Shown here: piece after piece, positions 1 to 55,839 of the stretch | Numbering within the stretch: the stretch's first letter is position 1 | Layout of the letters: every line of letters starts with the position of its first letter | Notes under the pieces: model-generated | Told to the model about the DNA's origin: nothing | What the model saw: the letters and a program-made list of their open reading frames with translations, nothing else | The model's database searches: none | Position numbers and translations under genes: made by a program | IMG/VR virus record: IMGVR_UViG_3300023084_000023 | Coordinates: 1-55,839 of that record | Reading direction: 5' to 3' (one strand) | DNA length: 55,839 bases | Source of the DNA: a virus

Positions 1-1032
1 TTCAGAAGTTTCTAAAACCTCATCTTCTACAAAGGTTTCTTGTTCAGAAGTTTCTGGAGAATCAGTAACCGCCAACAATTCTTGATCTGATATTTCTGGA
101 GAATCAGTGACTGCTAGTAATTCTTGTTCAGAAGTTTCTAAAACCTCATCTTCTACAAAGGTTTCTTGTTCAGAAGTTTCTAAAACCTCATCTTCTACAA
201 AGGTTTCTTGTTCAGAAATCTCTAAAGTTTCTTGAACCAATTCTTGCGTATAATCTTGAGATTCTTGTGTTTCTAAAACACTATCAATCTCCGCATCCTT
301 TGCGGTAATAACCTCTGTAATCTCCGCACTCTCTTGGACTGTTGTTTCTACAATCTCAGTTTCAGAAGTTAAAATTGTATCTCTAAATTCTTCGAATTCT
401 TGGGCAAGTAGAACCTCTAAATCGCCAAGGGCCTCTTGATACACTTCTGAAAAATTTTCTTGAATAAGTGTAGATAGTTCTTCTTTTACACTTTCAAAAT
501 CTACATCACCAGCATTTAATTGGTTTATAATACTTTGAAATATAGTTACATCAGAATCAGTTGATGTAGGAGATGTCGTATCAATCTTTTCAAGGTCATC
601 ATTAGTTGAGGAGGTTGATCTATCTGCATCAAAATTCGCAACCTCTGGATCATTTAATTCGACAATATAATCTATTGTTGTGCCATCTGCAACAACACTA
701 TATGTATTGGATTGATTTAGAGTTGGGTTTTCTAATGATAGTTGTACTACATCATTATTAGATATTGTTGCGCTTGTGCCTTGACTAGCTCCATTAACAA
801 GAATATCTCCAACAGAAAATGATAGTGTTATGGAAGATGCAAGACCAGAAACAAATACTATATTTGATAATACGGTAATATCCCAAGAGGCGGCCGCCGC
901 ATCGTAAGTATATGTAAGTCCATTTTGCTCAACAACTTGGCCATCAGATGGGGCATCAATTCCAACTGGAGAATCAATTCCAACTTTGACTTTTACTACA
1001 TCGTTAAATAAAAATATATTTTCTACTGACAT
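1..1032 (-). CDS. Large repeat-containing virion/fibre-type protein, 3' end outside the window
   Basis: The reading frame starts with ATG at 1032-1030 (MSVENIFLFNDVV) and stays open to position 1, giving 344 visible residues with no stop, so the C-terminus lies beyond the left edge. The N-terminal part has a short YTYDAAAASWDI stretch of the kind seen in marine phage fibre proteins, followed by beta-strand-rich sequence to about residue 150. From about residue 170 the protein becomes acidic and helical, with many Glu/Gln and few aromatic residues, and the last 70 visible residues are a 14-residue tandem repeat. I see no catalytic motif. It sits downstream of three fibre-like genes and behind its own late-promoter candidate, so a virion or tail-fibre accessory role is an inference. 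The acidic repeat could form a coiled coil or a flexible stalk. Confidence 0.75.
   Translation of the reverse strand, partial: MSVENIFLFNDVVKVKVGIDSPVGIDAPSDGQVVEQNGLTYTYDAAAASWDITVLSNIVFVSGLASSITLSFSVGDILVNGASQGTSATISNNDVVQLSLENPTLNQSNTYSVVADGTTIDYIVELNDPEVANFDADRSTSSTNDDLEKIDTTSPTSTDSDVTIFQSIINQLNAGDVDFESVKEELSTLIQENFSEVYQEALGDLEVLLAQEFEEFRDTILTSETEIVETTVQESAEITEVITAKDAEIDSVLETQESQDYTQELVQETLEISEQETFVEDEVLETSEQETFVEDEVLETSEQELLAVTDSPEISDQELLAVTDSPETSEQETFVEDEVLETSE
9..218 (-). repeat. Five tandem 42-bp coding repeats, two unit types
   Basis: Five directly adjacent 42-bp units start at 9, 51, 93, 135 and 177. Reading along the plus strand the order is A-B-B-A-A. On the coding (minus) strand, unit A encodes a 14-residue acidic block built on ETFVEDEVLE plus TSEQ. 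Unit B encodes one built on ELLAVTDSPE. The three A copies are almost identical, so the array expanded recently. Fourteen residues equals two heptads, which fits a helical rod. The array may continue past the left edge. Confidence 0.9.
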
Positions 1033-1045
1033 TTTTCTTTGGTAT

Positions 1046-1074
1046 AAAAAAAGGGGAGACTTTATGTCTCCCCT
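1046..1074 (-). terminator. Rho-independent terminator after the 1107-5816 gene
   Basis: A perfect 9-bp GC-rich stem (1052-1060 with 1066-1074) closes a 5-nt loop. On the minus strand it is followed by seven T (1052-1046). It lies just past the stop codon of the 1569-aa gene, so it should end that transcript. Confidence 0.9.
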
Positions 1075-1075
1075 A

Positions 1076-1083
1076 TATTTATG
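1076..1083 (-). promoter_or_regulatory. Candidate T4-type late promoter (CATAAATA)
   Basis: The minus strand reads CATAAATA at 1083-1076, one base from the TATAAATA late consensus and 43 nt upstream of the ATG at 1032. Initiation would fall inside the terminator hairpin at 1052-1074, so promoter and terminator overlap. No -35 element is expected for gp55-type late promoters. Confidence 0.5.
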
Positions 1084-1106
1084 ATAATTTTATCAATGTT
1101 TATAAA

Positions 1107-4100
1107 TTATGCACCAAAGTTTACATAATTCCCATTCCAAGAGGAACCAACATTCTTAGTGAATGTGAGCGATCCTGCAGCGAGTGTTCCTGCGGAAGAA
1201 CCACTACTTCTGACAGTAATAGAACCAGCAGTAGAAGAAACTTCAGTCACTGTAAGAGTAACTGTAGAAGTATCTACCAAAGTCGCCGTTGCAGTAGCAC
1301 CTACTAAAATATCAGCAGAGATACTATCAACAGCAACACCAGTGATTGTAGTTGTACCAACATTGATTGTGACATCATCCGTAGTTACCAAATCACCTGA
1401 GCGATCACCATCATCGAATGTATAGTCTACTCCTCCAAGAGTTTCAATAGCACCATTAGTGGCACCTGTTGGGAAGTTATCCGAAATTCCTCTTACATCT
1501 CTTGGTGTGTAGTCACTATATGATGGTCTGATTGGACCACCTCTTGTCAAGAGGAAGATTCTCATACCGTTACCAAATGGTTTAGTAGACATCATACCCA
1601 CATAAGTTCTGTGTGTTGAGTTTTCTGTTGTGTCAAATGCATCAGTTGTTCCATCTGATTGTTTCACATTGTGCCAGAAATACTCTCTTCTGAAGTTGAG
1701 TGGGTCAGCATTAGAAGATGTAGATGCAGTACCACCCTGTGGACTTAATGTACTAACATGTTGTCCGTCAAGGTCATACTTAGTTGCAGATGTCTTAATG
1801 ATACCACCCTGAGTAGAACTATCCGCACCAGCAATACAGATCAAGTCTGCTTCTGCGTCACTATAGATAAATCTTTGTGATGCAAGTGGTGTTGGGAAGT
1901 TAAAGATAACAGTTTTATCCTGTGTAATCGATAACTGTTCAACAGGGTTAATACATGCAGGACTGTCAACCTGTGGTGTAACAGCGGATACATGATAATC
2001 CCATGGTTTGAACACATCGTTTTCACGAACAATAAATCTGTAGATACCTTTTGCAACTTTGTGAATATCGTTCCAGATTGCAGGAATATCTCTGTCTTCT
2101 GGAAGTCTAATCAAGTAAGTTGATCTACCAGTATCTCTTTCTTCTACGTCATTATAGTTTTCATATGAAATCTTAACAACTGTGGCAAACTCTAGAGGTT
2201 CATTAAACTTAACTTTATCTGTTGTCAATGAATATGCATACATTGGTTTTTGAACACCAAAGTATTCTGTAGAACCACCAGTCGTACCAAATTCAATATT
2301 ACCATTCGCATCGAATTGATAATTTTGTCCTTGAACCGCAGCATCTGCCTCTTGTCCATCAACAAATACTTTAAGTCTGTTAACTTCAAAGAGTGGGTTA
2401 GATGCAGTACCGTATCTACCAAAGAAGTTGGTATACTCGTTATTAAATCCAGCACCTTCCCATGCATACTCGTAGATGAATTGGTCATCTTCTGGCATAG
2501 TATCAATGACAGAAAGAACTCTAAATCCAAATCCTGCAGTTTGTGCAGTTGCGGTTGTAAGTTCATCTCCAACCTTTACATCACCAGTAGAACCAGTTCC
2601 ATCTAGTACAATAAAGTCTTGTCCAATACCACCAGTTGCACCAGTTTGGATTGCAGTACCTGCAGCATCAAGTGCAAGTTTGTGTCCAACTGCGTTTCCA
2701 CCAAATGAAGAACCACTAACAGGAACTAGTGTTAAGTCTGAAATACCACCCACTGCACCAGCAAACTGTCCTGCAGTTCCAAGAAGAGGATTCGAACCAG
2801 TACCAGTTGTTGCACCAATATCTAGGTTGTCGATGAAAAGAACCCTGCGTCTTCTCTTTGCAACAAGTTGTTTTGCAGCAACAGATGTTGGCGTAAAGAT
2901 TGCAACCGTTGAACTGATTGGAAGTTCTCTTGCCTGTCCGTTTGCATCAGTCGCAGGCGCAACTTCAGTTTTACTTACAAACTGGAAGTCATCATTGTAG
3001 TCCAAGAAGGTGTCAACACCATCAGAACTTCTGTGACGAACTCTGTATGTACGCAAACCTAACTGAGCAGGGCCTTGCATTTGTGTTCTTGCAACGGAAT
3101 AGTTTTTCAAACCTTCACCAGTTGCATCATTAATTAATGTCCAAGAAGACGGAGCACCATTAGTATCTGCGACATCATATCTTGAACCTGCACCAGTACC
3201 ATTTTCAAAACCAGTAATATAGTCACCTACTGGAACGAACGAACTACCATATGCAGAACCAAAGTTTAATGCAAATGCATCTCTGTCTGTGGAAGTAATA
3301 TTACTTAGGACAACTGCAAGTTCTGCAGTACCCAATCCACGGTCGGTAGGGCCCGCTTGGAAGTTTGCGGCATTAATCTCTGGGAATTTATAGTAGTCGT
3401 TAACAACTGTAAATCCAGTTGCGGAATCTGTTCCTAACGCACCATGATCGGCAAGTGGAACGTTTGCAGTAGAAGAAGTGTTCAGATATGAAAGTCCTCT
3501 ACCGTATGCTTCTGGGATCAATGCAACAGGTCTTGAGTCAGTAGGAATTGTTACATTCACTGGAAGTCCCGGCTTCAGTTTTCTACCGTTTACATCAAAG
3601 ATTTCCAATTCATCCAATGACTTAGATGTGACTGTTGTTGCACCAGTAGTTGTATCCAACTCTTCACTAACCTCTGCAAAGAAACCGATATTAAAATCTG
3701 ATGTTTCTTCTGGTCTAGAAGATGGAGAATACAAGCAGTGAACTGGAGACTTACCATCTTCGAATTCAATTTTACCAGAAATGTTATTAACGTGTCTTTG
3801 AACAACAAACCACGCATAATCGTCATCTTGGTCAACAGAGGCTTGGTCGAATACGAAAAGTCCAGTACCGTGGTCTGTACAAGTCAGACGGAATGCGATT
3901 GGATATGTTGGTTCTGTATCATCTGTAGTTTTACCTTGTCTACGGAAGAATCCAGATTTCGCCTTGTTACTATCGTTTGAGAAGTTATAGTAAATTTCAC
4001 TAAGTTCTCCAGGCTGTCTGTAAACTGCCTGTTTGATACCGTCACGACCTTGTCCTTTTGAAAGGTCTCCGTTATCTTTAATTTGCAATGCAGTAGCAAC

Positions 4101-5816
4101 ATTTACATAAAGATACTCATCTCTAGTGTCATAGAAGAAACGCATTCTCCACTTCTGTGGTTTACGAGCATCTTTAACTGGCTGAGTCAATGAAACTGAA
4201 GTTGGAATCGCATCTGTAGCACTATTAATTTCTTTCTTGGATGAAAGTAAGTCTGTACCTTTTTCCGATTCAACAACAAACATATCACCAATTCTTTTAA
4301 TCGATGACATCACATTTCTGTGGTTCTGTTGTCCGTTATTTCCAACAGGAATTGCTGTATTACTATCAGAGTCTACAAAAGGATATATAATATTGTATGG
4401 TTGTGCTTCGAAATCGGATACAGGAATTGCGAGTCTCCACTTTCCAGTCGCATACGCTTTATCCCCTGCAACCATACCAGTAATTGGTTCACCGTCTGTT
4501 GCATCTTCATATGAAAATGGATTACTTTCTTCATTGTTTGTACTTGTCATTTCAAGAGTTGTAACATATGGATTTAATGTATGTCCATCACCTGTAACTC
4601 TAAGAATTGCAGTACCAGAACCGTTTACTTCGATAATTCTTTTTCCATCATCCGCAGCGGTAAACCCGTCTTGGTCAGTAACACCAAACTTTATTCCAGC
4701 ATCGTCATAAAGTTCAACTATTGCACCATCAACCGCACCGCCCTTAATTACAAGGGATGCAGATCTTTGAGGAACACTAGAAAACGCAGAACTATAGTAG
4801 TTACCATATGGGTGCAAACATAAATCTTTTGCAAGAGTTCTTAAGAAACCGTCACTTGCAGAAGGATCTTTGTCAGTATCGATGAAGTATTCTAAAAGAA
4901 CTGTATCACCAACTTGGAAAGACTCACTTCTCCATGTTACTGTCCCATAATCAAATGCAAGTTGGGTTGATGTTGTCACTGCTTCTACAGTGATTACCAA
5001 ATCACTTCCACCATCGTTTCCAAGTTCTGCATTTGGAATAGTAATAGTATCACCATTTGAATAAGTTTCACCAAACTCCAAAGGAACAACTTTTGTTACT
5101 GTACCACCAGCGTCAACATATACTTGGAACTTTGCACCAGTACCAGCAACAGAATCTGTAGTTGTTGTGGCAACATAATAGACGCCTGGTCTATGTCCTG
5201 TTTGCCCACTGGTAATGTTTACAGAAGTAAGTGCGCCGATACCTTCAAAGAACGAAACGTAGAATTGTCCTTCATCTGGACTTTCATCAATTTTTGCACT
5301 TAAGGATTGAGAAGCGGCTGCATCATAATTGTTACCAGAAGAAATAATATCAACTGAAACAATTCTTCCAGAATTATCAGAAGTTGCAGTTACAACTGCA
5401 GGAGTTAATGTTCCACTTGTTGGTTCACCACCTCTAATATTTACATTAAAAGTTGTATTTGGTGCATAACCAAAACCACCATCAAGAACGTTGATAGATT
5501 GAATTGCACCATTTGCATCTAATTGAATTGAACCAAGAACAGAAGGAAGATTTCCGTTTCTATATGTTTGTTTTAATGGGCGTGTAACAGTTGTAACAGT
5601 ACCACCAACAAATACTCTTCTCTGTGAAGAGAGTGCATATGGTGCGATTCTGTCAAATTCGTGTTGGGCCGGTTTTGAAAGCCTTGTATATGTCTGATTG
5701 AAACTATTCAAAAATTCGAACTTCTGTGCGTATTTCTGCTGTTGCATAGATACCATTTCGTTTCTTTGAATAGAAAATCCACCAGAAAGGAACTCTGTCG
5801 ATAATGCAGTAGTCAT
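1107..5816 (-). CDS. Large virion/fibre protein, paralogue 1 of 3 (1569 aa)
   Basis: This is a 1569-aa protein starting at ATG 5816, 32 nt downstream of a TATAAATA box. The N-terminus carries the short GFSIQRN motif shared with the next two genes. The centre holds a conserved block (KWRMRF, YVNVATALQIKD, QGRDGIKQAVYRQPGEL, then SVDQDDDYAWFVVQRHV and SPVHCLYSP). The C-terminal third holds a second shared block (YRFIVRENDVFKPWDYHVSA, INPVEQLSITQDKTVIFNFP, PFGNGMRIFLL). The same two blocks occur in the same order in the proteins at 5911 and 10199, so the three arose by duplication. This copy has extra Gly/Thr/Ser-rich beta segments at about residues 80-300 and 840-1250 and a further tail after about 1480. 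A tail-fibre or host-contact role is inferred from size, composition and late expression; no enzymatic motif is visible. Confidence 0.8.
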   Translation of the reverse strand: MTTALSTEFLSGGFSIQRNEMVSMQQQKYAQKFEFLNSFNQTYTRLSKPAQHEFDRIAPYALSSQRRVFVGGTVTTVTRPLKQTYRNGNLPSVLGSIQLDANGAIQSINVLDGGFGYAPNTTFNVNIRGGEPTSGTLTPAVVTATSDNSGRIVSVDIISSGNNYDAAASQSLSAKIDESPDEGQFYVSFFEGIGALTSVNITSGQTGHRPGVYYVATTTTDSVAGTGAKFQVYVDAGGTVTKVVPLEFGETYSNGDTITIPNAELGNDGGSDLVITVEAVTTSTQLAFDYGTVTWRSESFQVGDTVLLEYFIDTDKDPSASDGFLRTLAKDLCLHPYGNYYSSAFSSVPQRSASLVIKGGAVDGAIVELYDDAGIKFGVTDQDGFTAADDGKRIIEVNGSGTAILRVTGDGHTLNPYVTTLEMTSTNNEESNPFSYEDATDGEPITGMVAGDKAYATGKWRLAIPVSDFEAQPYNIIYPFVDSDSNTAIPVGNNGQQNHRNVMSSIKRIGDMFVVESEKGTDLLSSKKEINSATDAIPTSVSLTQPVKDARKPQKWRMRFFYDTRDEYLYVNVATALQIKDNGDLSKGQGRDGIKQAVYRQPGELSEIYYNFSNDSNKAKSGFFRRQGKTTDDTEPTYPIAFRLTCTDHGTGLFVFDQASVDQDDDYAWFVVQRHVNNISGKIEFEDGKSPVHCLYSPSSRPEETSDFNIGFFAEVSEELDTTTGATTVTSKSLDELEIFDVNGRKLKPGLPVNVTIPTDSRPVALIPEAYGRGLSYLNTSSTANVPLADHGALGTDSATGFTVVNDYYKFPEINAANFQAGPTDRGLGTAELAVVLSNITSTDRDAFALNFGSAYGSSFVPVGDYITGFENGTGAGSRYDVADTNGAPSSWTLINDATGEGLKNYSVARTQMQGPAQLGLRTYRVRHRSSDGVDTFLDYNDDFQFVSKTEVAPATDANGQARELPISSTVAIFTPTSVAAKQLVAKRRRRVLFIDNLDIGATTGTGSNPLLGTAGQFAGAVGGISDLTLVPVSGSSFGGNAVGHKLALDAAGTAIQTGATGGIGQDFIVLDGTGSTGDVKVGDELTTATAQTAGFGFRVLSVIDTMPEDDQFIYEYAWEGAGFNNEYTNFFGRYGTASNPLFEVNRLKVFVDGQEADAAVQGQNYQFDANGNIEFGTTGGSTEYFGVQKPMYAYSLTTDKVKFNEPLEFATVVKISYENYNDVEERDTGRSTYLIRLPEDRDIPAIWNDIHKVAKGIYRFIVRENDVFKPWDYHVSAVTPQVDSPACINPVEQLSITQDKTVIFNFPTPLASQRFIYSDAEADLICIAGADSSTQGGIIKTSATKYDLDGQHVSTLSPQGGTASTSSNADPLNFRREYFWHNVKQSDGTTDAFDTTENSTHRTYVGMMSTKPFGNGMRIFLLTRGGPIRPSYSDYTPRDVRGISDNFPTGATNGAIETLGGVDYTFDDGDRSGDLVTTDDVTINVGTTTITGVAVDSISADILVGATATATLVDTSTVTLTVTEVSSTAGSITVRSSGSSAGTLAAGSLTFTKNVGSSWNGNYVNFGA

Positions 5817-5847
5817 CTAATAATTCTCCTTTGAATGTTTTTTCTTA

Positions 5848-5881
5848 TATTTATAACTTTAAAGTGTTTCAAGTATTTATA
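5848..5881 (-). promoter_or_regulatory. Two tandem late promoters (TATAAATA twice)
   Basis: Two exact TATAAATA boxes are read on the minus strand, at 5855-5848 and 5881-5874. They are 26 bp apart and lie 32 and 58 nt upstream of the ATG at 5816. Both fit the T4 late consensus read by a gp55-type sigma factor. The doubling suggests strong late expression of the 1569-aa protein. Confidence 0.8.
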
Positions 5882-5910
5882 CCCAGTTTATGTAATTATT
5901 TTATTTTATT

Positions 5911-8900
5911 TTAACTTCCTAGTGTCGACCCAGGCGCTGTTCCAGGCGTTACATCACTGTATCTAATACTAGAACCAGTAACTTGCATAAACACTCTCAT
6001 ACCATTTCCATTCGGTAATGTTGCAGACATTCCTTCATACTTTCTGGCATTTTTTCTCCAAATATACTTAACCCCATCGGGGCCTTCATGTCCTGCATAT
6101 CTTGTAACTTCATTAGGAGAAGTTAAAGAAATTGAGGCAGGAACAAAAGAACCACCTCTAAATTCTTCGTTTACTCCATCCGAATCATCATATTTGTTTA
6201 TTTCTACATGTCCTGACTGAGTTGAGAAATCTGCAGAAGAAATACAAATAATATCAAGTTCACTTTGTGGATAATAGAATCTTTGAGTTGTTATCTGAGT
6301 TGGGAACGAGAAAACAAAATTTCTATCTTGTGTGATAGAAAGTTGTTCCATCGGATTGATAACAGCATGAGAATCAATTTCGTGCATTGTTGCAGAAACG
6401 TGGAAATCCCATGGTTTTAATACATCTTGTTCTCTAACAACAAATCTATTGATTGTTTTTACTTCATTCATGTTTCTTTCTGGGAAATCTCTATCCTCTG
6501 GAATAGTTATGATGTATGCACCCTGAGCAGGATTTGAAGTAACATAGTTAATAATAGAAATTGTCAATTCCGAACCCGCCCTTGGAGCAACTTTGAAATA
6601 AAATGTATGATTGAAGAAATCGTACATATATTCATTTCTCAAAGTATTTGGTGAGGAGAATACAGGATCACCTGGCAACTTATTTTGCAATAGATAATTG
6701 CCAGTTGTCGTAACTGCTTGTGTATTAGTCACACTAAAAGTTGGCGATGATGGATTTGCTGCATGTTGCGAGAAAAAGTTTCTTCCAGTTGAACTATTTG
6801 AAGTTCCCGAATCAATTGTATATGGAGTTGTAAGCGAAACCTGACTATTATTCCACTCAACAGAGTTACCATCTACAGATGGGAATTTAAAGTCTGCACC
6901 AAGCGTGTCAACCCCTGCAGCGTCTAGAGATTCAATAAATCTTTGAACTGTACTTGGATCTCCATTGTTAACCCAATCTTCATAAGTTAAAATATATGCA
7001 TTACTATCTCTAATTACCTCAACATCATCCAATGCAACAACCAAAGATTCAAAAACTTTTTCCATATTCCCGACAGGAGAGCCAAATAGAATATCAAGTA
7101 ATGCAGAATCCGCTTCTTTATAATCAACCAAACCAACAGATTCTGTTGCAGCAGGAACACCTGTTCCACTTTGAGATGCATCTCTAAATGTAGACATTCT
7201 TTCAATAATGTTTTGTGGAAACGCAATATTTTCGGAGAATGAAATTCCTGCAGTGTTTCCAAGAACATAATTAGCTGAAATAGGAGTAGTTGCAGTTAAC
7301 AAAGAACCACTTCTGTCATAATGTTCTAATACTGTAGTTGCAGTTGTTGGAGTTCCCGATGTAACTTGTTCAAGTGCGGCGGGAGAAACAGATGCCCCAG
7401 CAGTAAGTGCCACATCTTTTCTTCTTGGTAATGAGTTAAAACCTTGAATTTGAAGGTCAAATACTGGGTCAAGTATCTGTTCTGCCCATGTTGAACCAGA
7501 AAGTCCATCGGTTGGTACAATAATCCACTGTGGTGTCCCTGATGGATTTGCTGTAAAGTCTACCATAACATCACCAGAACTAGATGTTCCTTCTTCAATA
7601 GTTCCCTGTGCAGGGACAATTGGAGGGCCGGCCGCATATGTCTGTGTTGTTCCAACAATATTTGCAGCAGACCAACCACTAACAAGTAGTTCTCCGTTTG
7701 TTTTGTTAAATGAAACAATACGTCCACCACCTGTTTGTGCATCAGATTCCAGAATATATTTACCAGGCGTCAAAGTTTCCCCTGCGATTGCGCCAGGCGA
7801 GTTTGTAACATCCACTTGCAGTCTGTATAGTGTTTGTCCCCAAAGATTTTGATTTTCTGCCATCGCATTACTAGAAAAACCTCTAGTTAAATCTACTCTT
7901 ACATCAGTGTGATATAATTGACCAAGTGAGTTTTGTGTATTACCACCAGTTGCGTATCCAAGTGCAGTAAAGTCAATAGCATTGACAATGCCATTGAATA
8001 GTCCACCATCTCTGTTAACATAGATAGTTGGTGCTTCTGATCTGAAAACTTGTCCAAGTGAGTTTTGAATTGGGCCAGGTTTACTCAAATCATCCAAATC
8101 TTGTGATGCAAAGTATGGTGTTAGACTTGAAACATCTACAGGACGTTTGCATGGTGAATATACACAATGCACTGGAGATTTTTCTGTAAACTCTGGTTGT
8201 CCAGTTGTTTGGTCAACATGTCTCTGTACTACCAACCATGCGTAGTCATCGTCTTGATCTACTGATGCATGGTCAAATAAGAAAAGTCCCAAACCATGGT
8301 TTGTAACTGTAAGTCTATAAGACATTGGATATGTTGTTGAGATTGAGTCTTCAACTTGAGTTTTTCTAAACCACTGTGATTTTGCCTTACTCATTTGTAA
8401 GATTGCACCTCTACCGATCGTTGGAGAGGTATACACATCGCACAATTCACCAGGCTCTCTATAGACAGGATTTTTAATACCGTCACGACCTTGTGGTTGT
8501 GAAATCGTAAAATCATCTTTTAATTGATAAGCAGTTGCAACATTTACTTTTAAGTATTTTTCATCATCATTCCACTCGAATCTCATTCTCCACTTCTGTG
8601 GTTTTCTAACTGCAGAAGGAGAAAGGCTTGATGCAAAACTTAAGTTTGTGTCTGATAATAAATCGACACCTTTATTGGACTCGACTAAGAATCCATTTGT
8701 AATTCTTCTCAATGCATCTTTAACATCTTCTTTATCGTTACTAACTGGAGTAGGATATATCAAATCGAATGGTCTTTGGAAGTTATCATTTTCTTGGAAT
8801 GTAAGCATCCAAGATGTGCCTTCTTCTGTACTTGCCAATTCATCTTTCTGTCCAGACGCAGTAATCGCAGATGTAATATTTGGAGTATTATTTGTTTGAT

Positions 8901-10125
8901 CGTAGAAAATTGCAATGAAACCATTTACTGCAGTACCTGTTGGTTCTCCATCTGATGTTGTTGCTTTTGAATATGCCCAGTAATCAGTATCAACTGCATT
9001 GTTTTTTGGCCATGAATAATCATTTGCACCACCAGATAGTGTCTCTTGCTGTGGGCCAAGTCCGCCAGGCCCCACTAATGCACCATACGGAACATCAATT
9101 GTCTTGCCCCAATGGTAAGATATAGTAAACACGCATTGACTTAGGTCTGCGACCCAAGGCATTACCTCTGTTCTTTTAAATTTAAATAGAGTTGACCTTG
9201 AAACATTATTAGAAGTCGCAATCCAATCTTCAGACGGTAAAACTCTTCCATTCAAAGAAACTCTAAATTCACCAGAGCCAAGATCAGAAATTGTAAGTGG
9301 GAAATCACCAATAATTGATGGCCATGTGCTCGAGTCAGCAGGGTCAATATTTGCAAACGGCGTTGAACCACCCGAACCCAAGTTTAATTCTGTAACTACT
9401 TTATGTTCTCTTACAACTTTCCAAAGTTTACCAGCAACTAATTGGTCTGCTGGCGTACCATCTTCGGAATAATCTCTATTATACTGGACTGGTAATACTT
9501 GTTGATACGCAGTAAGATTTCCAGTTCCTGCGTCAATTTCATTAAGAATTTCACTTGTTGTAAAATCACTGGTAATTTCATTGCCAGGAGTACCATCTGC
9601 ATCAGTATCAAAAGTTACATCTCTACTTAAATTTAAATTAAATACTTCTGGGAATTCAAATGGATGAACTGTTAAATCGTGTGCCAGTTGGAATAAAAGT
9701 CCACCATCATTTCCTGTGAAATGTGTAACATGTTCGATATACTTGATTTCAATTACTTCTCCAGAAATAGGACTAACGTTGTCGGCAAAAATAATTGCGC
9801 CGAACTCTCCTAATGCAGAATCATATTTAATTGAACCTTGTCCTGCAGAAGTACTACCTTCCACATAAACTTTATCTCTATATAATTCTGCATCAGTTGC
9901 AGTTACTCCAGACACCAAGGAGTTATTACCAAAACGTCTGTTAAGGTAAAAACGTGTTTCTCCAATTCTGATGTCCCACTCCCAATCCTTATCAGAAATA
10001 TCAACTTTTGATCTTAAAAAATAAGTATTAGACCCACTCAGTGCGTTGTGTGATTCAACTTGACTGCGGTGAGGGACATCGATAATGTCATTTCTTTGTA
10101 TGCTATATCCACTGGCAATAGACAT
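5911..10125 (-). CDS. Large virion/fibre protein, paralogue 2 of 3 (1404 aa)
   Basis: This is a 1404-aa protein whose ATG at 10125 follows a clear AGGAG ribosome site and a TATAAATA box. It opens with SGYSIQRNDIIDVPHRSQ, matching the N-terminal motif of its two neighbours. The central block (KWRMRFEW, VNVATAYQLKDD, QGRDGIKNPVYREPGEL, SVDQDDDYAWLVVQRHV, KSPVHCVYSPCKRP) is very close to that of the 1107-5816 protein. The C-terminal block (NRFVVREQDVLKPWDFHVSA, INPMEQLSITQDRNFVFSFP, LPNGNGMRVFMQV) is also shared. Between the blocks lies a variable Gly/Ser/Thr-rich region of about 450 residues with no match to the neighbours that I can see. Shared ends with a different middle suggest a conserved scaffold carrying a variable exposed part. 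Virion location is inferred from the late promoter and context. Confidence 0.8.
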   Translation of the reverse strand: MSIASGYSIQRNDIIDVPHRSQVESHNALSGSNTYFLRSKVDISDKDWEWDIRIGETRFYLNRRFGNNSLVSGVTATDAELYRDKVYVEGSTSAGQGSIKYDSALGEFGAIIFADNVSPISGEVIEIKYIEHVTHFTGNDGGLLFQLAHDLTVHPFEFPEVFNLNLSRDVTFDTDADGTPGNEITSDFTTSEILNEIDAGTGNLTAYQQVLPVQYNRDYSEDGTPADQLVAGKLWKVVREHKVVTELNLGSGGSTPFANIDPADSSTWPSIIGDFPLTISDLGSGEFRVSLNGRVLPSEDWIATSNNVSRSTLFKFKRTEVMPWVADLSQCVFTISYHWGKTIDVPYGALVGPGGLGPQQETLSGGANDYSWPKNNAVDTDYWAYSKATTSDGEPTGTAVNGFIAIFYDQTNNTPNITSAITASGQKDELASTEEGTSWMLTFQENDNFQRPFDLIYPTPVSNDKEDVKDALRRITNGFLVESNKGVDLLSDTNLSFASSLSPSAVRKPQKWRMRFEWNDDEKYLKVNVATAYQLKDDFTISQPQGRDGIKNPVYREPGELCDVYTSPTIGRGAILQMSKAKSQWFRKTQVEDSISTTYPMSYRLTVTNHGLGLFLFDHASVDQDDDYAWLVVQRHVDQTTGQPEFTEKSPVHCVYSPCKRPVDVSSLTPYFASQDLDDLSKPGPIQNSLGQVFRSEAPTIYVNRDGGLFNGIVNAIDFTALGYATGGNTQNSLGQLYHTDVRVDLTRGFSSNAMAENQNLWGQTLYRLQVDVTNSPGAIAGETLTPGKYILESDAQTGGGRIVSFNKTNGELLVSGWSAANIVGTTQTYAAGPPIVPAQGTIEEGTSSSGDVMVDFTANPSGTPQWIIVPTDGLSGSTWAEQILDPVFDLQIQGFNSLPRRKDVALTAGASVSPAALEQVTSGTPTTATTVLEHYDRSGSLLTATTPISANYVLGNTAGISFSENIAFPQNIIERMSTFRDASQSGTGVPAATESVGLVDYKEADSALLDILFGSPVGNMEKVFESLVVALDDVEVIRDSNAYILTYEDWVNNGDPSTVQRFIESLDAAGVDTLGADFKFPSVDGNSVEWNNSQVSLTTPYTIDSGTSNSSTGRNFFSQHAANPSSPTFSVTNTQAVTTTGNYLLQNKLPGDPVFSSPNTLRNEYMYDFFNHTFYFKVAPRAGSELTISIINYVTSNPAQGAYIITIPEDRDFPERNMNEVKTINRFVVREQDVLKPWDFHVSATMHEIDSHAVINPMEQLSITQDRNFVFSFPTQITTQRFYYPQSELDIICISSADFSTQSGHVEINKYDDSDGVNEEFRGGSFVPASISLTSPNEVTRYAGHEGPDGVKYIWRKNARKYEGMSATLPNGNGMRVFMQVTGSSIRYSDVTPGTAPGSTLGS

Positions 10126-10151
10126 TCATATCTCCTTTGTATTTTTCTTTA

Positions 10152-10159
10152 TATTTATA
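10152..10159 (-). promoter_or_regulatory. Late promoter (TATAAATA)
   Basis: An exact TATAAATA box is read on the minus strand at 10159-10152, 26 nt upstream of the ATG at 10125. It lies in the 73-bp gap after the 10199-12250 gene and would drive the 1404-aa protein. Confidence 0.8.
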
Positions 10160-10198
10160 AAAATTTTTTTGTTGTTTTAGTAAATTCTCAAACTATCT

Positions 10199-12250
10199 TC
10201 ATACTGCTGGTGTTCCTACAGGGTCATATGTGTCAAGATTGATATCACTATTAAAGATGTATTGTCCATTTACTAAGACTAGTAATCTCATTCCATTTCC
10301 AAACGCCATGGTTGAACGCATTCCTTGGTATCTTCTTTTATCTACATTAGTACCATTGTATAGATATGTTGTCATTGGTACATTACTAGATTCTGCTACT
10401 ACTTCTGCAGAAGAAAAACAAATCATATCCATCTCTTCTTTAGGATACATATATCTTTGTGTCGTAAGTCCAGTTGGGAAAGTGATAATAAATCTATTTT
10501 CATCTGTAATGGCCAATTGTTCTAATGGATTAATAACTGCATTACTATCTGTCTGATGTTTTGTTGCAAATTTATGCACATCAGTTGGTTTTAATACATC
10601 AAATTCTCTTACAACAAATCTCCAAATATTTTTTGCTTGCCATTCATCCGCAAGATAGTCTTCTCTATCGTATGGACTCAATATATAGAATGTTTTTGAA
10701 TTGTCCATGTTTGATAAATTGTATATATTTCCCGCTTCATCAAATACTGTATCAACCAAATCTTCTGCAGTCTGTAGGTTTGCTGCTTGATTAGAAAAGT
10801 AAATTCCGGCATCAGAAGAATAAAAACTTTCTCTAGAACAAGAGTACATACAATGAACAGGAAATTTTGACGCTTCGTCAGTTCTTGGAAGTCCCGATTC
10901 ATTACTTGATGTTCTTTGAATACAGAACCATGAATAGTCATCTGCCTGATCTGCAGCTGCATCATCATACATGTAAAGAACGATACCTTTTTCCGTCATA
11001 GTAAGTCTATATGAAAATGGATATGTTCCCTGCAGTTCTGCATTCATCTTTGGAAATCTTTTAAACCAACCATAACCTTTTCTTTTATTTCTAAATCTAA
11101 TCGACCTGTTATTAACATATTTCTTATAATCTGTTCCAGAAGGTGCGGCTGCCTGATTAAATGAAGAACCTGTATCTGGTATGTAGAAGGTTGCAAGTGG
11201 GTACTCTGTAAAAGTATGAACTGTAGAAGAACCTGTTCCGCCAGCGTCAATGTCTGCCTGATCTGCTGCAGCCTTATCTAAGTATACTGGATAGTAATAT
11301 CCTTGATTAATACCATAGTTACCAGTATCAGTGTTTTGTCCAAAGACAAAATATGGCCCTGTATTCGCAACATCTGCAGTAATAGTTACATCATCAAAAT
11401 GCAAGTCTACCAGTTCTCCTGGCATTCTTATAATAGAAGTATCAACAGTCGAACCATTTTCCAATGTAATTAATCCATCAGTTGTAAGTTGTGGATTTGA
11501 AATCGTGCCATCTGTACTAATTTGATTTGATGTTCCTACATTTACCTTAAACCATCCATACATGGGATTTGGAATACCGACTGTACTTTCCCAACCACTA
11601 TTTAAAATTCCATTATAACTGTAGCCTGGATGATATTCTGGTTGATACTCTGCCTCTAGTACGGTATTTCCTTCTTTGTATTGTTGTCTTCCTTGTGATG
11701 CCATTCTAAGATTTAATTGATATAATTCACTGTTAAATTCTCTATCACCAGTTGTACCGACACCAGCACCCATTAAACGTGGGCGAAGATCAAATTCAAA
11801 TCTTATTCTATAATTTTGATCAATACCTCTCGCAACTGCACCAGACTTAGGCAGAATTTGATTTGTAGTCTGAAAAATCATAACATGTTGCTCTGGATTG
11901 GTTCCATCACCAACCTCACTGAAGTTTGCAACACCAGCGTATACACCACTACCACCACCATTTGCAGAAGATGGGCGGTTTAATGATATCTGACTAAAAA
12001 ATTGTTTTGTTACCTGAGTTGTAACCAGAGTCTGAGTCTCATCAATTAATTCATTTCCGGCGATTGGTTCACCAGCGAATAATGGCCACTCTCTCGCCAA
12101 ATCTTCAGCAAGAACGCCCATAAATCCACCACTAATACTACCATCATTACTATTTACGCCGCCGTTGCCGATTACAGAAGTAAACGAATTTCTTTGACGA
12201 GATATTCCAAAATTGGGAAAGTAGTTTGGGTCTATATTTCTCTGTGCCAT
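10199..12250 (-). CDS. Virion/fibre protein, paralogue 3 of 3 (683 aa)
   Basis: This 683-aa protein is the shortest and most diverged of the three tandem relatives. The N-terminal motif is FGISRQRN. The central block appears as KGYGWFKRFPKM, TYPFSYRLTM, AAADQADDYSWFCIQR and KFPVHCMYSC. The C-terminal block appears as WRFVVREFDVLKPTDVHKFA, INPLEQLAITDENRFIITFP, QRYMYPKEEMDMICFSSAE and MAFGNGMRLLVLV. It lacks the long Gly/Thr-rich insertions of the other two, so it may be close to the minimal form of the family. A GATAAATA box lies 30 nt upstream of its ATG, inside the end of the preceding gene. The role is unknown; tail-associated structural protein is the best inference. Confidence 0.8.
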   Translation of the reverse strand: MAQRNIDPNYFPNFGISRQRNSFTSVIGNGGVNSNDGSISGGFMGVLAEDLAREWPLFAGEPIAGNELIDETQTLVTTQVTKQFFSQISLNRPSSANGGGSGVYAGVANFSEVGDGTNPEQHVMIFQTTNQILPKSGAVARGIDQNYRIRFEFDLRPRLMGAGVGTTGDREFNSELYQLNLRMASQGRQQYKEGNTVLEAEYQPEYHPGYSYNGILNSGWESTVGIPNPMYGWFKVNVGTSNQISTDGTISNPQLTTDGLITLENGSTVDTSIIRMPGELVDLHFDDVTITADVANTGPYFVFGQNTDTGNYGINQGYYYPVYLDKAAADQADIDAGGTGSSTVHTFTEYPLATFYIPDTGSSFNQAAAPSGTDYKKYVNNRSIRFRNKRKGYGWFKRFPKMNAELQGTYPFSYRLTMTEKGIVLYMYDDAAADQADDYSWFCIQRTSSNESGLPRTDEASKFPVHCMYSCSRESFYSSDAGIYFSNQAANLQTAEDLVDTVFDEAGNIYNLSNMDNSKTFYILSPYDREDYLADEWQAKNIWRFVVREFDVLKPTDVHKFATKHQTDSNAVINPLEQLAITDENRFIITFPTGLTTQRYMYPKEEMDMICFSSAEVVAESSNVPMTTYLYNGTNVDKRRYQGMRSTMAFGNGMRLLVLVNGQYIFNSDINLDTYDPVGTPAV

Positions 12251-12278
12251 TAATTTTTTTCTCTCATTACTTTATCAA

Positions 12279-15200
12279 CTATTTATCTCTAAATATTGAA
12301 AGAATTTTTCCAGTTACAAAAGTAATTGGATGCCACACAGTACACCAAATTCTTCCTACAATATCGTCTTTTTCTTTTTCACCAATACCTAAATGTCCTG
12401 CATAACCATCTCTACTTAAAATATACTTTAAGTGTTGTGTTCTTCTTTGCGCCAACCATCCACCAGACTTAGTTAAGGTGGTACTCTTTCTCATTCCTTT
12501 AACCCAAGGCATGAATAAGAAATGATAACCTCTTTGATGATACTGAGTCAAATGAGTCTTTGTATGCAATCCCCAAATCTTCATTGCAATTTTCCAATCA
12601 TCTAGTTGTGTTTGTCTATACATTTCAGTACAAACAATCTTATCAGACTGTCCAGAAGTACCACTACCACCAGAATCACTAATGTTGTCATCTCTAGTTG
12701 GGCCAATCATTGTCCCTGTCTGTCCTGTTCCAGTAGAGAACACACCATCTGGCTGATCCGCCCTTAGGGATTGAATTTCATCATGTGTCATAGGACTATC
12801 AAAATATGTTACAGTTCCAGTTGATGGTTCATAGTGAGATGAAAATGTCGGTTCATTATTATTATCATCCCATCCACCACCACCAGAATATACTGGATTT
12901 CCGTTTCCATCTGTAACAGGATTTCCGTTTCCATCTGTAACTACTGTTATGGGTGCCGTGCTTCCTCCAGAAGAGCCGCCGCTATCGCCACCACCTGTGT
13001 CTGCAGGCGGTGGGCGAGTCCAAGTTGTTCCAGTACCAGTTCCCCCCAAAGAGAAACATGAGAAATGAGTTAGTCCACCCTCTACATAGAAGTTACCCAT
13101 AGGCGAAGGCGTAACTCTCAAATCAGTATAATCACTATCAACACCGTCATCCATTTCAAGTGTAGTCCAACTATTATTGTTGTTTTCAGTTGTCGAGGCC
13201 CCACCCGGCAGTTCTTTTCTGAATATTCCCCATATTTCATATGTTATGGTATTACCCCCAGCAGTCTTAGTACAAGTGGCAATGCGATTGCTTGGATCCC
13301 TATGATAGCGCCATCCATTATAATCTATACTTTCTGTACTTCTACTGTCGTTGTCAAAAGACCACGATCCTTCCCAATTTATATCCCATGAATAGTTACT
13401 GTAGGGGTTATTTTCGATAGCGGAAACAAATCCATATGAAGAAAGAGTATTATCGCTGTTGGCGACAGTTCCAAAACTAACACCATCACCTTTAATCACA
13501 TCTGTTCCCCATTTAATATAATACATAGTGCGTTGACCTTCCTGTCTTAGCACGGCAAAAACAGATGTACCACCTGTAGGGGGTTCATCACAGTTACCAG
13601 AATGTAAATAATCTGGAAATTGTTTATTTTTAAGAGTACCTGTCGGCCGTCCGTCAGAAGTTGAACCACCAGTTGTGGTTTGGTGTGACCTTCCATCATC
13701 AATCACTCTTGTTGTCATTGATGATGCTCTGTTACTTTGCAATCCAGAGGAACGTAAAACATAGACATCATCTTCACTCAATGTAAATGTCTGTGTACTA
13801 GCATTAGTGCCAAATACGATTGATGACGGGCCAATACCACCACTACCAATATTAGTAAATGTCATTGTGTTTTCATAACTAGCTTGTCGAGTAGTTTCAA
13901 ATGTAACCGTACATTTTCTAATCGGCCATGGGTCTGGACTTTGAATATCATTATCAATGTCACTTCTCTTTGCACCAGTGACAACATATTCATCTGGCGC
14001 CTGTACTGGATCTGTAGTTATTTGTACGGATGGAAGATATCCAGCTGGTGGTTGGGGACTAAAGAATGGGCCAGGCGCAGTGCCACTTCTTTCTACTTTT
14101 GCGTAATGTTCTCCATTTTGACATAAATATACACGGTATTTTTGTGTTCCGTTTTTCTGCAATTGGAAAGTATGCACCAAGTAATACTGTTTTCCTTGTC
14201 CGAATAAAAGTATTTCTTTTGAAGAAATTGAACCAGTTAACTCTTGGTTTCCTTCACAAGATACATTCGCAACAGAGTACATAACAACTGCACCCCTATC
14301 ATCAATCAGTGCTATGCCAGGCTTCGAGATTTTTGTGTAGTCATTTCCTTTAGAACCAAATACAACAACTACACCATCTCCACCATCTCCTGAGTTAGAT
14401 TCATATGTACCTTCTTGAGTTTGACTGCCAGGCACCAAATCTAAGTATGAGGTCTGATTTGATTGTCCGCCTCTACCGACTTTAATATCAACAATATCGC
14501 CGGGCGATACCATAAAGTCACCAAAGAATCCACTTGCAGCTGCCTGTCCACCAATAGTAGCACTTTTCGATGTACTACTATAATATCTCATACCATGTTG
14601 GCCAGCTGCACCACCAGATCCATATACTGGATTTGGTTCTGATGGACTTCCATTTGTTGGAAACTCAGGTGCAACTCTTGTACCAGAACCATGCCACGAA
14701 GAACCGCCGTCTCCACCATCATTATTAAAGAAATGCAATTCTCCTAATCCTGATGATGCGAACCAGTAAGTATTAATTGGGAATTTTTCAACCAATGCAC
14801 TTACAATATTTGCACCACTTGATGGAAGGTCTGCATAATATGATAATGGAGTACTTTGTAAATTATCTCTTGTGTATTTCAAAGAGTTTGTTGGTAAAGT
14901 AGATAGTGCGTAAGTTCTATTTGTCGCAACCCCACCAGTAACACTAATCAGTTCACTCTTTCTGGGTATAGTTCCCTGGCCAGGTATTACGACAGGTGGT
15001 TCCGTAACTGTAGATCCAAATTGTGCGGCGTATTCGGCAGTACCAACAACATAATTGATTCCTTCGAATACTGTATAATTTTGTTGACGGAAAAGGTCTC
15101 TGTCAATTATATTAGAGTTTCTTCCAACATATTTTTGATAAATTTTATCGATTGTATCTGTGTCCAGTGAAGTTTCTAGTGTGAAACTATTCATTGAAAT

Positions 15201-17900
15201 TCCACCAACACCTGTTGGTTGAGACACAGCACCACCATCTGTAACACACCAGTACCACTGTTCATCATCTGAAGATGACCAATGGGACAATTCAACCTTA
15301 CCCTCAGAGTCAAAAACAAGATGTCTTGGGGCAGGACTAGTAGCGGTAGGCGTATTACGTCCGTTTATCCCCCAGAAGTTTTTTGTCCAAAGTAGAACTT
15401 CCATTCCAGCGTAATCAGGGCCAAGATTTAATGTATAAGTTCCAGACTCATCTGGGGTTGTAAAGTTTGCGCCTCTTTTACCAATCGCATAATACCACAT
15501 TTCATTATCACTTGATGATGGATGCATGAAAGAAAAGTAACCATCATTATCGACACTAAAGGTATATGATCGGAAAATATTAAAACCCCAAACATATACT
15601 GATTTTCCAGCGTTGTGGACACCTACAAATATTCGAGTTGTATCGGATCTAGCCGCAGTTGTAAATTGTCCTGCATCTTCTTCTGTTGTCATAAAGAACC
15701 ATTTTTCAGGATCAGAAGATGATCCGTGAGTAACACTGACATTTCCATTAGTATCAGTGTATAGTTTCGCAGACTTATAAAAATTATGGCCCCAAATAAA
15801 GATGCCCTTCCCAGCGGGCAGGCCAGTTGCACCAAGTGGTAAATCGTGTGTTCCGCTTCGAGCTAAAGTGCTAAATCCACCCCCATCAATTTCTGGTGAA
15901 ATTGTAGATGTTGTTACTGTTTTTAAATCAGTAACAACTCTAACTGTAGAGTCTGGATTTGTAATATTCAATCTACCAGAAGCAAGTCTAATTTCTCCTT
16001 GATTTCCTGTTAGAGTGGGAGCACTTGATCCAGTATAATTAACTTGACGAACACCGTTCACATAAATTTCTAATTCTGGGCGAACACTCTGCGTAGTATT
16101 TTGTAAGTATGCATTATATTCATAATAAAAATTACCACTACTTGAAACAATAAACTCAGAATCTGTTGCGGCAGAATTTGCTGCAATAGGAGTATTTGCG
16201 GTAGTAGATGTTACTTCAGTGGTTTGTGTAGGTGCAGTCCAGGCGGTAAACGTTACCTCGGTGGATTCATCAGTTGTGCCAATTCTTCCGCCTCTGTAGT
16301 AATTCTGGCCATCGGTATCTGTAAATACATATTCTCCCAGTGCAGGAAATCCACTAGAGATTGTGCCTCGGACAGTTCTAATTGGGAAAATAAAACTCGC
16401 ATTGTATGCATAAGTGGTATCACCAAGATGTTCAAAAGTCAAAAGTAAATTATCAACCACATTTGATATAGTTGTAGTTGTTGTTTGATTATTATTGGCA
16501 GTTGTACCATTTTCTGCATAAACTTTGTGTTGATAGAGATTACCACTGGTATTAATAGTACCAGTATCGGTGCCAGAATAGTTTGGAATATTCGTTGTTG
16601 TACTTGTAGACAAACTACTTGCTTGAGCAAGTAAATATCTAAATCCGTCTGGCGTTCCAAATGTATTCGGGCCAAAGTCTGGGTTTGCAGCGATAACATC
16701 AACAAATCCAGTTCTTGTTCCCTGTATATAACGAATGACATCCACCACAGTATCTGAGTTTACATGTCTAGATTTCTCTGTTGCATTAGCGTTTCTTTCC
16801 AACATACTATTGTATATTCTATCCGTAACTTCTGCAGAGACTTCTAAACTTTTAACTCTAGATATCTTATACCACTTTAATGTACCTTGAGGATCTTCAT
16901 CAATAACTTCAGAAGTTGAAGTATACAACCAACCAGAACTATCTCTAACATCTTCTGAAATATCATTTGATGTTGCAAGAAGTTGGTTTTGCCAATAAAA
17001 TTGGTAGTTTGAGTTATTAATTTCTAAAATATATGAACCATTGTACTTACCTTCGGCATAATCAGTTTCTGAAAAACCACTTGCAAGTGTTACTGTTCCA
17101 GTCTCTGTTTGAAGTGTATCAGTAGTCTCGCCACTTCTTGTTGTAGACTCTCCTGTTGCATTTGAAAGTTTACCACCAATACCACCAAAAATTTTAATCT
17201 TCTGATTATTTGGCATTGTAATAGTTGTGTCTTCGCCATCAAATCCTTGGTCTTCCGTACCTACCAATCCTTCACGAACATAATCTTCTACAGTAGGTTG
17301 GCCAGGAATATATTGTGAAGAACCAGAACCACCAGCACCAGTTGCTAAAATTCTAAGTCTTCTGTATCCTTTTGGAATTCTAATTTTCCAATCACCAGCC
17401 TCAAAGACTTGTTGATTGTCTACTTTGTTAGACCAGTGTTGTTCATACCCAACTTGCTCAAATCCTTCTTCAGTTCCCATCTTGAAACTCATTGCAGGAA
17501 TAGTTAACTTAACATATTCCCAATCTTGTGGAGTATCAATTCTTACAGAACCAAGTTCTTCATTTCTTGTGAAATAGACGGTATTATTATCATTAATCTG
17601 ATCCCACCTAGTCATAAATGTTCCATCTCTAAGGCGCATATATTTCCATGCGTCTTCAACACATATGGTAGGAATTAAAATATTATAAGGAAGTGTTGCA
17701 TCAGATGTTCCACGGAAATCAGAATATTTTATTGTACGCCCTCTGGGCCCAACAGGAATATTTCTATTATTAAATCTATCTGGAACATTACCACCACCTC
17801 TATAATATTCGGACAGAGAATGGGGTGCGGAGTTATTTACTGGTTTAAACTCCGCAACAATGTGCGTCATTTTCAGTCTGCCGTCTGCTGGTATTGCCAT
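12279..17900 (-). CDS. Giant tail fibre / adhesin candidate (1873 aa)
   Basis: This 1873-aa protein starts MAIPADGRLKMTHIVAEFKP at ATG 17900. The first 60 residues include an SLSEYYRGGGNVP stretch typical of phage fibre attachment ends. Two short segments resemble DUF4214-type repeats (TDRIYNSMLERN near residue 360, DKIYQKYVGRN near 925). Around residues 700-890 a beta module recurs three times, marked by SSSDPEKWFF, SSSDNEMWYY and SSSDDEQWYW, spaced about 70-80 residues. Long Gly/Ser-rich stretches follow, with a duplicated VTDGNGNPV motif. The last 115 residues are different: basic, Trp/His-rich and starting KIVCTEMYRQTQLDDW, with no glycine repeats. Host recognition is the likely role. The gene has no promoter directly upstream and is probably co-transcribed with the fibre gene at 17929. 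Confidence 0.75.
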   Translation of the reverse strand: MAIPADGRLKMTHIVAEFKPVNNSAPHSLSEYYRGGGNVPDRFNNRNIPVGPRGRTIKYSDFRGTSDATLPYNILIPTICVEDAWKYMRLRDGTFMTRWDQINDNNTVYFTRNEELGSVRIDTPQDWEYVKLTIPAMSFKMGTEEGFEQVGYEQHWSNKVDNQQVFEAGDWKIRIPKGYRRLRILATGAGGSGSSQYIPGQPTVEDYVREGLVGTEDQGFDGEDTTITMPNNQKIKIFGGIGGKLSNATGESTTRSGETTDTLQTETGTVTLASGFSETDYAEGKYNGSYILEINNSNYQFYWQNQLLATSNDISEDVRDSSGWLYTSTSEVIDEDPQGTLKWYKISRVKSLEVSAEVTDRIYNSMLERNANATEKSRHVNSDTVVDVIRYIQGTRTGFVDVIAANPDFGPNTFGTPDGFRYLLAQASSLSTSTTTNIPNYSGTDTGTINTSGNLYQHKVYAENGTTANNNQTTTTTISNVVDNLLLTFEHLGDTTYAYNASFIFPIRTVRGTISSGFPALGEYVFTDTDGQNYYRGGRIGTTDESTEVTFTAWTAPTQTTEVTSTTANTPIAANSAATDSEFIVSSSGNFYYEYNAYLQNTTQSVRPELEIYVNGVRQVNYTGSSAPTLTGNQGEIRLASGRLNITNPDSTVRVVTDLKTVTTSTISPEIDGGGFSTLARSGTHDLPLGATGLPAGKGIFIWGHNFYKSAKLYTDTNGNVSVTHGSSSDPEKWFFMTTEEDAGQFTTAARSDTTRIFVGVHNAGKSVYVWGFNIFRSYTFSVDNDGYFSFMHPSSSDNEMWYYAIGKRGANFTTPDESGTYTLNLGPDYAGMEVLLWTKNFWGINGRNTPTATSPAPRHLVFDSEGKVELSHWSSSDDEQWYWCVTDGGAVSQPTGVGGISMNSFTLETSLDTDTIDKIYQKYVGRNSNIIDRDLFRQQNYTVFEGINYVVGTAEYAAQFGSTVTEPPVVIPGQGTIPRKSELISVTGGVATNRTYALSTLPTNSLKYTRDNLQSTPLSYYADLPSSGANIVSALVEKFPINTYWFASSGLGELHFFNNDGGDGGSSWHGSGTRVAPEFPTNGSPSEPNPVYGSGGAAGQHGMRYYSSTSKSATIGGQAAASGFFGDFMVSPGDIVDIKVGRGGQSNQTSYLDLVPGSQTQEGTYESNSGDGGDGVVVVFGSKGNDYTKISKPGIALIDDRGAVVMYSVANVSCEGNQELTGSISSKEILLFGQGKQYYLVHTFQLQKNGTQKYRVYLCQNGEHYAKVERSGTAPGPFFSPQPPAGYLPSVQITTDPVQAPDEYVVTGAKRSDIDNDIQSPDPWPIRKCTVTFETTRQASYENTMTFTNIGSGGIGPSSIVFGTNASTQTFTLSEDDVYVLRSSGLQSNRASSMTTRVIDDGRSHQTTTGGSTSDGRPTGTLKNKQFPDYLHSGNCDEPPTGGTSVFAVLRQEGQRTMYYIKWGTDVIKGDGVSFGTVANSDNTLSSYGFVSAIENNPYSNYSWDINWEGSWSFDNDSRSTESIDYNGWRYHRDPSNRIATCTKTAGGNTITYEIWGIFRKELPGGASTTENNNNSWTTLEMDDGVDSDYTDLRVTPSPMGNFYVEGGLTHFSCFSLGGTGTGTTWTRPPPADTGGGDSGGSSGGSTAPITVVTDGNGNPVTDGNGNPVYSGGGGWDDNNNEPTFSSHYEPSTGTVTYFDSPMTHDEIQSLRADQPDGVFSTGTGQTGTMIGPTRDDNISDSGGSGTSGQSDKIVCTEMYRQTQLDDWKIAMKIWGLHTKTHLTQYHQRGYHFLFMPWVKGMRKSTTLTKSGGWLAQRRTQHLKYILSRDGYAGHLGIGEKEKDDIVGRIWCTVWHPITFVTGKILSIFRDK
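12280..12287 (-). promoter_or_regulatory. Candidate late promoter (GATAAATA)
   Basis: The minus strand reads GATAAATA at 12287-12280, one base from the TATAAATA consensus, 30 nt upstream of the ATG at 12250. It overlaps the last codons of the 1873-aa fibre gene. Its spacing to the start matches that of the other late promoters here. Confidence 0.55.
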
Positions 17901-17928
17901 GTTAGAATTCTCTTCTCTTACTAATTAA

Positions 17929-19125
17929 TTAAACTTGGAATGCAATAATGTCACCACTACATTCAATTTTTAACGACTGATTTCCAGTAACTTTGAGATC
18001 TGCACCTTCAATTCTTAGTGTTCCAGACATTGTATCGCCAGTTTTCTTAACGTATCCGCCCGCATTATGATCTTGAATCAATGGAAGTACTTGGAGATAT
18101 AGTGCATTAATAGCATTAACAATTGAAGTGGTATCGCCAACTCCACTCAACAAATTACCAAGTGGGTCTGCATCACCGGCCGTCCCTCTTACAACCAACT
18201 TATCTTCTTTGGTTTCTAATTCGGTTATAATATTGTCAACTCTATCTTTAAGACTTCCAAAAACTTCATCACTGACAAATTTCAAGTTGAAATCCAGAGC
18301 GCCTATGTTTTCTCTTACAGTATCATGGGTTGCAAAATTATTTAATAACTCTTCCTCATACACACCATCATTATTTGTACCCACTGCGTATTTCAAGAAG
18401 TTTTGTACAGTTTCTAATCTGGTTGCTCTAGATTCTAATGAAGTGATATCGTCCTCATTAACTTTTACTGCACTATCCAATTCAACAAGATTTGTCTTTA
18501 CTACTGCATTATTATCACTGTCTGTAGAAAGATAATTAACACCCAAACCATCATAATCAAACTGTCCTGTAAGAGCACCACCACCAACTGTAAGATTTAA
18601 TCTATCTAATAAATCAGATTTAGTTTTCAAAGTGGTATCTAAAAGACTGATTCCCTGTCTAAGACTAGTCGCAGAAGGAACATACGTTGCCGTAGAAAGT
18701 AATGAATATGTTCCGTCAGCATTTAATCCAGCAGCATTTTGGGTTACATCTAATTCTGCCTGTAAGGCATTATCTGCTGCAATTCGTGCGTTTCTTTCTT
18801 TTTCTACTTCATCGTCTGTATATTCTACAGACCATTGATTTTCTGCATTAATGGTGTCTACAAGATTCTCTCTTCTCCACCCACGATTTTCTGGGTCAAG
18901 ATTAGACATATTACCAATATTTCTAGTATTGATATCTGTATGAGTGTTTACTTCGTTGATTGCATCAACGATTGTAGATTGTGCATCAGTTTCTAAGAAT
19001 GCAAGATTACCAATATTTGCAGCCGCTGCTTCCGCATAGACTTTCAAATTATTGGTTTTGACTCTCCACTCTTCAAAAGTGTCTGTTGTCAACACATCTA
19101 CAAGGGATGGATATTCTACGGCCAT
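17929..19125 (-). CDS. Tail-fibre-like structural protein (398 aa)
   Basis: This 398-aa protein starts at ATG 19125, directly after the stop of the small gene upstream. The N-terminal part (PSLVDVLTTDTFEEWRVKTNN) and the following helical, Asn/Asp/Glu-rich segment recall marine T4-like fibre or connector proteins. Several LETDAQSTIVDAINEVN-like helical segments suggest a trimeric coiled coil. Near the C-terminus GGYVKKTGDTMSGTLRIEG is a motif common in phage tail-fibre tips. No chaperone or cleavage site is evident. It most likely links the large DUF4815-type protein to the 1873-aa fibre encoded downstream. The exact role is inference. Confidence 0.7.
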   Translation of the reverse strand: MAVEYPSLVDVLTTDTFEEWRVKTNNLKVYAEAAAANIGNLAFLETDAQSTIVDAINEVNTHTDINTRNIGNMSNLDPENRGWRRENLVDTINAENQWSVEYTDDEVEKERNARIAADNALQAELDVTQNAAGLNADGTYSLLSTATYVPSATSLRQGISLLDTTLKTKSDLLDRLNLTVGGGALTGQFDYDGLGVNYLSTDSDNNAVVKTNLVELDSAVKVNEDDITSLESRATRLETVQNFLKYAVGTNNDGVYEEELLNNFATHDTVRENIGALDFNLKFVSDEVFGSLKDRVDNIITELETKEDKLVVRGTAGDADPLGNLLSGVGDTTSIVNAINALYLQVLPLIQDHNAGGYVKKTGDTMSGTLRIEGADLKVTGNQSLKIECSGDIIAFQV

Positions 19126-19326
19126 TTAAAGTTTCTCCAATATTAAGTTTAGTGTGTTTTTTATTTCATTCATTTCTTGTTGTAAGTCTCTTATTTCTTC
19201 GTCACGCCTTTTAAGTGCATTAGACCTTCTAATAAAATTATTATAACCATTGTTATCAGTATTTATTATCGCTTGCGAGTTCGTATCTCTAACAAGGTCT
19301 TTATTACCTTTAACTTTTAGTCTCAT
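19126..19326 (-). CDS. Small coiled-coil protein, unknown function (66 aa)
   Basis: I place the start at ATG 19326 (MRLKVKGNKDLVRD), because GGAG lies seven bases upstream. A TTG start four codons earlier is possible but would bury that ribosome site in the coding sequence. The N-terminal half is basic. The C-terminal half (RRDEEIRDLQQEMNEIKNTL) is a strong heptad coiled coil. Small proteins of this shape are common in marine T4-like phages between structural genes; none has a function known to me. It sits directly between the 2311-aa structural gene and the 398-aa fibre gene, with almost no spacer on either side, so it is probably co-translated with tail components. Confidence 0.75.
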   Translation of the reverse strand: MRLKVKGNKDLVRDTNSQAIINTDNNGYNNFIRRSNALKRRDEEIRDLQQEMNEIKNTLNLILEKL

Positions 19327-19338
19327 TACAATCTCCAA

Positions 19339-22300
19339 TTAAGTTGCCAATGCAATAACTCTAAAGTCTCTGACTTTTGGTACAACACTAGAGTTTTTAC
19401 TCTTAAGAACAATTTTGATTGCTACAGAATTAAATTCTGGCAAGTTTCTTACTTCATAATCAAATTCTTTATAGTCTGAAATATCTTTAGATGCCTTACT
19501 ATAAACGGCGGGACGGTCAAGTAGTACATAATCAAGTTTTTCAAAATTTTGGTCTGGGGATGTTTTAATTTTGTAATAAAAATCTACATCCGTCACATCT
19601 GGGCGATAAACCGAACCCATAACTTTTAGTGATGTTGATGACTGATCTAATTTAATTTCCCTTGTCATATACTTAGTTGCAGCTGAACCACCGTGTGGAC
19701 TCGTTTCATCAACAAATCCAGTATTGACATGTCCTCTAACTCCACTAGGGACATTTTCAGCACTATTTGTTACATTAGATACCAATACGGCAGCAATTCT
19801 TTCTAAGTCAATAATAGGACTCAGATTGTCCTTATTAGAAACTAAGTCTATCTTCCAGATCAATGACTTTTTGTCAAGGGAATTCGTAGATGTATCAAAA
19901 ACGGTCTCATTATAATTGTCTGCAACCATCATTGGTCTATTAAATGTATAGTTTTGATTTGGTGTAATTCCTCTGAAACTTAAGTCTTTAACCCCTGGCG
20001 CCTCTGTCGAATCCTGCGATGTACCTGTCAATGCTTTAAATTTCATCGAAATACCAGTACCAGCCAGTTCAACAGATGTAATGTTAGGTTTCATTAAATC
20101 ATATTTAATATTAGTACACCAACTAGCTGGTTTCTTTTGTCTAAACTGCGAAAATGTATTTGATGCAGGAGTAAATATAGAGTCAACTGATGGAATAGTT
20201 CCACCATGAGCAATTCTTGCTGACTGCACTCCTTCTGGATAGAAAAAACCTCTCATATCGATAGTAAACGAATTATGAGTTGTTGCAACAACCAAATGCG
20301 AACCATTTAAATCTGCAGCACTATATTGGTCGTAAGTTCCATGGAAATTTTTAAGAGTGACATAATTATATCCGTTTGGTTGCCAGAAACTTGTAGGAAC
20401 ACACCCAGAACTATCATTTACTTTAAATGTAATGAGAGAACTATCTTTATGGACAAACATCGAATTATCATCGAATATTCTCTCCATAACATTAATGTCT
20501 GACATTCCAACATCAATTTCGGAATTTGTAAAGTATAGACTACTATCTCTATTAATATCAAATTTTGCTCTAGAAAGTGTGAATTTTAAATCTTCATTTT
20601 GTTCTGCAGTCCATGTAGAAGCATTTTGAGATTTAAAGAAAACACCAGCATAAGGTTGTTCTGAAATAATTCCAGATCCATCAAGTGCCTCTTGTCCTAA
20701 TGTTGCAACATGAACTCTATATCCTTGCGTATTTGCAATTAATACAAGGCAGTATTCTGTTGCCTCTTCCAAATATACTGGTTCATCAAAGGTAAATATT
20801 GTTTCTAAAGAACCATCATCCGAAAGTTGAATTAAATCTTGTTTTGGATCTAACATCTTTTCGCCAAGTACATATTGGCCAGGGTATCCATTGACCATAT
20901 TTCTTATTTGCAGTGTCACTGGAACAACTTCGTCTTTTGCAGAGAAGAAAATCTCCGCACTTGTGATAAAGGCCCCACCCTCTACATCTACTAAAAATGA
21001 TTGTGCAAGTGGGTCGCCCCATCCACGAACCTGTCTCCAATTACCAAAACTAGTATTTGGACTGGAACGCAATTCCGAAACAACATTTTCTGTTTCACTG
21101 GTAGCGGACTCAACGATTTCAACTGTTCTTGTTTTTACAGTTGTTAATTGTCTTGTTTCAATAATACCTCTTGCAGCATATGTTGCACTAGAATCCGTAT
21201 CAGAATCATCTAGTTTTCCGTTTGGTTGATCGCATAACTTAAATACCCTTTCTCCAGTTCTGAATTTTAAATCATCATCATTTGGAGTTTGGTTGTTATT
21301 TGGAATTGAAAAGTTACCGTGAACAGTACCAGCTGAGTCTGATCTTAAAGCAGAACCACCAACAATACCTTCATTTGGGAAGCTTCCCATGTTATGAGAT
21401 TTCCCATCTCGTTCAACTAAGAATAGAACCTCTCCTAAACTGAAAGAAGTATTATTTTTACCAGGCACAGTCTCCAATACATAAAGTTTTAAAGAAGTAG
21501 CATCCAAATAATCAATATCTGCAACAAAGATTTCATGTGCAGTAGATTGTCCACGCAATTTCAATTCACCATATTGATCTGCAAATATATTTCTATTGTT
21601 TTTAATATATTGCGCTGTTGCTGGTGGAACATTTGTAATATTTAATGTTTTTATTGGAGTAATATAATCACTCACAGGCGTGTTATCAAAGAATGCAAAC
21701 AACTTTGTATTTGGTTTCATCCCAGTGGCTTTAAAATATACATCTCTAGTACGGATAAATGGAACTTGTTCAGTACTAACCAGTTTATCAGTTGTAACTG
21801 GTGTCCATTTTGGATTAAGTGATGTTGTGACACCTGATCTTGTTCTTGTTCCTGTATCATTCCAAGTATTAGTTGTAGTTGTTACTGTACGGTCAAAATT
21901 GCCACTGGACTCGGTGCGACTAGAGGTAGTAGAATTTTCGTTAGTTGTACCAGTCCATGTCGTTTCCCAAGACCCCCAAACGGTTCCAAGAATTCCTGCC
22001 CTCTGTGCAAGTTCTTCAAAATTATCTGTGTTTCCTCGTTCTTCAATAACTTTTGCTTCCAAATACTTTGGATCGTCATGCCAGTTATCTGTCGCAGGCA
22101 CAAGTACCATAGAACCCTTAAAACTAAAAATTGCAAATGGGTTTACATTTACAGTTTTTGAAGATTTTCTTTGTTCGATTAATAACTGACTCGTATATGG
22201 GAGTGTTGCCCATCTACCCGAAACTTCAAATCCCTCAGAGTTTACAACATCTAAATGCATTGGAATGTTTGAGGTAGTAAAAAATGGACGCAATTCTCCT

Positions 22301-25300
22301 TTTCCAGTATCCATAGAGGCATTGAAATCAGAATCAAAAACATTTGCAGTTCCAAACCCAGTAAAGTTTTCAACTACAAATCCATTCTTAAATCTATCAA
22401 GTCCATTTTCATCTGTAACCAACAAATCTTTAGTTTCTTTTTCTAAAAGATTTAAAGAAGTATAATATTCCAAATTAGTAATTCTCTTATCAAGTTTACC
22501 AATATCTCTCATAGTATATCTTCTGTTATCGATCATATTGGCACTTACATCTTTAGGAACACCAGTATATGGAAGTGTTTCTAATGTGTACAATACCATG
22601 CCATCTTCTGGGTCTGTTGGAAAAACAGGAGTTTCAGAAGGGGCCCCATATTTTACATTAATGTTTCCAAACTTATCCATGTAAAGTTTGTCTGCTCTAC
22701 CAAAATAGATACGCAAATCTGCACTAATTGCACTCGCATCAATTGGGTAGTCAGAAATTCCAGAAACTACACCTTTGCCATATGGGTATCCAGATAATTG
22801 TTGGTAAACTGCAGCAGGTCTAAAATCTAATGTACTGTGTAATCGGACACCCTCAAAACTTGGGATTTTATGATATGGTATATTAACATATGAGTCTACG
22901 GATGCATAATCGCCTGCGCCGTGTTCAAAATAAGAGTAAATAATAATAGGACGGCCACCACACGGTAATGTACCAGCCTTTAATTCTAATTCGCCCAACT
23001 GAATGATGGAGTGTCTTTGTCCAGAAAACAAAGTATATCTATCAGTGATATCATTAATTTTAACAGGAACCTCTGCAGGAGTTTCGATGCCAACATTACT
23101 CAACCATAATTCTTCAATTTCTTCTTTAAATGGATTTACTGTACCATCAATGGTGAGTTGTGGTTGAATACTAAGAAGAGTTGGATACACAGTGTGGTCT
23201 AAATCAACAGAAAAGGGCGAAGCACCAGTCGCTTCATAAAAAGTATATGCCTTCAATGCAAATTCAAAATCTGCTTCTGTCATTTCATGTAGGAATTTTC
23301 TGTCATTTGATTCAATTGAAATTCTATAAGAAGTATTGTTTACATTACAAGTGTCATATATTTTTTTGATTTCATATACATCTGAATGTGGTAATTGAAA
23401 ATTAGACACACTAAGAATAAGATCATTATTTGCGCCAGTGGGAATTGAAGAATTCACAACTCCTGTTGCAACACTAGAATTTGATCCTAATAAATCTACA
23501 TCATAACTTAGAGATGTATCGTTATTTGCATCGTTTACATTATCATAGTCAGTTTGTCCAATTGTTTGTCCAATTGCATCCACTAAGGTGTAAGGCAAAT
23601 GTAACTGATTTTCTCTCAAAGTTTTAATTTTTTCTCTGGAAGAAGTCTTTTTGATTGGTGCGTATACAGTAACACCAGTTGTTCCTGCGGCCAAATTTGC
23701 GACATTAAGAGTGGCGGTTCTTCTATCAGAAGAAAATGAAATAGTTGAAATTCTACCAATTTCACCCACAGAAGAATTTAAATCGGCTCTATCAAATGCC
23801 AAATATAAACTTTGAGTTGAAATGAAATATGAGTTATCATCTGTTGCGGTTAGAACAATCTGTCCATTGGCAGTAACTGTTTGATCTTCAAATACTTTTA
23901 GTACATCGTATTGAGTATCTACTGTTTCTCTTCCACTTTCATCATCGACATATCTAACAGTTTGCAAAAATCTTTTACCAGTATCAATAATACTTGCACC
24001 ACCATCCGATAAAAGTACAAATTTACCAGTGATTCTTGCCTGAGTTCCTGTCATATCAGCAGACGCATTACCATCAAAAGATGTAGTATCTGTTCCAGAG
24101 GAACCACTGGCAATTGCCTCGTTAATTAACTCATTAGTTACGAAGGTTGCACTAGGTAATACTCCTGATTCTGTAGTCAATCCATTTCCAGAATTAAGAT
24201 TCTTTACCAGTAGGAACTGATCTGCAGAGTTATAATAATAGTTAATTGCTCTTACATCTCTATCATATCTATCATAGATGAGAGATTTTAGTGTAAACTG
24301 TCCTTGCACATCTGACAATGACATCAATGTTAACACATTAGCACCAAATCTATAAATTGAACTACCTAATGTTGTTGGAACAACTTCTTCGTTTGAAACA
24401 ATAGACCTTGCATCCAACATAGTATAAGGTACATTTGTTCTGGGATTAATTTCATATTCAATATCATACAGAAAAACTTTCCAGATACCAGTTTCGACAG
24501 AAGTATTCGAAGGTCTAAAAGTAGAAGTTCCATAGTTATCGTCTATCGCATCATCATCAGAATCTGTAAAGTATTCTACTGCCTTAACTTTTGCCTTTGC
24601 AATCACATCAATACCATATGCGTTTGCACCCAAGTTAGTCCCACCACCAGCAAAAAATGTTAAATCTTCATCATATGTTACTGGTTGGAAATATGCAGTA
24701 TCTGCATCGTCTAAATTTGATGTTACAACGACATAATCTTCAGTAATTATCGAAGAAGTGTTTACATTAATAAGTTTAACTTCTTCGTCTATTAATGGAA
24801 GTCCTTTTGCATCTGTAATGTAGATGTATGGGCCTAAATCAACAGGAATGTAGTGATTGTTTACTTGATAATTTTCTCTTGACCTTTTATAAGGAATATA
24901 TGTAGTCGCCGTTTTGGTAATTTCATAACCCCTAACATAGGCCTTTCCACTCTCAACACCAAGTGCAAGATAATTTCTTACTGCATCAACTAAAAATTGG
25001 TGACTTGAGCCTGGGTAATATTTCAATCCAGTCGAATCTAAATTTTGATCGGAAAACTGTACAAGTTCTAATGCACTTACTGTATGTGCAAGTCCGTTTC
25101 CATTCTGATCTACCATTCCATCTTCATCTGCAAAATTCTTTAGTGCGAAATCTTTCGCAGCAACTTCAGTATCAAATTCAAAATTTTTCATGGTGTATAC
25201 ACCACCATTTCCATTTTCTTTGAAATACTCTCTAATGTCTAAATTGAACGGGCGAACTGTATAATCGCCAGACTCATCATATGTTCTTCTTGCAAGTACA

Positions 25301-26274
25301 TCGGTGATTACTGAATATTCTGTATTTCTTACATGTGTTTTAATAATACCATCTTGAACGGTAATAATTTCTATAAAGTTATCTGTTGTTGGAGTATCTA
25401 ATGTTCTTTTACTCCATACGAGATTGATTCGATATCTATCGGCGCCAGGAGCGTTGTAGTTTGTTGTTCCCTGTGCGTTATCAAAAAGAGATGGGTCTTC
25501 ATTTGCACTTACAACTGTTTCTTGTATTTCAAATCCAATTTTATAACTAGGAGTGTCATCATATTTGTCTAGAATTACACTTTGTGATTGATTTTTAACC
25601 ATAAATCCCTGAGTGTAATAAATTCCCTCTTCAACAAATGCAAGAGAACCCTTACCTAAAGGATCTGCATGGTCGGAACTAAGCGCAACTGTTGCGATTA
25701 AATTTAAACCATCATCATTTGATGCAGTTAGAACCTCTCCCTCTACGAAGGATGAAGTATCACCCTCTTTTAAATTTACAGTATTTCCATTAACAACAAA
25801 ATCGATTCCATTTTCATCATCAATTTCAAGTGTAACACCATCTACTACTCTTTGTCCTCCAGCAACACCATCAAGATATTTTACAAACAGTGTTGTTGGT
25901 TCATCATTATCATCAATCTGTGCATCTTGATTTAAATCAACAGCATCAGCATAAGAAATGACAATCGCCCTGATCCCTGTCTTATTACCTTGAATTACTT
26001 TACCGACAAATTCTGCAGCGGTGGTAAGTCCTTCCGCAAGAGTTACTTTAATATAAGGAACAGCAACATCAACAGCAGAACTGCCAGGGATAACCATGGA
26101 ACCTTCTTTAAAGAAGTGGTCTCCCATATTTGCAATTTGTTGTTGTAAAATTGTTTGTTGTTGTGTTAATTCTCTCGCCTGCACAGAATTTCCAGGCTTA
26201 TATAATACCCTCAAGTAACCTTTGTCGATATCATAGTCATCATGATAGGGAGTGACGTTTAAATTTATTGCCAT
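19339..26274 (-). CDS. DUF4815-type giant virion structural protein (2311 aa)
   Basis: This 2311-aa protein begins MAINLNVTPYHDDYD, followed by LYKPGNSVQARELTQQQTILQQQIANMGDHFFKEGSMVIPG. That is the signature N-terminus of the DUF4815 family found after gp8 in many marine T4-like phages. The remainder is mostly beta-rich with Asp/Asn/Thr-rich loops. A segment near residue 1450 contains many Thr/Asn/Trp residues. Position directly downstream of gp8 suggests it attaches to the outer baseplate and carries fibres, functionally replacing T4 gp9/gp10, but this is inference. The ribosome site is weak. The gene is probably read from the promoter upstream of gp8. Confidence 0.85.
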   Translation of the reverse strand: MAINLNVTPYHDDYDIDKGYLRVLYKPGNSVQARELTQQQTILQQQIANMGDHFFKEGSMVIPGSSAVDVAVPYIKVTLAEGLTTAAEFVGKVIQGNKTGIRAIVISYADAVDLNQDAQIDDNDEPTTLFVKYLDGVAGGQRVVDGVTLEIDDENGIDFVVNGNTVNLKEGDTSSFVEGEVLTASNDDGLNLIATVALSSDHADPLGKGSLAFVEEGIYYTQGFMVKNQSQSVILDKYDDTPSYKIGFEIQETVVSANEDPSLFDNAQGTTNYNAPGADRYRINLVWSKRTLDTPTTDNFIEIITVQDGIIKTHVRNTEYSVITDVLARRTYDESGDYTVRPFNLDIREYFKENGNGGVYTMKNFEFDTEVAAKDFALKNFADEDGMVDQNGNGLAHTVSALELVQFSDQNLDSTGLKYYPGSSHQFLVDAVRNYLALGVESGKAYVRGYEITKTATTYIPYKRSRENYQVNNHYIPVDLGPYIYITDAKGLPLIDEEVKLINVNTSSIITEDYVVVTSNLDDADTAYFQPVTYDEDLTFFAGGGTNLGANAYGIDVIAKAKVKAVEYFTDSDDDAIDDNYGTSTFRPSNTSVETGIWKVFLYDIEYEINPRTNVPYTMLDARSIVSNEEVVPTTLGSSIYRFGANVLTLMSLSDVQGQFTLKSLIYDRYDRDVRAINYYYNSADQFLLVKNLNSGNGLTTESGVLPSATFVTNELINEAIASGSSGTDTTSFDGNASADMTGTQARITGKFVLLSDGGASIIDTGKRFLQTVRYVDDESGRETVDTQYDVLKVFEDQTVTANGQIVLTATDDNSYFISTQSLYLAFDRADLNSSVGEIGRISTISFSSDRRTATLNVANLAAGTTGVTVYAPIKKTSSREKIKTLRENQLHLPYTLVDAIGQTIGQTDYDNVNDANNDTSLSYDVDLLGSNSSVATGVVNSSIPTGANNDLILSVSNFQLPHSDVYEIKKIYDTCNVNNTSYRISIESNDRKFLHEMTEADFEFALKAYTFYEATGASPFSVDLDHTVYPTLLSIQPQLTIDGTVNPFKEEIEELWLSNVGIETPAEVPVKINDITDRYTLFSGQRHSIIQLGELELKAGTLPCGGRPIIIYSYFEHGAGDYASVDSYVNIPYHKIPSFEGVRLHSTLDFRPAAVYQQLSGYPYGKGVVSGISDYPIDASAISADLRIYFGRADKLYMDKFGNINVKYGAPSETPVFPTDPEDGMVLYTLETLPYTGVPKDVSANMIDNRRYTMRDIGKLDKRITNLEYYTSLNLLEKETKDLLVTDENGLDRFKNGFVVENFTGFGTANVFDSDFNASMDTGKGELRPFFTTSNIPMHLDVVNSEGFEVSGRWATLPYTSQLLIEQRKSSKTVNVNPFAIFSFKGSMVLVPATDNWHDDPKYLEAKVIEERGNTDNFEELAQRAGILGTVWGSWETTWTGTTNENSTTSSRTESSGNFDRTVTTTTNTWNDTGTRTRSGVTTSLNPKWTPVTTDKLVSTEQVPFIRTRDVYFKATGMKPNTKLFAFFDNTPVSDYITPIKTLNITNVPPATAQYIKNNRNIFADQYGELKLRGQSTAHEIFVADIDYLDATSLKLYVLETVPGKNNTSFSLGEVLFLVERDGKSHNMGSFPNEGIVGGSALRSDSAGTVHGNFSIPNNNQTPNDDDLKFRTGERVFKLCDQPNGKLDDSDTDSSATYAARGIIETRQLTTVKTRTVEIVESATSETENVVSELRSSPNTSFGNWRQVRGWGDPLAQSFLVDVEGGAFITSAEIFFSAKDEVVPVTLQIRNMVNGYPGQYVLGEKMLDPKQDLIQLSDDGSLETIFTFDEPVYLEEATEYCLVLIANTQGYRVHVATLGQEALDGSGIISEQPYAGVFFKSQNASTWTAEQNEDLKFTLSRAKFDINRDSSLYFTNSEIDVGMSDINVMERIFDDNSMFVHKDSSLITFKVNDSSGCVPTSFWQPNGYNYVTLKNFHGTYDQYSAADLNGSHLVVATTHNSFTIDMRGFFYPEGVQSARIAHGGTIPSVDSIFTPASNTFSQFRQKKPASWCTNIKYDLMKPNITSVELAGTGISMKFKALTGTSQDSTEAPGVKDLSFRGITPNQNYTFNRPMMVADNYNETVFDTSTNSLDKKSLIWKIDLVSNKDNLSPIIDLERIAAVLVSNVTNSAENVPSGVRGHVNTGFVDETSPHGGSAATKYMTREIKLDQSSTSLKVMGSVYRPDVTDVDFYYKIKTSPDQNFEKLDYVLLDRPAVYSKASKDISDYKEFDYEVRNLPEFNSVAIKIVLKSKNSSVVPKVRDFRVIALAT

Positions 26275-26308
26275 GTGTCTTCTTCTCTCAACTGGTTTTT
26301 TATTTTAA

Positions 26309-28003
26309 TTAGAATTCAAATACTACTTTAATATCTTCAATTTGATCGATGGCTCTAGAAACGGGCTGGCGGTTTTCGATGTAAAGAACTTTACCTGTAC
26401 CAGTTACGATATCAAATGTTTCTTCATCTGCAGAACCAAAATCTGGGTGTTGTGGACCTCTGTATGACTCTTCGTTTGCAGGAGTAGAACCGCCCTGAGT
26501 CTGTGCATCAGGGTCAGCGACAATAGCAATCTGTCTAAACTGTGCTTCAGAATCTTCAACAGGGAACATAATCTTAGTTTCTAAATTCCCCAAAGAATTT
26601 TCTCTTGTAGACTGTTCGTCATATTCAAGTTTTATTGCAGTCATTACATAATAACCACCCAACTCTTCTACAGGATTAAATCCATGTCCAGTTTCTGGAG
26701 AAACAATTGGTTTTACTTTACATGCATTAACATTCAACGTCCCATCGAAATTGTATGCTGGAACATTATCAACATCTACAGTTGCGTTGTCTACAGCAGA
26801 CCAATTTGCACCAGTACTGGTGATAACAATTTTTTCAATTCTTTGGTCTACGACAAGTCCATATGCACTGAAAGAAGAACCATTACCAGAAATATTAACG
26901 CCGGGCGCAATAAGAATATCTCTACCAGCACCACCAGTAAAAGAACCGTTTACAGTTGCAGTTGCAGTTGTACCAGAAAGACTCCAGTTTGTAATTCTAA
27001 ACTGTTCCTGATTTCCAAGGTCTACTAAATCATAACCAGTATAATCTGTCGCACCATCGACACCAGAAATTGTAACAACATTACCAGTTAGTGTAACAGA
27101 AGCGGTTCGTTGAATGTTTGGATGATAACCCAATCCTCCACCAATTGCACCACCCTCTTCGTTTGGCATAATTTTTACATGTTCAATCTGGCCAGGATTT
27201 GGTTGAGATGCGGCTTGTTTGATATCCCACTGTACCTGAGCAGCGGTGCCAGGCGCAACTGGATCTTCTAGAAGATTTTTAACTGGAATATAATCTTTTG
27301 TCAAGAACTTAAGAGAATCTTGAAGGTCGATTGCATACATAAACTTCCACTTATAACCATCTGCAGTCTCTTCAATTTCAGTTCCAGTAGTTGATGGTTG
27401 TACTGTTGAAGCAACTGTAGTCACCGTTTGGGCAGCAGCATCATATTTTTGGTTATTAATACACTTATAAACGTTAAATTGATTTCCAGATGCAACAATT
27501 ACATATCCATTTGGAATAATTTCTTCTGGATTGTCATGTTCGTACATAGTGTACACTCTTCCAGAAGTCCAGTTAATTCTTGGAATTGCAAGAGTCATAT
27601 CACTGTAGTTGACTTTCTTAAGTGCAATTGTATCGTATTTAAATCTATACGAGTAACCAATAGAATCTTCTGGTGTTGGTGGGTTTGAATCATTTAACCA
27701 AGGAGTTTGTTTACCGATTGCCATATAAAGCATATTGTAAACCGATTGTCCTTGATGGGCCCACTGTACAGTACCATCTTGGAGAGTATCTGGTGTTGGA
27801 CCATCCCCATCACCAGCAGAAACACCACTTGTGGAAGTGCCACTAATATTTCCTAGTGCAATAAATGAGTTCTGGTTGTTAACCACAACATCACCTTCTG
27901 CATAGGTATAGTTAGGTTTCCAATTAGGTGCGGATCTGTTAATTGATTGTAAGAATTCCATTGCATTGAAAATTCTTAATTTGTTTGTAATAATCGCTGC
28001 CAT
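26309..28003 (-). CDS. gp8: Baseplate wedge subunit gp8
   Basis: This 564-aa protein is larger than T4 gp8 (334 aa) but has the family pattern. The N-terminus has ITNKLRIFNAMEFLQSI, then MLYMAIGKQTPWLNDSN, then the wedge motif EIEETADGYKWKFMYAIDLQDSLKF, and the C-terminal end LYIENRQPVSRAIDQIEDIKVVF. The last matches the T4 gp8 terminus (ENRPP.. AMDQTEEI) closely. The extra length is a beta-rich insertion at about residues 280-420. gp8 dimerises at the outside of each baseplate wedge and contacts gp7 and gp10. Here it has its own late promoter at 28037-28044 and leads the fibre-gene transcript. Confidence 0.9.
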   Translation of the reverse strand: MAAIITNKLRIFNAMEFLQSINRSAPNWKPNYTYAEGDVVVNNQNSFIALGNISGTSTSGVSAGDGDGPTPDTLQDGTVQWAHQGQSVYNMLYMAIGKQTPWLNDSNPPTPEDSIGYSYRFKYDTIALKKVNYSDMTLAIPRINWTSGRVYTMYEHDNPEEIIPNGYVIVASGNQFNVYKCINNQKYDAAAQTVTTVASTVQPSTTGTEIEETADGYKWKFMYAIDLQDSLKFLTKDYIPVKNLLEDPVAPGTAAQVQWDIKQAASQPNPGQIEHVKIMPNEEGGAIGGGLGYHPNIQRTASVTLTGNVVTISGVDGATDYTGYDLVDLGNQEQFRITNWSLSGTTATATVNGSFTGGAGRDILIAPGVNISGNGSSFSAYGLVVDQRIEKIVITSTGANWSAVDNATVDVDNVPAYNFDGTLNVNACKVKPIVSPETGHGFNPVEELGGYYVMTAIKLEYDEQSTRENSLGNLETKIMFPVEDSEAQFRQIAIVADPDAQTQGGSTPANEESYRGPQHPDFGSADEETFDIVTGTGKVLYIENRQPVSRAIDQIEDIKVVFEF

Positions 28004-28036
28004 TTTTTTACCTTTTTAGTGTCATGAATTTTATAC

Positions 28037-28044
28037 TATTTATA
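28037..28044 (-). promoter_or_regulatory. Late promoter (TATAAATA) for gp8
   Basis: An exact TATAAATA box is read on the minus strand at 28044-28037, 34 nt upstream of the gp8 ATG at 28003, in the 50-bp gap after gp7. It likely drives gp8 and the downstream genes to 12279, because no other box lies between them outside coding sequence. Confidence 0.8.
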
Positions 28045-28053
28045 ATTTATTTT

Positions 28054-31000
28054 TTAGTCTTTCAGAACAATCTGTTCATTTAATTCTTCAATTGTTGTTG
28101 GATTCGTATTATACAGTACAATAGACGATTCTGGTGCGACATTTGACTTATCGTGAATATGTTCTGCCTGATACTTTATAAAAGTATTCAAGTCTAATAA
28201 ATTTTCGTCATAGTCAATTCTATCTACGTTATAATCAAGTCCTGACTGTAATCTATCATTAAATTTTATTCTCTCAATTGTTAAATTTGTAGGGCCCAGT
28301 CTTTTTCTAGTTGGGATATCTGGTTCTTCTTCACTCATTATTAAAAATACAGGCGAAATATTAATAAACGAATCTAAAACTGCACGATATTTGTTATCCG
28401 CAAGTTTTACAATGTCTTCAATTACAGTATTTCTCCAATTATGATCTGTTCCGTCTGTATTTGCAATCCAATCATTATCTGTTGCATCCACTGGTAAGTG
28501 ATACCAAATCCCAAGGCCTTCTGCCTTTGCAGGAATATGAGTCAATCCATTTCCATTTACAATTGGTCGTTTTATCAGATATGGAGAATTATCCATTTCT
28601 CTCTGAGGACTAAATAGTAATGGTCTCAACCTTTCCCAAGGGAATCTGGAAGTAAAGTAAAACTTAAACCTTTCTAGTGACCTGTATGTGGTGTGCAATG
28701 TAGGCAGGTCGCCAGTATAGTTTTTATAGAACATATACTTACCTGTTATATTTATCACCATTTTTTCATCTCTTGGATTTGCACCATCTGCAATAGCACC
28801 AACCCAATAGTTTGGTTGTCTGTTTACATTTCCACGCCAAATATTGTCCCATCTAAACTCGACTCTATTTTGAGGAGCGGTAGAAGGAAGTTCTCTATAA
28901 GACTGAATAATCTTCACATCAAAAACTGCAATTCTGTCAAGATAATCAGGGTCTAGTTCCACACTCTCTACAACATACTTTGCCCAAGGTCTTACATTTA
29001 TCCATTCATCATTAGTCATACTCTCATCAGATGTATCATATATTGTAAATGTGTTACCAAGTATTTTAGATGACCAATAGTGCCCATAATCTTTTCCATA
29101 CGCATCTTTGTAGTTGATTGCAATTTTCTTTACATCTGACCAACGCAAAGCATTATTTCCATTTTCATCTAATAATGCATATCTACCAGACCCACTATCT
29201 AATGTTGCTGCACCAACTGTATCATCAGATATTTCTCCAGTTCCTACGCCCTGATAAAGGCCATCAATTTCACTGTCAATACTAAGTTGACGATTATCAT
29301 ATACAAAATAATAACCATGAGAATTTAAATCATTGATGTCAGTTTGTTGTGCAGTAGAATATGTCCAACTCCCACTACCATCCATATTTCGCATTCTCAA
29401 ATTAACATTTTTAATAATTTCAAACATGAGTTCACGATATGCAACTCCAAGTCCTTTTCTTACAGAAGCCTTAGTTAGAGTAGTAAATTCTCCAAACATC
29501 ATCAATCCAGCGGGGTGAATAATCTTCTTAACGATTCTTCTCCACTCATCAATATATCTGTTTACTTTTACAACATAAGAGTAATCCTGCCATAGATATC
29601 CATCATGAATACGATTATCATCTGAAATAAATCCTTGTTGATTGACATAAACACCTTCACGAACACATAGAGGCCCAGTTAATACTTTAATAGACGCTTG
29701 GCCGTTACCATAACTACTCAAATCAATTTCTGGTGGTGTGTCATATCCAACTCCAAATCCATCAAAATCTTCTCTAAATGGATTTGAATATATTTCTAGT
29801 CTATTAATTTTACCAATATCTTTTCCAAGTCCTCGCAAAACTCCATTTTTACCAGTAGAAGTGTATGACAAAGTTTCTCTTGCCACATTTCCATATGGAT
29901 ATCTAATATAACCCTCACCACCTGTAATAAGTCTAGTAGTCTCAATACCAGACTTTGGAATTTCTTCCCATTCAACAGTCAGTGTATGGGCGTCAGGCAA
30001 TTGATATTGCGCCATAGTGTCATCAAGAGTTTGAGGATTATCTACCCACTTTCTCAATCTTATTTTATTTGGCTCTACCAAAGATTCACTATTGAATATA
30101 ACATATTCAAGTCTGTCTGATAATGCACCATAATATCTAATCAATATAATATCACCGGCGCCCAACGGACTAGTAAAGGTTATCGCAGTACCAGTTGTTG
30201 CATTATACTCAGATGGGTCAACTTCGACATAATTTTTCCACAAACCATCAATCCAGATATAATAATTGTCTGCCCACTCCCAAATCAACCGATCTATAGG
30301 ATTTGTTGGAAACGAATCTGGAATGTTTTCTGGGGCGATAATACTATCTGTAACTTTGAATATGTTCACCGCAGCATTAGCATCATAGAATAATTCAACA
30401 ACTGTTTCTCCACCAACGGCATCAACTCGTTCCAAATATCTGGATGATTGTCTAATATCTTGTCTAAAGGGAACAGGATTGACATGTTCTGGACTTATTC
30501 CATTACCAGAAACAGGATTCTGTGTTCCTTTGTCTTCTATTGTAACACCAGTAGATGACCCCGATGCATCTAACAATGAAAAGTTTGCAGCATCTTGACT
30601 ATGTGCGCCAAATCCCCACTGGATTGCACCTTCAAATTTATTTAAGACTGGATTTGTACTTAAATCGACATAAAGTGTAGTTGAGGAATCTAAAGAAGTT
30701 GACCCATTTTGAGAAGTAGTTGCATATACATTTGCACCATTTTTTATTACTTTTACTTTTGTGGCACCATTTGCACTCCATCCACCAGAAATAAATGGTA
30801 CATTTGAAGTTTCAAGAATAATCTGATCATCTTGTAGATAATTATATACTAATCCCCAACCGACTGAAGGATTAGTTCCACCCATATTTCTGACTGCACT
30901 CAAAGTATATTCTTTATATCCAGCGTCTGTCGGCTGAAGTCCATTAGTCACAAATCCAATAATAAGTGCAAGTGTATCATCGTCACTTGAAGTACTTGAC

Positions 31001-34000
31001 AAAACAGATTCAAATTCTAAGTTTGTTGCAGGAGTTGGGCCGATAAAACCAGTAAAACTAGATGTATTTGCAGTACATTCGATACTATTTGTACTAGAGT
31101 TATAAATCCATGCAGACAAGTCACTGGGGGTTGCTTGGTATGATGATGCACCAGAATGTGAAAATCTGTACCAATCATCAAATGCAGCCTCGACTGCTGC
31201 TGGATCTCCTTCTAAATTAATATTGGATTCGTAACTAGCAATATATCTTTCTCCTTTGGTCATTCTAAATGCACCAAAGAAACCTAGAGTATAATCATTC
31301 ATAATTACTAAAGAATTTCCATCTACAATTTGTCTTGCGCCAATATAGAAATTTGAGTTTGTACTATAATTTAACATATTGACGCCAGGAATCGTGTTTT
31401 CTAACTGTCCGTTCAAATAGATAGAAGTTCCGTTGTTAGAAAAATAAACTGCAATGTGGTTCCATTCTCCAAATGGTACTGACCTTGCGCCAAGCGTATT
31501 ACCAGAAGAATCGATTAAATCAATAGTACCATCATAATTTTGCCAAAGAGTTAAATGCTGAGTTCCACCATCTTCACTATTGATTGCAAAGATGACGCCG
31601 CCAGGCGAATCTATATCTGTAATAGAAATAGATTTTCTAAAATACCAAAAATCTATTGTCAGTTCTTTATTAGTTAATTCAGTATCAAATTTTAGATCGA
31701 TGTTATCACTTCTCAACCATCCATAATCTGTGTATAATGCGTGATCTCCAACTTTTGCAAGTCCCGCCTTAAATCCTTCTTTTAAGTATTGGTGCGCTAA
31801 CTTATAACCTTTAATCTTAAAATTTTGTCCTTCAAGATAATTAGCGCCTGGTTGATTTGGTGTAACAGTATACACACCATTATTGATGTTAATGTCAAAA
31901 GTTGCACCATAACCATTGGTCATAACACTAACTAGATTTTCATTTTTGTTTAGATTTTCTGGTGATGAATTAATCGCCGTACCAGTAATATTTCCAATCT
32001 GTAATATGCCACCATTATCGTCAATCTTAATTACATCAAAAACTAGATCGTTGATTCCATCAACACCTCCCAATTCACTACCAAGTATTGTAATTGAATC
32101 GCCAACAGAATAGTTAATTCCATTAAATCTTGATGCAGGATTTGTTACATAATATGTTGTTCCATCTCTTCTAATAAAATTAAATATTGCACCAGTACCA
32201 GAAGTTCCGCCATTTTGAGTAGAAGCGGTATATTGTGGTGCGTAGTAATATGAATATCCATCTGGCATCGGAGTTGTTGGATTTAAAACTTCAAATGTTG
32301 ATATATGTCCACCTATTGGATTAGCAAAAACTTCAAAATCTTCAATTCGTCCTTCATCGTTGACTTGTGTAACGGTAATTGTTATGTCATTCTCTCCGTC
32401 AGTACCACCTACAACAGAACCCAAAATTGTAAATTTATCACCGACAATATAATTCGTGGTTGGTGATAAAATTCCTTGACCATTTGCATCACTCAAAAGA
32501 ACAGAAAGATTTTGCGGATAAGTTGGTTCGTCTGTATCAATATCCCACACGGCACCAGAACCAATTCTAGAGGTTGTAGTGTATGAAGATGCGTCTAGAT
32601 TTAAGTAGGCTGCGCCACCTGTGACTGTTAATACTTTTATAAAGATATCGTGAACACCAGATACACCATTATAAAATTGTTCACCGTCAATTTTAATAAA
32701 ATCGCCAGGAACATAATGTTTAGAATTATCTTGACTTCCTAAAGTGACAGAAGTTATTACATTATCAAGATATGTAACATCAAATAACGCACCAACACCC
32801 CTTCCCTGATGGTAAGTTGCGATTTGATTTCTCACATCTGCGACTTGTGGGAAAACATTGGTTGGACTTGCTAAGTTATTTGTGATTGAAACTCCAGTAA
32901 TACCACCAAATTCATTTACAGATGTAACTTGAAACTCCAAGTCTGTTCTTAATCTATATTCTGTGGGGTCGCCCTCGTTTAAATTTGTAATTATGAATGG
33001 TGGATCTTCGACTGGAGTTATAGAACTTCTATAAGTCGAACTCAACTCCCCAGTTTTATAATCTTTGACAGCGGCAAAAAATGTTTGGGCCTGATGTGTG
33101 ATTTTTCTATTATAAATGTCTTCATAGTCATATAGATAAAAAACATCATCATAGAGATAATCTATATTCTCTATTGTAACTGTTGGATTCTGAGCTCTTG
33201 GGCCAAAATCATAACCAGACAGTCCAATATCAAATGACATGACTGGATATTCTAAACTTTCTGGATTTTGAAAAAACGAAACACTAAAATTATTTTTAAC
33301 AGATTGAATAGAACTAATTTGTCCAATAGCGTATGAACCTAATGTATTACCATTTTGAAACTCAATTGTTTCCCCAGTAATATACTGATCTCCATTATTA
33401 ACAATTTTGATATTTTCAACTGGGCCGTAAGAAGTGTGTGCAATTTTTGCAGCAAAACCATAACCACTCCCATTCGAAGATAAATTATTTTGTAATGTCA
33501 AATTTCTTGGCATATCTTCGCCAGGATTTTCTATTTCAAATCCTACAACACACTCATATAAACTTTCTTCATAAATGGACGAATCTATTTGTTTTATTTT
33601 TACAGTTTCTTTACTAGAAAACTCACCATTGATAGAACTAATTACATATTCACGAACTTTATAATCACCTAAAGTATAATCATTGAAATATTCAATATTT
33701 GCTGAGGCACCACTAGACGCACCTTCAATGAACAGTGGTTGATTGATCTTAACTGGGCCTTCATACGGAACAGTCCTAAGACTTGTTAGTGTTTGCCAAG
33801 TATTAGAACTTGGTTTTAACAAGTTTTCTTTTGGGTAATATATTTCTATATCTTCATTAAACAGCGCCCTAAACAAAAATTTATAGGAACTTTCGCTGCC
33901 CTTTTGTTTATAGAACTTATTAATTAACTTTAAAAAGTTTCTTTCATTAGTATATCTGGTTTTTTCTTTTCCACTTTCTTCTACTAATTTTTGGATTGCA

Positions 34001-34719
34001 GATTCAGTATCTGCGTCTGCAATAGGACTTACAAAAGTTCTCAAATAAAATCTTATTTTTATAATATCACGATTATCGTGGACAATCGGATCGTTATTTT
34101 CGTCTTGAAAAATAATAGAATTTTCTAAAAGTCTATAGTCAATCCCTTCAATTAACTCGACCCAATCACCAGTACTTCCAGTTGGATCATCATTTGGGGG
34201 TGTTAAATTTTCCACAACCTCACTTAAAGATTCCCCAACTCTTCCAGCAAAATTGACATCATTTATAAAGACTCGTATCTTAGTAACTTTTGTGTCTACA
34301 TCTTGATCTGAGAAATAATAAAAGGGATTAAAATAATCCATTACATATTTTGCAGAAACGCCGTCAGTAAAAAATTCTTGGTCAGCAGTAGTATCTATAG
34401 ATGTTTCTGCATTTTCGCCATTGTTTGCTTCTTGCAAAATTTCAGTTGCAATTTGAGTATTTGTTTTAATCTTGGTAATGGTTGGCCATGCGCCAGCAAG
34501 TTCAGACTTAAACTCTTGAACAAAAACATCAAAAGTTTCGTCTAAGTCTGTAAGTGAAGTAATTTTTCCAGTGACATTACTAACATTGTCATCTAGTGCC
34601 AACCATTCATAATACAGTTCTAAAAAACGAACAAAGTTATCATATTCACTACTGTTTAAATAAGTAGGAAGTTGTTCTCTTATCCTAGATGCAATATTTT
34701 GTAAATTAGTTCTATCCAT
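28054..34719 (-). CDS. gp7: Baseplate wedge subunit gp7, greatly enlarged with a LamG/ConA-like insertion
   Basis: This 2221-aa protein is about twice T4 gp7 (1032 aa). The gp7-type framework includes YKQKGSESSYKFLFRALFNEDIEIYY (about residue 270), which aligns with the T4 stretch ending ASYKFLFKVLYNEEVEIE. It also includes DEWRRIVKKIIHPAGLMMFGEF (about 1730), matching T4 SDVIRFVHPVGFGF. Between them lies a long insertion. It contains repeated beta modules of the form YxVGDxxxILGSxxGGxDGxND (about 640-900). It also contains a laminin-G/concanavalin-like domain at about residues 1000-1155 (LTIDFWYFRK, GEWNHIAVYFSNNGTSIYLNG, FFGAFRMTKGERY), a fold often used to bind carbohydrate. gp7 lies between gp6 and gp8 in the wedge, and gene order is as expected. 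The insertion may give the baseplate a host-surface binding function. Confidence 0.85.
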   Translation of the reverse strand: MDRTNLQNIASRIREQLPTYLNSSEYDNFVRFLELYYEWLALDDNVSNVTGKITSLTDLDETFDVFVQEFKSELAGAWPTITKIKTNTQIATEILQEANNGENAETSIDTTADQEFFTDGVSAKYVMDYFNPFYYFSDQDVDTKVTKIRVFINDVNFAGRVGESLSEVVENLTPPNDDPTGSTGDWVELIEGIDYRLLENSIIFQDENNDPIVHDNRDIIKIRFYLRTFVSPIADADTESAIQKLVEESGKEKTRYTNERNFLKLINKFYKQKGSESSYKFLFRALFNEDIEIYYPKENLLKPSSNTWQTLTSLRTVPYEGPVKINQPLFIEGASSGASANIEYFNDYTLGDYKVREYVISSINGEFSSKETVKIKQIDSSIYEESLYECVVGFEIENPGEDMPRNLTLQNNLSSNGSGYGFAAKIAHTSYGPVENIKIVNNGDQYITGETIEFQNGNTLGSYAIGQISSIQSVKNNFSVSFFQNPESLEYPVMSFDIGLSGYDFGPRAQNPTVTIENIDYLYDDVFYLYDYEDIYNRKITHQAQTFFAAVKDYKTGELSSTYRSSITPVEDPPFIITNLNEGDPTEYRLRTDLEFQVTSVNEFGGITGVSITNNLASPTNVFPQVADVRNQIATYHQGRGVGALFDVTYLDNVITSVTLGSQDNSKHYVPGDFIKIDGEQFYNGVSGVHDIFIKVLTVTGGAAYLNLDASSYTTTSRIGSGAVWDIDTDEPTYPQNLSVLLSDANGQGILSPTTNYIVGDKFTILGSVVGGTDGENDITITVTQVNDEGRIEDFEVFANPIGGHISTFEVLNPTTPMPDGYSYYYAPQYTASTQNGGTSGTGAIFNFIRRDGTTYYVTNPASRFNGINYSVGDSITILGSELGGVDGINDLVFDVIKIDDNGGILQIGNITGTAINSSPENLNKNENLVSVMTNGYGATFDININNGVYTVTPNQPGANYLEGQNFKIKGYKLAHQYLKEGFKAGLAKVGDHALYTDYGWLRSDNIDLKFDTELTNKELTIDFWYFRKSISITDIDSPGGVIFAINSEDGGTQHLTLWQNYDGTIDLIDSSGNTLGARSVPFGEWNHIAVYFSNNGTSIYLNGQLENTIPGVNMLNYSTNSNFYIGARQIVDGNSLVIMNDYTLGFFGAFRMTKGERYIASYESNINLEGDPAAVEAAFDDWYRFSHSGASSYQATPSDLSAWIYNSSTNSIECTANTSSFTGFIGPTPATNLEFESVLSSTSSDDDTLALIIGFVTNGLQPTDAGYKEYTLSAVRNMGGTNPSVGWGLVYNYLQDDQIILETSNVPFISGGWSANGATKVKVIKNGANVYATTSQNGSTSLDSSTTLYVDLSTNPVLNKFEGAIQWGFGAHSQDAANFSLLDASGSSTGVTIEDKGTQNPVSGNGISPEHVNPVPFRQDIRQSSRYLERVDAVGGETVVELFYDANAAVNIFKVTDSIIAPENIPDSFPTNPIDRLIWEWADNYYIWIDGLWKNYVEVDPSEYNATTGTAITFTSPLGAGDIILIRYYGALSDRLEYVIFNSESLVEPNKIRLRKWVDNPQTLDDTMAQYQLPDAHTLTVEWEEIPKSGIETTRLITGGEGYIRYPYGNVARETLSYTSTGKNGVLRGLGKDIGKINRLEIYSNPFREDFDGFGVGYDTPPEIDLSSYGNGQASIKVLTGPLCVREGVYVNQQGFISDDNRIHDGYLWQDYSYVVKVNRYIDEWRRIVKKIIHPAGLMMFGEFTTLTKASVRKGLGVAYRELMFEIIKNVNLRMRNMDGSGSWTYSTAQQTDINDLNSHGYYFVYDNRQLSIDSEIDGLYQGVGTGEISDDTVGAATLDSGSGRYALLDENGNNALRWSDVKKIAINYKDAYGKDYGHYWSSKILGNTFTIYDTSDESMTNDEWINVRPWAKYVVESVELDPDYLDRIAVFDVKIIQSYRELPSTAPQNRVEFRWDNIWRGNVNRQPNYWVGAIADGANPRDEKMVINITGKYMFYKNYTGDLPTLHTTYRSLERFKFYFTSRFPWERLRPLLFSPQREMDNSPYLIKRPIVNGNGLTHIPAKAEGLGIWYHLPVDATDNDWIANTDGTDHNWRNTVIEDIVKLADNKYRAVLDSFINISPVFLIMSEEEPDIPTRKRLGPTNLTIERIKFNDRLQSGLDYNVDRIDYDENLLDLNTFIKYQAEHIHDKSNVAPESSIVLYNTNPTTIEELNEQIVLKD

Positions 34720-34737
34720 TTAATTTAACTTCTGCTG

Positions 34738-36681
34738 TTATGTTGTAGTATCAGATATTACATTTGTAATACTTGCCTGTGATGTATTATATGTTGTTCT
34801 AAGTGATCTAGTGACAACCACTCTCTGTGAAGAGATATCGTAGTTCTCATTAAATTCATCTGTATCAGGCATCATTACAATATCAAGTTCGTCATAATCA
34901 ATAAAGATAATTTGATTGCGAACAGGAAATATATCATTAGATTCTGGTTCTGCAACCAAACCTAAAACAGTTGAACCAACGATACCACTAATCTGAATAT
35001 CATTTAAAACAACTTTACCAGTTCCATAGTTTATAGTTCCACCCAAAACATTATTATATTTTCTAGCGAACAATGGAGTTAATGTGTATATTCTCAATCC
35101 GCCCAATCCATCATCTTCAATATAATGTGGGTCACTTGAACCAGAAATAGTAAATGCATTAGAATACAAACTATTAGGACGTATTGCATTATTAAAATTA
35201 AATGTGTATGACGCAACACCATTATATACTGGAGTTTTTTCATTAATCATCAAAATTTCTGTAATATTATTTGTAACAGAATCATCGGTTTTATCAATGG
35301 CAGACAAAAACTGTGAATATCTAAAATAACTATTAAATTCGTTTAAAAACTCATTATTATAAGAAATGATAGTTTGTCTTACAGATTCTTTCAAAGATGA
35401 CTCATCTAATAAAGTCGCCTCATCATTATACTTTACATTTGTGGTTATCTTCAATTTCAAATAATCAGGGTCGACAATTTGAGGCGAAAGAGTAAGAACC
35501 GAATAATTACTTTTTAACTGATTTAAAATATACTGTTTTTCTTGAGTGGAAAGAATTAGTCCAGTATTCGGTTTAATAGACATAAATACAGAACCATATG
35601 CAGGAGGGTCGTTGTCTTCCCCACCCCAAACATTCATTGTGTCTACCTCTGGATAAATTTGTGGAACAATCGCCTTATAGTCTCTAGCGGTAACTGCTCT
35701 GTTCTGACTTTCAAATGTCCTTGGTGCAAAGAACTTAATAGACTCAATATCTTCTCTGTCAGCACCACCATAACTCTCACCAATAATCTGAACATTTTCA
35801 GTATCAACGATTACGCCTTTAGGTAATGCAATCGCAGTAAGTCTTCCAGTAATACCATTTCCATTGGCGCCCTTTGTTGTAATATAACGAACAGTAATTA
35901 TATTTCCATTTTCCACTTCATCCCCAAGAACACCATCACCAAAAAATATTTCATATTTCATATCTTTAGATTCTTGAAGAAAATATGTTTTAGAAATATC
36001 CGAAAGTTGTGTAGTATCAGTTGCTAAATTAAATTCAGAAACAACATCATCGTCTGCACTTGCCTGTACTAGAACTTGAATAGTGTCAGTATCTACATTT
36101 TCGTTAGATAAAATAAATTTTTGATTTGGATTGTTAATATCAACAACAAACTTTTCTTCCACTTGTTGACCTTGAAACAATTCTAAATCGTTTATAGTAT
36201 AGTAATGAGCCCTTGAACCATCTGGTTCTGCTGCAGAGCGTGACCTTGTAATTGACCTAGAAACCTTCGGAACAAAAACAAAAGATTCGTTGTCAATAGA
36301 AGTAGAAAATGCAAGTTGTCTATCGATTCTTAATGTGTTATATTGATAATCTCTTTCTTGTCTATTCTTTCTAATAATCTTAAATGTTACTGCAACCAAT
36401 GCAGTCGCAGACTTATTAGAACGTGGAGTATAACCCAACAACTTTGCCTTGGATACAACATTCTCACGAATTCTTGCTGTGTCTAAAAAACTTTCGTTTG
36501 CAATCATATTCATATAATATGAGTTATAATAGGTATTATATGATAGTATGTCGAGTATGCTAGACAATGCAGAACCATCAAAGTTATAATCTTTGAAAAC
36601 TTTATCGTTCTCCATGTATTTTTTGATATTGTCTTTTATTCCATCAAAACTTAAATCTGATATGTTTATGTTTTTAGCCAT
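34738..36681 (-). CDS. gp6: Baseplate wedge subunit gp6 (baseplate J family)
   Basis: This 647-aa protein is close to T4 gp6 (660 aa). It starts MAKNINISDLSFDGIKDNIKKYM, with NTYYNSYYMNMIANESFLDTA following. The central block ESYGGADREDIESIKFFAP then RTFESQNRAVTARDYKAIV (about residues 305-340) is typical of the baseplate J/gp6 family. gp6 dimers form the ring that holds the wedges together and carries the structural change on contraction. The ATG directly abuts the gp25 stop, consistent with translational coupling in the gp48-to-gp7 operon. Confidence 0.92.
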   Translation of the reverse strand: MAKNINISDLSFDGIKDNIKKYMENDKVFKDYNFDGSALSSILDILSYNTYYNSYYMNMIANESFLDTARIRENVVSKAKLLGYTPRSNKSATALVAVTFKIIRKNRQERDYQYNTLRIDRQLAFSTSIDNESFVFVPKVSRSITRSRSAAEPDGSRAHYYTINDLELFQGQQVEEKFVVDINNPNQKFILSNENVDTDTIQVLVQASADDDVVSEFNLATDTTQLSDISKTYFLQESKDMKYEIFFGDGVLGDEVENGNIITVRYITTKGANGNGITGRLTAIALPKGVIVDTENVQIIGESYGGADREDIESIKFFAPRTFESQNRAVTARDYKAIVPQIYPEVDTMNVWGGEDNDPPAYGSVFMSIKPNTGLILSTQEKQYILNQLKSNYSVLTLSPQIVDPDYLKLKITTNVKYNDEATLLDESSLKESVRQTIISYNNEFLNEFNSYFRYSQFLSAIDKTDDSVTNNITEILMINEKTPVYNGVASYTFNFNNAIRPNSLYSNAFTISGSSDPHYIEDDGLGGLRIYTLTPLFARKYNNVLGGTINYGTGKVVLNDIQISGIVGSTVLGLVAEPESNDIFPVRNQIIFIDYDELDIVMMPDTDEFNENYDISSQRVVVTRSLRTTYNTSQASITNVISDTTT

Positions 36682-37197
36682 TTATCGTACTCTTTTTATA
36701 CTAAATTGAAATGATATATCTTCTTCAGATGCAGGAACGTTGTATACTATACTAATCTCTAAGGTATTATTGTCTACTAACTGTGCCTGGCGTATTCTTT
36801 CGTCTTCTGATTTTATTCCTTTTAGTGATGACATAACTCTTTCCCTAGAGAAAAAATTAACATCAGAAACTACTATCCTTGGTTCATGGGTTTTTAATGC
36901 AAGTTTTATCTCTTCTTGCATATTTATGTCATGCGGCGAACCTCTATAATCCCAATTCGTCATTAAATCAAATAAAGTATTGTAAACATTTCCACCAAAC
37001 CTTGGTTGAAATGGTTTTTCAAGTTTATTAGTCAATAAAATATTTTTAATACTTTGATTTATTGAACTTATATCTTTTTTGATTAAAACATCTCCACTGA
37101 CTGGATTTCGCCTAAACGTTAGATCAAAATCAATATATTGATCTCTTTTAGATGGTAGTATCCCAAGTCTTTCTGTTGCACTATTTAAATTTGACAT
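36682..37197 (-). CDS. gp25: Baseplate wedge subunit gp25
   Basis: This 171-aa protein is longer than T4 gp25 (132 aa). The GPW/gp25 fold is marked by KPFQPRFGGNVYNTLFDLM (residues 61-79), the segment that seeds sheath polymerisation, and by EEIKLALKTHEPRI with a C-terminal beta hairpin (NTLEISIVYNVP). gp25 joins gp6 and gp53 at the baseplate core and begins sheath assembly. It lies nine bases after gp5 and abuts gp6, the usual T4-like order. Confidence 0.92.
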   Translation of the reverse strand: MSNLNSATERLGILPSKRDQYIDFDLTFRRNPVSGDVLIKKDISSINQSIKNILLTNKLEKPFQPRFGGNVYNTLFDLMTNWDYRGSPHDINMQEEIKLALKTHEPRIVVSDVNFFSRERVMSSLKGIKSEDERIRQAQLVDNNTLEISIVYNVPASEEDISFQFSIKRVR

Positions 37198-37206
37198 GAC
37201 TTCCTC

Positions 37207-39507
37207 TTATGGGTTTAAATGAATGTTTGGTGCTTTTATTGTGGTATTCCCACCAGATTCAGTATCAATTGTTCCACCAACCTTTGCATCGACATTACCA
37301 CCTATTCTAATATTTACATCTGCATCTACAACAACATTAATCGTTCCCTTGACGTAAATATTATCATTACCAAAGATAATTTCATAATTATCCTTAACAA
37401 CCTTTGTAACTACAGAACCATCTGGATGTATTTCTTCAAATGTTCCAGATCTATGATATGTATGTATTCTTTCTGCCCCCGGCGTGTCATCAAATTCTTG
37501 ATGATGCCCAGATTCAGTAGATAACACTTTATTATGTGGATACTCTGCGGCATATGGTGTTGGTGGTTCATCAAATAATTCTGTACTTTCTGTACTTTCT
37601 TTTTTCATTTCAACAATAGAACGTGGGTTGTATGTATCCTGTCCATATGAAGAGTTTCCAGAGTTTGCATTGAACGTTGATGGAGACTGATCCACATCTA
37701 CCACACTGCCTTCTTCCACTGCATCATCTATCTCTGGTAATGGATCTTCATATACTTCCCAAAGAATATCACCATCCTTTAAACTTGCAGAAGTTGGGCC
37801 GTTGCCATCCGTATCAGATGTTCCAGAGTTTTTCGCAATAAAGGTTTTTTGTTGAACAAATGTACTATCATTAGAACCCGCCAGAAGTCGTCTGGCGTTT
37901 CTTTCATGACCTTCCATCTGATTGTTTACTTTATCTCTAACAGTCCCTGCCGCCCCGCCAGCTGCGGTATCTGAACGACTATAATACTTTTCTCCGATAC
38001 CACCAGCATTGATTGCAGAATAAACTTCTAGTCTACCCATGCCGGGCCTGACACCTTTATCTCGCAAATACTTAACTACCGCACCACTTGGGCCAAGTTG
38101 GGTGTCTATTGCTGTCTGTGGAGTACTGAAGTCTACGCCATATTGGTTTGCCTGCGGTTCTCCAAATTGAATAAGTCCTCTATGTTGACCCCATTTAGTA
38201 GTAGGCCCTCTTTTTTGAGGGTCAAGTGTACCACCAGTTTCATAAGACATCACAGTTGCAAGATCGATCGCACTAATTCCAAGTGCTTCGGCAGCTGCCA
38301 AAGTTCCAGAACGCATTGTGTATGGAGGCCCACCAGACTCTTCTCCTTCTGCCAGTGGTGGAGATTTTACCAAATCGCCTTCATTATAAGATTTCCCAGC
38401 AGACCATTGTGTTGCACTTGCAGATGGTGCCTGACTTTGTTGTTGCGCTGCTGTATCTGCAGACCTACTAGAAGTTGCGCCCGATTCACTGGTTGTTACG
38501 GTATCACATTCTTGACTCTCTCCTGGCTTATCAGTACCGCCACCAGAAGAACTTTCGGTTTGACTGCCTGATGCTGGGTCAGGAACAATACCATTTCGTT
38601 TTAAGGGAGTAGATCCTCTTTCTCCAGATGCTGCACTAAAGTGCATTGCATCCTTAACACTATTCCAATCACCTCCCCAACCTAGTCCATACTTTCTGGC
38701 AATAGATGATACGCCGTCTGGCATATCTGTTATTAGTGTATTCCCATTAGGATTCTCGGCGGGATTAATATCAATTGCAGCACCACTAGCATGGTAACTA
38801 AATCTACTTGGATTATTTACATTTTTTCGATATGCATATCCACCAATACTTTTAATAACATATCCTGTACTCTCAAGTTCATTCACAAATCCTTGGAACT
38901 GATCTTTAAATACTGTAGCAACCCAAGCACTTTTACCAGACTTTGTAGTAATCTTACTAAGTCTTTTTCTATTTTCTTTATCACTTGAAACACCATCTTG
39001 GTTAACTTCTTTCCCACATTCAGTCGCATTTCCAGAAGAAGATGTATTTTCATCTCCACCATTTGTATTAGATGTACTATCACTTACACCCCTTGCAAGT
39101 CTATTAACATCCGACTCATTTTTAGTAGAACCACCGAATACTGATCCACTATCTGAAGGATATGTTCCATCTGCATTTGTTTCCGAACCCTCTGTGGGAC
39201 GACCATAAACTGTTCCAAAAATTATAGGATCTTGTCCCTGTTCGCCATCTCTAAAAAATCCCATAACCCATGCACCAGGCAATGCGCCCGTTGGAGATTG
39301 TCCGATACCACCAGTGGACGAACTAGTTATGGGCATAATTGGAGATGCCCATGGAAGTTTTTCTGTGGGAAGAAGTGCCTTGTCTGCAGTATGCCATCCA
39401 ATAATTCTAACTTTTACTCGTCCAAGAGCTTCTGGGTCTTTTACGTCTTCGATAACACCCTGCCACCAAACCATTCCTTCTCTACCCGAAAACATATTCA
39501 TATCCAT
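37207..39507 (-). CDS. gp5: Baseplate hub/needle gp5 with two different cell-wall-degrading domains
   Basis: This is a 766-aa protein. Residues 10-105 form the gp5 OB-fold (VWWQGVIEDVKDPEALGRVKVR, then WVMGFFRDGEQGQDPIIFGTVYG). Residues 180-305 are an M15-type peptidase: H239 and D246 in SYHASGAAID and H289 in DAMHF are the expected zinc ligands. Residues 400-545 look like a lysozyme or lytic-transglycosylase domain (VMSYETGG with candidate catalytic E423, then RGLIQFG). Low-complexity Ser/Gly linkers separate the domains. Residues 690-766 are the repetitive beta-helix needle (GTINVVVDADVNIRIGGNVD). T4 gp5 has only one lysozyme domain, so this needle carries a peptidase and a glycan-cleaving candidate. 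The gene overlaps gp27 by one base, and gp27 forms the hub with gp5. Confidence 0.9.
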   Translation of the reverse strand: MDMNMFSGREGMVWWQGVIEDVKDPEALGRVKVRIIGWHTADKALLPTEKLPWASPIMPITSSSTGGIGQSPTGALPGAWVMGFFRDGEQGQDPIIFGTVYGRPTEGSETNADGTYPSDSGSVFGGSTKNESDVNRLARGVSDSTSNTNGGDENTSSSGNATECGKEVNQDGVSSDKENRKRLSKITTKSGKSAWVATVFKDQFQGFVNELESTGYVIKSIGGYAYRKNVNNPSRFSYHASGAAIDINPAENPNGNTLITDMPDGVSSIARKYGLGWGGDWNSVKDAMHFSAASGERGSTPLKRNGIVPDPASGSQTESSSGGGTDKPGESQECDTVTTSESGATSSRSADTAAQQQSQAPSASATQWSAGKSYNEGDLVKSPPLAEGEESGGPPYTMRSGTLAAAEALGISAIDLATVMSYETGGTLDPQKRGPTTKWGQHRGLIQFGEPQANQYGVDFSTPQTAIDTQLGPSGAVVKYLRDKGVRPGMGRLEVYSAINAGGIGEKYYSRSDTAAGGAAGTVRDKVNNQMEGHERNARRLLAGSNDSTFVQQKTFIAKNSGTSDTDGNGPTSASLKDGDILWEVYEDPLPEIDDAVEEGSVVDVDQSPSTFNANSGNSSYGQDTYNPRSIVEMKKESTESTELFDEPPTPYAAEYPHNKVLSTESGHHQEFDDTPGAERIHTYHRSGTFEEIHPDGSVVTKVVKDNYEIIFGNDNIYVKGTINVVVDADVNIRIGGNVDAKVGGTIDTESGGNTTIKAPNIHLNP

Positions 39508-40787
39508 TATTGTATACTCCCACCCGATGGAGGCGTTGGCTGTTCCGCTGGTAACGGAAGTCCGATACTATCTCTAACCAACTCAATGTCAGTTTGATAT
39601 CTTCCACCCTCAATTCTATGTCTAATTGCAAACACTAAATACTTTCCACTATAATATTTGTTTGTTCCTGTGTTATCTCTTTGATATATTGGCATTTCAA
39701 GTTCTAAGACATCTCCAGCACAAACATCAGTATCCCCAAAAACAGTAATAGTTACTTTTATGTTTTTCATCAACTGCATATAAAACAATCTTGGAAGAAA
39801 GAGTTTTTCCTGATTAAATGTAGGATTCCCACCCTGCAAGTCTCTTTCTGGAACAACATATAAGTTTTTTGGTTTATATTGCATTCCTTGACCAGTAGTA
39901 TCTTGAAAAGTATTACTGTCCAAGTACTTGTAGTCTCCATAATTTTCCCAATATGAGTGTGTATAATTATTAACCTGTCGTGTTAGTAAATCCACAGCAT
40001 AAACTTCTGAATTATAAAACCCCTTTGTAATATTTCCAAGCACATCGAAGTTTGAATCAAAATTAAAACTAATTACTTTCTTATTTTCAACATTTGTTGA
40101 AATATCATCAAGTTCTTTTGCCCCAGCACTTTTGTATGCACCAACGATGAATTTATTCTTTGGTTCTGCCTGTGTTAACATTTCTAACGGTTTCATAACA
40201 TATTCTTTTGTTGTTTCAAAAAACATATACGAAGAACTTTTATATGTCTCACTGAATGCTTTATTACATAAAAATGAAATACTTTTCATTGGAGTATAAT
40301 TTGGAATTACCAATCCATTATCACCACTGTACTGGTCACTACTTGATTCTACAGAAAGACTCTTTGAACTACCAAGTCTTGAAAAAATGGTTTGTGCAAT
40401 ATCTGTAGAACTTCCTTGAAAATATTCCGACACTTTTTCTTCAAAATTTTTTGCAAAATCTTTTGAAATCAATTCTAAATTATAAGTCTGAGTTCCCTCA
40501 TCATCTGTTAGTTCAGATATTTTATGAACAAGGAAATCCAACTTAATATTTTTCCACTCTGGAACTTCAAAATCTAAAGAAACTTCTTCTTGCCCAACAA
40601 TTGGCATAAAAGTTAACATATCTTCTACATCCATAAAACTAATTGTCGCCGTAATACTAGACGATAGTATATCTTCAAAAATGCGAATTGATGTAAAATA
40701 TCTTTTAAGGTCTAATTCAAATCCGTTATGTGAACGAATAGTGAATTTACGAATATTGTAATCACCTAACTTAAACGTATCTGACAT
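39507..40787 (-). CDS. gp27: Baseplate hub subunit gp27
   Basis: This 426-aa protein compares with 391 aa in T4. The N-terminus (DYNIRKFTIRSHNGFELDLKRYF, then FEDILSSSITATISFMDVEDML) and the long C-terminal barrel (GDVLELEMPIYQRDN, GKYLVFAIRHRIEGGRYQTDIEL) match the gp27/phage hub family. gp27 trimers form the collar that holds gp5 at the tail tip and continues the tube channel. The start codon overlaps the gp53 stop and its stop overlaps the gp5 start, so the three are probably translationally coupled. Confidence 0.9.
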   Translation of the reverse strand: MSDTFKLGDYNIRKFTIRSHNGFELDLKRYFTSIRIFEDILSSSITATISFMDVEDMLTFMPIVGQEEVSLDFEVPEWKNIKLDFLVHKISELTDDEGTQTYNLELISKDFAKNFEEKVSEYFQGSSTDIAQTIFSRLGSSKSLSVESSSDQYSGDNGLVIPNYTPMKSISFLCNKAFSETYKSSSYMFFETTKEYVMKPLEMLTQAEPKNKFIVGAYKSAGAKELDDISTNVENKKVISFNFDSNFDVLGNITKGFYNSEVYAVDLLTRQVNNYTHSYWENYGDYKYLDSNTFQDTTGQGMQYKPKNLYVVPERDLQGGNPTFNQEKLFLPRLFYMQLMKNIKVTITVFGDTDVCAGDVLELEMPIYQRDNTGTNKYYSGKYLVFAIRHRIEGGRYQTDIELVRDSIGLPLPAEQPTPPSGGSIQ

Positions 40788-41455
40788 TAAATAACCTCTT
40801 CAAAGTTCAAAAGAAAGTCGTTCAGTAAATTTGCTCTTAGTAATTTAATTACTCTATTTTTTTCATTCTTATCGTGTTCATAATCATATGCACTATAGAT
40901 TGTATATTTTTTCTTGTCTTGTGGAGTGAGGAGATTATATGTGTCTGGAGATATTTTATGTCCCAATACATCATGAGTATAATGAATAGGAATATTCCTT
41001 GCAATAGACAATCCATTTAAATTGCTTGCAGAATAATCATTGAGTACAATTTCCCATCTGTCATTTCTTCTGACAAAAACTTTTTGTTCTAATGTGTCAT
41101 AAATATAATCACCAGTTTTAAATATTCTTGGATAAAAATTTGACCCTGCATAAGCGGGAGCCCCATAAACAGTTTCGATGTGAGTTTGTAACGTTCTACT
41201 TGTCATTGGCCAATCATCATAAACATTTGCAATATCGTTCATCCATAAAATAACCCAACCATATGTATGACTACCATAGTATAAATGGGCAATTGTTTCT
41301 GGTGTATCTTCATCTCTTACGGTATACTCATAATGCGAAAGAGGATTTTCTCTGTATTGTTCTATAATGTATGCATTTTGAAAGATATTAGTTACCTTTT
41401 TTGGTTTTCCGTCCAGCATTAAATCATATTTCTTTTTCTCTAGATAATTAAACAT
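40787..41455 (-). CDS. gp53: Baseplate wedge subunit gp53
   Basis: This 222-aa protein is close to T4 gp53 (196 aa). It starts MFNYLEKKKYDLMLDGK. A LysM-like segment TVRDEDTPETIAHLYYGSHTYG (about residues 45-66) is followed by WVILWMNDIANVYDDWPM, both typical of gp53. It completes the wedge near gp6 and gp25. It overlaps gp48 upstream and gp27 downstream by one base each. Confidence 0.9.
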   Translation of the reverse strand: MFNYLEKKKYDLMLDGKPKKVTNIFQNAYIIEQYRENPLSHYEYTVRDEDTPETIAHLYYGSHTYGWVILWMNDIANVYDDWPMTSRTLQTHIETVYGAPAYAGSNFYPRIFKTGDYIYDTLEQKVFVRRNDRWEIVLNDYSASNLNGLSIARNIPIHYTHDVLGHKISPDTYNLLTPQDKKKYTIYSAYDYEHDKNEKNRVIKLLRANLLNDFLLNFEEVI

Positions 41456-42300
41456 TAGTAACCCTCCGCTGCATCCGAAGATGTTACTAACTGAACCTCT
41501 TGGAAAGTCAGAGATAGCTCAATAACTGCAGGAGCATCTGTTTCATTGAAAGTTGCAAACGCACCGTTGCCACCATATTTAACAGTACAGTCAGTTAATA
41601 CACATGGTTTGATTTTGTGAAGAAACTCGGCAGGTTTACCACCCAAGTAGTATTCAACAGTAAATGTATTAGGAACTTGGAAAAAATTTAATCCTGCCAT
41701 TTCAGGAAGCATATTCTTTCTTAAAAATTTTATCATGTTATTAATTTCAATAGATTCTTTATCTGACCTTGGAAGAATACTATATTGATAATTGAATGCC
41801 CTAAAATCAATTCCTCTGAATAACATATGTTTATTCGCACCAGAAACTCTACCACCAATAACTTGAGACTGCAAATTACCATCTCCACCAAATGCAAGGC
41901 CTCCTGCAAATTGCGTTGCCGATAATGAAAGTTCCCCACCAAGATTGAGTACTTTGTCGAGATATCCATTATCTTCGCCTGCGACTGCACCAGTCTTGCC
42001 TAGCATACCCAATGCACCACTATCTGCGCCTTCAAATTGGGACTTTGTTGAATTTTCAATATTTTCTGGAAGGTGAAGAGTAACACTACCAATTTTTTCA
42101 AGTTCGACTGCAGTTCCTCTTGTCTGCATAGTTGTATATCCAGGCTGTTCACCTTTATATGCAGTGAATCTAACAAAATCTCTCATTGGAATCTGATCAG
42201 CAAATTCATCCAATGACATTGGATATATATAAGTTTCCCCGCCTGCTGCAACCTGTTGTCTCTGTTGCGTCAAAGTGGATGGTGAGTCTGTTGCGGCCAT
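41455..42300 (-). CDS. gp48: Baseplate-to-tail-tube protein gp48
   Basis: This 281-aa protein compares with 364 aa in T4. It carries TYIYPMSLDEF near the start. A central Gly/Ala-rich loop (DSGALGMLGKTGAVAGEDNG) precedes NKHMLFRGIDFRAFNYQYSILPRSDKES, a pattern seen in marine T4-like gp48. The C-terminal half resembles the tail-tube fold. gp48 caps the hub and, with gp54, starts tube growth. It is the first gene of the minus-strand baseplate operon, 30 nt downstream of a TATAAATA box. Confidence 0.85.
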   Translation of the reverse strand: MAATDSPSTLTQQRQQVAAGGETYIYPMSLDEFADQIPMRDFVRFTAYKGEQPGYTTMQTRGTAVELEKIGSVTLHLPENIENSTKSQFEGADSGALGMLGKTGAVAGEDNGYLDKVLNLGGELSLSATQFAGGLAFGGDGNLQSQVIGGRVSGANKHMLFRGIDFRAFNYQYSILPRSDKESIEINNMIKFLRKNMLPEMAGLNFFQVPNTFTVEYYLGGKPAEFLHKIKPCVLTDCTVKYGGNGAFATFNETDAPAVIELSLTFQEVQLVTSSDAAEGY

Positions 42301-42329
42301 TAAATACTTGCTCCTAAATATTTTAGTAC

Positions 42330-42337
42330 TATTTATA
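42330..42337 (-). promoter_or_regulatory. Late promoter (TATAAATA) for the baseplate operon
   Basis: An exact TATAAATA box is read on the minus strand at 42337-42330, 30 nt before the gp48 ATG. It lies in the 51-bp gap between divergently transcribed gp48 and gp4. The operon downstream has overlaps or gaps under 20 bp through gp7, so this box probably serves about 14 kb. Confidence 0.85.
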
Positions 42338-42351
42338 AAGGTTTTTATGAA

Positions 42352-42795
42352 GTGAGAAAAAGATTTACTTATAGAGGAAAATACAAACCAGTAAATCCAG
42401 AAAAATATGCAGGAAATGTGAATAACATTGTATATCGTTCTTCATGGGAAAGAAGGTTTATGGTGTATTGCGACAACAACGAAGCAATCACTTTCTGGTC
42501 GAGCGAAGAATTAGTAATACCTTACATTTCACCAGTGGACAGAAAACAACACAAGTATTATCCAGATTTTGTAATAAAAATCCAAGAAGAAAATAAAACA
42601 AGAACCATTGTTATCGAAGTAAAGCCAAAAAAAGAAACCAAACCACCAAGAAAACGAACTAAGATTACACCAAGATATTTGAGTGAAATGAAGACTTGGA
42701 GTATCAACGAAGCAAAGTGGAAATATGCGAAAGAATTTTGCGAAGATAGAAAGTGGGAATTTAAAATTTTAACAGAAGATCAACTCGCTCAATAA
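42352..42795 (+). CDS. gp4: Head completion protein gp4 (TnsA-like nuclease fold)
   Basis: This 147-aa protein matches T4 gp4 in length (150 aa). KYAGNVNNIVYRSSWERRFMVY and EELVIPYISPVDRKQHKYYPDF are the family hallmarks. Candidate nuclease residues are E33 (SWERRF), D72 (YYPDF) and E89-x-K91 (IEVKP), the pattern of TnsA-like endonucleases. In T4 this protein acts on filled heads before tail joining. The start is GTG at 42352. An ATG five bases earlier is out of frame and stops after two codons (ATGAAGTGA), overlapping the GTG. No plus-strand late box precedes it, so its promoter is unclear. Confidence 0.9.
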   Translation: MRKRFTYRGKYKPVNPEKYAGNVNNIVYRSSWERRFMVYCDNNEAITFWSSEELVIPYISPVDRKQHKYYPDFVIKIQEENKTRTIVIEVKPKKETKPPRKRTKITPRYLSEMKTWSINEAKWKYAKEFCEDRKWEFKILTEDQLAQ

Positions 42796-42800
42796 AACGA

Positions 42801-42808
42801 TATAAATA
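42801..42808 (+). promoter_or_regulatory. Late promoter (TATAAATA), plus strand
   Basis: An exact TATAAATA box on the plus strand lies 20 nt upstream of the ATG at 42829, between gp4 and the next gene. No -35 element matches at the right distance, as expected for a T4-type late promoter. It likely drives the plus-strand genes to the tape measure. Confidence 0.85.
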
Positions 42809-42828
42809 GTAAAAAACGGCATAAATGA

Positions 42829-43404
42829 ATGACAGACTTTACACCACTATTAAATAGACTCGCTGCCCGAAACATTAGACCAAACACCGATAAGGCAAGG
42901 GAATGGTTTAGAAAAAAGGTAAGAGAAACAAGAATCACAAGAGCATCTCTATTGGGAGATGGGAATCGCTCTGCGGCAACACCCGATGTTGGAAGTATGT
43001 ATTGTTACCAATATGACCCTAAGTATGCAAAAAAATTACCATACTATGATGAATTTCCACTTATTTTTATGGTGGAAAGAATTTCTGGGGGATTTGTTGG
43101 AATCAATTTACACTATGTTTCTCCAAGAAATAGAATTGTTGTAATGAATGCGTTATCTGAAATTGCATCAAACAAAAGATATGATTCAACTACAAGACTC
43201 AAATTATCTTATAATGTTCTAAAAGGTCTGTCTAAATATAATGTCATAAAACCTTGTCTCAAAAAATACTTGTTTACTCATGTTAGATCAAAGTTTGTAA
43301 AAATTGAGGCAAATGAATGGGATATCGCATTGTTTTTACCAGTACAAAAATTCAAAAAGGCCGCAGCTTCTAAAGTTTGGTCAGATTCTGCTAGGAGATC
43401 GTAA
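42829..43404 (+). CDS. DNA-end protector candidate (T4 gp2-like), tentative
   Basis: This 191-aa basic protein contains SMYCYQYDPKYAKKLPYYDEFPLIFMV followed by GGFVGINLHYVSPRNR. That pairing is widespread in marine T4-like phages, where I recall it annotated as the gp2 DNA-end protector. T4 gp2 is 274 aa, so this form is shorter. The N-terminus (REWFRKKVRETRITRASLL) and C-terminus are rich in Arg/Lys, consistent with DNA binding. In T4, gene 2 is next to gene 4, and this gene also follows gp4. The coding call is firm; the gp2 assignment rests on memory of the motif plus order and needs a profile search. Confidence 0.8.
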   Translation: MTDFTPLLNRLAARNIRPNTDKAREWFRKKVRETRITRASLLGDGNRSAATPDVGSMYCYQYDPKYAKKLPYYDEFPLIFMVERISGGFVGINLHYVSPRNRIVVMNALSEIASNKRYDSTTRLKLSYNVLKGLSKYNVIKPCLKKYLFTHVRSKFVKIEANEWDIALFLPVQKFKKAAASKVWSDSARRS

Positions 43405-43989
43405 ATGGCGTCAATAGATGATTTTATTGCAAATATAGGAAGTCAAGGCCTTACTCAGGCAAATCGATATGAACTTAGATTGACACCACCTAATATTGGT
43501 TATTTACCAAATCCAGACAATTTTTTAAAGTTTCGTGTTCCATCTATTTCTTTGCCAGGGAAATCTATTTCGACAACGGAAACAAAAATTTATGGCCCAA
43601 TAAGAATGGCTCCATATACGACTACATACGATCAATTGACATTTAGTGTATATTTAAGTGAAAACTTATATGAAAGAGATTGGTTTGAAAATTGGTTTCA
43701 CCAAGTTATAGATTTTAATACACACAAAATTTCATATTATAATAATTATGTTGCACCAATGGCAGAGTTTTTAACAATTGATAAGAGAGGACAAGAGGTT
43801 CACAAAGTAAAATTTGAAAATCTATTTCCGATAACCATAGGGCCTGTCGAATATGCGTATGCAAACGAAGAACCAGCACAATGTCAGATCACAATGTTCT
43901 ACAGAAAATATCGTTCTGAATATGCTGCAAATAAAGATTATATAAGACAGTTGTTAAAAGGATGGGAACGTAATCCCATCGGCCCATAA
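43405..43989 (+). CDS. gp54: Tail-tube-fold protein, probably gp54 baseplate-tube initiator
   Basis: This 194-aa protein starts directly after the previous stop. ANRYELRLTPPNIGYL, FLKFRVPSISLPGKSISTTETKIYGPIRMAPY and LYERDWFENWFHQVID fit the T4 gp19/gp54 tube fold. Placement next to gp26, and away from gp18/gp19, favours gp54, which sits on gp48 and starts tube polymerisation. T4 gp54 is longer (320 aa), so gp19 itself cannot be excluded from sequence alone. It is co-transcribed with its upstream neighbour. Confidence 0.8.
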   Translation: MASIDDFIANIGSQGLTQANRYELRLTPPNIGYLPNPDNFLKFRVPSISLPGKSISTTETKIYGPIRMAPYTTTYDQLTFSVYLSENLYERDWFENWFHQVIDFNTHKISYYNNYVAPMAEFLTIDKRGQEVHKVKFENLFPITIGPVEYAYANEEPAQCQITMFYRKYRSEYAANKDYIRQLLKGWERNPIGP

Positions 43990-44019
43990 TGATTAAATTA
44001 TTTTTGAAGAGGATAAAAT

Positions 44020-44742
44020 ATGTTACCTACAATTAATGCACCAACATATGATTTGACTATACCATCAACAAATGAAAGTGTGAAATTTCGTCCGTTTTTG
44101 GTCAAGGAAGAAAAAATTCTTCTGATGGCACAAGAGGGAGAAGAGTTACAAGAAAAAATTGATGCGATAAAACAAATTATTGGAAACTGTTTAGTATCTG
44201 ATGTAGATGTTGATAAACTTTCTACATTTGACATTGAACACATTTTCATCAAACTTAGAAGTAAGTCTATTGGAAACGTAATTGGTTTGAGTTACAATCG
44301 GGAAGATTGTACAGAAGAAGGAGCGGGGCAGGGGGGCTGTCAAATTCCTTTCACATTAGACTTAGAAAAGGCAGAGATTGAAAATCAAGAAGGACACACC
44401 AATGAATTGAATCTAACGTCAGATATTAAAATTATTATGAAGTATCCAGATTTTAATATCTTAAATTCTGTATTAACTGCAGATAGTGTAGATGATGTAA
44501 TTGATGTTGTAGCTACTTGTATTGACATGATCGTTGATGGAAGTGAAGTATATAATGCGTCTGATTATTCAGAAAGTGAATTAAAAACTTTTGTTGAGAA
44601 TTTAACACAACAACAGTTTGAATCTATTAACAATTTTTTCAATACAATGCCAGAAACGGCGTGTGATGTAAATATTGTTTGTAGAAAATGTGGATGGAAA
44701 AAATCGATGAAAGTAAAAGGAATTACCGATTTTTTTTCCTAA
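44020..44742 (+). CDS. gp26: Baseplate hub assembly protein gp26
   Basis: This 240-aa protein starts at ATG 44020 behind an AAGAGGAT ribosome site. ESVKFRPFLVKEEKILLMAQEG is the family signature near the N-terminus. The C-terminal part has ACDVNIVCRKCGWKKSM, a Cys-rich element that may bind zinc, and ends KGITDFFS. In T4, gp26 is needed for hub assembly. The last sense codons read GAT TTT TTT TCC TAA and contain the heptamer T TTT TTT at 44730-44736. A -1 shift there would avoid the stop and continue in the gp51 frame to give a 301-residue fusion. Confidence 0.88.
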   Translation: MLPTINAPTYDLTIPSTNESVKFRPFLVKEEKILLMAQEGEELQEKIDAIKQIIGNCLVSDVDVDKLSTFDIEHIFIKLRSKSIGNVIGLSYNREDCTEEGAGQGGCQIPFTLDLEKAEIENQEGHTNELNLTSDIKIIMKYPDFNILNSVLTADSVDDVIDVVATCIDMIVDGSEVYNASDYSESELKTFVENLTQQQFESINNFFNTMPETACDVNIVCRKCGWKKSMKVKGITDFFS

Positions 44743-44924
44743 GTTTAAATCATGAGTCCCTTGCATCGATGTATCGAAATAATTTTGCGTTGATGCAGCA
44801 CCATAAATATAGTTTGAGTGAATTAGAAGATATGATACCGTGGGAAAGAGAGATATATTTAAATCTTTTGATAAACTATATTAAAGAAGAAGAAAAGCGT
44901 AGAAAAGACGCAATGAGGAGTTAA
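44688..44924 (+). CDS. gp51: Baseplate hub assembly protein gp51, probably reached by -1 frameshift from gp26
   Basis: The frame encodes SLNHESLASMYRNNFALMQHHKYSLSELEDMIPWEREIYLNLL, the recognisable gp51 core. The true N-terminus is uncertain. ATG codons at 44688 and 44694 lie deep inside gp26 and would add about 20 residues that are the shifted reading of gp26. ATG 44769 removes part of the conserved segment. None has a convincing ribosome site. The conserved part begins exactly at the T-run 44730-44737, so translation through a -1 slip from gp26 explains it best. gp51 is needed for hub assembly in T4 but is not in the finished virion. An EF-hand gene and the tape-measure gene follow. Confidence 0.8.
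   Translation: MWMEKIDESKRNYRFFFLSLNHESLASMYRNNFALMQHHKYSLSELEDMIPWEREIYLNLLINYIKEEEKRRKDAMRS
44730..44736 (+). promoter_or_regulatory. Candidate -1 ribosomal frameshift heptamer (T TTT TTT)
   Basis: In the gp26 frame the codons are GAT TTT TTT TCC TAA, so the last T of GAT plus two TTT codons form a canonical X-XXY-YYZ site. A -1 slip moves ribosomes into the gp51 frame at TTC (44736) and bypasses the stop at 44740-44742. A weak downstream stem is possible between TGCATC (44762-44767) and GATGCA (44792-44797). Confidence 0.6.
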
Positions 44925-44925
44925 T

Positions 44926-45255
44926 ATGGAAGAAGAAATTAAAGCATCTGGACATCACCCCGCTGATACTAATGGAGATGGAAAGGTTTCAAAAGAAGAA
45001 GAAAAGATGTATCTTGAGTTTAAAAGAAAAGAACTAGAAGATGCTGACGCTCGCAGAGATGCAATGCGTCAAATGGCCTGGTTCTCTTTATTCGGTATGT
45101 TACTCTATCCCTTCGCAGTAGTGATTGCAGTAGTTGCAGGATTGGATCAAGCATCAAAGATTCTGGGTGACATGGCGGCAACATACTTCGTTTCTGTCGC
45201 TGCAATTGTGGCCGCATTCTTTGCGGGCAACGCATATTCAGATAAGAAGAAGTAA
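44926..45255 (+). CDS. EF-hand protein with two membrane segments (109 aa)
   Basis: This 109-aa protein has a canonical 12-residue EF-hand loop at 14-25 (D14, N16, D18, G19, K20, S22, E25). A charged helix (KRKELEDADARRDAMRQ) and two hydrophobic segments follow, at about 50-72 (FSLFGMLLYPFAVVIAVVAG) and 82-102 (AATYFVSVAAIVAAFFAG). It ends in a basic DKKK. Proteins with this layout are common beside gp51 in marine T4-like phages; the function is not known to me. Calcium binding is likely from the loop; membrane location is inferred from hydrophobicity. The position between gp51 and the tape measure suggests a tail or DNA-injection role. A holin-like activity is a weaker alternative. Confidence 0.85.
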   Translation: MEEEIKASGHHPADTNGDGKVSKEEEKMYLEFKRKELEDADARRDAMRQMAWFSLFGMLLYPFAVVIAVVAGLDQASKILGDMAATYFVSVAAIVAAFFAGNAYSDKKK

Positions 45256-45258
45256 TAA

Positions 45259-47925
45259 ATGGCAAGTCCTGATCTAAAAGCGGTAACAGAAAAACTTATC
45301 AGACAAAACCAAGAGGAATTGTCTGCTTCATTTAGCGCTGCAACCGATCAGTTGCAATCTGCCGCAGCTAGACAGGCCCTTGCAGAAGTTGCTGATATTC
45401 TTGGACAACAAGAAGGTATATCTGTAAAAGAATTTAAAGAAACTAAAAAGAAGATAGACCTTCTTGATGCCGATTTGGCACAACTAGAAGGTGCTACTGA
45501 CCAAGAAAAGAAAGCACTTCAAGAGATATTAAGAGCATCCCAAGAAAGTATCAAACAAAACACTACATTTAAAAAATCTATTGGTGATCTTGCAACAAAG
45601 ACAGTAGAAAGTTCAATTAGTGGAATTGGTGGAGTTATTACAGGTGCATTGAGTGGTAGTCCACTATTAGCATTTGGCGCATCATTTGTTGGTGACAGAA
45701 TTAAACAATTCAGAGAAACAAGTAAGGCAAATAAGGCAGAGGAAGAAGAGAGACAAAGAAGAATTGTAGAACAGAAAAAAATTGAAGAAGAAGAATTTTC
45801 TGTTTTAAGAACACAAATATCAAATGAAGAAGCAATCTCAAGAGCAAATATAACATCGGAAGAAGTAGCAGCACAAGCACTTGCAAGAGGTATTACTGAA
45901 CAAGAAGTTATTGACGAACAAAAGAATGCTATAATTCGTCAGGCAAAGATTGCAAAAGAGGCAGAAGATGCAAACAAGGCAAGAAAAGATGAAATCGAGT
46001 CTATTAAAAGAAGTTATGGACTTGATATGTCAGAGTCTCCAGTATCTGTCCCACAATCAGAATCCCCAATATTAGATGATAGAGAAAATATTACAATACC
46101 ATCTCCATCTGAAAATGTTCAAAGTTTATCTACAGAAGAGGCATCCGCTCCAAGTGAAATTTCTCAAATTACTGAAACAAAATTAGATGATAGAGAAAAT
46201 ATTACAATACCATCTCCATCTGAAAATGTTCAAAGTTTATCTACAGAAGAGGCATCCGCTCCAAGTGAAATTTCTCAAATTACTGCAACAAAATTAGATG
46301 AAGTAAAAGAACAACTTGGAGAAAACAGTCCATATCTAGAAGAAGTAGTAAATCTTCTAAAATTCTTGCAGGATACTTCTGACAATCCATCTCCATTAGA
46401 TTTAGAAAATCAAAGAGAAGCTAATAGAGAAAGAAAAATAGAACAAGAATTAGAGAAAAAACAAATCAAACTTCTCGAACAGATTGCAGAAAACACTGGA
46501 AACTTAGATGAAATCTCTGGTGATGGGGGTGGATTTTTAGACGGATTGTTAGGTGGAGTCGGAGGCGGCCTATTAGACGGCGTTGGAGATGGACGAAGAG
46601 GTAGAAGAGGTCGAGGTAACGTTAGAGGAAGAGGCGGTATTAGAGGTGCATTCTCAAGAGTTGGAGGAGCGGTAAGAAGTGGTGTCGGCCGAGTCGGTTC
46701 AGTAGTAAATAGGGCAAGTGGCGGAAGATTTGGCAGACTTGGAAATTTTGTAAGAAATGTAGGAACTGGGGTTACAGGAAGAGCAAGAAGTTTTGTTGGT
46801 GGTGGATTGAATGCTGCAAAAGGTGTATTAGGGGGAATTAAAAACATTGGATTGAATGCACTGAAACTTGGCGGCGGGGCAGTAGCAGGACTTGCTGCAA
46901 CTGGAGCGGCGAAAACAGCAAGCGCTGCAAGTAATGTTGCGAGTAATGTAAAAAATACAATGACTTCGATGCCTGATAGAATAAAAGGCGTTGGTAGTGC
47001 AATACCCGACAAACTTCCAAAAATGCCAAGTATTTCAGTGCCCCCAAAAATGCCATCAGTAATGGATAAAATAACAGCACCAGCAAAAGGAGTTGGTGCG
47101 AAAATAAGTGGACTTGCATCTAAAGTAACTGGAAAGGGCGCCGCAAGTGTCGCCACAAAGGGCGCCGCAACTGCTGGTAAAACTGCTAGTAAGGGACTTG
47201 GGAAATCTTTATTGAAAAAAATCCCTGGCGTTGGTTTAATTGCAGGATTGGGATTTGGTGCTCAAAGAGCATTTAGTGGAGACTTCTCTGGTGCAGGCCT
47301 AGAGGTACTTTCTGGACTTACTAGTATAATCCCAGGCGTTGGGACTGCTGCGTCAACAGCGATTGATGCTGGACTCATGGCGAAGGATATGGGTGCATTT
47401 GATGGTGAAGAAGGTGCAATCGCACCAGAGATTTCTCCAGAAGATCAAAAAGCAGAGCTTCAGTCAAAAATTGCAGAGGCAAAAGACAGAATTACCAGAA
47501 GTGAAGGTGGTGAAAATGTTTATTGGGGTAGAGATTCTAAAGGTAGAGAAGAAGATGCAGCAGAAATAGAAAAACTACAAGCTGAATTGGACAAATTGAA
47601 CATCACTCCAAAAGAAGAAAATGCATTTGCAAATCCATCTGCACAAGAAATGATGGATTTTGATTCTGGTGTTTCTGCACAACAATCATTCTCAAGTGAT
47701 GTTCCTAACAAAAAATTAGAAGCGTCTAATATGATGGACAATGCTGCTATGGATAAATCTACATCAGAGGCAAAACAAGCTGCGAACATTATAAATGCAC
47801 CGCAACAAAACACCGTGACTAATGTAACAAATAATTCAACGATTATGCCTAAACAAAAACCAGAAGTAAGACATACTGATGGTGCTGTGAGGGATGCTAA
47901 GTTATCTTTAGTGGGAGCGTGGTAG
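45259..47925 (+). CDS. gp29: Tape-measure protein, gp29-like (888 aa)
   Basis: This 888-aa protein has tape-measure architecture. The N-terminal 120 residues are Ala/Gln/Lys-rich helix, followed by a hydrophobic stretch (SSISGIGGVITGALSGSPLLAFGASFVG, about 122-150). A long charged coiled coil covers about 150-260. Two copies of a 37-residue Ser/Glu/Pro-rich repeat occupy residues 272-345. A second coiled coil (about 375-415) leads into a Gly/Arg-rich and then Gly/Ala-rich segment (about 420-720), which could cross a membrane during DNA entry. It ends with an Asn/Thr-rich tail. T4 gp29 (590 aa) sets tail length and lies in the same gene neighbourhood. Assignment is by position and architecture rather than clear motif similarity. 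Confidence 0.75.
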   Translation: MASPDLKAVTEKLIRQNQEELSASFSAATDQLQSAAARQALAEVADILGQQEGISVKEFKETKKKIDLLDADLAQLEGATDQEKKALQEILRASQESIKQNTTFKKSIGDLATKTVESSISGIGGVITGALSGSPLLAFGASFVGDRIKQFRETSKANKAEEEERQRRIVEQKKIEEEEFSVLRTQISNEEAISRANITSEEVAAQALARGITEQEVIDEQKNAIIRQAKIAKEAEDANKARKDEIESIKRSYGLDMSESPVSVPQSESPILDDRENITIPSPSENVQSLSTEEASAPSEISQITETKLDDRENITIPSPSENVQSLSTEEASAPSEISQITATKLDEVKEQLGENSPYLEEVVNLLKFLQDTSDNPSPLDLENQREANRERKIEQELEKKQIKLLEQIAENTGNLDEISGDGGGFLDGLLGGVGGGLLDGVGDGRRGRRGRGNVRGRGGIRGAFSRVGGAVRSGVGRVGSVVNRASGGRFGRLGNFVRNVGTGVTGRARSFVGGGLNAAKGVLGGIKNIGLNALKLGGGAVAGLAATGAAKTASAASNVASNVKNTMTSMPDRIKGVGSAIPDKLPKMPSISVPPKMPSVMDKITAPAKGVGAKISGLASKVTGKGAASVATKGAATAGKTASKGLGKSLLKKIPGVGLIAGLGFGAQRAFSGDFSGAGLEVLSGLTSIIPGVGTAASTAIDAGLMAKDMGAFDGEEGAIAPEISPEDQKAELQSKIAEAKDRITRSEGGENVYWGRDSKGREEDAAEIEKLQAELDKLNITPKEENAFANPSAQEMMDFDSGVSAQQSFSSDVPNKKLEASNMMDNAAMDKSTSEAKQAANIINAPQQNTVTNVTNNSTIMPKQKPEVRHTDGAVRDAKLSLVGAW
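46072..46293 (+). repeat. Two 111-bp in-frame direct repeats in the tape-measure gene
   Basis: A 111-bp unit occupies 46072-46182 and recurs at 46183-46293 with one base difference noticed (GAA to GCA near the end). It encodes 37 residues beginning LDDRENITIPSPSENVQ. The first nine bases of a third copy start at 46294. Near-identity means a recent duplication. Confidence 0.95.
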
Positions 47926-47932
47926 GAACCTT

Positions 47933-48046
47933 TCAGTTCCCACACATAACTCTTTTTGCTTCTTCGTATAAACCCTGCTGTACAAGAACGTGTGCAGCTC
48001 TTGCTCTTCCAATACGTTCAAAAGTTTCTAAAATTCTTTTAAACAT
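47933..48046 (-). CDS. Tiny basic protein following DUF1127 (37 aa)
   Basis: The frame ATG 48046-48044 to TGA 47935-47933 encodes 37 residues beginning MFKRILETFERIGRARAAHV and ending EEAKRVMCGN. Its ATG overlaps the last codons of the DUF1127 gene by 8 bp (ATGTTTAA), suggesting coupled translation. The sequence is one amphipathic basic helix followed by an LVQQGLYEEAKRV helix. The ARAA...G..EA pattern resembles tiny proteins encoded with DUF1127 genes in proteobacteria, but I cannot assign a function. It converges on the tape-measure gene, leaving seven bases between the two stop codons. Confidence 0.6.
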   Translation of the reverse strand: MFKRILETFERIGRARAAHVLVQQGLYEEAKRVMCGN

Positions 48047-48254
48047 CTTTTAAATCCAATTCCATTGCAATAGATTTTATCTGTGATCTTGCAATACCAA
48101 TATCATTCAAATCTCTATCAGATAGGGAATTTAATTCCTTTATAGTTTCTTTTTGAAGTTTTTTCAATTTTATTCTTTTTTGCAACTCACGAATAAAATC
48201 TACAAGGGGGGTAATGTTTAACCATTCTGACGCTGTTAATACTAATTGTGTCAT
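48039..48254 (-). CDS. DUF1127 (YjiS-like) small protein (71 aa)
   Basis: This 71-aa protein has the DUF1127 hallmark LNSLSDRDLNDIGIARSQIKSIA at residues 41-63, matching the family pattern L-S-D-x-x-L-x-D-I-G-x-x-R. The N-terminal half has a hydrophobic patch (LTASEWLNITPLVDFI) and a strongly basic helix (QKRIKLKKLQKET). Family members in alphaproteobacteria include small RNA-binding regulators, and many are tied to phosphate or stress responses. A role in a phage is not known to me. It lies 11 bp behind the 33-aa membrane peptide and overlaps the 37-aa gene downstream, so the three form a micro-operon. Confidence 0.85.
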   Translation of the reverse strand: MTQLVLTASEWLNITPLVDFIRELQKRIKLKKLQKETIKELNSLSDRDLNDIGIARSQIKSIAMELDLKDV

Positions 48255-48265
48255 CTAATTCTCCG

Positions 48266-48367
48266 TTAATTAACATACGGTAAAATAGACATAAACATAA
48301 CTGCAGCTACAATAGTAAGTGATACTGTAAGAACACTCAAACTCTTAATAATTTCTTCGACACTCAT
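48266..48367 (-). CDS. Single-pass membrane peptide (33 aa)
   Basis: ATG 48367-48365 follows AGGAG at good spacing and runs to TAA 48268-48266. The peptide starts MSVEEIIKS and has one hydrophobic stretch of about 20 residues (LTVSLTIVAAVMFMSILPYV), consistent with a single membrane segment and a short cytoplasmic N-terminus. No family is recognised. It heads a three-gene micro-operon with DUF1127, behind a promoter candidate and a TGTCAG/CTGACA hairpin in its leader. Confidence 0.6.
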   Translation of the reverse strand: MSVEEIIKSLSVLTVSLTIVAAVMFMSILPYVN

Positions 48368-48397
48368 TTTATTCTCCTGTGTATGATATGTGTGAAT

Positions 48398-48449
48398 TGT
48401 CAGCGATTCTGACACAAATATTTATTTCGCAAGTGCAGAAAATTGTCAT
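48398..48449 (-). promoter_or_regulatory. Promoter candidate with overlapping late box, plus leader hairpin
   Basis: On the minus strand ATGACA (48449-48444) is followed after 17 nt by AATAAATA (48426-48419). The second element can serve as a weak -10 or as a late box. Just downstream, TGTCAG (48414-48409) and CTGACA (48403-48398) form a perfect 6-bp hairpin in the leader of the 33-aa gene. Confidence 0.45.
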
Positions 48450-48493
48450 ATAATTATTACATGTTCGGTATGCAATCTAAACATATCTAAGAC

Positions 48494-48525
48494 AAAAAAA
48501 AGGCAAGGATTTCTCCCTGCCCTTT
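48494..48525 (-). terminator. Terminator after gp32
   Basis: On the minus strand a GC-rich hairpin (GGCAGGG with CCTTGCC, one mismatch, loop about AGAAAT) is followed by eight T at 48501-48494. It lies about 120 nt beyond the gp32 stop and separates gp32 from the micro-operon. Confidence 0.85.
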
Positions 48526-48643
48526 CCCACACTCAGTTCTTTGTATGCGATAATAGATGGCGGTCGAGTGTGTTGTATACCCTCTATTACCTGTATGGAC
48601 TCTGTGTCGTGTCTTACACTAACACTTCAGTGCCACCAACTGT
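48522..48643 (-). other. Structured 3' leader-like region of the gp32 transcript
   Basis: No gene is visible between the gp32 stop and its terminator. The minus strand holds several pairings, the clearest being CACACTC with GAGTGTG enclosing about 30 nt, and repeated GTGT/ACAC segments further upstream. It may be only a long 3' untranslated region or a small RNA processed from it. I see no tRNA-like arms. Confidence 0.3.
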
Positions 48644-49552
48644 CTAACTTTCATCTGCAAGACGTTCAAAGTATGAGATTGAATCGTCTTCTTCATCTTC
48701 ATCATAAGATACAGACTTTGGTTCTGGCGCAGGCACAGATTTAGTCTGAGTAGGTTCAGTGTAGTATGAAGAATCATCAGAAACAAAATCTGTTTCTACT
48801 GAAACTGCAGACTGTTGAAGTCCAAGAACACGATCAAGGCGTTCCTTGAGTTGTTCATAAGACTTGAACTTCTCTTCACTTACAAACTCTTGCAATGAAT
48901 ATAGTTGATTATAGATTGTTTCCAATTCTGAATCATCATCTGAAAGTGCTTCTTGAGAATCGAATTCAGACTTATCATAATTTCCATAACCATCAACAGT
49001 GCGATACTTCAGTTTGAAGTTGGCGCCATCCCAAAAATCAAATGGGTTGTAACGAGCCTCATCTTCAAAATGAGGATTCATTGCCTCGTTCAACTTGTCA
49101 AAGATTTTCTTACCATATGAGTAAAGAAAAACTTTTCCTTCATTATCTGGGTTTGCAGGATCTTTTACAACATAAATGTTCGAAAGGAACTTAAGTTTAC
49201 GTTTACGATCACGGGCAAGGTTTTGATTGTCTTGTGAACCAGTATTCCATAGTTCAGTATTAGACTCACAAACAGGACACTGTTTGTTGATTGTAGTAAG
49301 ACAGTTATCAATCAACCAACCGCCTGGGCCTTTAAATCCATGATTAAACACACGAACCCAAGGAATATCTTCACCATCTGCAGGGGGAAGGAAACGAATT
49401 ACAGCATAACTGTTACCATCCTTACCAATAGTTGGTTTCCAAAATCGATCATCGATATTTGATGTGGTTTGTTGTGGGGATTGGGTTTTTTCCAACTCTT
49501 CCGCAAGACGGGCAAAGTTAGAGCGACCTTTTTTAAGGTTTGCAAAAGACAT
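48644..49552 (-). CDS. gp32: Single-stranded DNA-binding protein gp32
   Basis: This 302-aa protein matches T4 gp32 in length (301 aa). The basic N-terminal LAST-type segment (LKKGRSNFARLAEEL, residues 6-20) mediates cooperativity. Zinc ligands are H71, C84, C92 and C95 (FNHGF, NCLTT, CPVC), equivalent to H64/C77/C87/C90 in T4 with a slightly shorter middle spacing. The core has VKDPANPDNEGKVFLYSYGKKIFDK. The C-terminal tail is acidic and Ser-rich (YDEDEEDDSISYFERL), as expected for partner binding. A sigma70-like promoter precedes it. It acts with gp59, encoded just upstream, at replication forks. Confidence 0.97.
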   Translation of the reverse strand: MSFANLKKGRSNFARLAEELEKTQSPQQTTSNIDDRFWKPTIGKDGNSYAVIRFLPPADGEDIPWVRVFNHGFKGPGGWLIDNCLTTINKQCPVCESNTELWNTGSQDNQNLARDRKRKLKFLSNIYVVKDPANPDNEGKVFLYSYGKKIFDKLNEAMNPHFEDEARYNPFDFWDGANFKLKYRTVDGYGNYDKSEFDSQEALSDDDSELETIYNQLYSLQEFVSEEKFKSYEQLKERLDRVLGLQQSAVSVETDFVSDDSSYYTEPTQTKSVPAPEPKSVSYDEDEEDDSISYFERLADES

Positions 49553-49595
49553 AAATTTTCTCCTTTATACGTTATATGCGTTTTGTATTTTTACT

Positions 49596-49624
49596 AATAT
49601 ACTATATTATCCAAGAGTTGTCAA
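49596..49624 (-). promoter_or_regulatory. Sigma70-type promoter for gp32
   Basis: TTGACA (49624-49619), a 17-nt spacer and TATATT (49601-49596) are read on the minus strand. The -35 box overlaps the gp59 stop codon. The leader then contains an 11-mer TATACGTTATA (plus strand 49566-49576) just before AGGAG; a near copy lies in the gp33 promoter dyad. Confidence 0.85.
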
Positions 49625-50316
49625 CTAGTTTTTTTAATTAATTGACCATAATCTTCATAATAATCATCAATCAATATGTCCCTAAGAACATTAACATAAT
49701 AATTAACATCTATGTCCAAGAAAGACATATAGTCTTTTACTTTCTTAGTATATATAGGCCAATAAGTTGTATCATTTATTTTGACCTTATCTATGAAAGT
49801 AAAAATCTTTTCAAAGATAATTAACGTTTCTAATGAAAGTTCTCCACGTTTTTCTAAGAATACAATAAATGGGTAGTCATTGTCAATAGATTTAAATATA
49901 GAATTGAATTCCATATTTTCTTCAGACGCCCTTGTAAACAACACATGACAATCATTAGTAAAAGTATACTTTATACTTTGAATTCTTTTCTTCCAATTTT
50001 TATATGTGTCGTAAGATTCTTTATCTAAAAGATTTCCTGTCCACATAAACTCATTACGAGAAATAGCAAGATTACCATTTTCTGTTACATTCAAGAACAA
50101 TGCAAGTAAAAATTCTTCCAAACTTTTTTTATCAAACCTTCTGGAAAGTTCTTCGAAAGTTCTTCTGTCTCTCCTGTTATAATAGGTTTCTTTCTTTGGG
50201 GAAACTTTTCCTTTGTACTTTATAAAATCATACTCACTATTAAAATGACTTTTCATTGCAAGATAAATTTTAAAAGCCTCAAAGTCATCTATCTTCTTTC
50301 CAGACATGGTAATCAT
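49621..50316 (-). CDS. gp59: Helicase loader gp59
   Basis: This 231-aa protein is close to T4 gp59 (217 aa). KIDDFEAFKIYLAMKSHFNSEYDFIKYKGKV is the family-type N-terminus, followed by KSLEEFLLALFLNVTENG and the Trp/Lys-rich middle (NWKKRIQSIKYTF). It loads gp41 helicase onto gp32-coated forks. The start ATG at 50316 overlaps the gp33 stop (ATGA). A second ATG three codons later (MSGKK) is an alternative. The order gp33-gp59-gp32 is the T4 order. Confidence 0.93.
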   Translation of the reverse strand: MITMSGKKIDDFEAFKIYLAMKSHFNSEYDFIKYKGKVSPKKETYYNRRDRRTFEELSRRFDKKSLEEFLLALFLNVTENGNLAISRNEFMWTGNLLDKESYDTYKNWKKRIQSIKYTFTNDCHVLFTRASEENMEFNSIFKSIDNDYPFIVFLEKRGELSLETLIIFEKIFTFIDKVKINDTTYWPIYTKKVKDYMSFLDIDVNYYVNVLRDILIDDYYEDYGQLIKKTS

Positions 50317-50537
50317 AGAGGCAATTTTTCTGTAGACTTCTGAACCATGTTCAGTCCTTCTGCCTCGTATTTAATTTTTTCTTTTATGAAAGGACTCAAA
50401 AGAGAAACTACATTTTCTATTTCTAAATTGTTCTTCTCACAATAGTATGTGATTGTATCAATATATGAACTGTTTAATTTAGAAACTTGTTTTTCTATCT
50501 CATCACTAAATTCTTTTGAACTCTTAAGTTTCAACAT
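50313..50537 (-). CDS. gp33: Late transcription coactivator gp33
   Basis: This 74-aa protein is shorter than T4 gp33 (112 aa) but has the marine form: SSYIDTITYYCEKNNLEIENVVSLLSPFIKEKIKYEAEGLNM and the hydrophobic end EKLPL. gp33 binds the RNA polymerase flap and links gp55-bound polymerase to the sliding clamp, which activates TATAAATA late promoters such as those found here. It overlaps gp59 by four bases. The promoter upstream has an unusual 37-bp dyad at its -10 element. Confidence 0.9.
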   Translation of the reverse strand: MLKLKSSKEFSDEIEKQVSKLNSSYIDTITYYCEKNNLEIENVVSLLSPFIKEKIKYEAEGLNMVQKSTEKLPL

Positions 50538-50557
50538 TATATTAAATTCTCCTTAGA

Positions 50558-50594
50558 TTTACGTTACATCGTATAATATACGCTATAACGTAAA
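50558..50594. promoter_or_regulatory. 37-bp dyad (operator candidate) over the gp33 -10 box
   Basis: Outer arms TTTACGTTA (50558-50566) and TAACGTAAA (50586-50594) are perfect inverted repeats. The inner core CGTATAATATACG (50570-50582) is a perfect palindrome about the same centre (50576), with only one pair of non-matching positions on each side of it. The centre lies in the -10 element. This is the shape of a repressor or activator site. Confidence 0.7.
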
Positions 50595-50603
50595 ATTTGT
50601 CAA
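50575..50603 (-). promoter_or_regulatory. Sigma70-type promoter for gp33-gp59
   Basis: TTGACA (50603-50598), a 17-nt spacer and TATATT (50580-50575) are read on the minus strand. It has the same boxes and spacing as the gp32 promoter, about 45 nt upstream of the gp33 ATG, which has its own GGAG. Confidence 0.85.
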
Positions 50604-50607
50604 TAGT

Positions 50608-50769
50608 TTATTCTGATTTCCAGATAGTCCAAAGACCGTAGACAATCGCTGCGTATGCAGCCCATGTAATCAAACCATCAAAGAGCAGTGCAACAACACC
50701 CATTGCAATAAGTGCGCCACCATCCCATGATGTTCTTTCAGCTAATCTATCTTTAATCCAATTTATCAT
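50608..50769 (-). CDS. Small membrane protein (53 aa)
   Basis: ATG 50769-50767, preceded by GGGAG, encodes 53 residues. It starts MINWIKDRLAERTSWDGGAL and has two hydrophobic segments (LIAMGVVALLFDGLI and TWAAYAAIVYGLWTIW). It ends WKSE. Similar small proteins with an N-terminal WIK..LAERTSWDG motif occur in marine T4-like phages; no function is known to me. It is five bases beyond the stop of the 263-aa gene in the same direction, so it is probably cotranscribed with it. Confidence 0.7.
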   Translation of the reverse strand: MINWIKDRLAERTSWDGGALIAMGVVALLFDGLITWAAYAAIVYGLWTIWKSE

Positions 50770-50770
50770 A

Positions 50771-51562
50771 TTACATTCTCCCTATAATGCTTGTGATTTC
50801 AACTTGTGCTACTGGGTCTAAATTCATAGCACTTACATCTTCCGTTTCGAAAGTTATGTCTGCCCTGCAGTCTACTTTAGACCCTTGTTTTGAAAAATAA
50901 TTGGGCAAAACCTTAAAATAACTATTTTGTGAATTTATAAAGTCTCTGAAAATAAACTCGTTTTCACCAAGTTCCTTTCCCACTGACAAAGAGAATCCTA
51001 AAGCTGGAATCTTATCAATATCCCATCTTAATATTCTTTGCCATCCAAGTGGAGCGCCAGGACATAAATTACCTTTAGTGTAAAGTTCCGTACTGCGAAC
51101 AGGAGTATTATCAGAGACTACTTCTGTGATTCTAAATCTCAACTTAGAATCCACGGCTGCTTTATAATCACAATATATTTTTATACTTTGTTCTTGGGCA
51201 GTGTTATTTTGATATATATGAGTGGAATTATTTGCAGTACTAATACTTTCACCAATTTCGGGTTCATCTAATGGAATTATACCACATTTAACTCGATCTA
51301 AAGTATTTGTTTTTTCATATTCAAATTTAATAGTGGTTGCAGGATTTACCGAAAAAACCTTTTCTCTATAATTGTTGGTCGCTGGTAAAATTATATTTCC
51401 ATCAAATAGTACGATATCGTTGGGTCGAATTCCAGACTTTCTTTTAAAACCGCCGACAAACAAATGTCCCGCTCTTGTTCTTGTGTTGTAATCATACATC
51501 ACTCCCAAATAGTCTGGGACTCCTACATATCTTCTTGCACTACTTTTTAGATATTGAACCAT
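50771..51562 (-). CDS. Unknown beta-rich protein (263 aa)
   Basis: This 263-aa protein starts MVQYLKSSARRYVGVPDYLGVMYDYNTRTRAGH. The rest is beta-rich with aromatic clusters (LGWQRILRWDIDKIPALGFSL). I see no catalytic motif, signal peptide or membrane segment, and I do not recognise the family. It ends in EITSIIGRM. It sits between a PD-(D/E)XK exonuclease and a small membrane protein, in an otherwise early/replication-type block. Yet its Tyr/Arg-rich opening and sandwich-like strand pattern would also suit a virion-associated protein. Confidence 0.75.
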   Translation of the reverse strand: MVQYLKSSARRYVGVPDYLGVMYDYNTRTRAGHLFVGGFKRKSGIRPNDIVLFDGNIILPATNNYREKVFSVNPATTIKFEYEKTNTLDRVKCGIIPLDEPEIGESISTANNSTHIYQNNTAQEQSIKIYCDYKAAVDSKLRFRITEVVSDNTPVRSTELYTKGNLCPGAPLGWQRILRWDIDKIPALGFSLSVGKELGENEFIFRDFINSQNSYFKVLPNYFSKQGSKVDCRADITFETEDVSAMNLDPVAQVEITSIIGRM

Positions 51563-51574
51563 GTTTTTTATTTC

Positions 51575-52243
51575 CTACAATTGTGCTTTATATTCTGTTA
51601 TCATTTCTATTAACCCATTGATATGACTATCACGCTTAGAAGTATAAACTTCTGCATCTTTCTGGTCATCAATAGCCGCAATGATTACTAGATTATTTAT
51701 AGGAATTTTTGTTCGCTCTTCAAACATAACAGCATAACCAGATGCCTGTCTAAAGTAGTTCTCTAATTTATTTGGATGCATTGACTTTCTTGATGTTTTA
51801 AAATCAATTATAGAAAGTTTACCATCAAAATATGCAATACAATCACATTTTCCTGCAATTCCTAAATGTTCAGAATACATTGGCCACTCTTGAACATATA
51901 CATCATCTAATCTAGTATCGAGAGTTTTTTTCAATGTAAAAAACATCTCTATATCATTCGGCATGAGTTTATTATAATCTATTTCTATGTTATTTATATA
52001 ATCTTCACACAACTGATGAATAGAAGTTCCTCTCCTCGCAGCCTGGGTAGTGATTTTATTGGCTTCTTTTTCGCCTACACGTTTTCTCCACTCCATTATG
52101 GATTTTTTAGAAAAATGTGATATGACAGTTGTTATCGAAGGATATTTGTTACCATTTTCATCATAGTAATACCTAGTCCCAGACTTAAGGGTTTCACTTC
52201 GAAGTGAAAATTCAGGCAAATCCAATTCAACATGTTTAAACAT
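51575..52243 (-). CDS. PD-(D/E)XK exonuclease (RecB-nuclease-like)
   Basis: This 222-aa protein has the RecB-type nuclease layout. YPSITTVISHFSK is near the start, RRGTSIHQLCED gives H76, VYVQEW gives E119, and GKCDCIAY and IIDFKTS give D134, D147 and K149. That is the PD-(D/E)XK catalytic set with the upstream histidine typical of this group. Such nucleases are widespread in marine T4-like phages and probably act in DNA degradation or recombination. A sigma70-like promoter (TTGACA, 17 nt, TATACT) precedes it, so it is likely an early gene. Confidence 0.9.
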   Translation of the reverse strand: MFKHVELDLPEFSLRSETLKSGTRYYYDENGNKYPSITTVISHFSKKSIMEWRKRVGEKEANKITTQAARRGTSIHQLCEDYINNIEIDYNKLMPNDIEMFFTLKKTLDTRLDDVYVQEWPMYSEHLGIAGKCDCIAYFDGKLSIIDFKTSRKSMHPNKLENYFRQASGYAVMFEERTKIPINNLVIIAAIDDQKDAEVYTSKRDSHINGLIEMITEYKAQL

Positions 52244-52264
52244 AAATTACTCCAAATTTATTAA

Positions 52265-52293
52265 AGTATATCAAATATCCTTCGACATGTCAA
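52265..52293 (-). promoter_or_regulatory. Sigma70-type promoter for the exonuclease
   Basis: TTGACA (52293-52288), a 17-nt spacer and TATACT (52270-52265) are read on the minus strand, about 20 nt upstream of the ATG at 52243. It lies just after the 115-aa gene stop. Confidence 0.85.
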
Positions 52294-52299
52294 GCAGTT

Positions 52300-52647
52300 T
52301 TATGAAACTTCTTCTTTTTCATGTCTCGACTTAATTTCTTCTATCGCCTCATCAATATTCTCTATCATTGCATTTTCAATACCATAATGTCTATCCATTA
52401 TGGCCTGCAGTATAATCCCTAGAAAACTTAAATCATCAACAAGAGCTTTATTACTCAAATCAAATCCATACTCATCTGTCATAATATAAACAAATTCATC
52501 AAGAAGTTCATTTGTCATTCCAATAGACTCATCATAATCTTCATCCATACCACCTAAGTTAATAAACGACTTTATATCTTCTAAGTTATTACTTTTAGAT
52601 TTTACTTTAGCAGAAAAAATATCTTTTGCTTCGATTATGTTTTTCAT
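52300..52647 (-). CDS. Conserved-looking acidic protein, unknown (115 aa)
   Basis: This 115-aa protein starts MKNIIEAKDIFSAKVKSK behind AAAGGAG. It is acidic and helical, with LLDEFVYIMTDEYGFDLSN and LVDDLSFLGIILQAIMDRHYG. There are no Cys pairs, P-loop or membrane segment. I do not recognise the family. It lies between phoH and the exonuclease, all on the minus strand with short gaps, and likely shares the PhoH transcript. Confidence 0.75.
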   Translation of the reverse strand: MKNIIEAKDIFSAKVKSKSNNLEDIKSFINLGGMDEDYDESIGMTNELLDEFVYIMTDEYGFDLSNKALVDDLSFLGIILQAIMDRHYGIENAMIENIDEAIEEIKSRHEKEEVS

Positions 52648-52659
52648 TTGGAGTCTCCT

Positions 52660-53376
52660 TTAGGCAAAACCTAATTCTAATTTATTAATTATGTAGGACT
52701 TTACCAAAGGACTTCTGACAATATCTTGTTGCATAAACTCAATGAAAGAAAAACGATCCATACTTTTTATGATTCTCATAAAATCAAGTATTCCATTTTT
52801 TTCATCTTTCCATTTAAAGTCTGACTGTCTAAAGTCTCCACAGAAAATTATTTTACAGTTGTCTCCTATTCTAGTTATGACAGAATCAAGTTCATGAAAA
52901 TTCATGTTCTGGCATTCATCCACAATAATAATACTATCATAAAAGGTCATACCTCTTATGTAAGATGTCGAGTTAAAATTTATGAGGGAAGTTTTTCGTA
53001 AACTTTCGTATGCGCTGCCACATTCAAATAATTCGTTTACTATGGTTCTATATGGGGTTTCATATGATTGAAGTTTTTGTTTTTCCGAGCCGGGCAGAAA
53101 ACCCATATCCCTTGTCGGAACAACACTTCTAATAATTTGTATATCTCTATAACTAGAAGATTTGTTCATTAATTCATCTAGTGCAAGGTATAAAGAAATA
53201 TATGTTTTTCCTGTCCCTGCAACTCCATGAAGAAACAAATGATCTTCATAAAAGGCATCAAATACTTCTTCTTGTGCCGGTGTTATTGGTGTAATTTTTT
53301 TAAGTTGTGTTCGTGCGTCAATCCCTATTAATCTACTATTACTGTTTGATTTTGTCTTTCTAGTTTTTCTACTCAC
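52660..53376 (-). CDS. phoH: PhoH-like P-loop ATPase
   Basis: This 238-aa protein has Walker A GVAGTGKT (residues 51-58) and Walker B SIIIVDECQNM with D153-E154. It also has the PhoH-specific RSVVPTRDMGFLPG and FCGDFRQSD motifs. PhoH is one of the commonest accessory genes in marine phages. The bacterial protein is linked to phosphate stress and RNA metabolism, while the phage role is unproven. The basic N-terminal stretch (RKTRKTKSNSNSR) precedes the domain. The gene follows the FmdB-like zinc ribbon. Confidence 0.95.
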   Translation of the reverse strand: MSRKTRKTKSNSNSRLIGIDARTQLKKITPITPAQEEVFDAFYEDHLFLHGVAGTGKTYISLYLALDELMNKSSSYRDIQIIRSVVPTRDMGFLPGSEKQKLQSYETPYRTIVNELFECGSAYESLRKTSLINFNSTSYIRGMTFYDSIIIVDECQNMNFHELDSVITRIGDNCKIIFCGDFRQSDFKWKDEKNGILDFMRIIKSMDRFSFIEFMQQDIVRSPLVKSYIINKLELGFA

Positions 53377-53416
53377 TAATGAGACTCCTCTGAAAGTCGG
53401 AATCTACGGTGAAAAA

Positions 53417-53686
53417 TTACATATTAAATTTAGACTCTGTTTTAACTGCTCCCGGCACCTTTGCCACTCTATCTAGTACATTCTCCTTAAATGATTGTGG
53501 AACTTTTTGTTTGCCCATGCGAATAGGATCTCCAATACTTGGAGCACCAGTAAGAAATTGTTGGATTTTTCCTGCAACACTACAGTTGGGACAAGAGCCA
53601 TTTAAATGTTCTTCTCTTTCAGCAATACGGCACCAAACTTCATATTCATGTTCACAATTATTACATTTAAAATCATATCTTGGCAT
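53417..53686 (-). CDS. FmdB-type zinc-ribbon protein (89 aa)
   Basis: This 89-aa protein begins MPRYDFKCNNCEHEYE, the FmdB zinc-ribbon opening. C8/C11 and C32/C35 (CNNC, CPNC) are the two zinc-binding pairs. The C-terminal half (FLTGAPSIGDPIRMGKQKVPQSFKE) is not zinc-related and is seen in some phage versions. The role is unknown; FmdB-type proteins are proposed regulators. It is the first gene of the block running through phoH. Confidence 0.88.
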   Translation of the reverse strand: MPRYDFKCNNCEHEYEVWCRIAEREEHLNGSCPNCSVAGKIQQFLTGAPSIGDPIRMGKQKVPQSFKENVLDRVAKVPGAVKTESKFNM

Positions 53687-53689
53687 AAT

Positions 53690-53800
53690 TTATTGTTTCT
53701 CCATAATAAGTTCTTGCGTGAATTTATTTTTCACAATAGCATTCCATTGGTTAAGGTTTAAAGAGGTTAAATTACCTCTATCATTATATATCTCTAACCA
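53690..53800 (-). pseudogene. Short protein-like frame with no start codon (broken small gene?)
   Basis: On the minus strand, 36 codons from TGG (53800) to TAA (53692-53690) read as WLEIYNDRGNLTSLNLNQ, then WNAIVKNKFTQELIMEKQ, which looks like real protein. The codon upstream of the preceding AGA is a stop, and there is no in-frame ATG near the beginning. An ATG nearby (MRETQRCRDG) is in another frame, and a one-base shift near 53801 would join the two. It could be a decayed gene, a sequencing error, or chance. Confidence 0.25.
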
Positions 53801-53834
53801 TCTCTACAACGTTGCGTTTCACGCATTTTTAAAA

Positions 53835-53859
53835 AATGGGGGGCGTTGCACCCCCCATT
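53835..53859 (-). terminator. Strong terminator after the 82-aa gene
   Basis: A perfect 9-bp stem AATGGGGGG (53835-53843) with CCCCCCATT (53851-53859) closes a 7-nt loop. On the minus strand it is followed by a T-run. It lies five bases beyond the stop of the 53864-54112 gene and may also act weakly on the other strand. Confidence 0.88.
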
Positions 53860-53863
53860 AAAA

Positions 53864-54112
53864 TTACTCTTTAGTTGAAATAAAAGTATACAACTCTTGA
53901 GCCTTTTTCATGATGTCTTGAGGGGCAGGCATTTCTGGTTTCATGTGTTGTGTATGCTGAACCAATTCCTCAACACTTTTGTTCCATGTCTCTGCAGTCG
54001 CATTCAAAGTTTGCCAATATGTATCCATTGCCATATGGTAACTTTGTTCAGACATATCTTTTGCCATTTTTAAAACTTCTAGTCTAATTTCAAATGGATT
54101 TTTATTACTCAT
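53864..54112 (-). CDS. Small helical protein, conserved-looking in marine T4-likes (82 aa)
   Basis: I take ATG 54112 (MSNKNPFEIRLEVLKMAKD) as the start, seven bases behind AGGAG. An ATG one codon earlier and a longer upstream frame are less well placed. The protein is one helical domain with Trp/Gln/His-rich middle (YWQTLNATAETWNKS) and ends MKKAQELYTFISTKE. Similar short proteins with the same SNKNPFEIR opening occur in marine T4-like phages; the function is not known to me. It is followed by a strong terminator and lies in the block with the secreted protein and tmRNA. Confidence 0.75.
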   Translation of the reverse strand: MSNKNPFEIRLEVLKMAKDMSEQSYHMAMDTYWQTLNATAETWNKSVEELVQHTQHMKPEMPAPQDIMKKAQELYTFISTKE

Positions 54113-54191
54113 CATATTTCTCCTTTTTTGTGTGATGTGTGTAATTAGCAACTTTATAGGAAGTTACCACCTTTATTATATAGTACAAAAA

Positions 54192-54539
54192 TTAGAATGT
54201 AAAATTAATTCCTACTTTTGCATCTTCATATTCAAACTCTTCACTCGCTTCAATATTACTGAAAAGTGAAAGTTGTGGAGACACTGCATATGAAATACCT
54301 AAGTTAACACCATCAAAATTAATTGTGTCTGATGCTACATTAGAATCATATGAGAAGTCTGCCCATGGACGCAAAACAAATCCTTGTGGAAGCGCCATTG
54401 TATATCCCAGTTCAGATGTAAAATTTTCATTTTCTACACTATACTCAACTTGGCCATCTACATAACCTTTAATGCCTTCTGCCATTGCAGACGAACATAA
54501 AAAAACCGCCGAAGCGGCTCCGAATAAAAACTTTGTCAT
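54192..54539 (-). CDS. Secreted outer-membrane beta-barrel-like protein (115 aa)
   Basis: This 115-aa protein has a clear Sec signal peptide (MTKFLFGAASAVFLCSSAMA, cleavage predicted after residue 20). The mature part alternates polar and hydrophobic residues in about six to eight strands (IKGYVDGQVEYSV, FTSELGYTMAL, VLRPWADFSY, VNLGISYAV). It ends GINFTF, with the C-terminal Phe typical of barrels inserted by the Bam machinery. It is about 95 residues after cleavage, near the lower size limit for a barrel. Phage proteins of this kind are uncommon; it could alter the host surface (superinfection exclusion) or act in lysis. Both are inference. Its ribosome site lies just after the tmRNA coding piece. 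Confidence 0.75.
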   Translation of the reverse strand: MTKFLFGAASAVFLCSSAMAEGIKGYVDGQVEYSVENENFTSELGYTMALPQGFVLRPWADFSYDSNVASDTINFDGVNLGISYAVSPQLSLFSNIEASEEFEYEDAKVGINFTF

Positions 54540-54555
54540 TTATTAAATCCTTTTA

Positions 54556-54886
54556 CTATGACTTTGGGCCCGTTTGGTAACAAGGTGGAACCCATACCCC
54601 GCTGATCATGCTGCTAGAGCAAACTCAGGTGCAAAGTTATCGTTTGCGTTTAGTTTTGTTCGACCGAATATCGTAGGTCAACACGGTAATCTACTCTCAT
54701 CTCTACACACCTGTCGATCCTAGTTCGCCCCCATCAAAGATACACTATAGCTTTTTCCCCTAACGAACATTGCCTAGGATTGTCTAGCGAGCCAGCCACG
54801 GCTGTTTTGTTAATAATGTATCTTTGGTGGAGGCGTTGGGTACTGCCCCCAAGTCCAGTATGTATGTTGAATCGTATCAACAATTA
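54556..54886 (-). ncRNA. ssrA: Circularly permuted (two-piece) tmRNA of alphaproteobacterial type
   Basis: Read on the minus strand, the acceptor piece (about 54886-54825) comes first and ends CGCCTCCACCA (54835-54825), with a T-arm-like TTGGG/CCCAA hairpin. A 92-nt intervening segment (54824-54733) follows, then the coding piece starting GGGGGCG at 54732. GGGGGCG pairs with CGCCTCC to form the acceptor stem, and GGATCGACAGG is the conserved D-region. The tag frame at 54647-54606 encodes ANDNFAPEFALAA plus stop, inside the conserved AACGCAAACGATAAC context. CAGGTGTGT (54713-54705) can pair with ATACATACTG (54865-54856) with one bulge, joining the pieces. Intervening-segment ends form a CAAAGATACA/TGTATCTTTG stem. 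tmRNA with SmpB rescues stalled ribosomes and tags products for ClpXP. The outer ends of the two pieces are approximate. Confidence 0.92.
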
Positions 54887-54892
54887 CAATTG

Positions 54893-54923
54893 TATTTATA
54901 CACTATTCTTTTCTTTTTGTCAA
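54893..54923 (-). promoter_or_regulatory. Dual early/late promoter candidate for the tmRNA
   Basis: TTGACA (54923-54918) and TATAAA (54900-54895) are separated by 17 nt on the minus strand, a good sigma70 promoter. The -10 is also part of an exact TATAAATA late box (54900-54893). Start would fall at about 54886, just before the acceptor piece. The -35 lies in the end of the holin candidate. Confidence 0.8.
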
Positions 54924-55100
54924 GCAAAAAATAATATAAAAAATATAATGCATTAATACAACACCAAAAAACTCATACATTACTATATTTTTTTCTGGTG
55001 TAAATATCATTAAACTTTTTCCAAATAAACCTAAGAGGAATAGAAGGATAAAGTAAGAAGTCATGGGGATACTTAAAAAATACCCCCATTTTAAATTCAT
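54903..55100 (-). CDS. Holin candidate, two membrane segments (65 aa)
   Basis: This 65-aa protein has two strongly hydrophobic segments (about 10-28, SIPMTSYFILLFLLGLFG, and about 40-60, MYEFFGVVLMHYIFYIIFCL) and ends in the basic KRKE. Size, topology and position suggest a class II holin: its ATG overlaps the endolysin stop (ATGA). There is no Shine-Dalgarno, so translation is probably coupled to the endolysin. An alternative start at Met13 lies inside a possible hairpin (ATGGGG 55063-55068 with CCCCAT 55084-55089). Very AT-rich, unlike the endolysin. Confidence 0.6.
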   Translation of the reverse strand: MNLKWGYFLSIPMTSYFILLFLLGLFGKSLMIFTPEKNIVMYEFFGVVLMHYIFYIIFCLTKRKE

Positions 55101-55552
55101 ACCATTAGCTCAAAGTGTGGAGCATCAATAAATGGGCGTCTTCCCTGAGAACGTCTTAAATCAACGTAGGCGTTCATGGCATCTTCCATGGAACCATCCC
55201 ACTCTCTAATGTCATCAATGTGCCAGGCTGCGCCCCAGCGGAGTGCCACACCCTCTTCGATTGCGGCCGCCTTCATTGCATCGGCAACTTCATCATACAC
55301 ATTGATTTCCCAGACGCCACGGCCTCCAACATAGGCCATTAAGTCTACTGCAAGTCCATCAAGATGTTTACTCTTCATTGTTTGACTTGCGCCCTTTGCA
55401 ACTAAAGCCTCTTGTTCTTCGAGCGTTCTTAAACCTTGAATCACTCCAAAATCGACCTCAGTCAATTCGATGGCACGGCTGACAACTCTAACCATGTCAT
55501 CATGAACACCTTCTAATTTAGAAAGTGATCTATTCGATAATTTAAAAGCCAT
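55097..55552 (-). CDS. Endolysin, M15 L-Ala-D-Glu peptidase type (151 aa)
   Basis: This 151-aa protein has the M15C/VanY-like endolysin motifs. SKHLDGLAVD gives zinc ligands H63 and D70, and DAPHFEL gives H146 with D143 as the likely catalytic acid. VIQGLRTLEEQEALVAKGAS is the typical substrate-loop region. The length suits globular endolysins of this class (T5 Lys type). It lacks a signal peptide, so release through a holin is expected, and the overlapping downstream gene fits. Its GC is about 49% by hand count over 55141-55500, far above the surrounding sequence, suggesting recent acquisition. Confidence 0.92.
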   Translation of the reverse strand: MAFKLSNRSLSKLEGVHDDMVRVVSRAIELTEVDFGVIQGLRTLEEQEALVAKGASQTMKSKHLDGLAVDLMAYVGGRGVWEINVYDEVADAMKAAAIEEGVALRWGAAWHIDDIREWDGSMEDAMNAYVDLRRSQGRRPFIDAPHFELMV

Positions 55553-55554
55553 TT

Positions 55555-55839
55555 TTAATCCTTTTCTTTTTCGTTTTCGAAGTTAGTAAATTTAAATGTA
55601 ACGTCATCTGGAGTTAAAGATACGTTATAATCTTGAGTAAAAGAAATATCGGAAGTATCTAAAGTAATACTCATACCATCAGTAATATCCATTCCATCAA
55701 ATGTGATAGAACCTATATCATACTCCCCAGAAAAAACATAATCATTAGAACCAGTAGTCAATGTTATATTTTCTTCTTTTTCTTTTTTAGGAAATGCAAC
55801 AATTTTGGCAGTGTCATCTAAACCATTAAGTCTATTATA
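55555..55839 (-). CDS. C-terminal part of an unknown protein, 5' end outside the window
   Basis: The frame is open from position 55839 to its stop at 55555, giving at least 94 residues without a reliable start inside the window. The visible sequence opens YNRLNGLDDTAKIVAFPKKEK and continues into a beta-rich acidic part with repeated Asp-Ile/Val strands (DIGSITFDGMDITDGMSITLD), ending FENEKEKD. I do not recognise the family. A short TTG-started version (55761) is possible but poorly supported. The endolysin start follows two bases later, so they are co-transcribed. Confidence 0.6.
   Translation of the reverse strand, partial: YNRLNGLDDTAKIVAFPKKEKEENITLTTGSNDYVFSGEYDIGSITFDGMDITDGMSITLDTSDISFTQDYNVSLTPDDVTFKFTNFENEKEKD

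Follow-up and report, generated by a model that had tools for sequence, protein, structure and literature searches.

What does a circularly permuted tmRNA gene do in the genome of a marine phage, and what fills the space between its two pieces? Phage genes of this kind are already known, from Melnitz, a phage with an OM43 host and a two-piece tmRNA, and from other aquatic phages described in 2022, when a count over phage genomes gave 53 two-piece tmRNAs, marine or aquatic in 50 cases (PMC9004378); a 2025 tmRNA database holds 79 phage tmRNA sequences (PMC11915505). Until now such genes have been regarded as housekeeping genes copied from the host. The locus considered here lies in a stretch of 55,839 nt (the window), an IMG/VR virus record that lacks end repeats and is therefore likely a fragment. 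We conclude with considerable confidence that its gene is an intact permuted phage tmRNA serving ribosome rescue, and that the intervening segment (IVS) between its pieces is an exchangeable cargo slot, coding in many sister phages.

The tmRNA gene and its phage context

The minus strand of the window carries, from 54940 to 54563, a complete circularly permuted tmRNA gene of the alphaproteobacterial type (Table 1). A preliminary description, made from the letters of the sequence, had placed such a gene at 54556-54886, which is right to within a few bases, with the promoter just outside; all the elements it named are present, and both Rfam models score over their cut-offs in cmscan, RF04321 tmRNA_permuted at 120.4 bits (cut-off 47, E 5e-23) and RF01849 alpha_tmRNA, the check it had proposed, at 114.9 bits (cut-off 50, E 1e-30). 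ARAGORN independently reports a permuted tmRNA with the tag ANDNFAPEFALAA. The 3' piece terminates in CGCCUCCACCA at 54825, and the acceptor end does lie upstream of GGGGGCG with a matching stem, pairing at 7 of 7 positions including G3:U70, an alanine identity element. The stem-bounded 92-nt segment had likewise been delimited exactly; its 5' end, AAGATACA, folds with its 3' end, TGTATCTT, into a 12-pair terminal stem, and its interior gives no signal of structured RNA (z +0.8). The two mature pieces base-pair in silico when co-folded. With an alanine resume codon, an ANDN start, a hydrophobic LAA end and a stop, the tag has the form of a tmRNA tag, in keeping with the ClpXP-type tag first described.

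Table 1. Coordinates of the features of the window tmRNA locus
Feature	Position	Strand	Basis and remarks
Promoter TTGACA, 17-nt spacer, TATAAATA	54893..54923	-	Sequence; sigma-70 type; putative function
3' tRNA-like piece: helix 2 strand, T arm, acceptor 3' strand CGCCUCC, ACCA end	54825..54887	-	RF04321 positions, co-fold; 5' start predicted
End of 3' tRNA-like piece, CGCCTCCACCA	54835-54825	-	Sequence
IVS, exactly 92 nt, non-coding, with terminal stem	54733..54824	-	Sequence, fold; removal from precursor expected
5' piece: acceptor 5' strand GGGGGCG, D-region, helix 2, mRNA-like domain	54563..54732	-	RF01849 match; 3' end predicted
Acceptor 5' strand GGGGGCG	54732-54726	-	Sequence
Tag reading frame GCAAACGATAACTTTGCACCTGAGTTTGCTCTAGCAGCATGA, giving ANDNFAPEFALAA + stop UGA	54606..54647	-	ARAGORN
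Terminator-like hairpin and T-run, 3' of the tmRNA, within first codons of next ORF	54502..54521	-	Sequence; putative function

Conservation of the tag frame and acceptor stem, on which the preliminary description had staked its claim, is evident in relatives. About 20 related contigs retain the tmRNA at the same place, with mature pieces that are near-invariant and a tag that is invariant, the tag frames showing silent changes (GAG/GAA; stop UGA/UAA). One relative, L371, has the acceptor stem GGGGCUG/CAGCUCC and a T-stem C-G in place of U-A, all compensatory, and another, L255, has a compensatory change in the closing stem of the IVS. Among the matches listed, U70 is present in 196 of the 196 unique permuted genes parsed, G3, unlike U70, having been fixed beforehand by the search pattern, and 207 of 255 viral tags end in LAA, most others ending in two alanines. 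On the viral contig L279 two permuted tmRNA genes were parsed, about 3 kb apart.

These features bear on whether the RNA acts instead as a decoy that competes with or inhibits host tmRNA, like the tag-less tmRNA of mycobacteriophage DS6A. Expression of a tag-less phage form in E. coli does inhibit the cell's own tmRNA (PMC11915505), and no SmpB gene was found in six phage records, some of them fragments; the full tag frame with its stop, the invariance of the tag in relatives despite synonymous changes, and the prevalence of LAA ends among viral tags make such a role highly improbable.

The promoter sequence, which also fits a T4-type late box, is kept in close relatives and in Melnitz. The form TTGACN-N17-TATAAATA precedes 113 of 252 viral permuted tmRNA genes, and 124 have a looser form, where shuffled sequence would give 0.25, all among the matches listed. 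A dedicated and conserved promoter, together with compensatory stem changes and mature pieces that stay near-invariant while the IVS is replaced, would not be expected of a passenger, that is, of a host-derived tmRNA without a phage role, a decaying gene or the remnant of an integration site. tmRNA genes are common integration sites, and only some Melnitz-like phages have the gene (17 of 47 contigs; PMC9004378); no integrase was found among the window genes scanned, in a scan that was not exhaustive, and we give this explanation very little weight.

Downstream, the hairpin at 54502-54521 overlaps the signal-peptide codons of the next ORF and, from its sequence, could both end the tmRNA transcript and attenuate that ORF. 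The product, encoded directly 3' of the tmRNA at 54192-54539 (minus strand), is a protein of 115 aa that has a signal peptide and a porin-like C-terminal Phe and is 80-89% identical in five relatives. It is possibly a phage-encoded outer-membrane protein; its AlphaFold model (pLDDT 44) is too poor to judge. A search for a glutamine riboswitch in window 53800-55600 found none at E up to 1. A match to the sraA sRNA at window 53826-53911 (minus strand), in a G-rich hairpin region, is sub-threshold (33.4 bits, cut-off 56) and probably reflects chance or a terminator.

That the gene is phage-encoded, as first proposed, is borne out by its T4-like neighbours: the window encodes gp6, gp25, gp5 hub/lysozyme, gp53, gp48, gp2, gp19, gp32 and gp59, together with PhoH and an exonuclease, and the virus is a T4-like, Kyanoviridae-related marine phage. 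The closest cultured phages by gp6 are Melnitz (OM43 host) and HTVC008M (SAR11 host), at 37% each. The further suggestion that the permuted form points to the host group is weak. The type of tmRNA does not fix the host, since Melnitz has an alpha-type tmRNA and infects OM43; the bacterial tmRNAs compared reach at best about 70% full mature identity to the window pieces, and an attempt at host assignment among 289 genomes sampled from one bacterial class was abandoned, having yielded no close relative.

The nearest known counterpart is the Melnitz ssrA, also a permuted alpha-type tmRNA in a T4-like marine phage, with the same TTGACA-N17-TATAAATA promoter and the tag ANDNYVPVDYALAA. It differs from the window gene in its 3' glutamine riboswitch (52.8 bits) and in its IVS of 142 nt, which carries an ORF where the 92-nt IVS of the window does not. 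The pelagimyophages HTVC008M and Mosig, which are Pelagibacter phages, share the permuted form in a more compact gene, whose RF04321 span of only 210-215 nt implies that the IVS is small; the HTVC008M tag is ANFNEYALAA. Alpha-type permuted tmRNAs lacking annotation in GenBank were seen in HTVC008M (L003, 2980-3189), RcXuper (L005, 1834-2136) and Phosso (L004, 1530-2132). The alphaproteobacterial permuted tmRNA itself (RF01849, Caulobacter type) shares gene order, acceptor stem, T-loop, D-region and an ANDN...AA tag with the window gene, from which it is set apart by its identity and, as described below, by its IVS.

Exchange of the intervening segment

The viral comparison set comprised about 250 copies of permuted tmRNA genes, at least 248 of them unique, limited to the alpha-type motif and parsed with in-house boundary and ORF scripts; the contigs are mostly metagenome assemblies, and loci with short 3' flanks were excluded from flank and cluster comparisons. 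Sister phages whose mature pieces are 96-100% identical to those of the window have IVSs unrelated to the window's. The window and L256 share 193 nt of mature sequence at 100% identity, and their IVSs are 50% identical against a shuffled baseline of 49 +- 3%. The seven members of the window cluster hold seven unrelated IVSs (39, 64, 73, 74, 92, 103 and 149 nt), placing the window gene among those with an unrelated IVS in relatives whose mature pieces are at least 95% identical. Across the 248 unique viral genes such unrelated IVSs occur within 20 of 31 clusters of at least 95% mature identity, among the matches listed. The converse pattern is also seen: among the matches listed, 17 of 30 shared IVS families (at least 85% identity) include tmRNAs whose mature sequences fall below 80% identity. 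One IVS, of 149 nt, occurs at 90-97% identity in L112, L252, L320 and L360, whose mature parts are only 55-75% identical and between whose contigs blastn finds no flank similarity, and the window IVS recurs at 92% in L326, which has the 3' piece in common at 100% and a diverged mRNA domain. Neither pattern is expected under vertical descent, in which conservation should be stronger in the functional parts. On these sequence comparisons the phage IVS is an exchange hot spot, swapped between genomes.

Exchange may proceed either by crossovers within the universal tRNA-like flanks and the conserved IVS ends, or by site-specific insertion. In the latter case the IVS would be a true mobile element, inserting between the permuted halves without recombination in the flanks. 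In several sharing pairs, indeed, identity extends only 9-11 nt beyond the IVS, stopping on one side at the T-stem, 11 nt before it, or on the other at the tenth base after it, and in pairs of less than 80% mature identity the identical flanks are barely longer than in non-sharing pairs (CCA-side medians of 11-12 nt against 11 nt, GGGG-side medians of 20-22.5 nt against 9-20 nt). The constant terminal stem would also suit such an element; it closes 92% of IVSs against 19% when shuffled, among the matches listed, a frequency as expected if the stem aids processing. However, no recombinase, endonuclease or homing endonuclease was found among the IVS ORFs scanned, and some exchanges carry flanking mature sequence. 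This is so for the window and L326, with their identical 3' piece, and for sharing pairs of 80-90% mature identity, whose flanks are longer (median 39 against 11 nt), so that some exchanges take in mature sequence. For these two reasons recombination in the flanks is favoured, and we regard insertion of a mobile element as a minor possibility. No source for the L374 IVS was found in the rest of its record, among five further phage records or among the named phages.

tmRNA genes with group I introns, some bearing homing-endonuclease genes, have been reported (PMC11915505). They resemble the phage genes in having a removable segment able to carry a protein gene. They are self-splicing, in contrast to the phage IVS, which lies between permuted halves and is expected to undergo tRNA-type processing, and the phage IVS ORFs scanned match no homing endonuclease.

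Micro-ORFs within the segment

The preliminary description had treated the 92-nt segment as a plain spacer. This holds for the window, whose IVS has no ORF of at least 25 aa with an SD and an ATG; it does not hold across relatives, in which the segment is exchangeable and often coding. A sister contig with 98.4% identical mature pieces (L374/L252) has a coding IVS, MNWDWHWISWFKG..., with an SD. An SD with an ATG ORF of at least 25 codons is found in 54% of viral IVSs of at least 95 nt, against 4.9 +- 1.9% when the interiors are shuffled; in the larger set the count is 69 of 128, among the matches listed. Median IVS length is 95 nt in the viral genes and 33 nt in 89 alphaproteobacterial controls, none of which has an SD and ATG ORF, only four of their IVSs reaching 95 nt.

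When the ORFs were grouped by protein similarity, eight groups gave in-frame pN/pS of 0.17-0.42, with 0.41-1.27 in frame +1 and 1.04-4.46 in frame +2, both above the true frame in each group. These values are a guide without a p-value, as some groups pool distant ORFs and pairs are not independent; the largest group joins two related-looking ORF types, and a group merging two unrelated ORFs (141- and 149-nt IVSs; 0.85) and another at 0.72 were not counted. As judged from sequence, the eight groups are clearly under purifying selection, and micro-protein synthesis from IVS ORFs may be inferred.

The ORFs include M(A/H)DVVTYLLLRFVEFGLV..., a small membrane protein, as well as MKNPLVKKISVVMFKLYITWSICADI... 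and MWIYKCDAGTYTEDSFFKLLYVIF...; ten scanned against known families gave no clear match apart from a 68-aa ORF marginally below the Pfam cut-off for DUF2061 (22.3 bits, cut-off 23.1). Differently sized ORFs with stops at -10, -15 and +39 (for example L002, L062, L080, L113, L268 and L454) share a K/R/I-x-Y-L-(S)-G motif, suggesting on sequence a single micro-protein superfamily. Melnitz is the only cultured case with a coding IVS: its ORF, MFKWLSKTRLVVITRDYFRERNRKADAKIPKYLSG... / MFKWLSKTRLVVITRDYF..., falls within the annotated SsrA feature and has no annotation of its own. L135, L141 and L166, from MAGs labelled Euryarchaeota, Muricauda and Opitutia, also have permuted tmRNAs whose IVS ORFs are of phage type; these contigs were rejected as bacterial loci, since such ORFs mark them as probably misbinned phage contigs.

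Might the IVS nevertheless be a neutral spacer that turns over fast, its micro-ORFs fortuitous? The window IVS and many others are non-coding, and the window IVS lacks an interior fold signal. However, drift cannot yield near-identical IVSs in diverged tmRNAs, ORFs with an SD and an ATG are far commoner than in shuffled sequence (54% against 5%), and in-frame pN/pS lies well under that of the shifted frames. Homologues of the L027 IVS ORF, moreover, stand free of any tmRNA in six other contigs at 68-86% protein identity, and five of the six carry a tmRNA with a different IVS. A neutral spacer is thus scarcely likely.

Processing, translation and significance

The preferred reading of an intact tmRNA with an exchangeable cargo slot can be set out as a pathway. 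Transcription would start from TTGACA-N17-TATAAATA as an early sigma-70 promoter, a sequence that also matches a T4-type late box. By analogy with the family, host tRNA-processing enzymes would excise the 92-nt IVS, leaving two pieces held together by the 7-bp acceptor stem and helix 2. Host AlaRS would recognise G3:U70 and presumably charge the RNA with alanine, and host SmpB would be used, because none was found in related phage records. The window RNA would then rescue stalled ribosomes and add ANDNFAPEFALAA for ClpXP, probably to maintain the supply of ribosomes and amino acids during host mRNA degradation. Because the IVS would be cut out, it could be exchanged without harm to the tmRNA, the likeliest route being recombination within the short conserved sequence (about 11 to 30 nt) that borders it at each end. 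A micro-protein gene under purifying selection would occupy the slot in many sister phages; the window IVS carries none.

Many of the ORFs run up to or past the IVS boundary. Among the matches listed, 31 of 98 ATG IVS ORFs stop on UAG at +10, inside the mature 5' piece (GGGGGCGAANUAG), 22 stop on UGA just before the IVS end and 10 stop at +39, the others mainly at -15 and -10. The +10 and +39 stops lie beyond the expected RNase P cut, and maturation and full translation of one transcript would therefore be mutually exclusive. The overlap of stop codons with the mature tmRNA may reflect either regulation or tolerated overlap. We advance only tentatively the idea that the phage IVS is a mobile micro-protein cargo slot whose expression, in one large class, is coupled to tmRNA maturation. 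Under such coupling the ORF would lose its stop codon to RNase P cleavage and become a non-stop message, itself a substrate for rescue and tagging by the tmRNA, so that the micro-protein would be stable only when tmRNA maturation or trans-translation lags. This would resemble the self-sensing circuit of ArfA, with the difference that it would be built into the precursor of the rescue RNA itself.

No prior report of IVS ORFs or of IVS exchange was found in open-access full text, and both provisionally appear new. The IVS slot marks out where new phage proteins can be sought and is a natural example of gene exchange confined between tRNA-like sequences. Through the ORFs that end inside the mature tmRNA, its processing may be linked to translation in a way open to direct test, for which Melnitz, being cultured, could be used.
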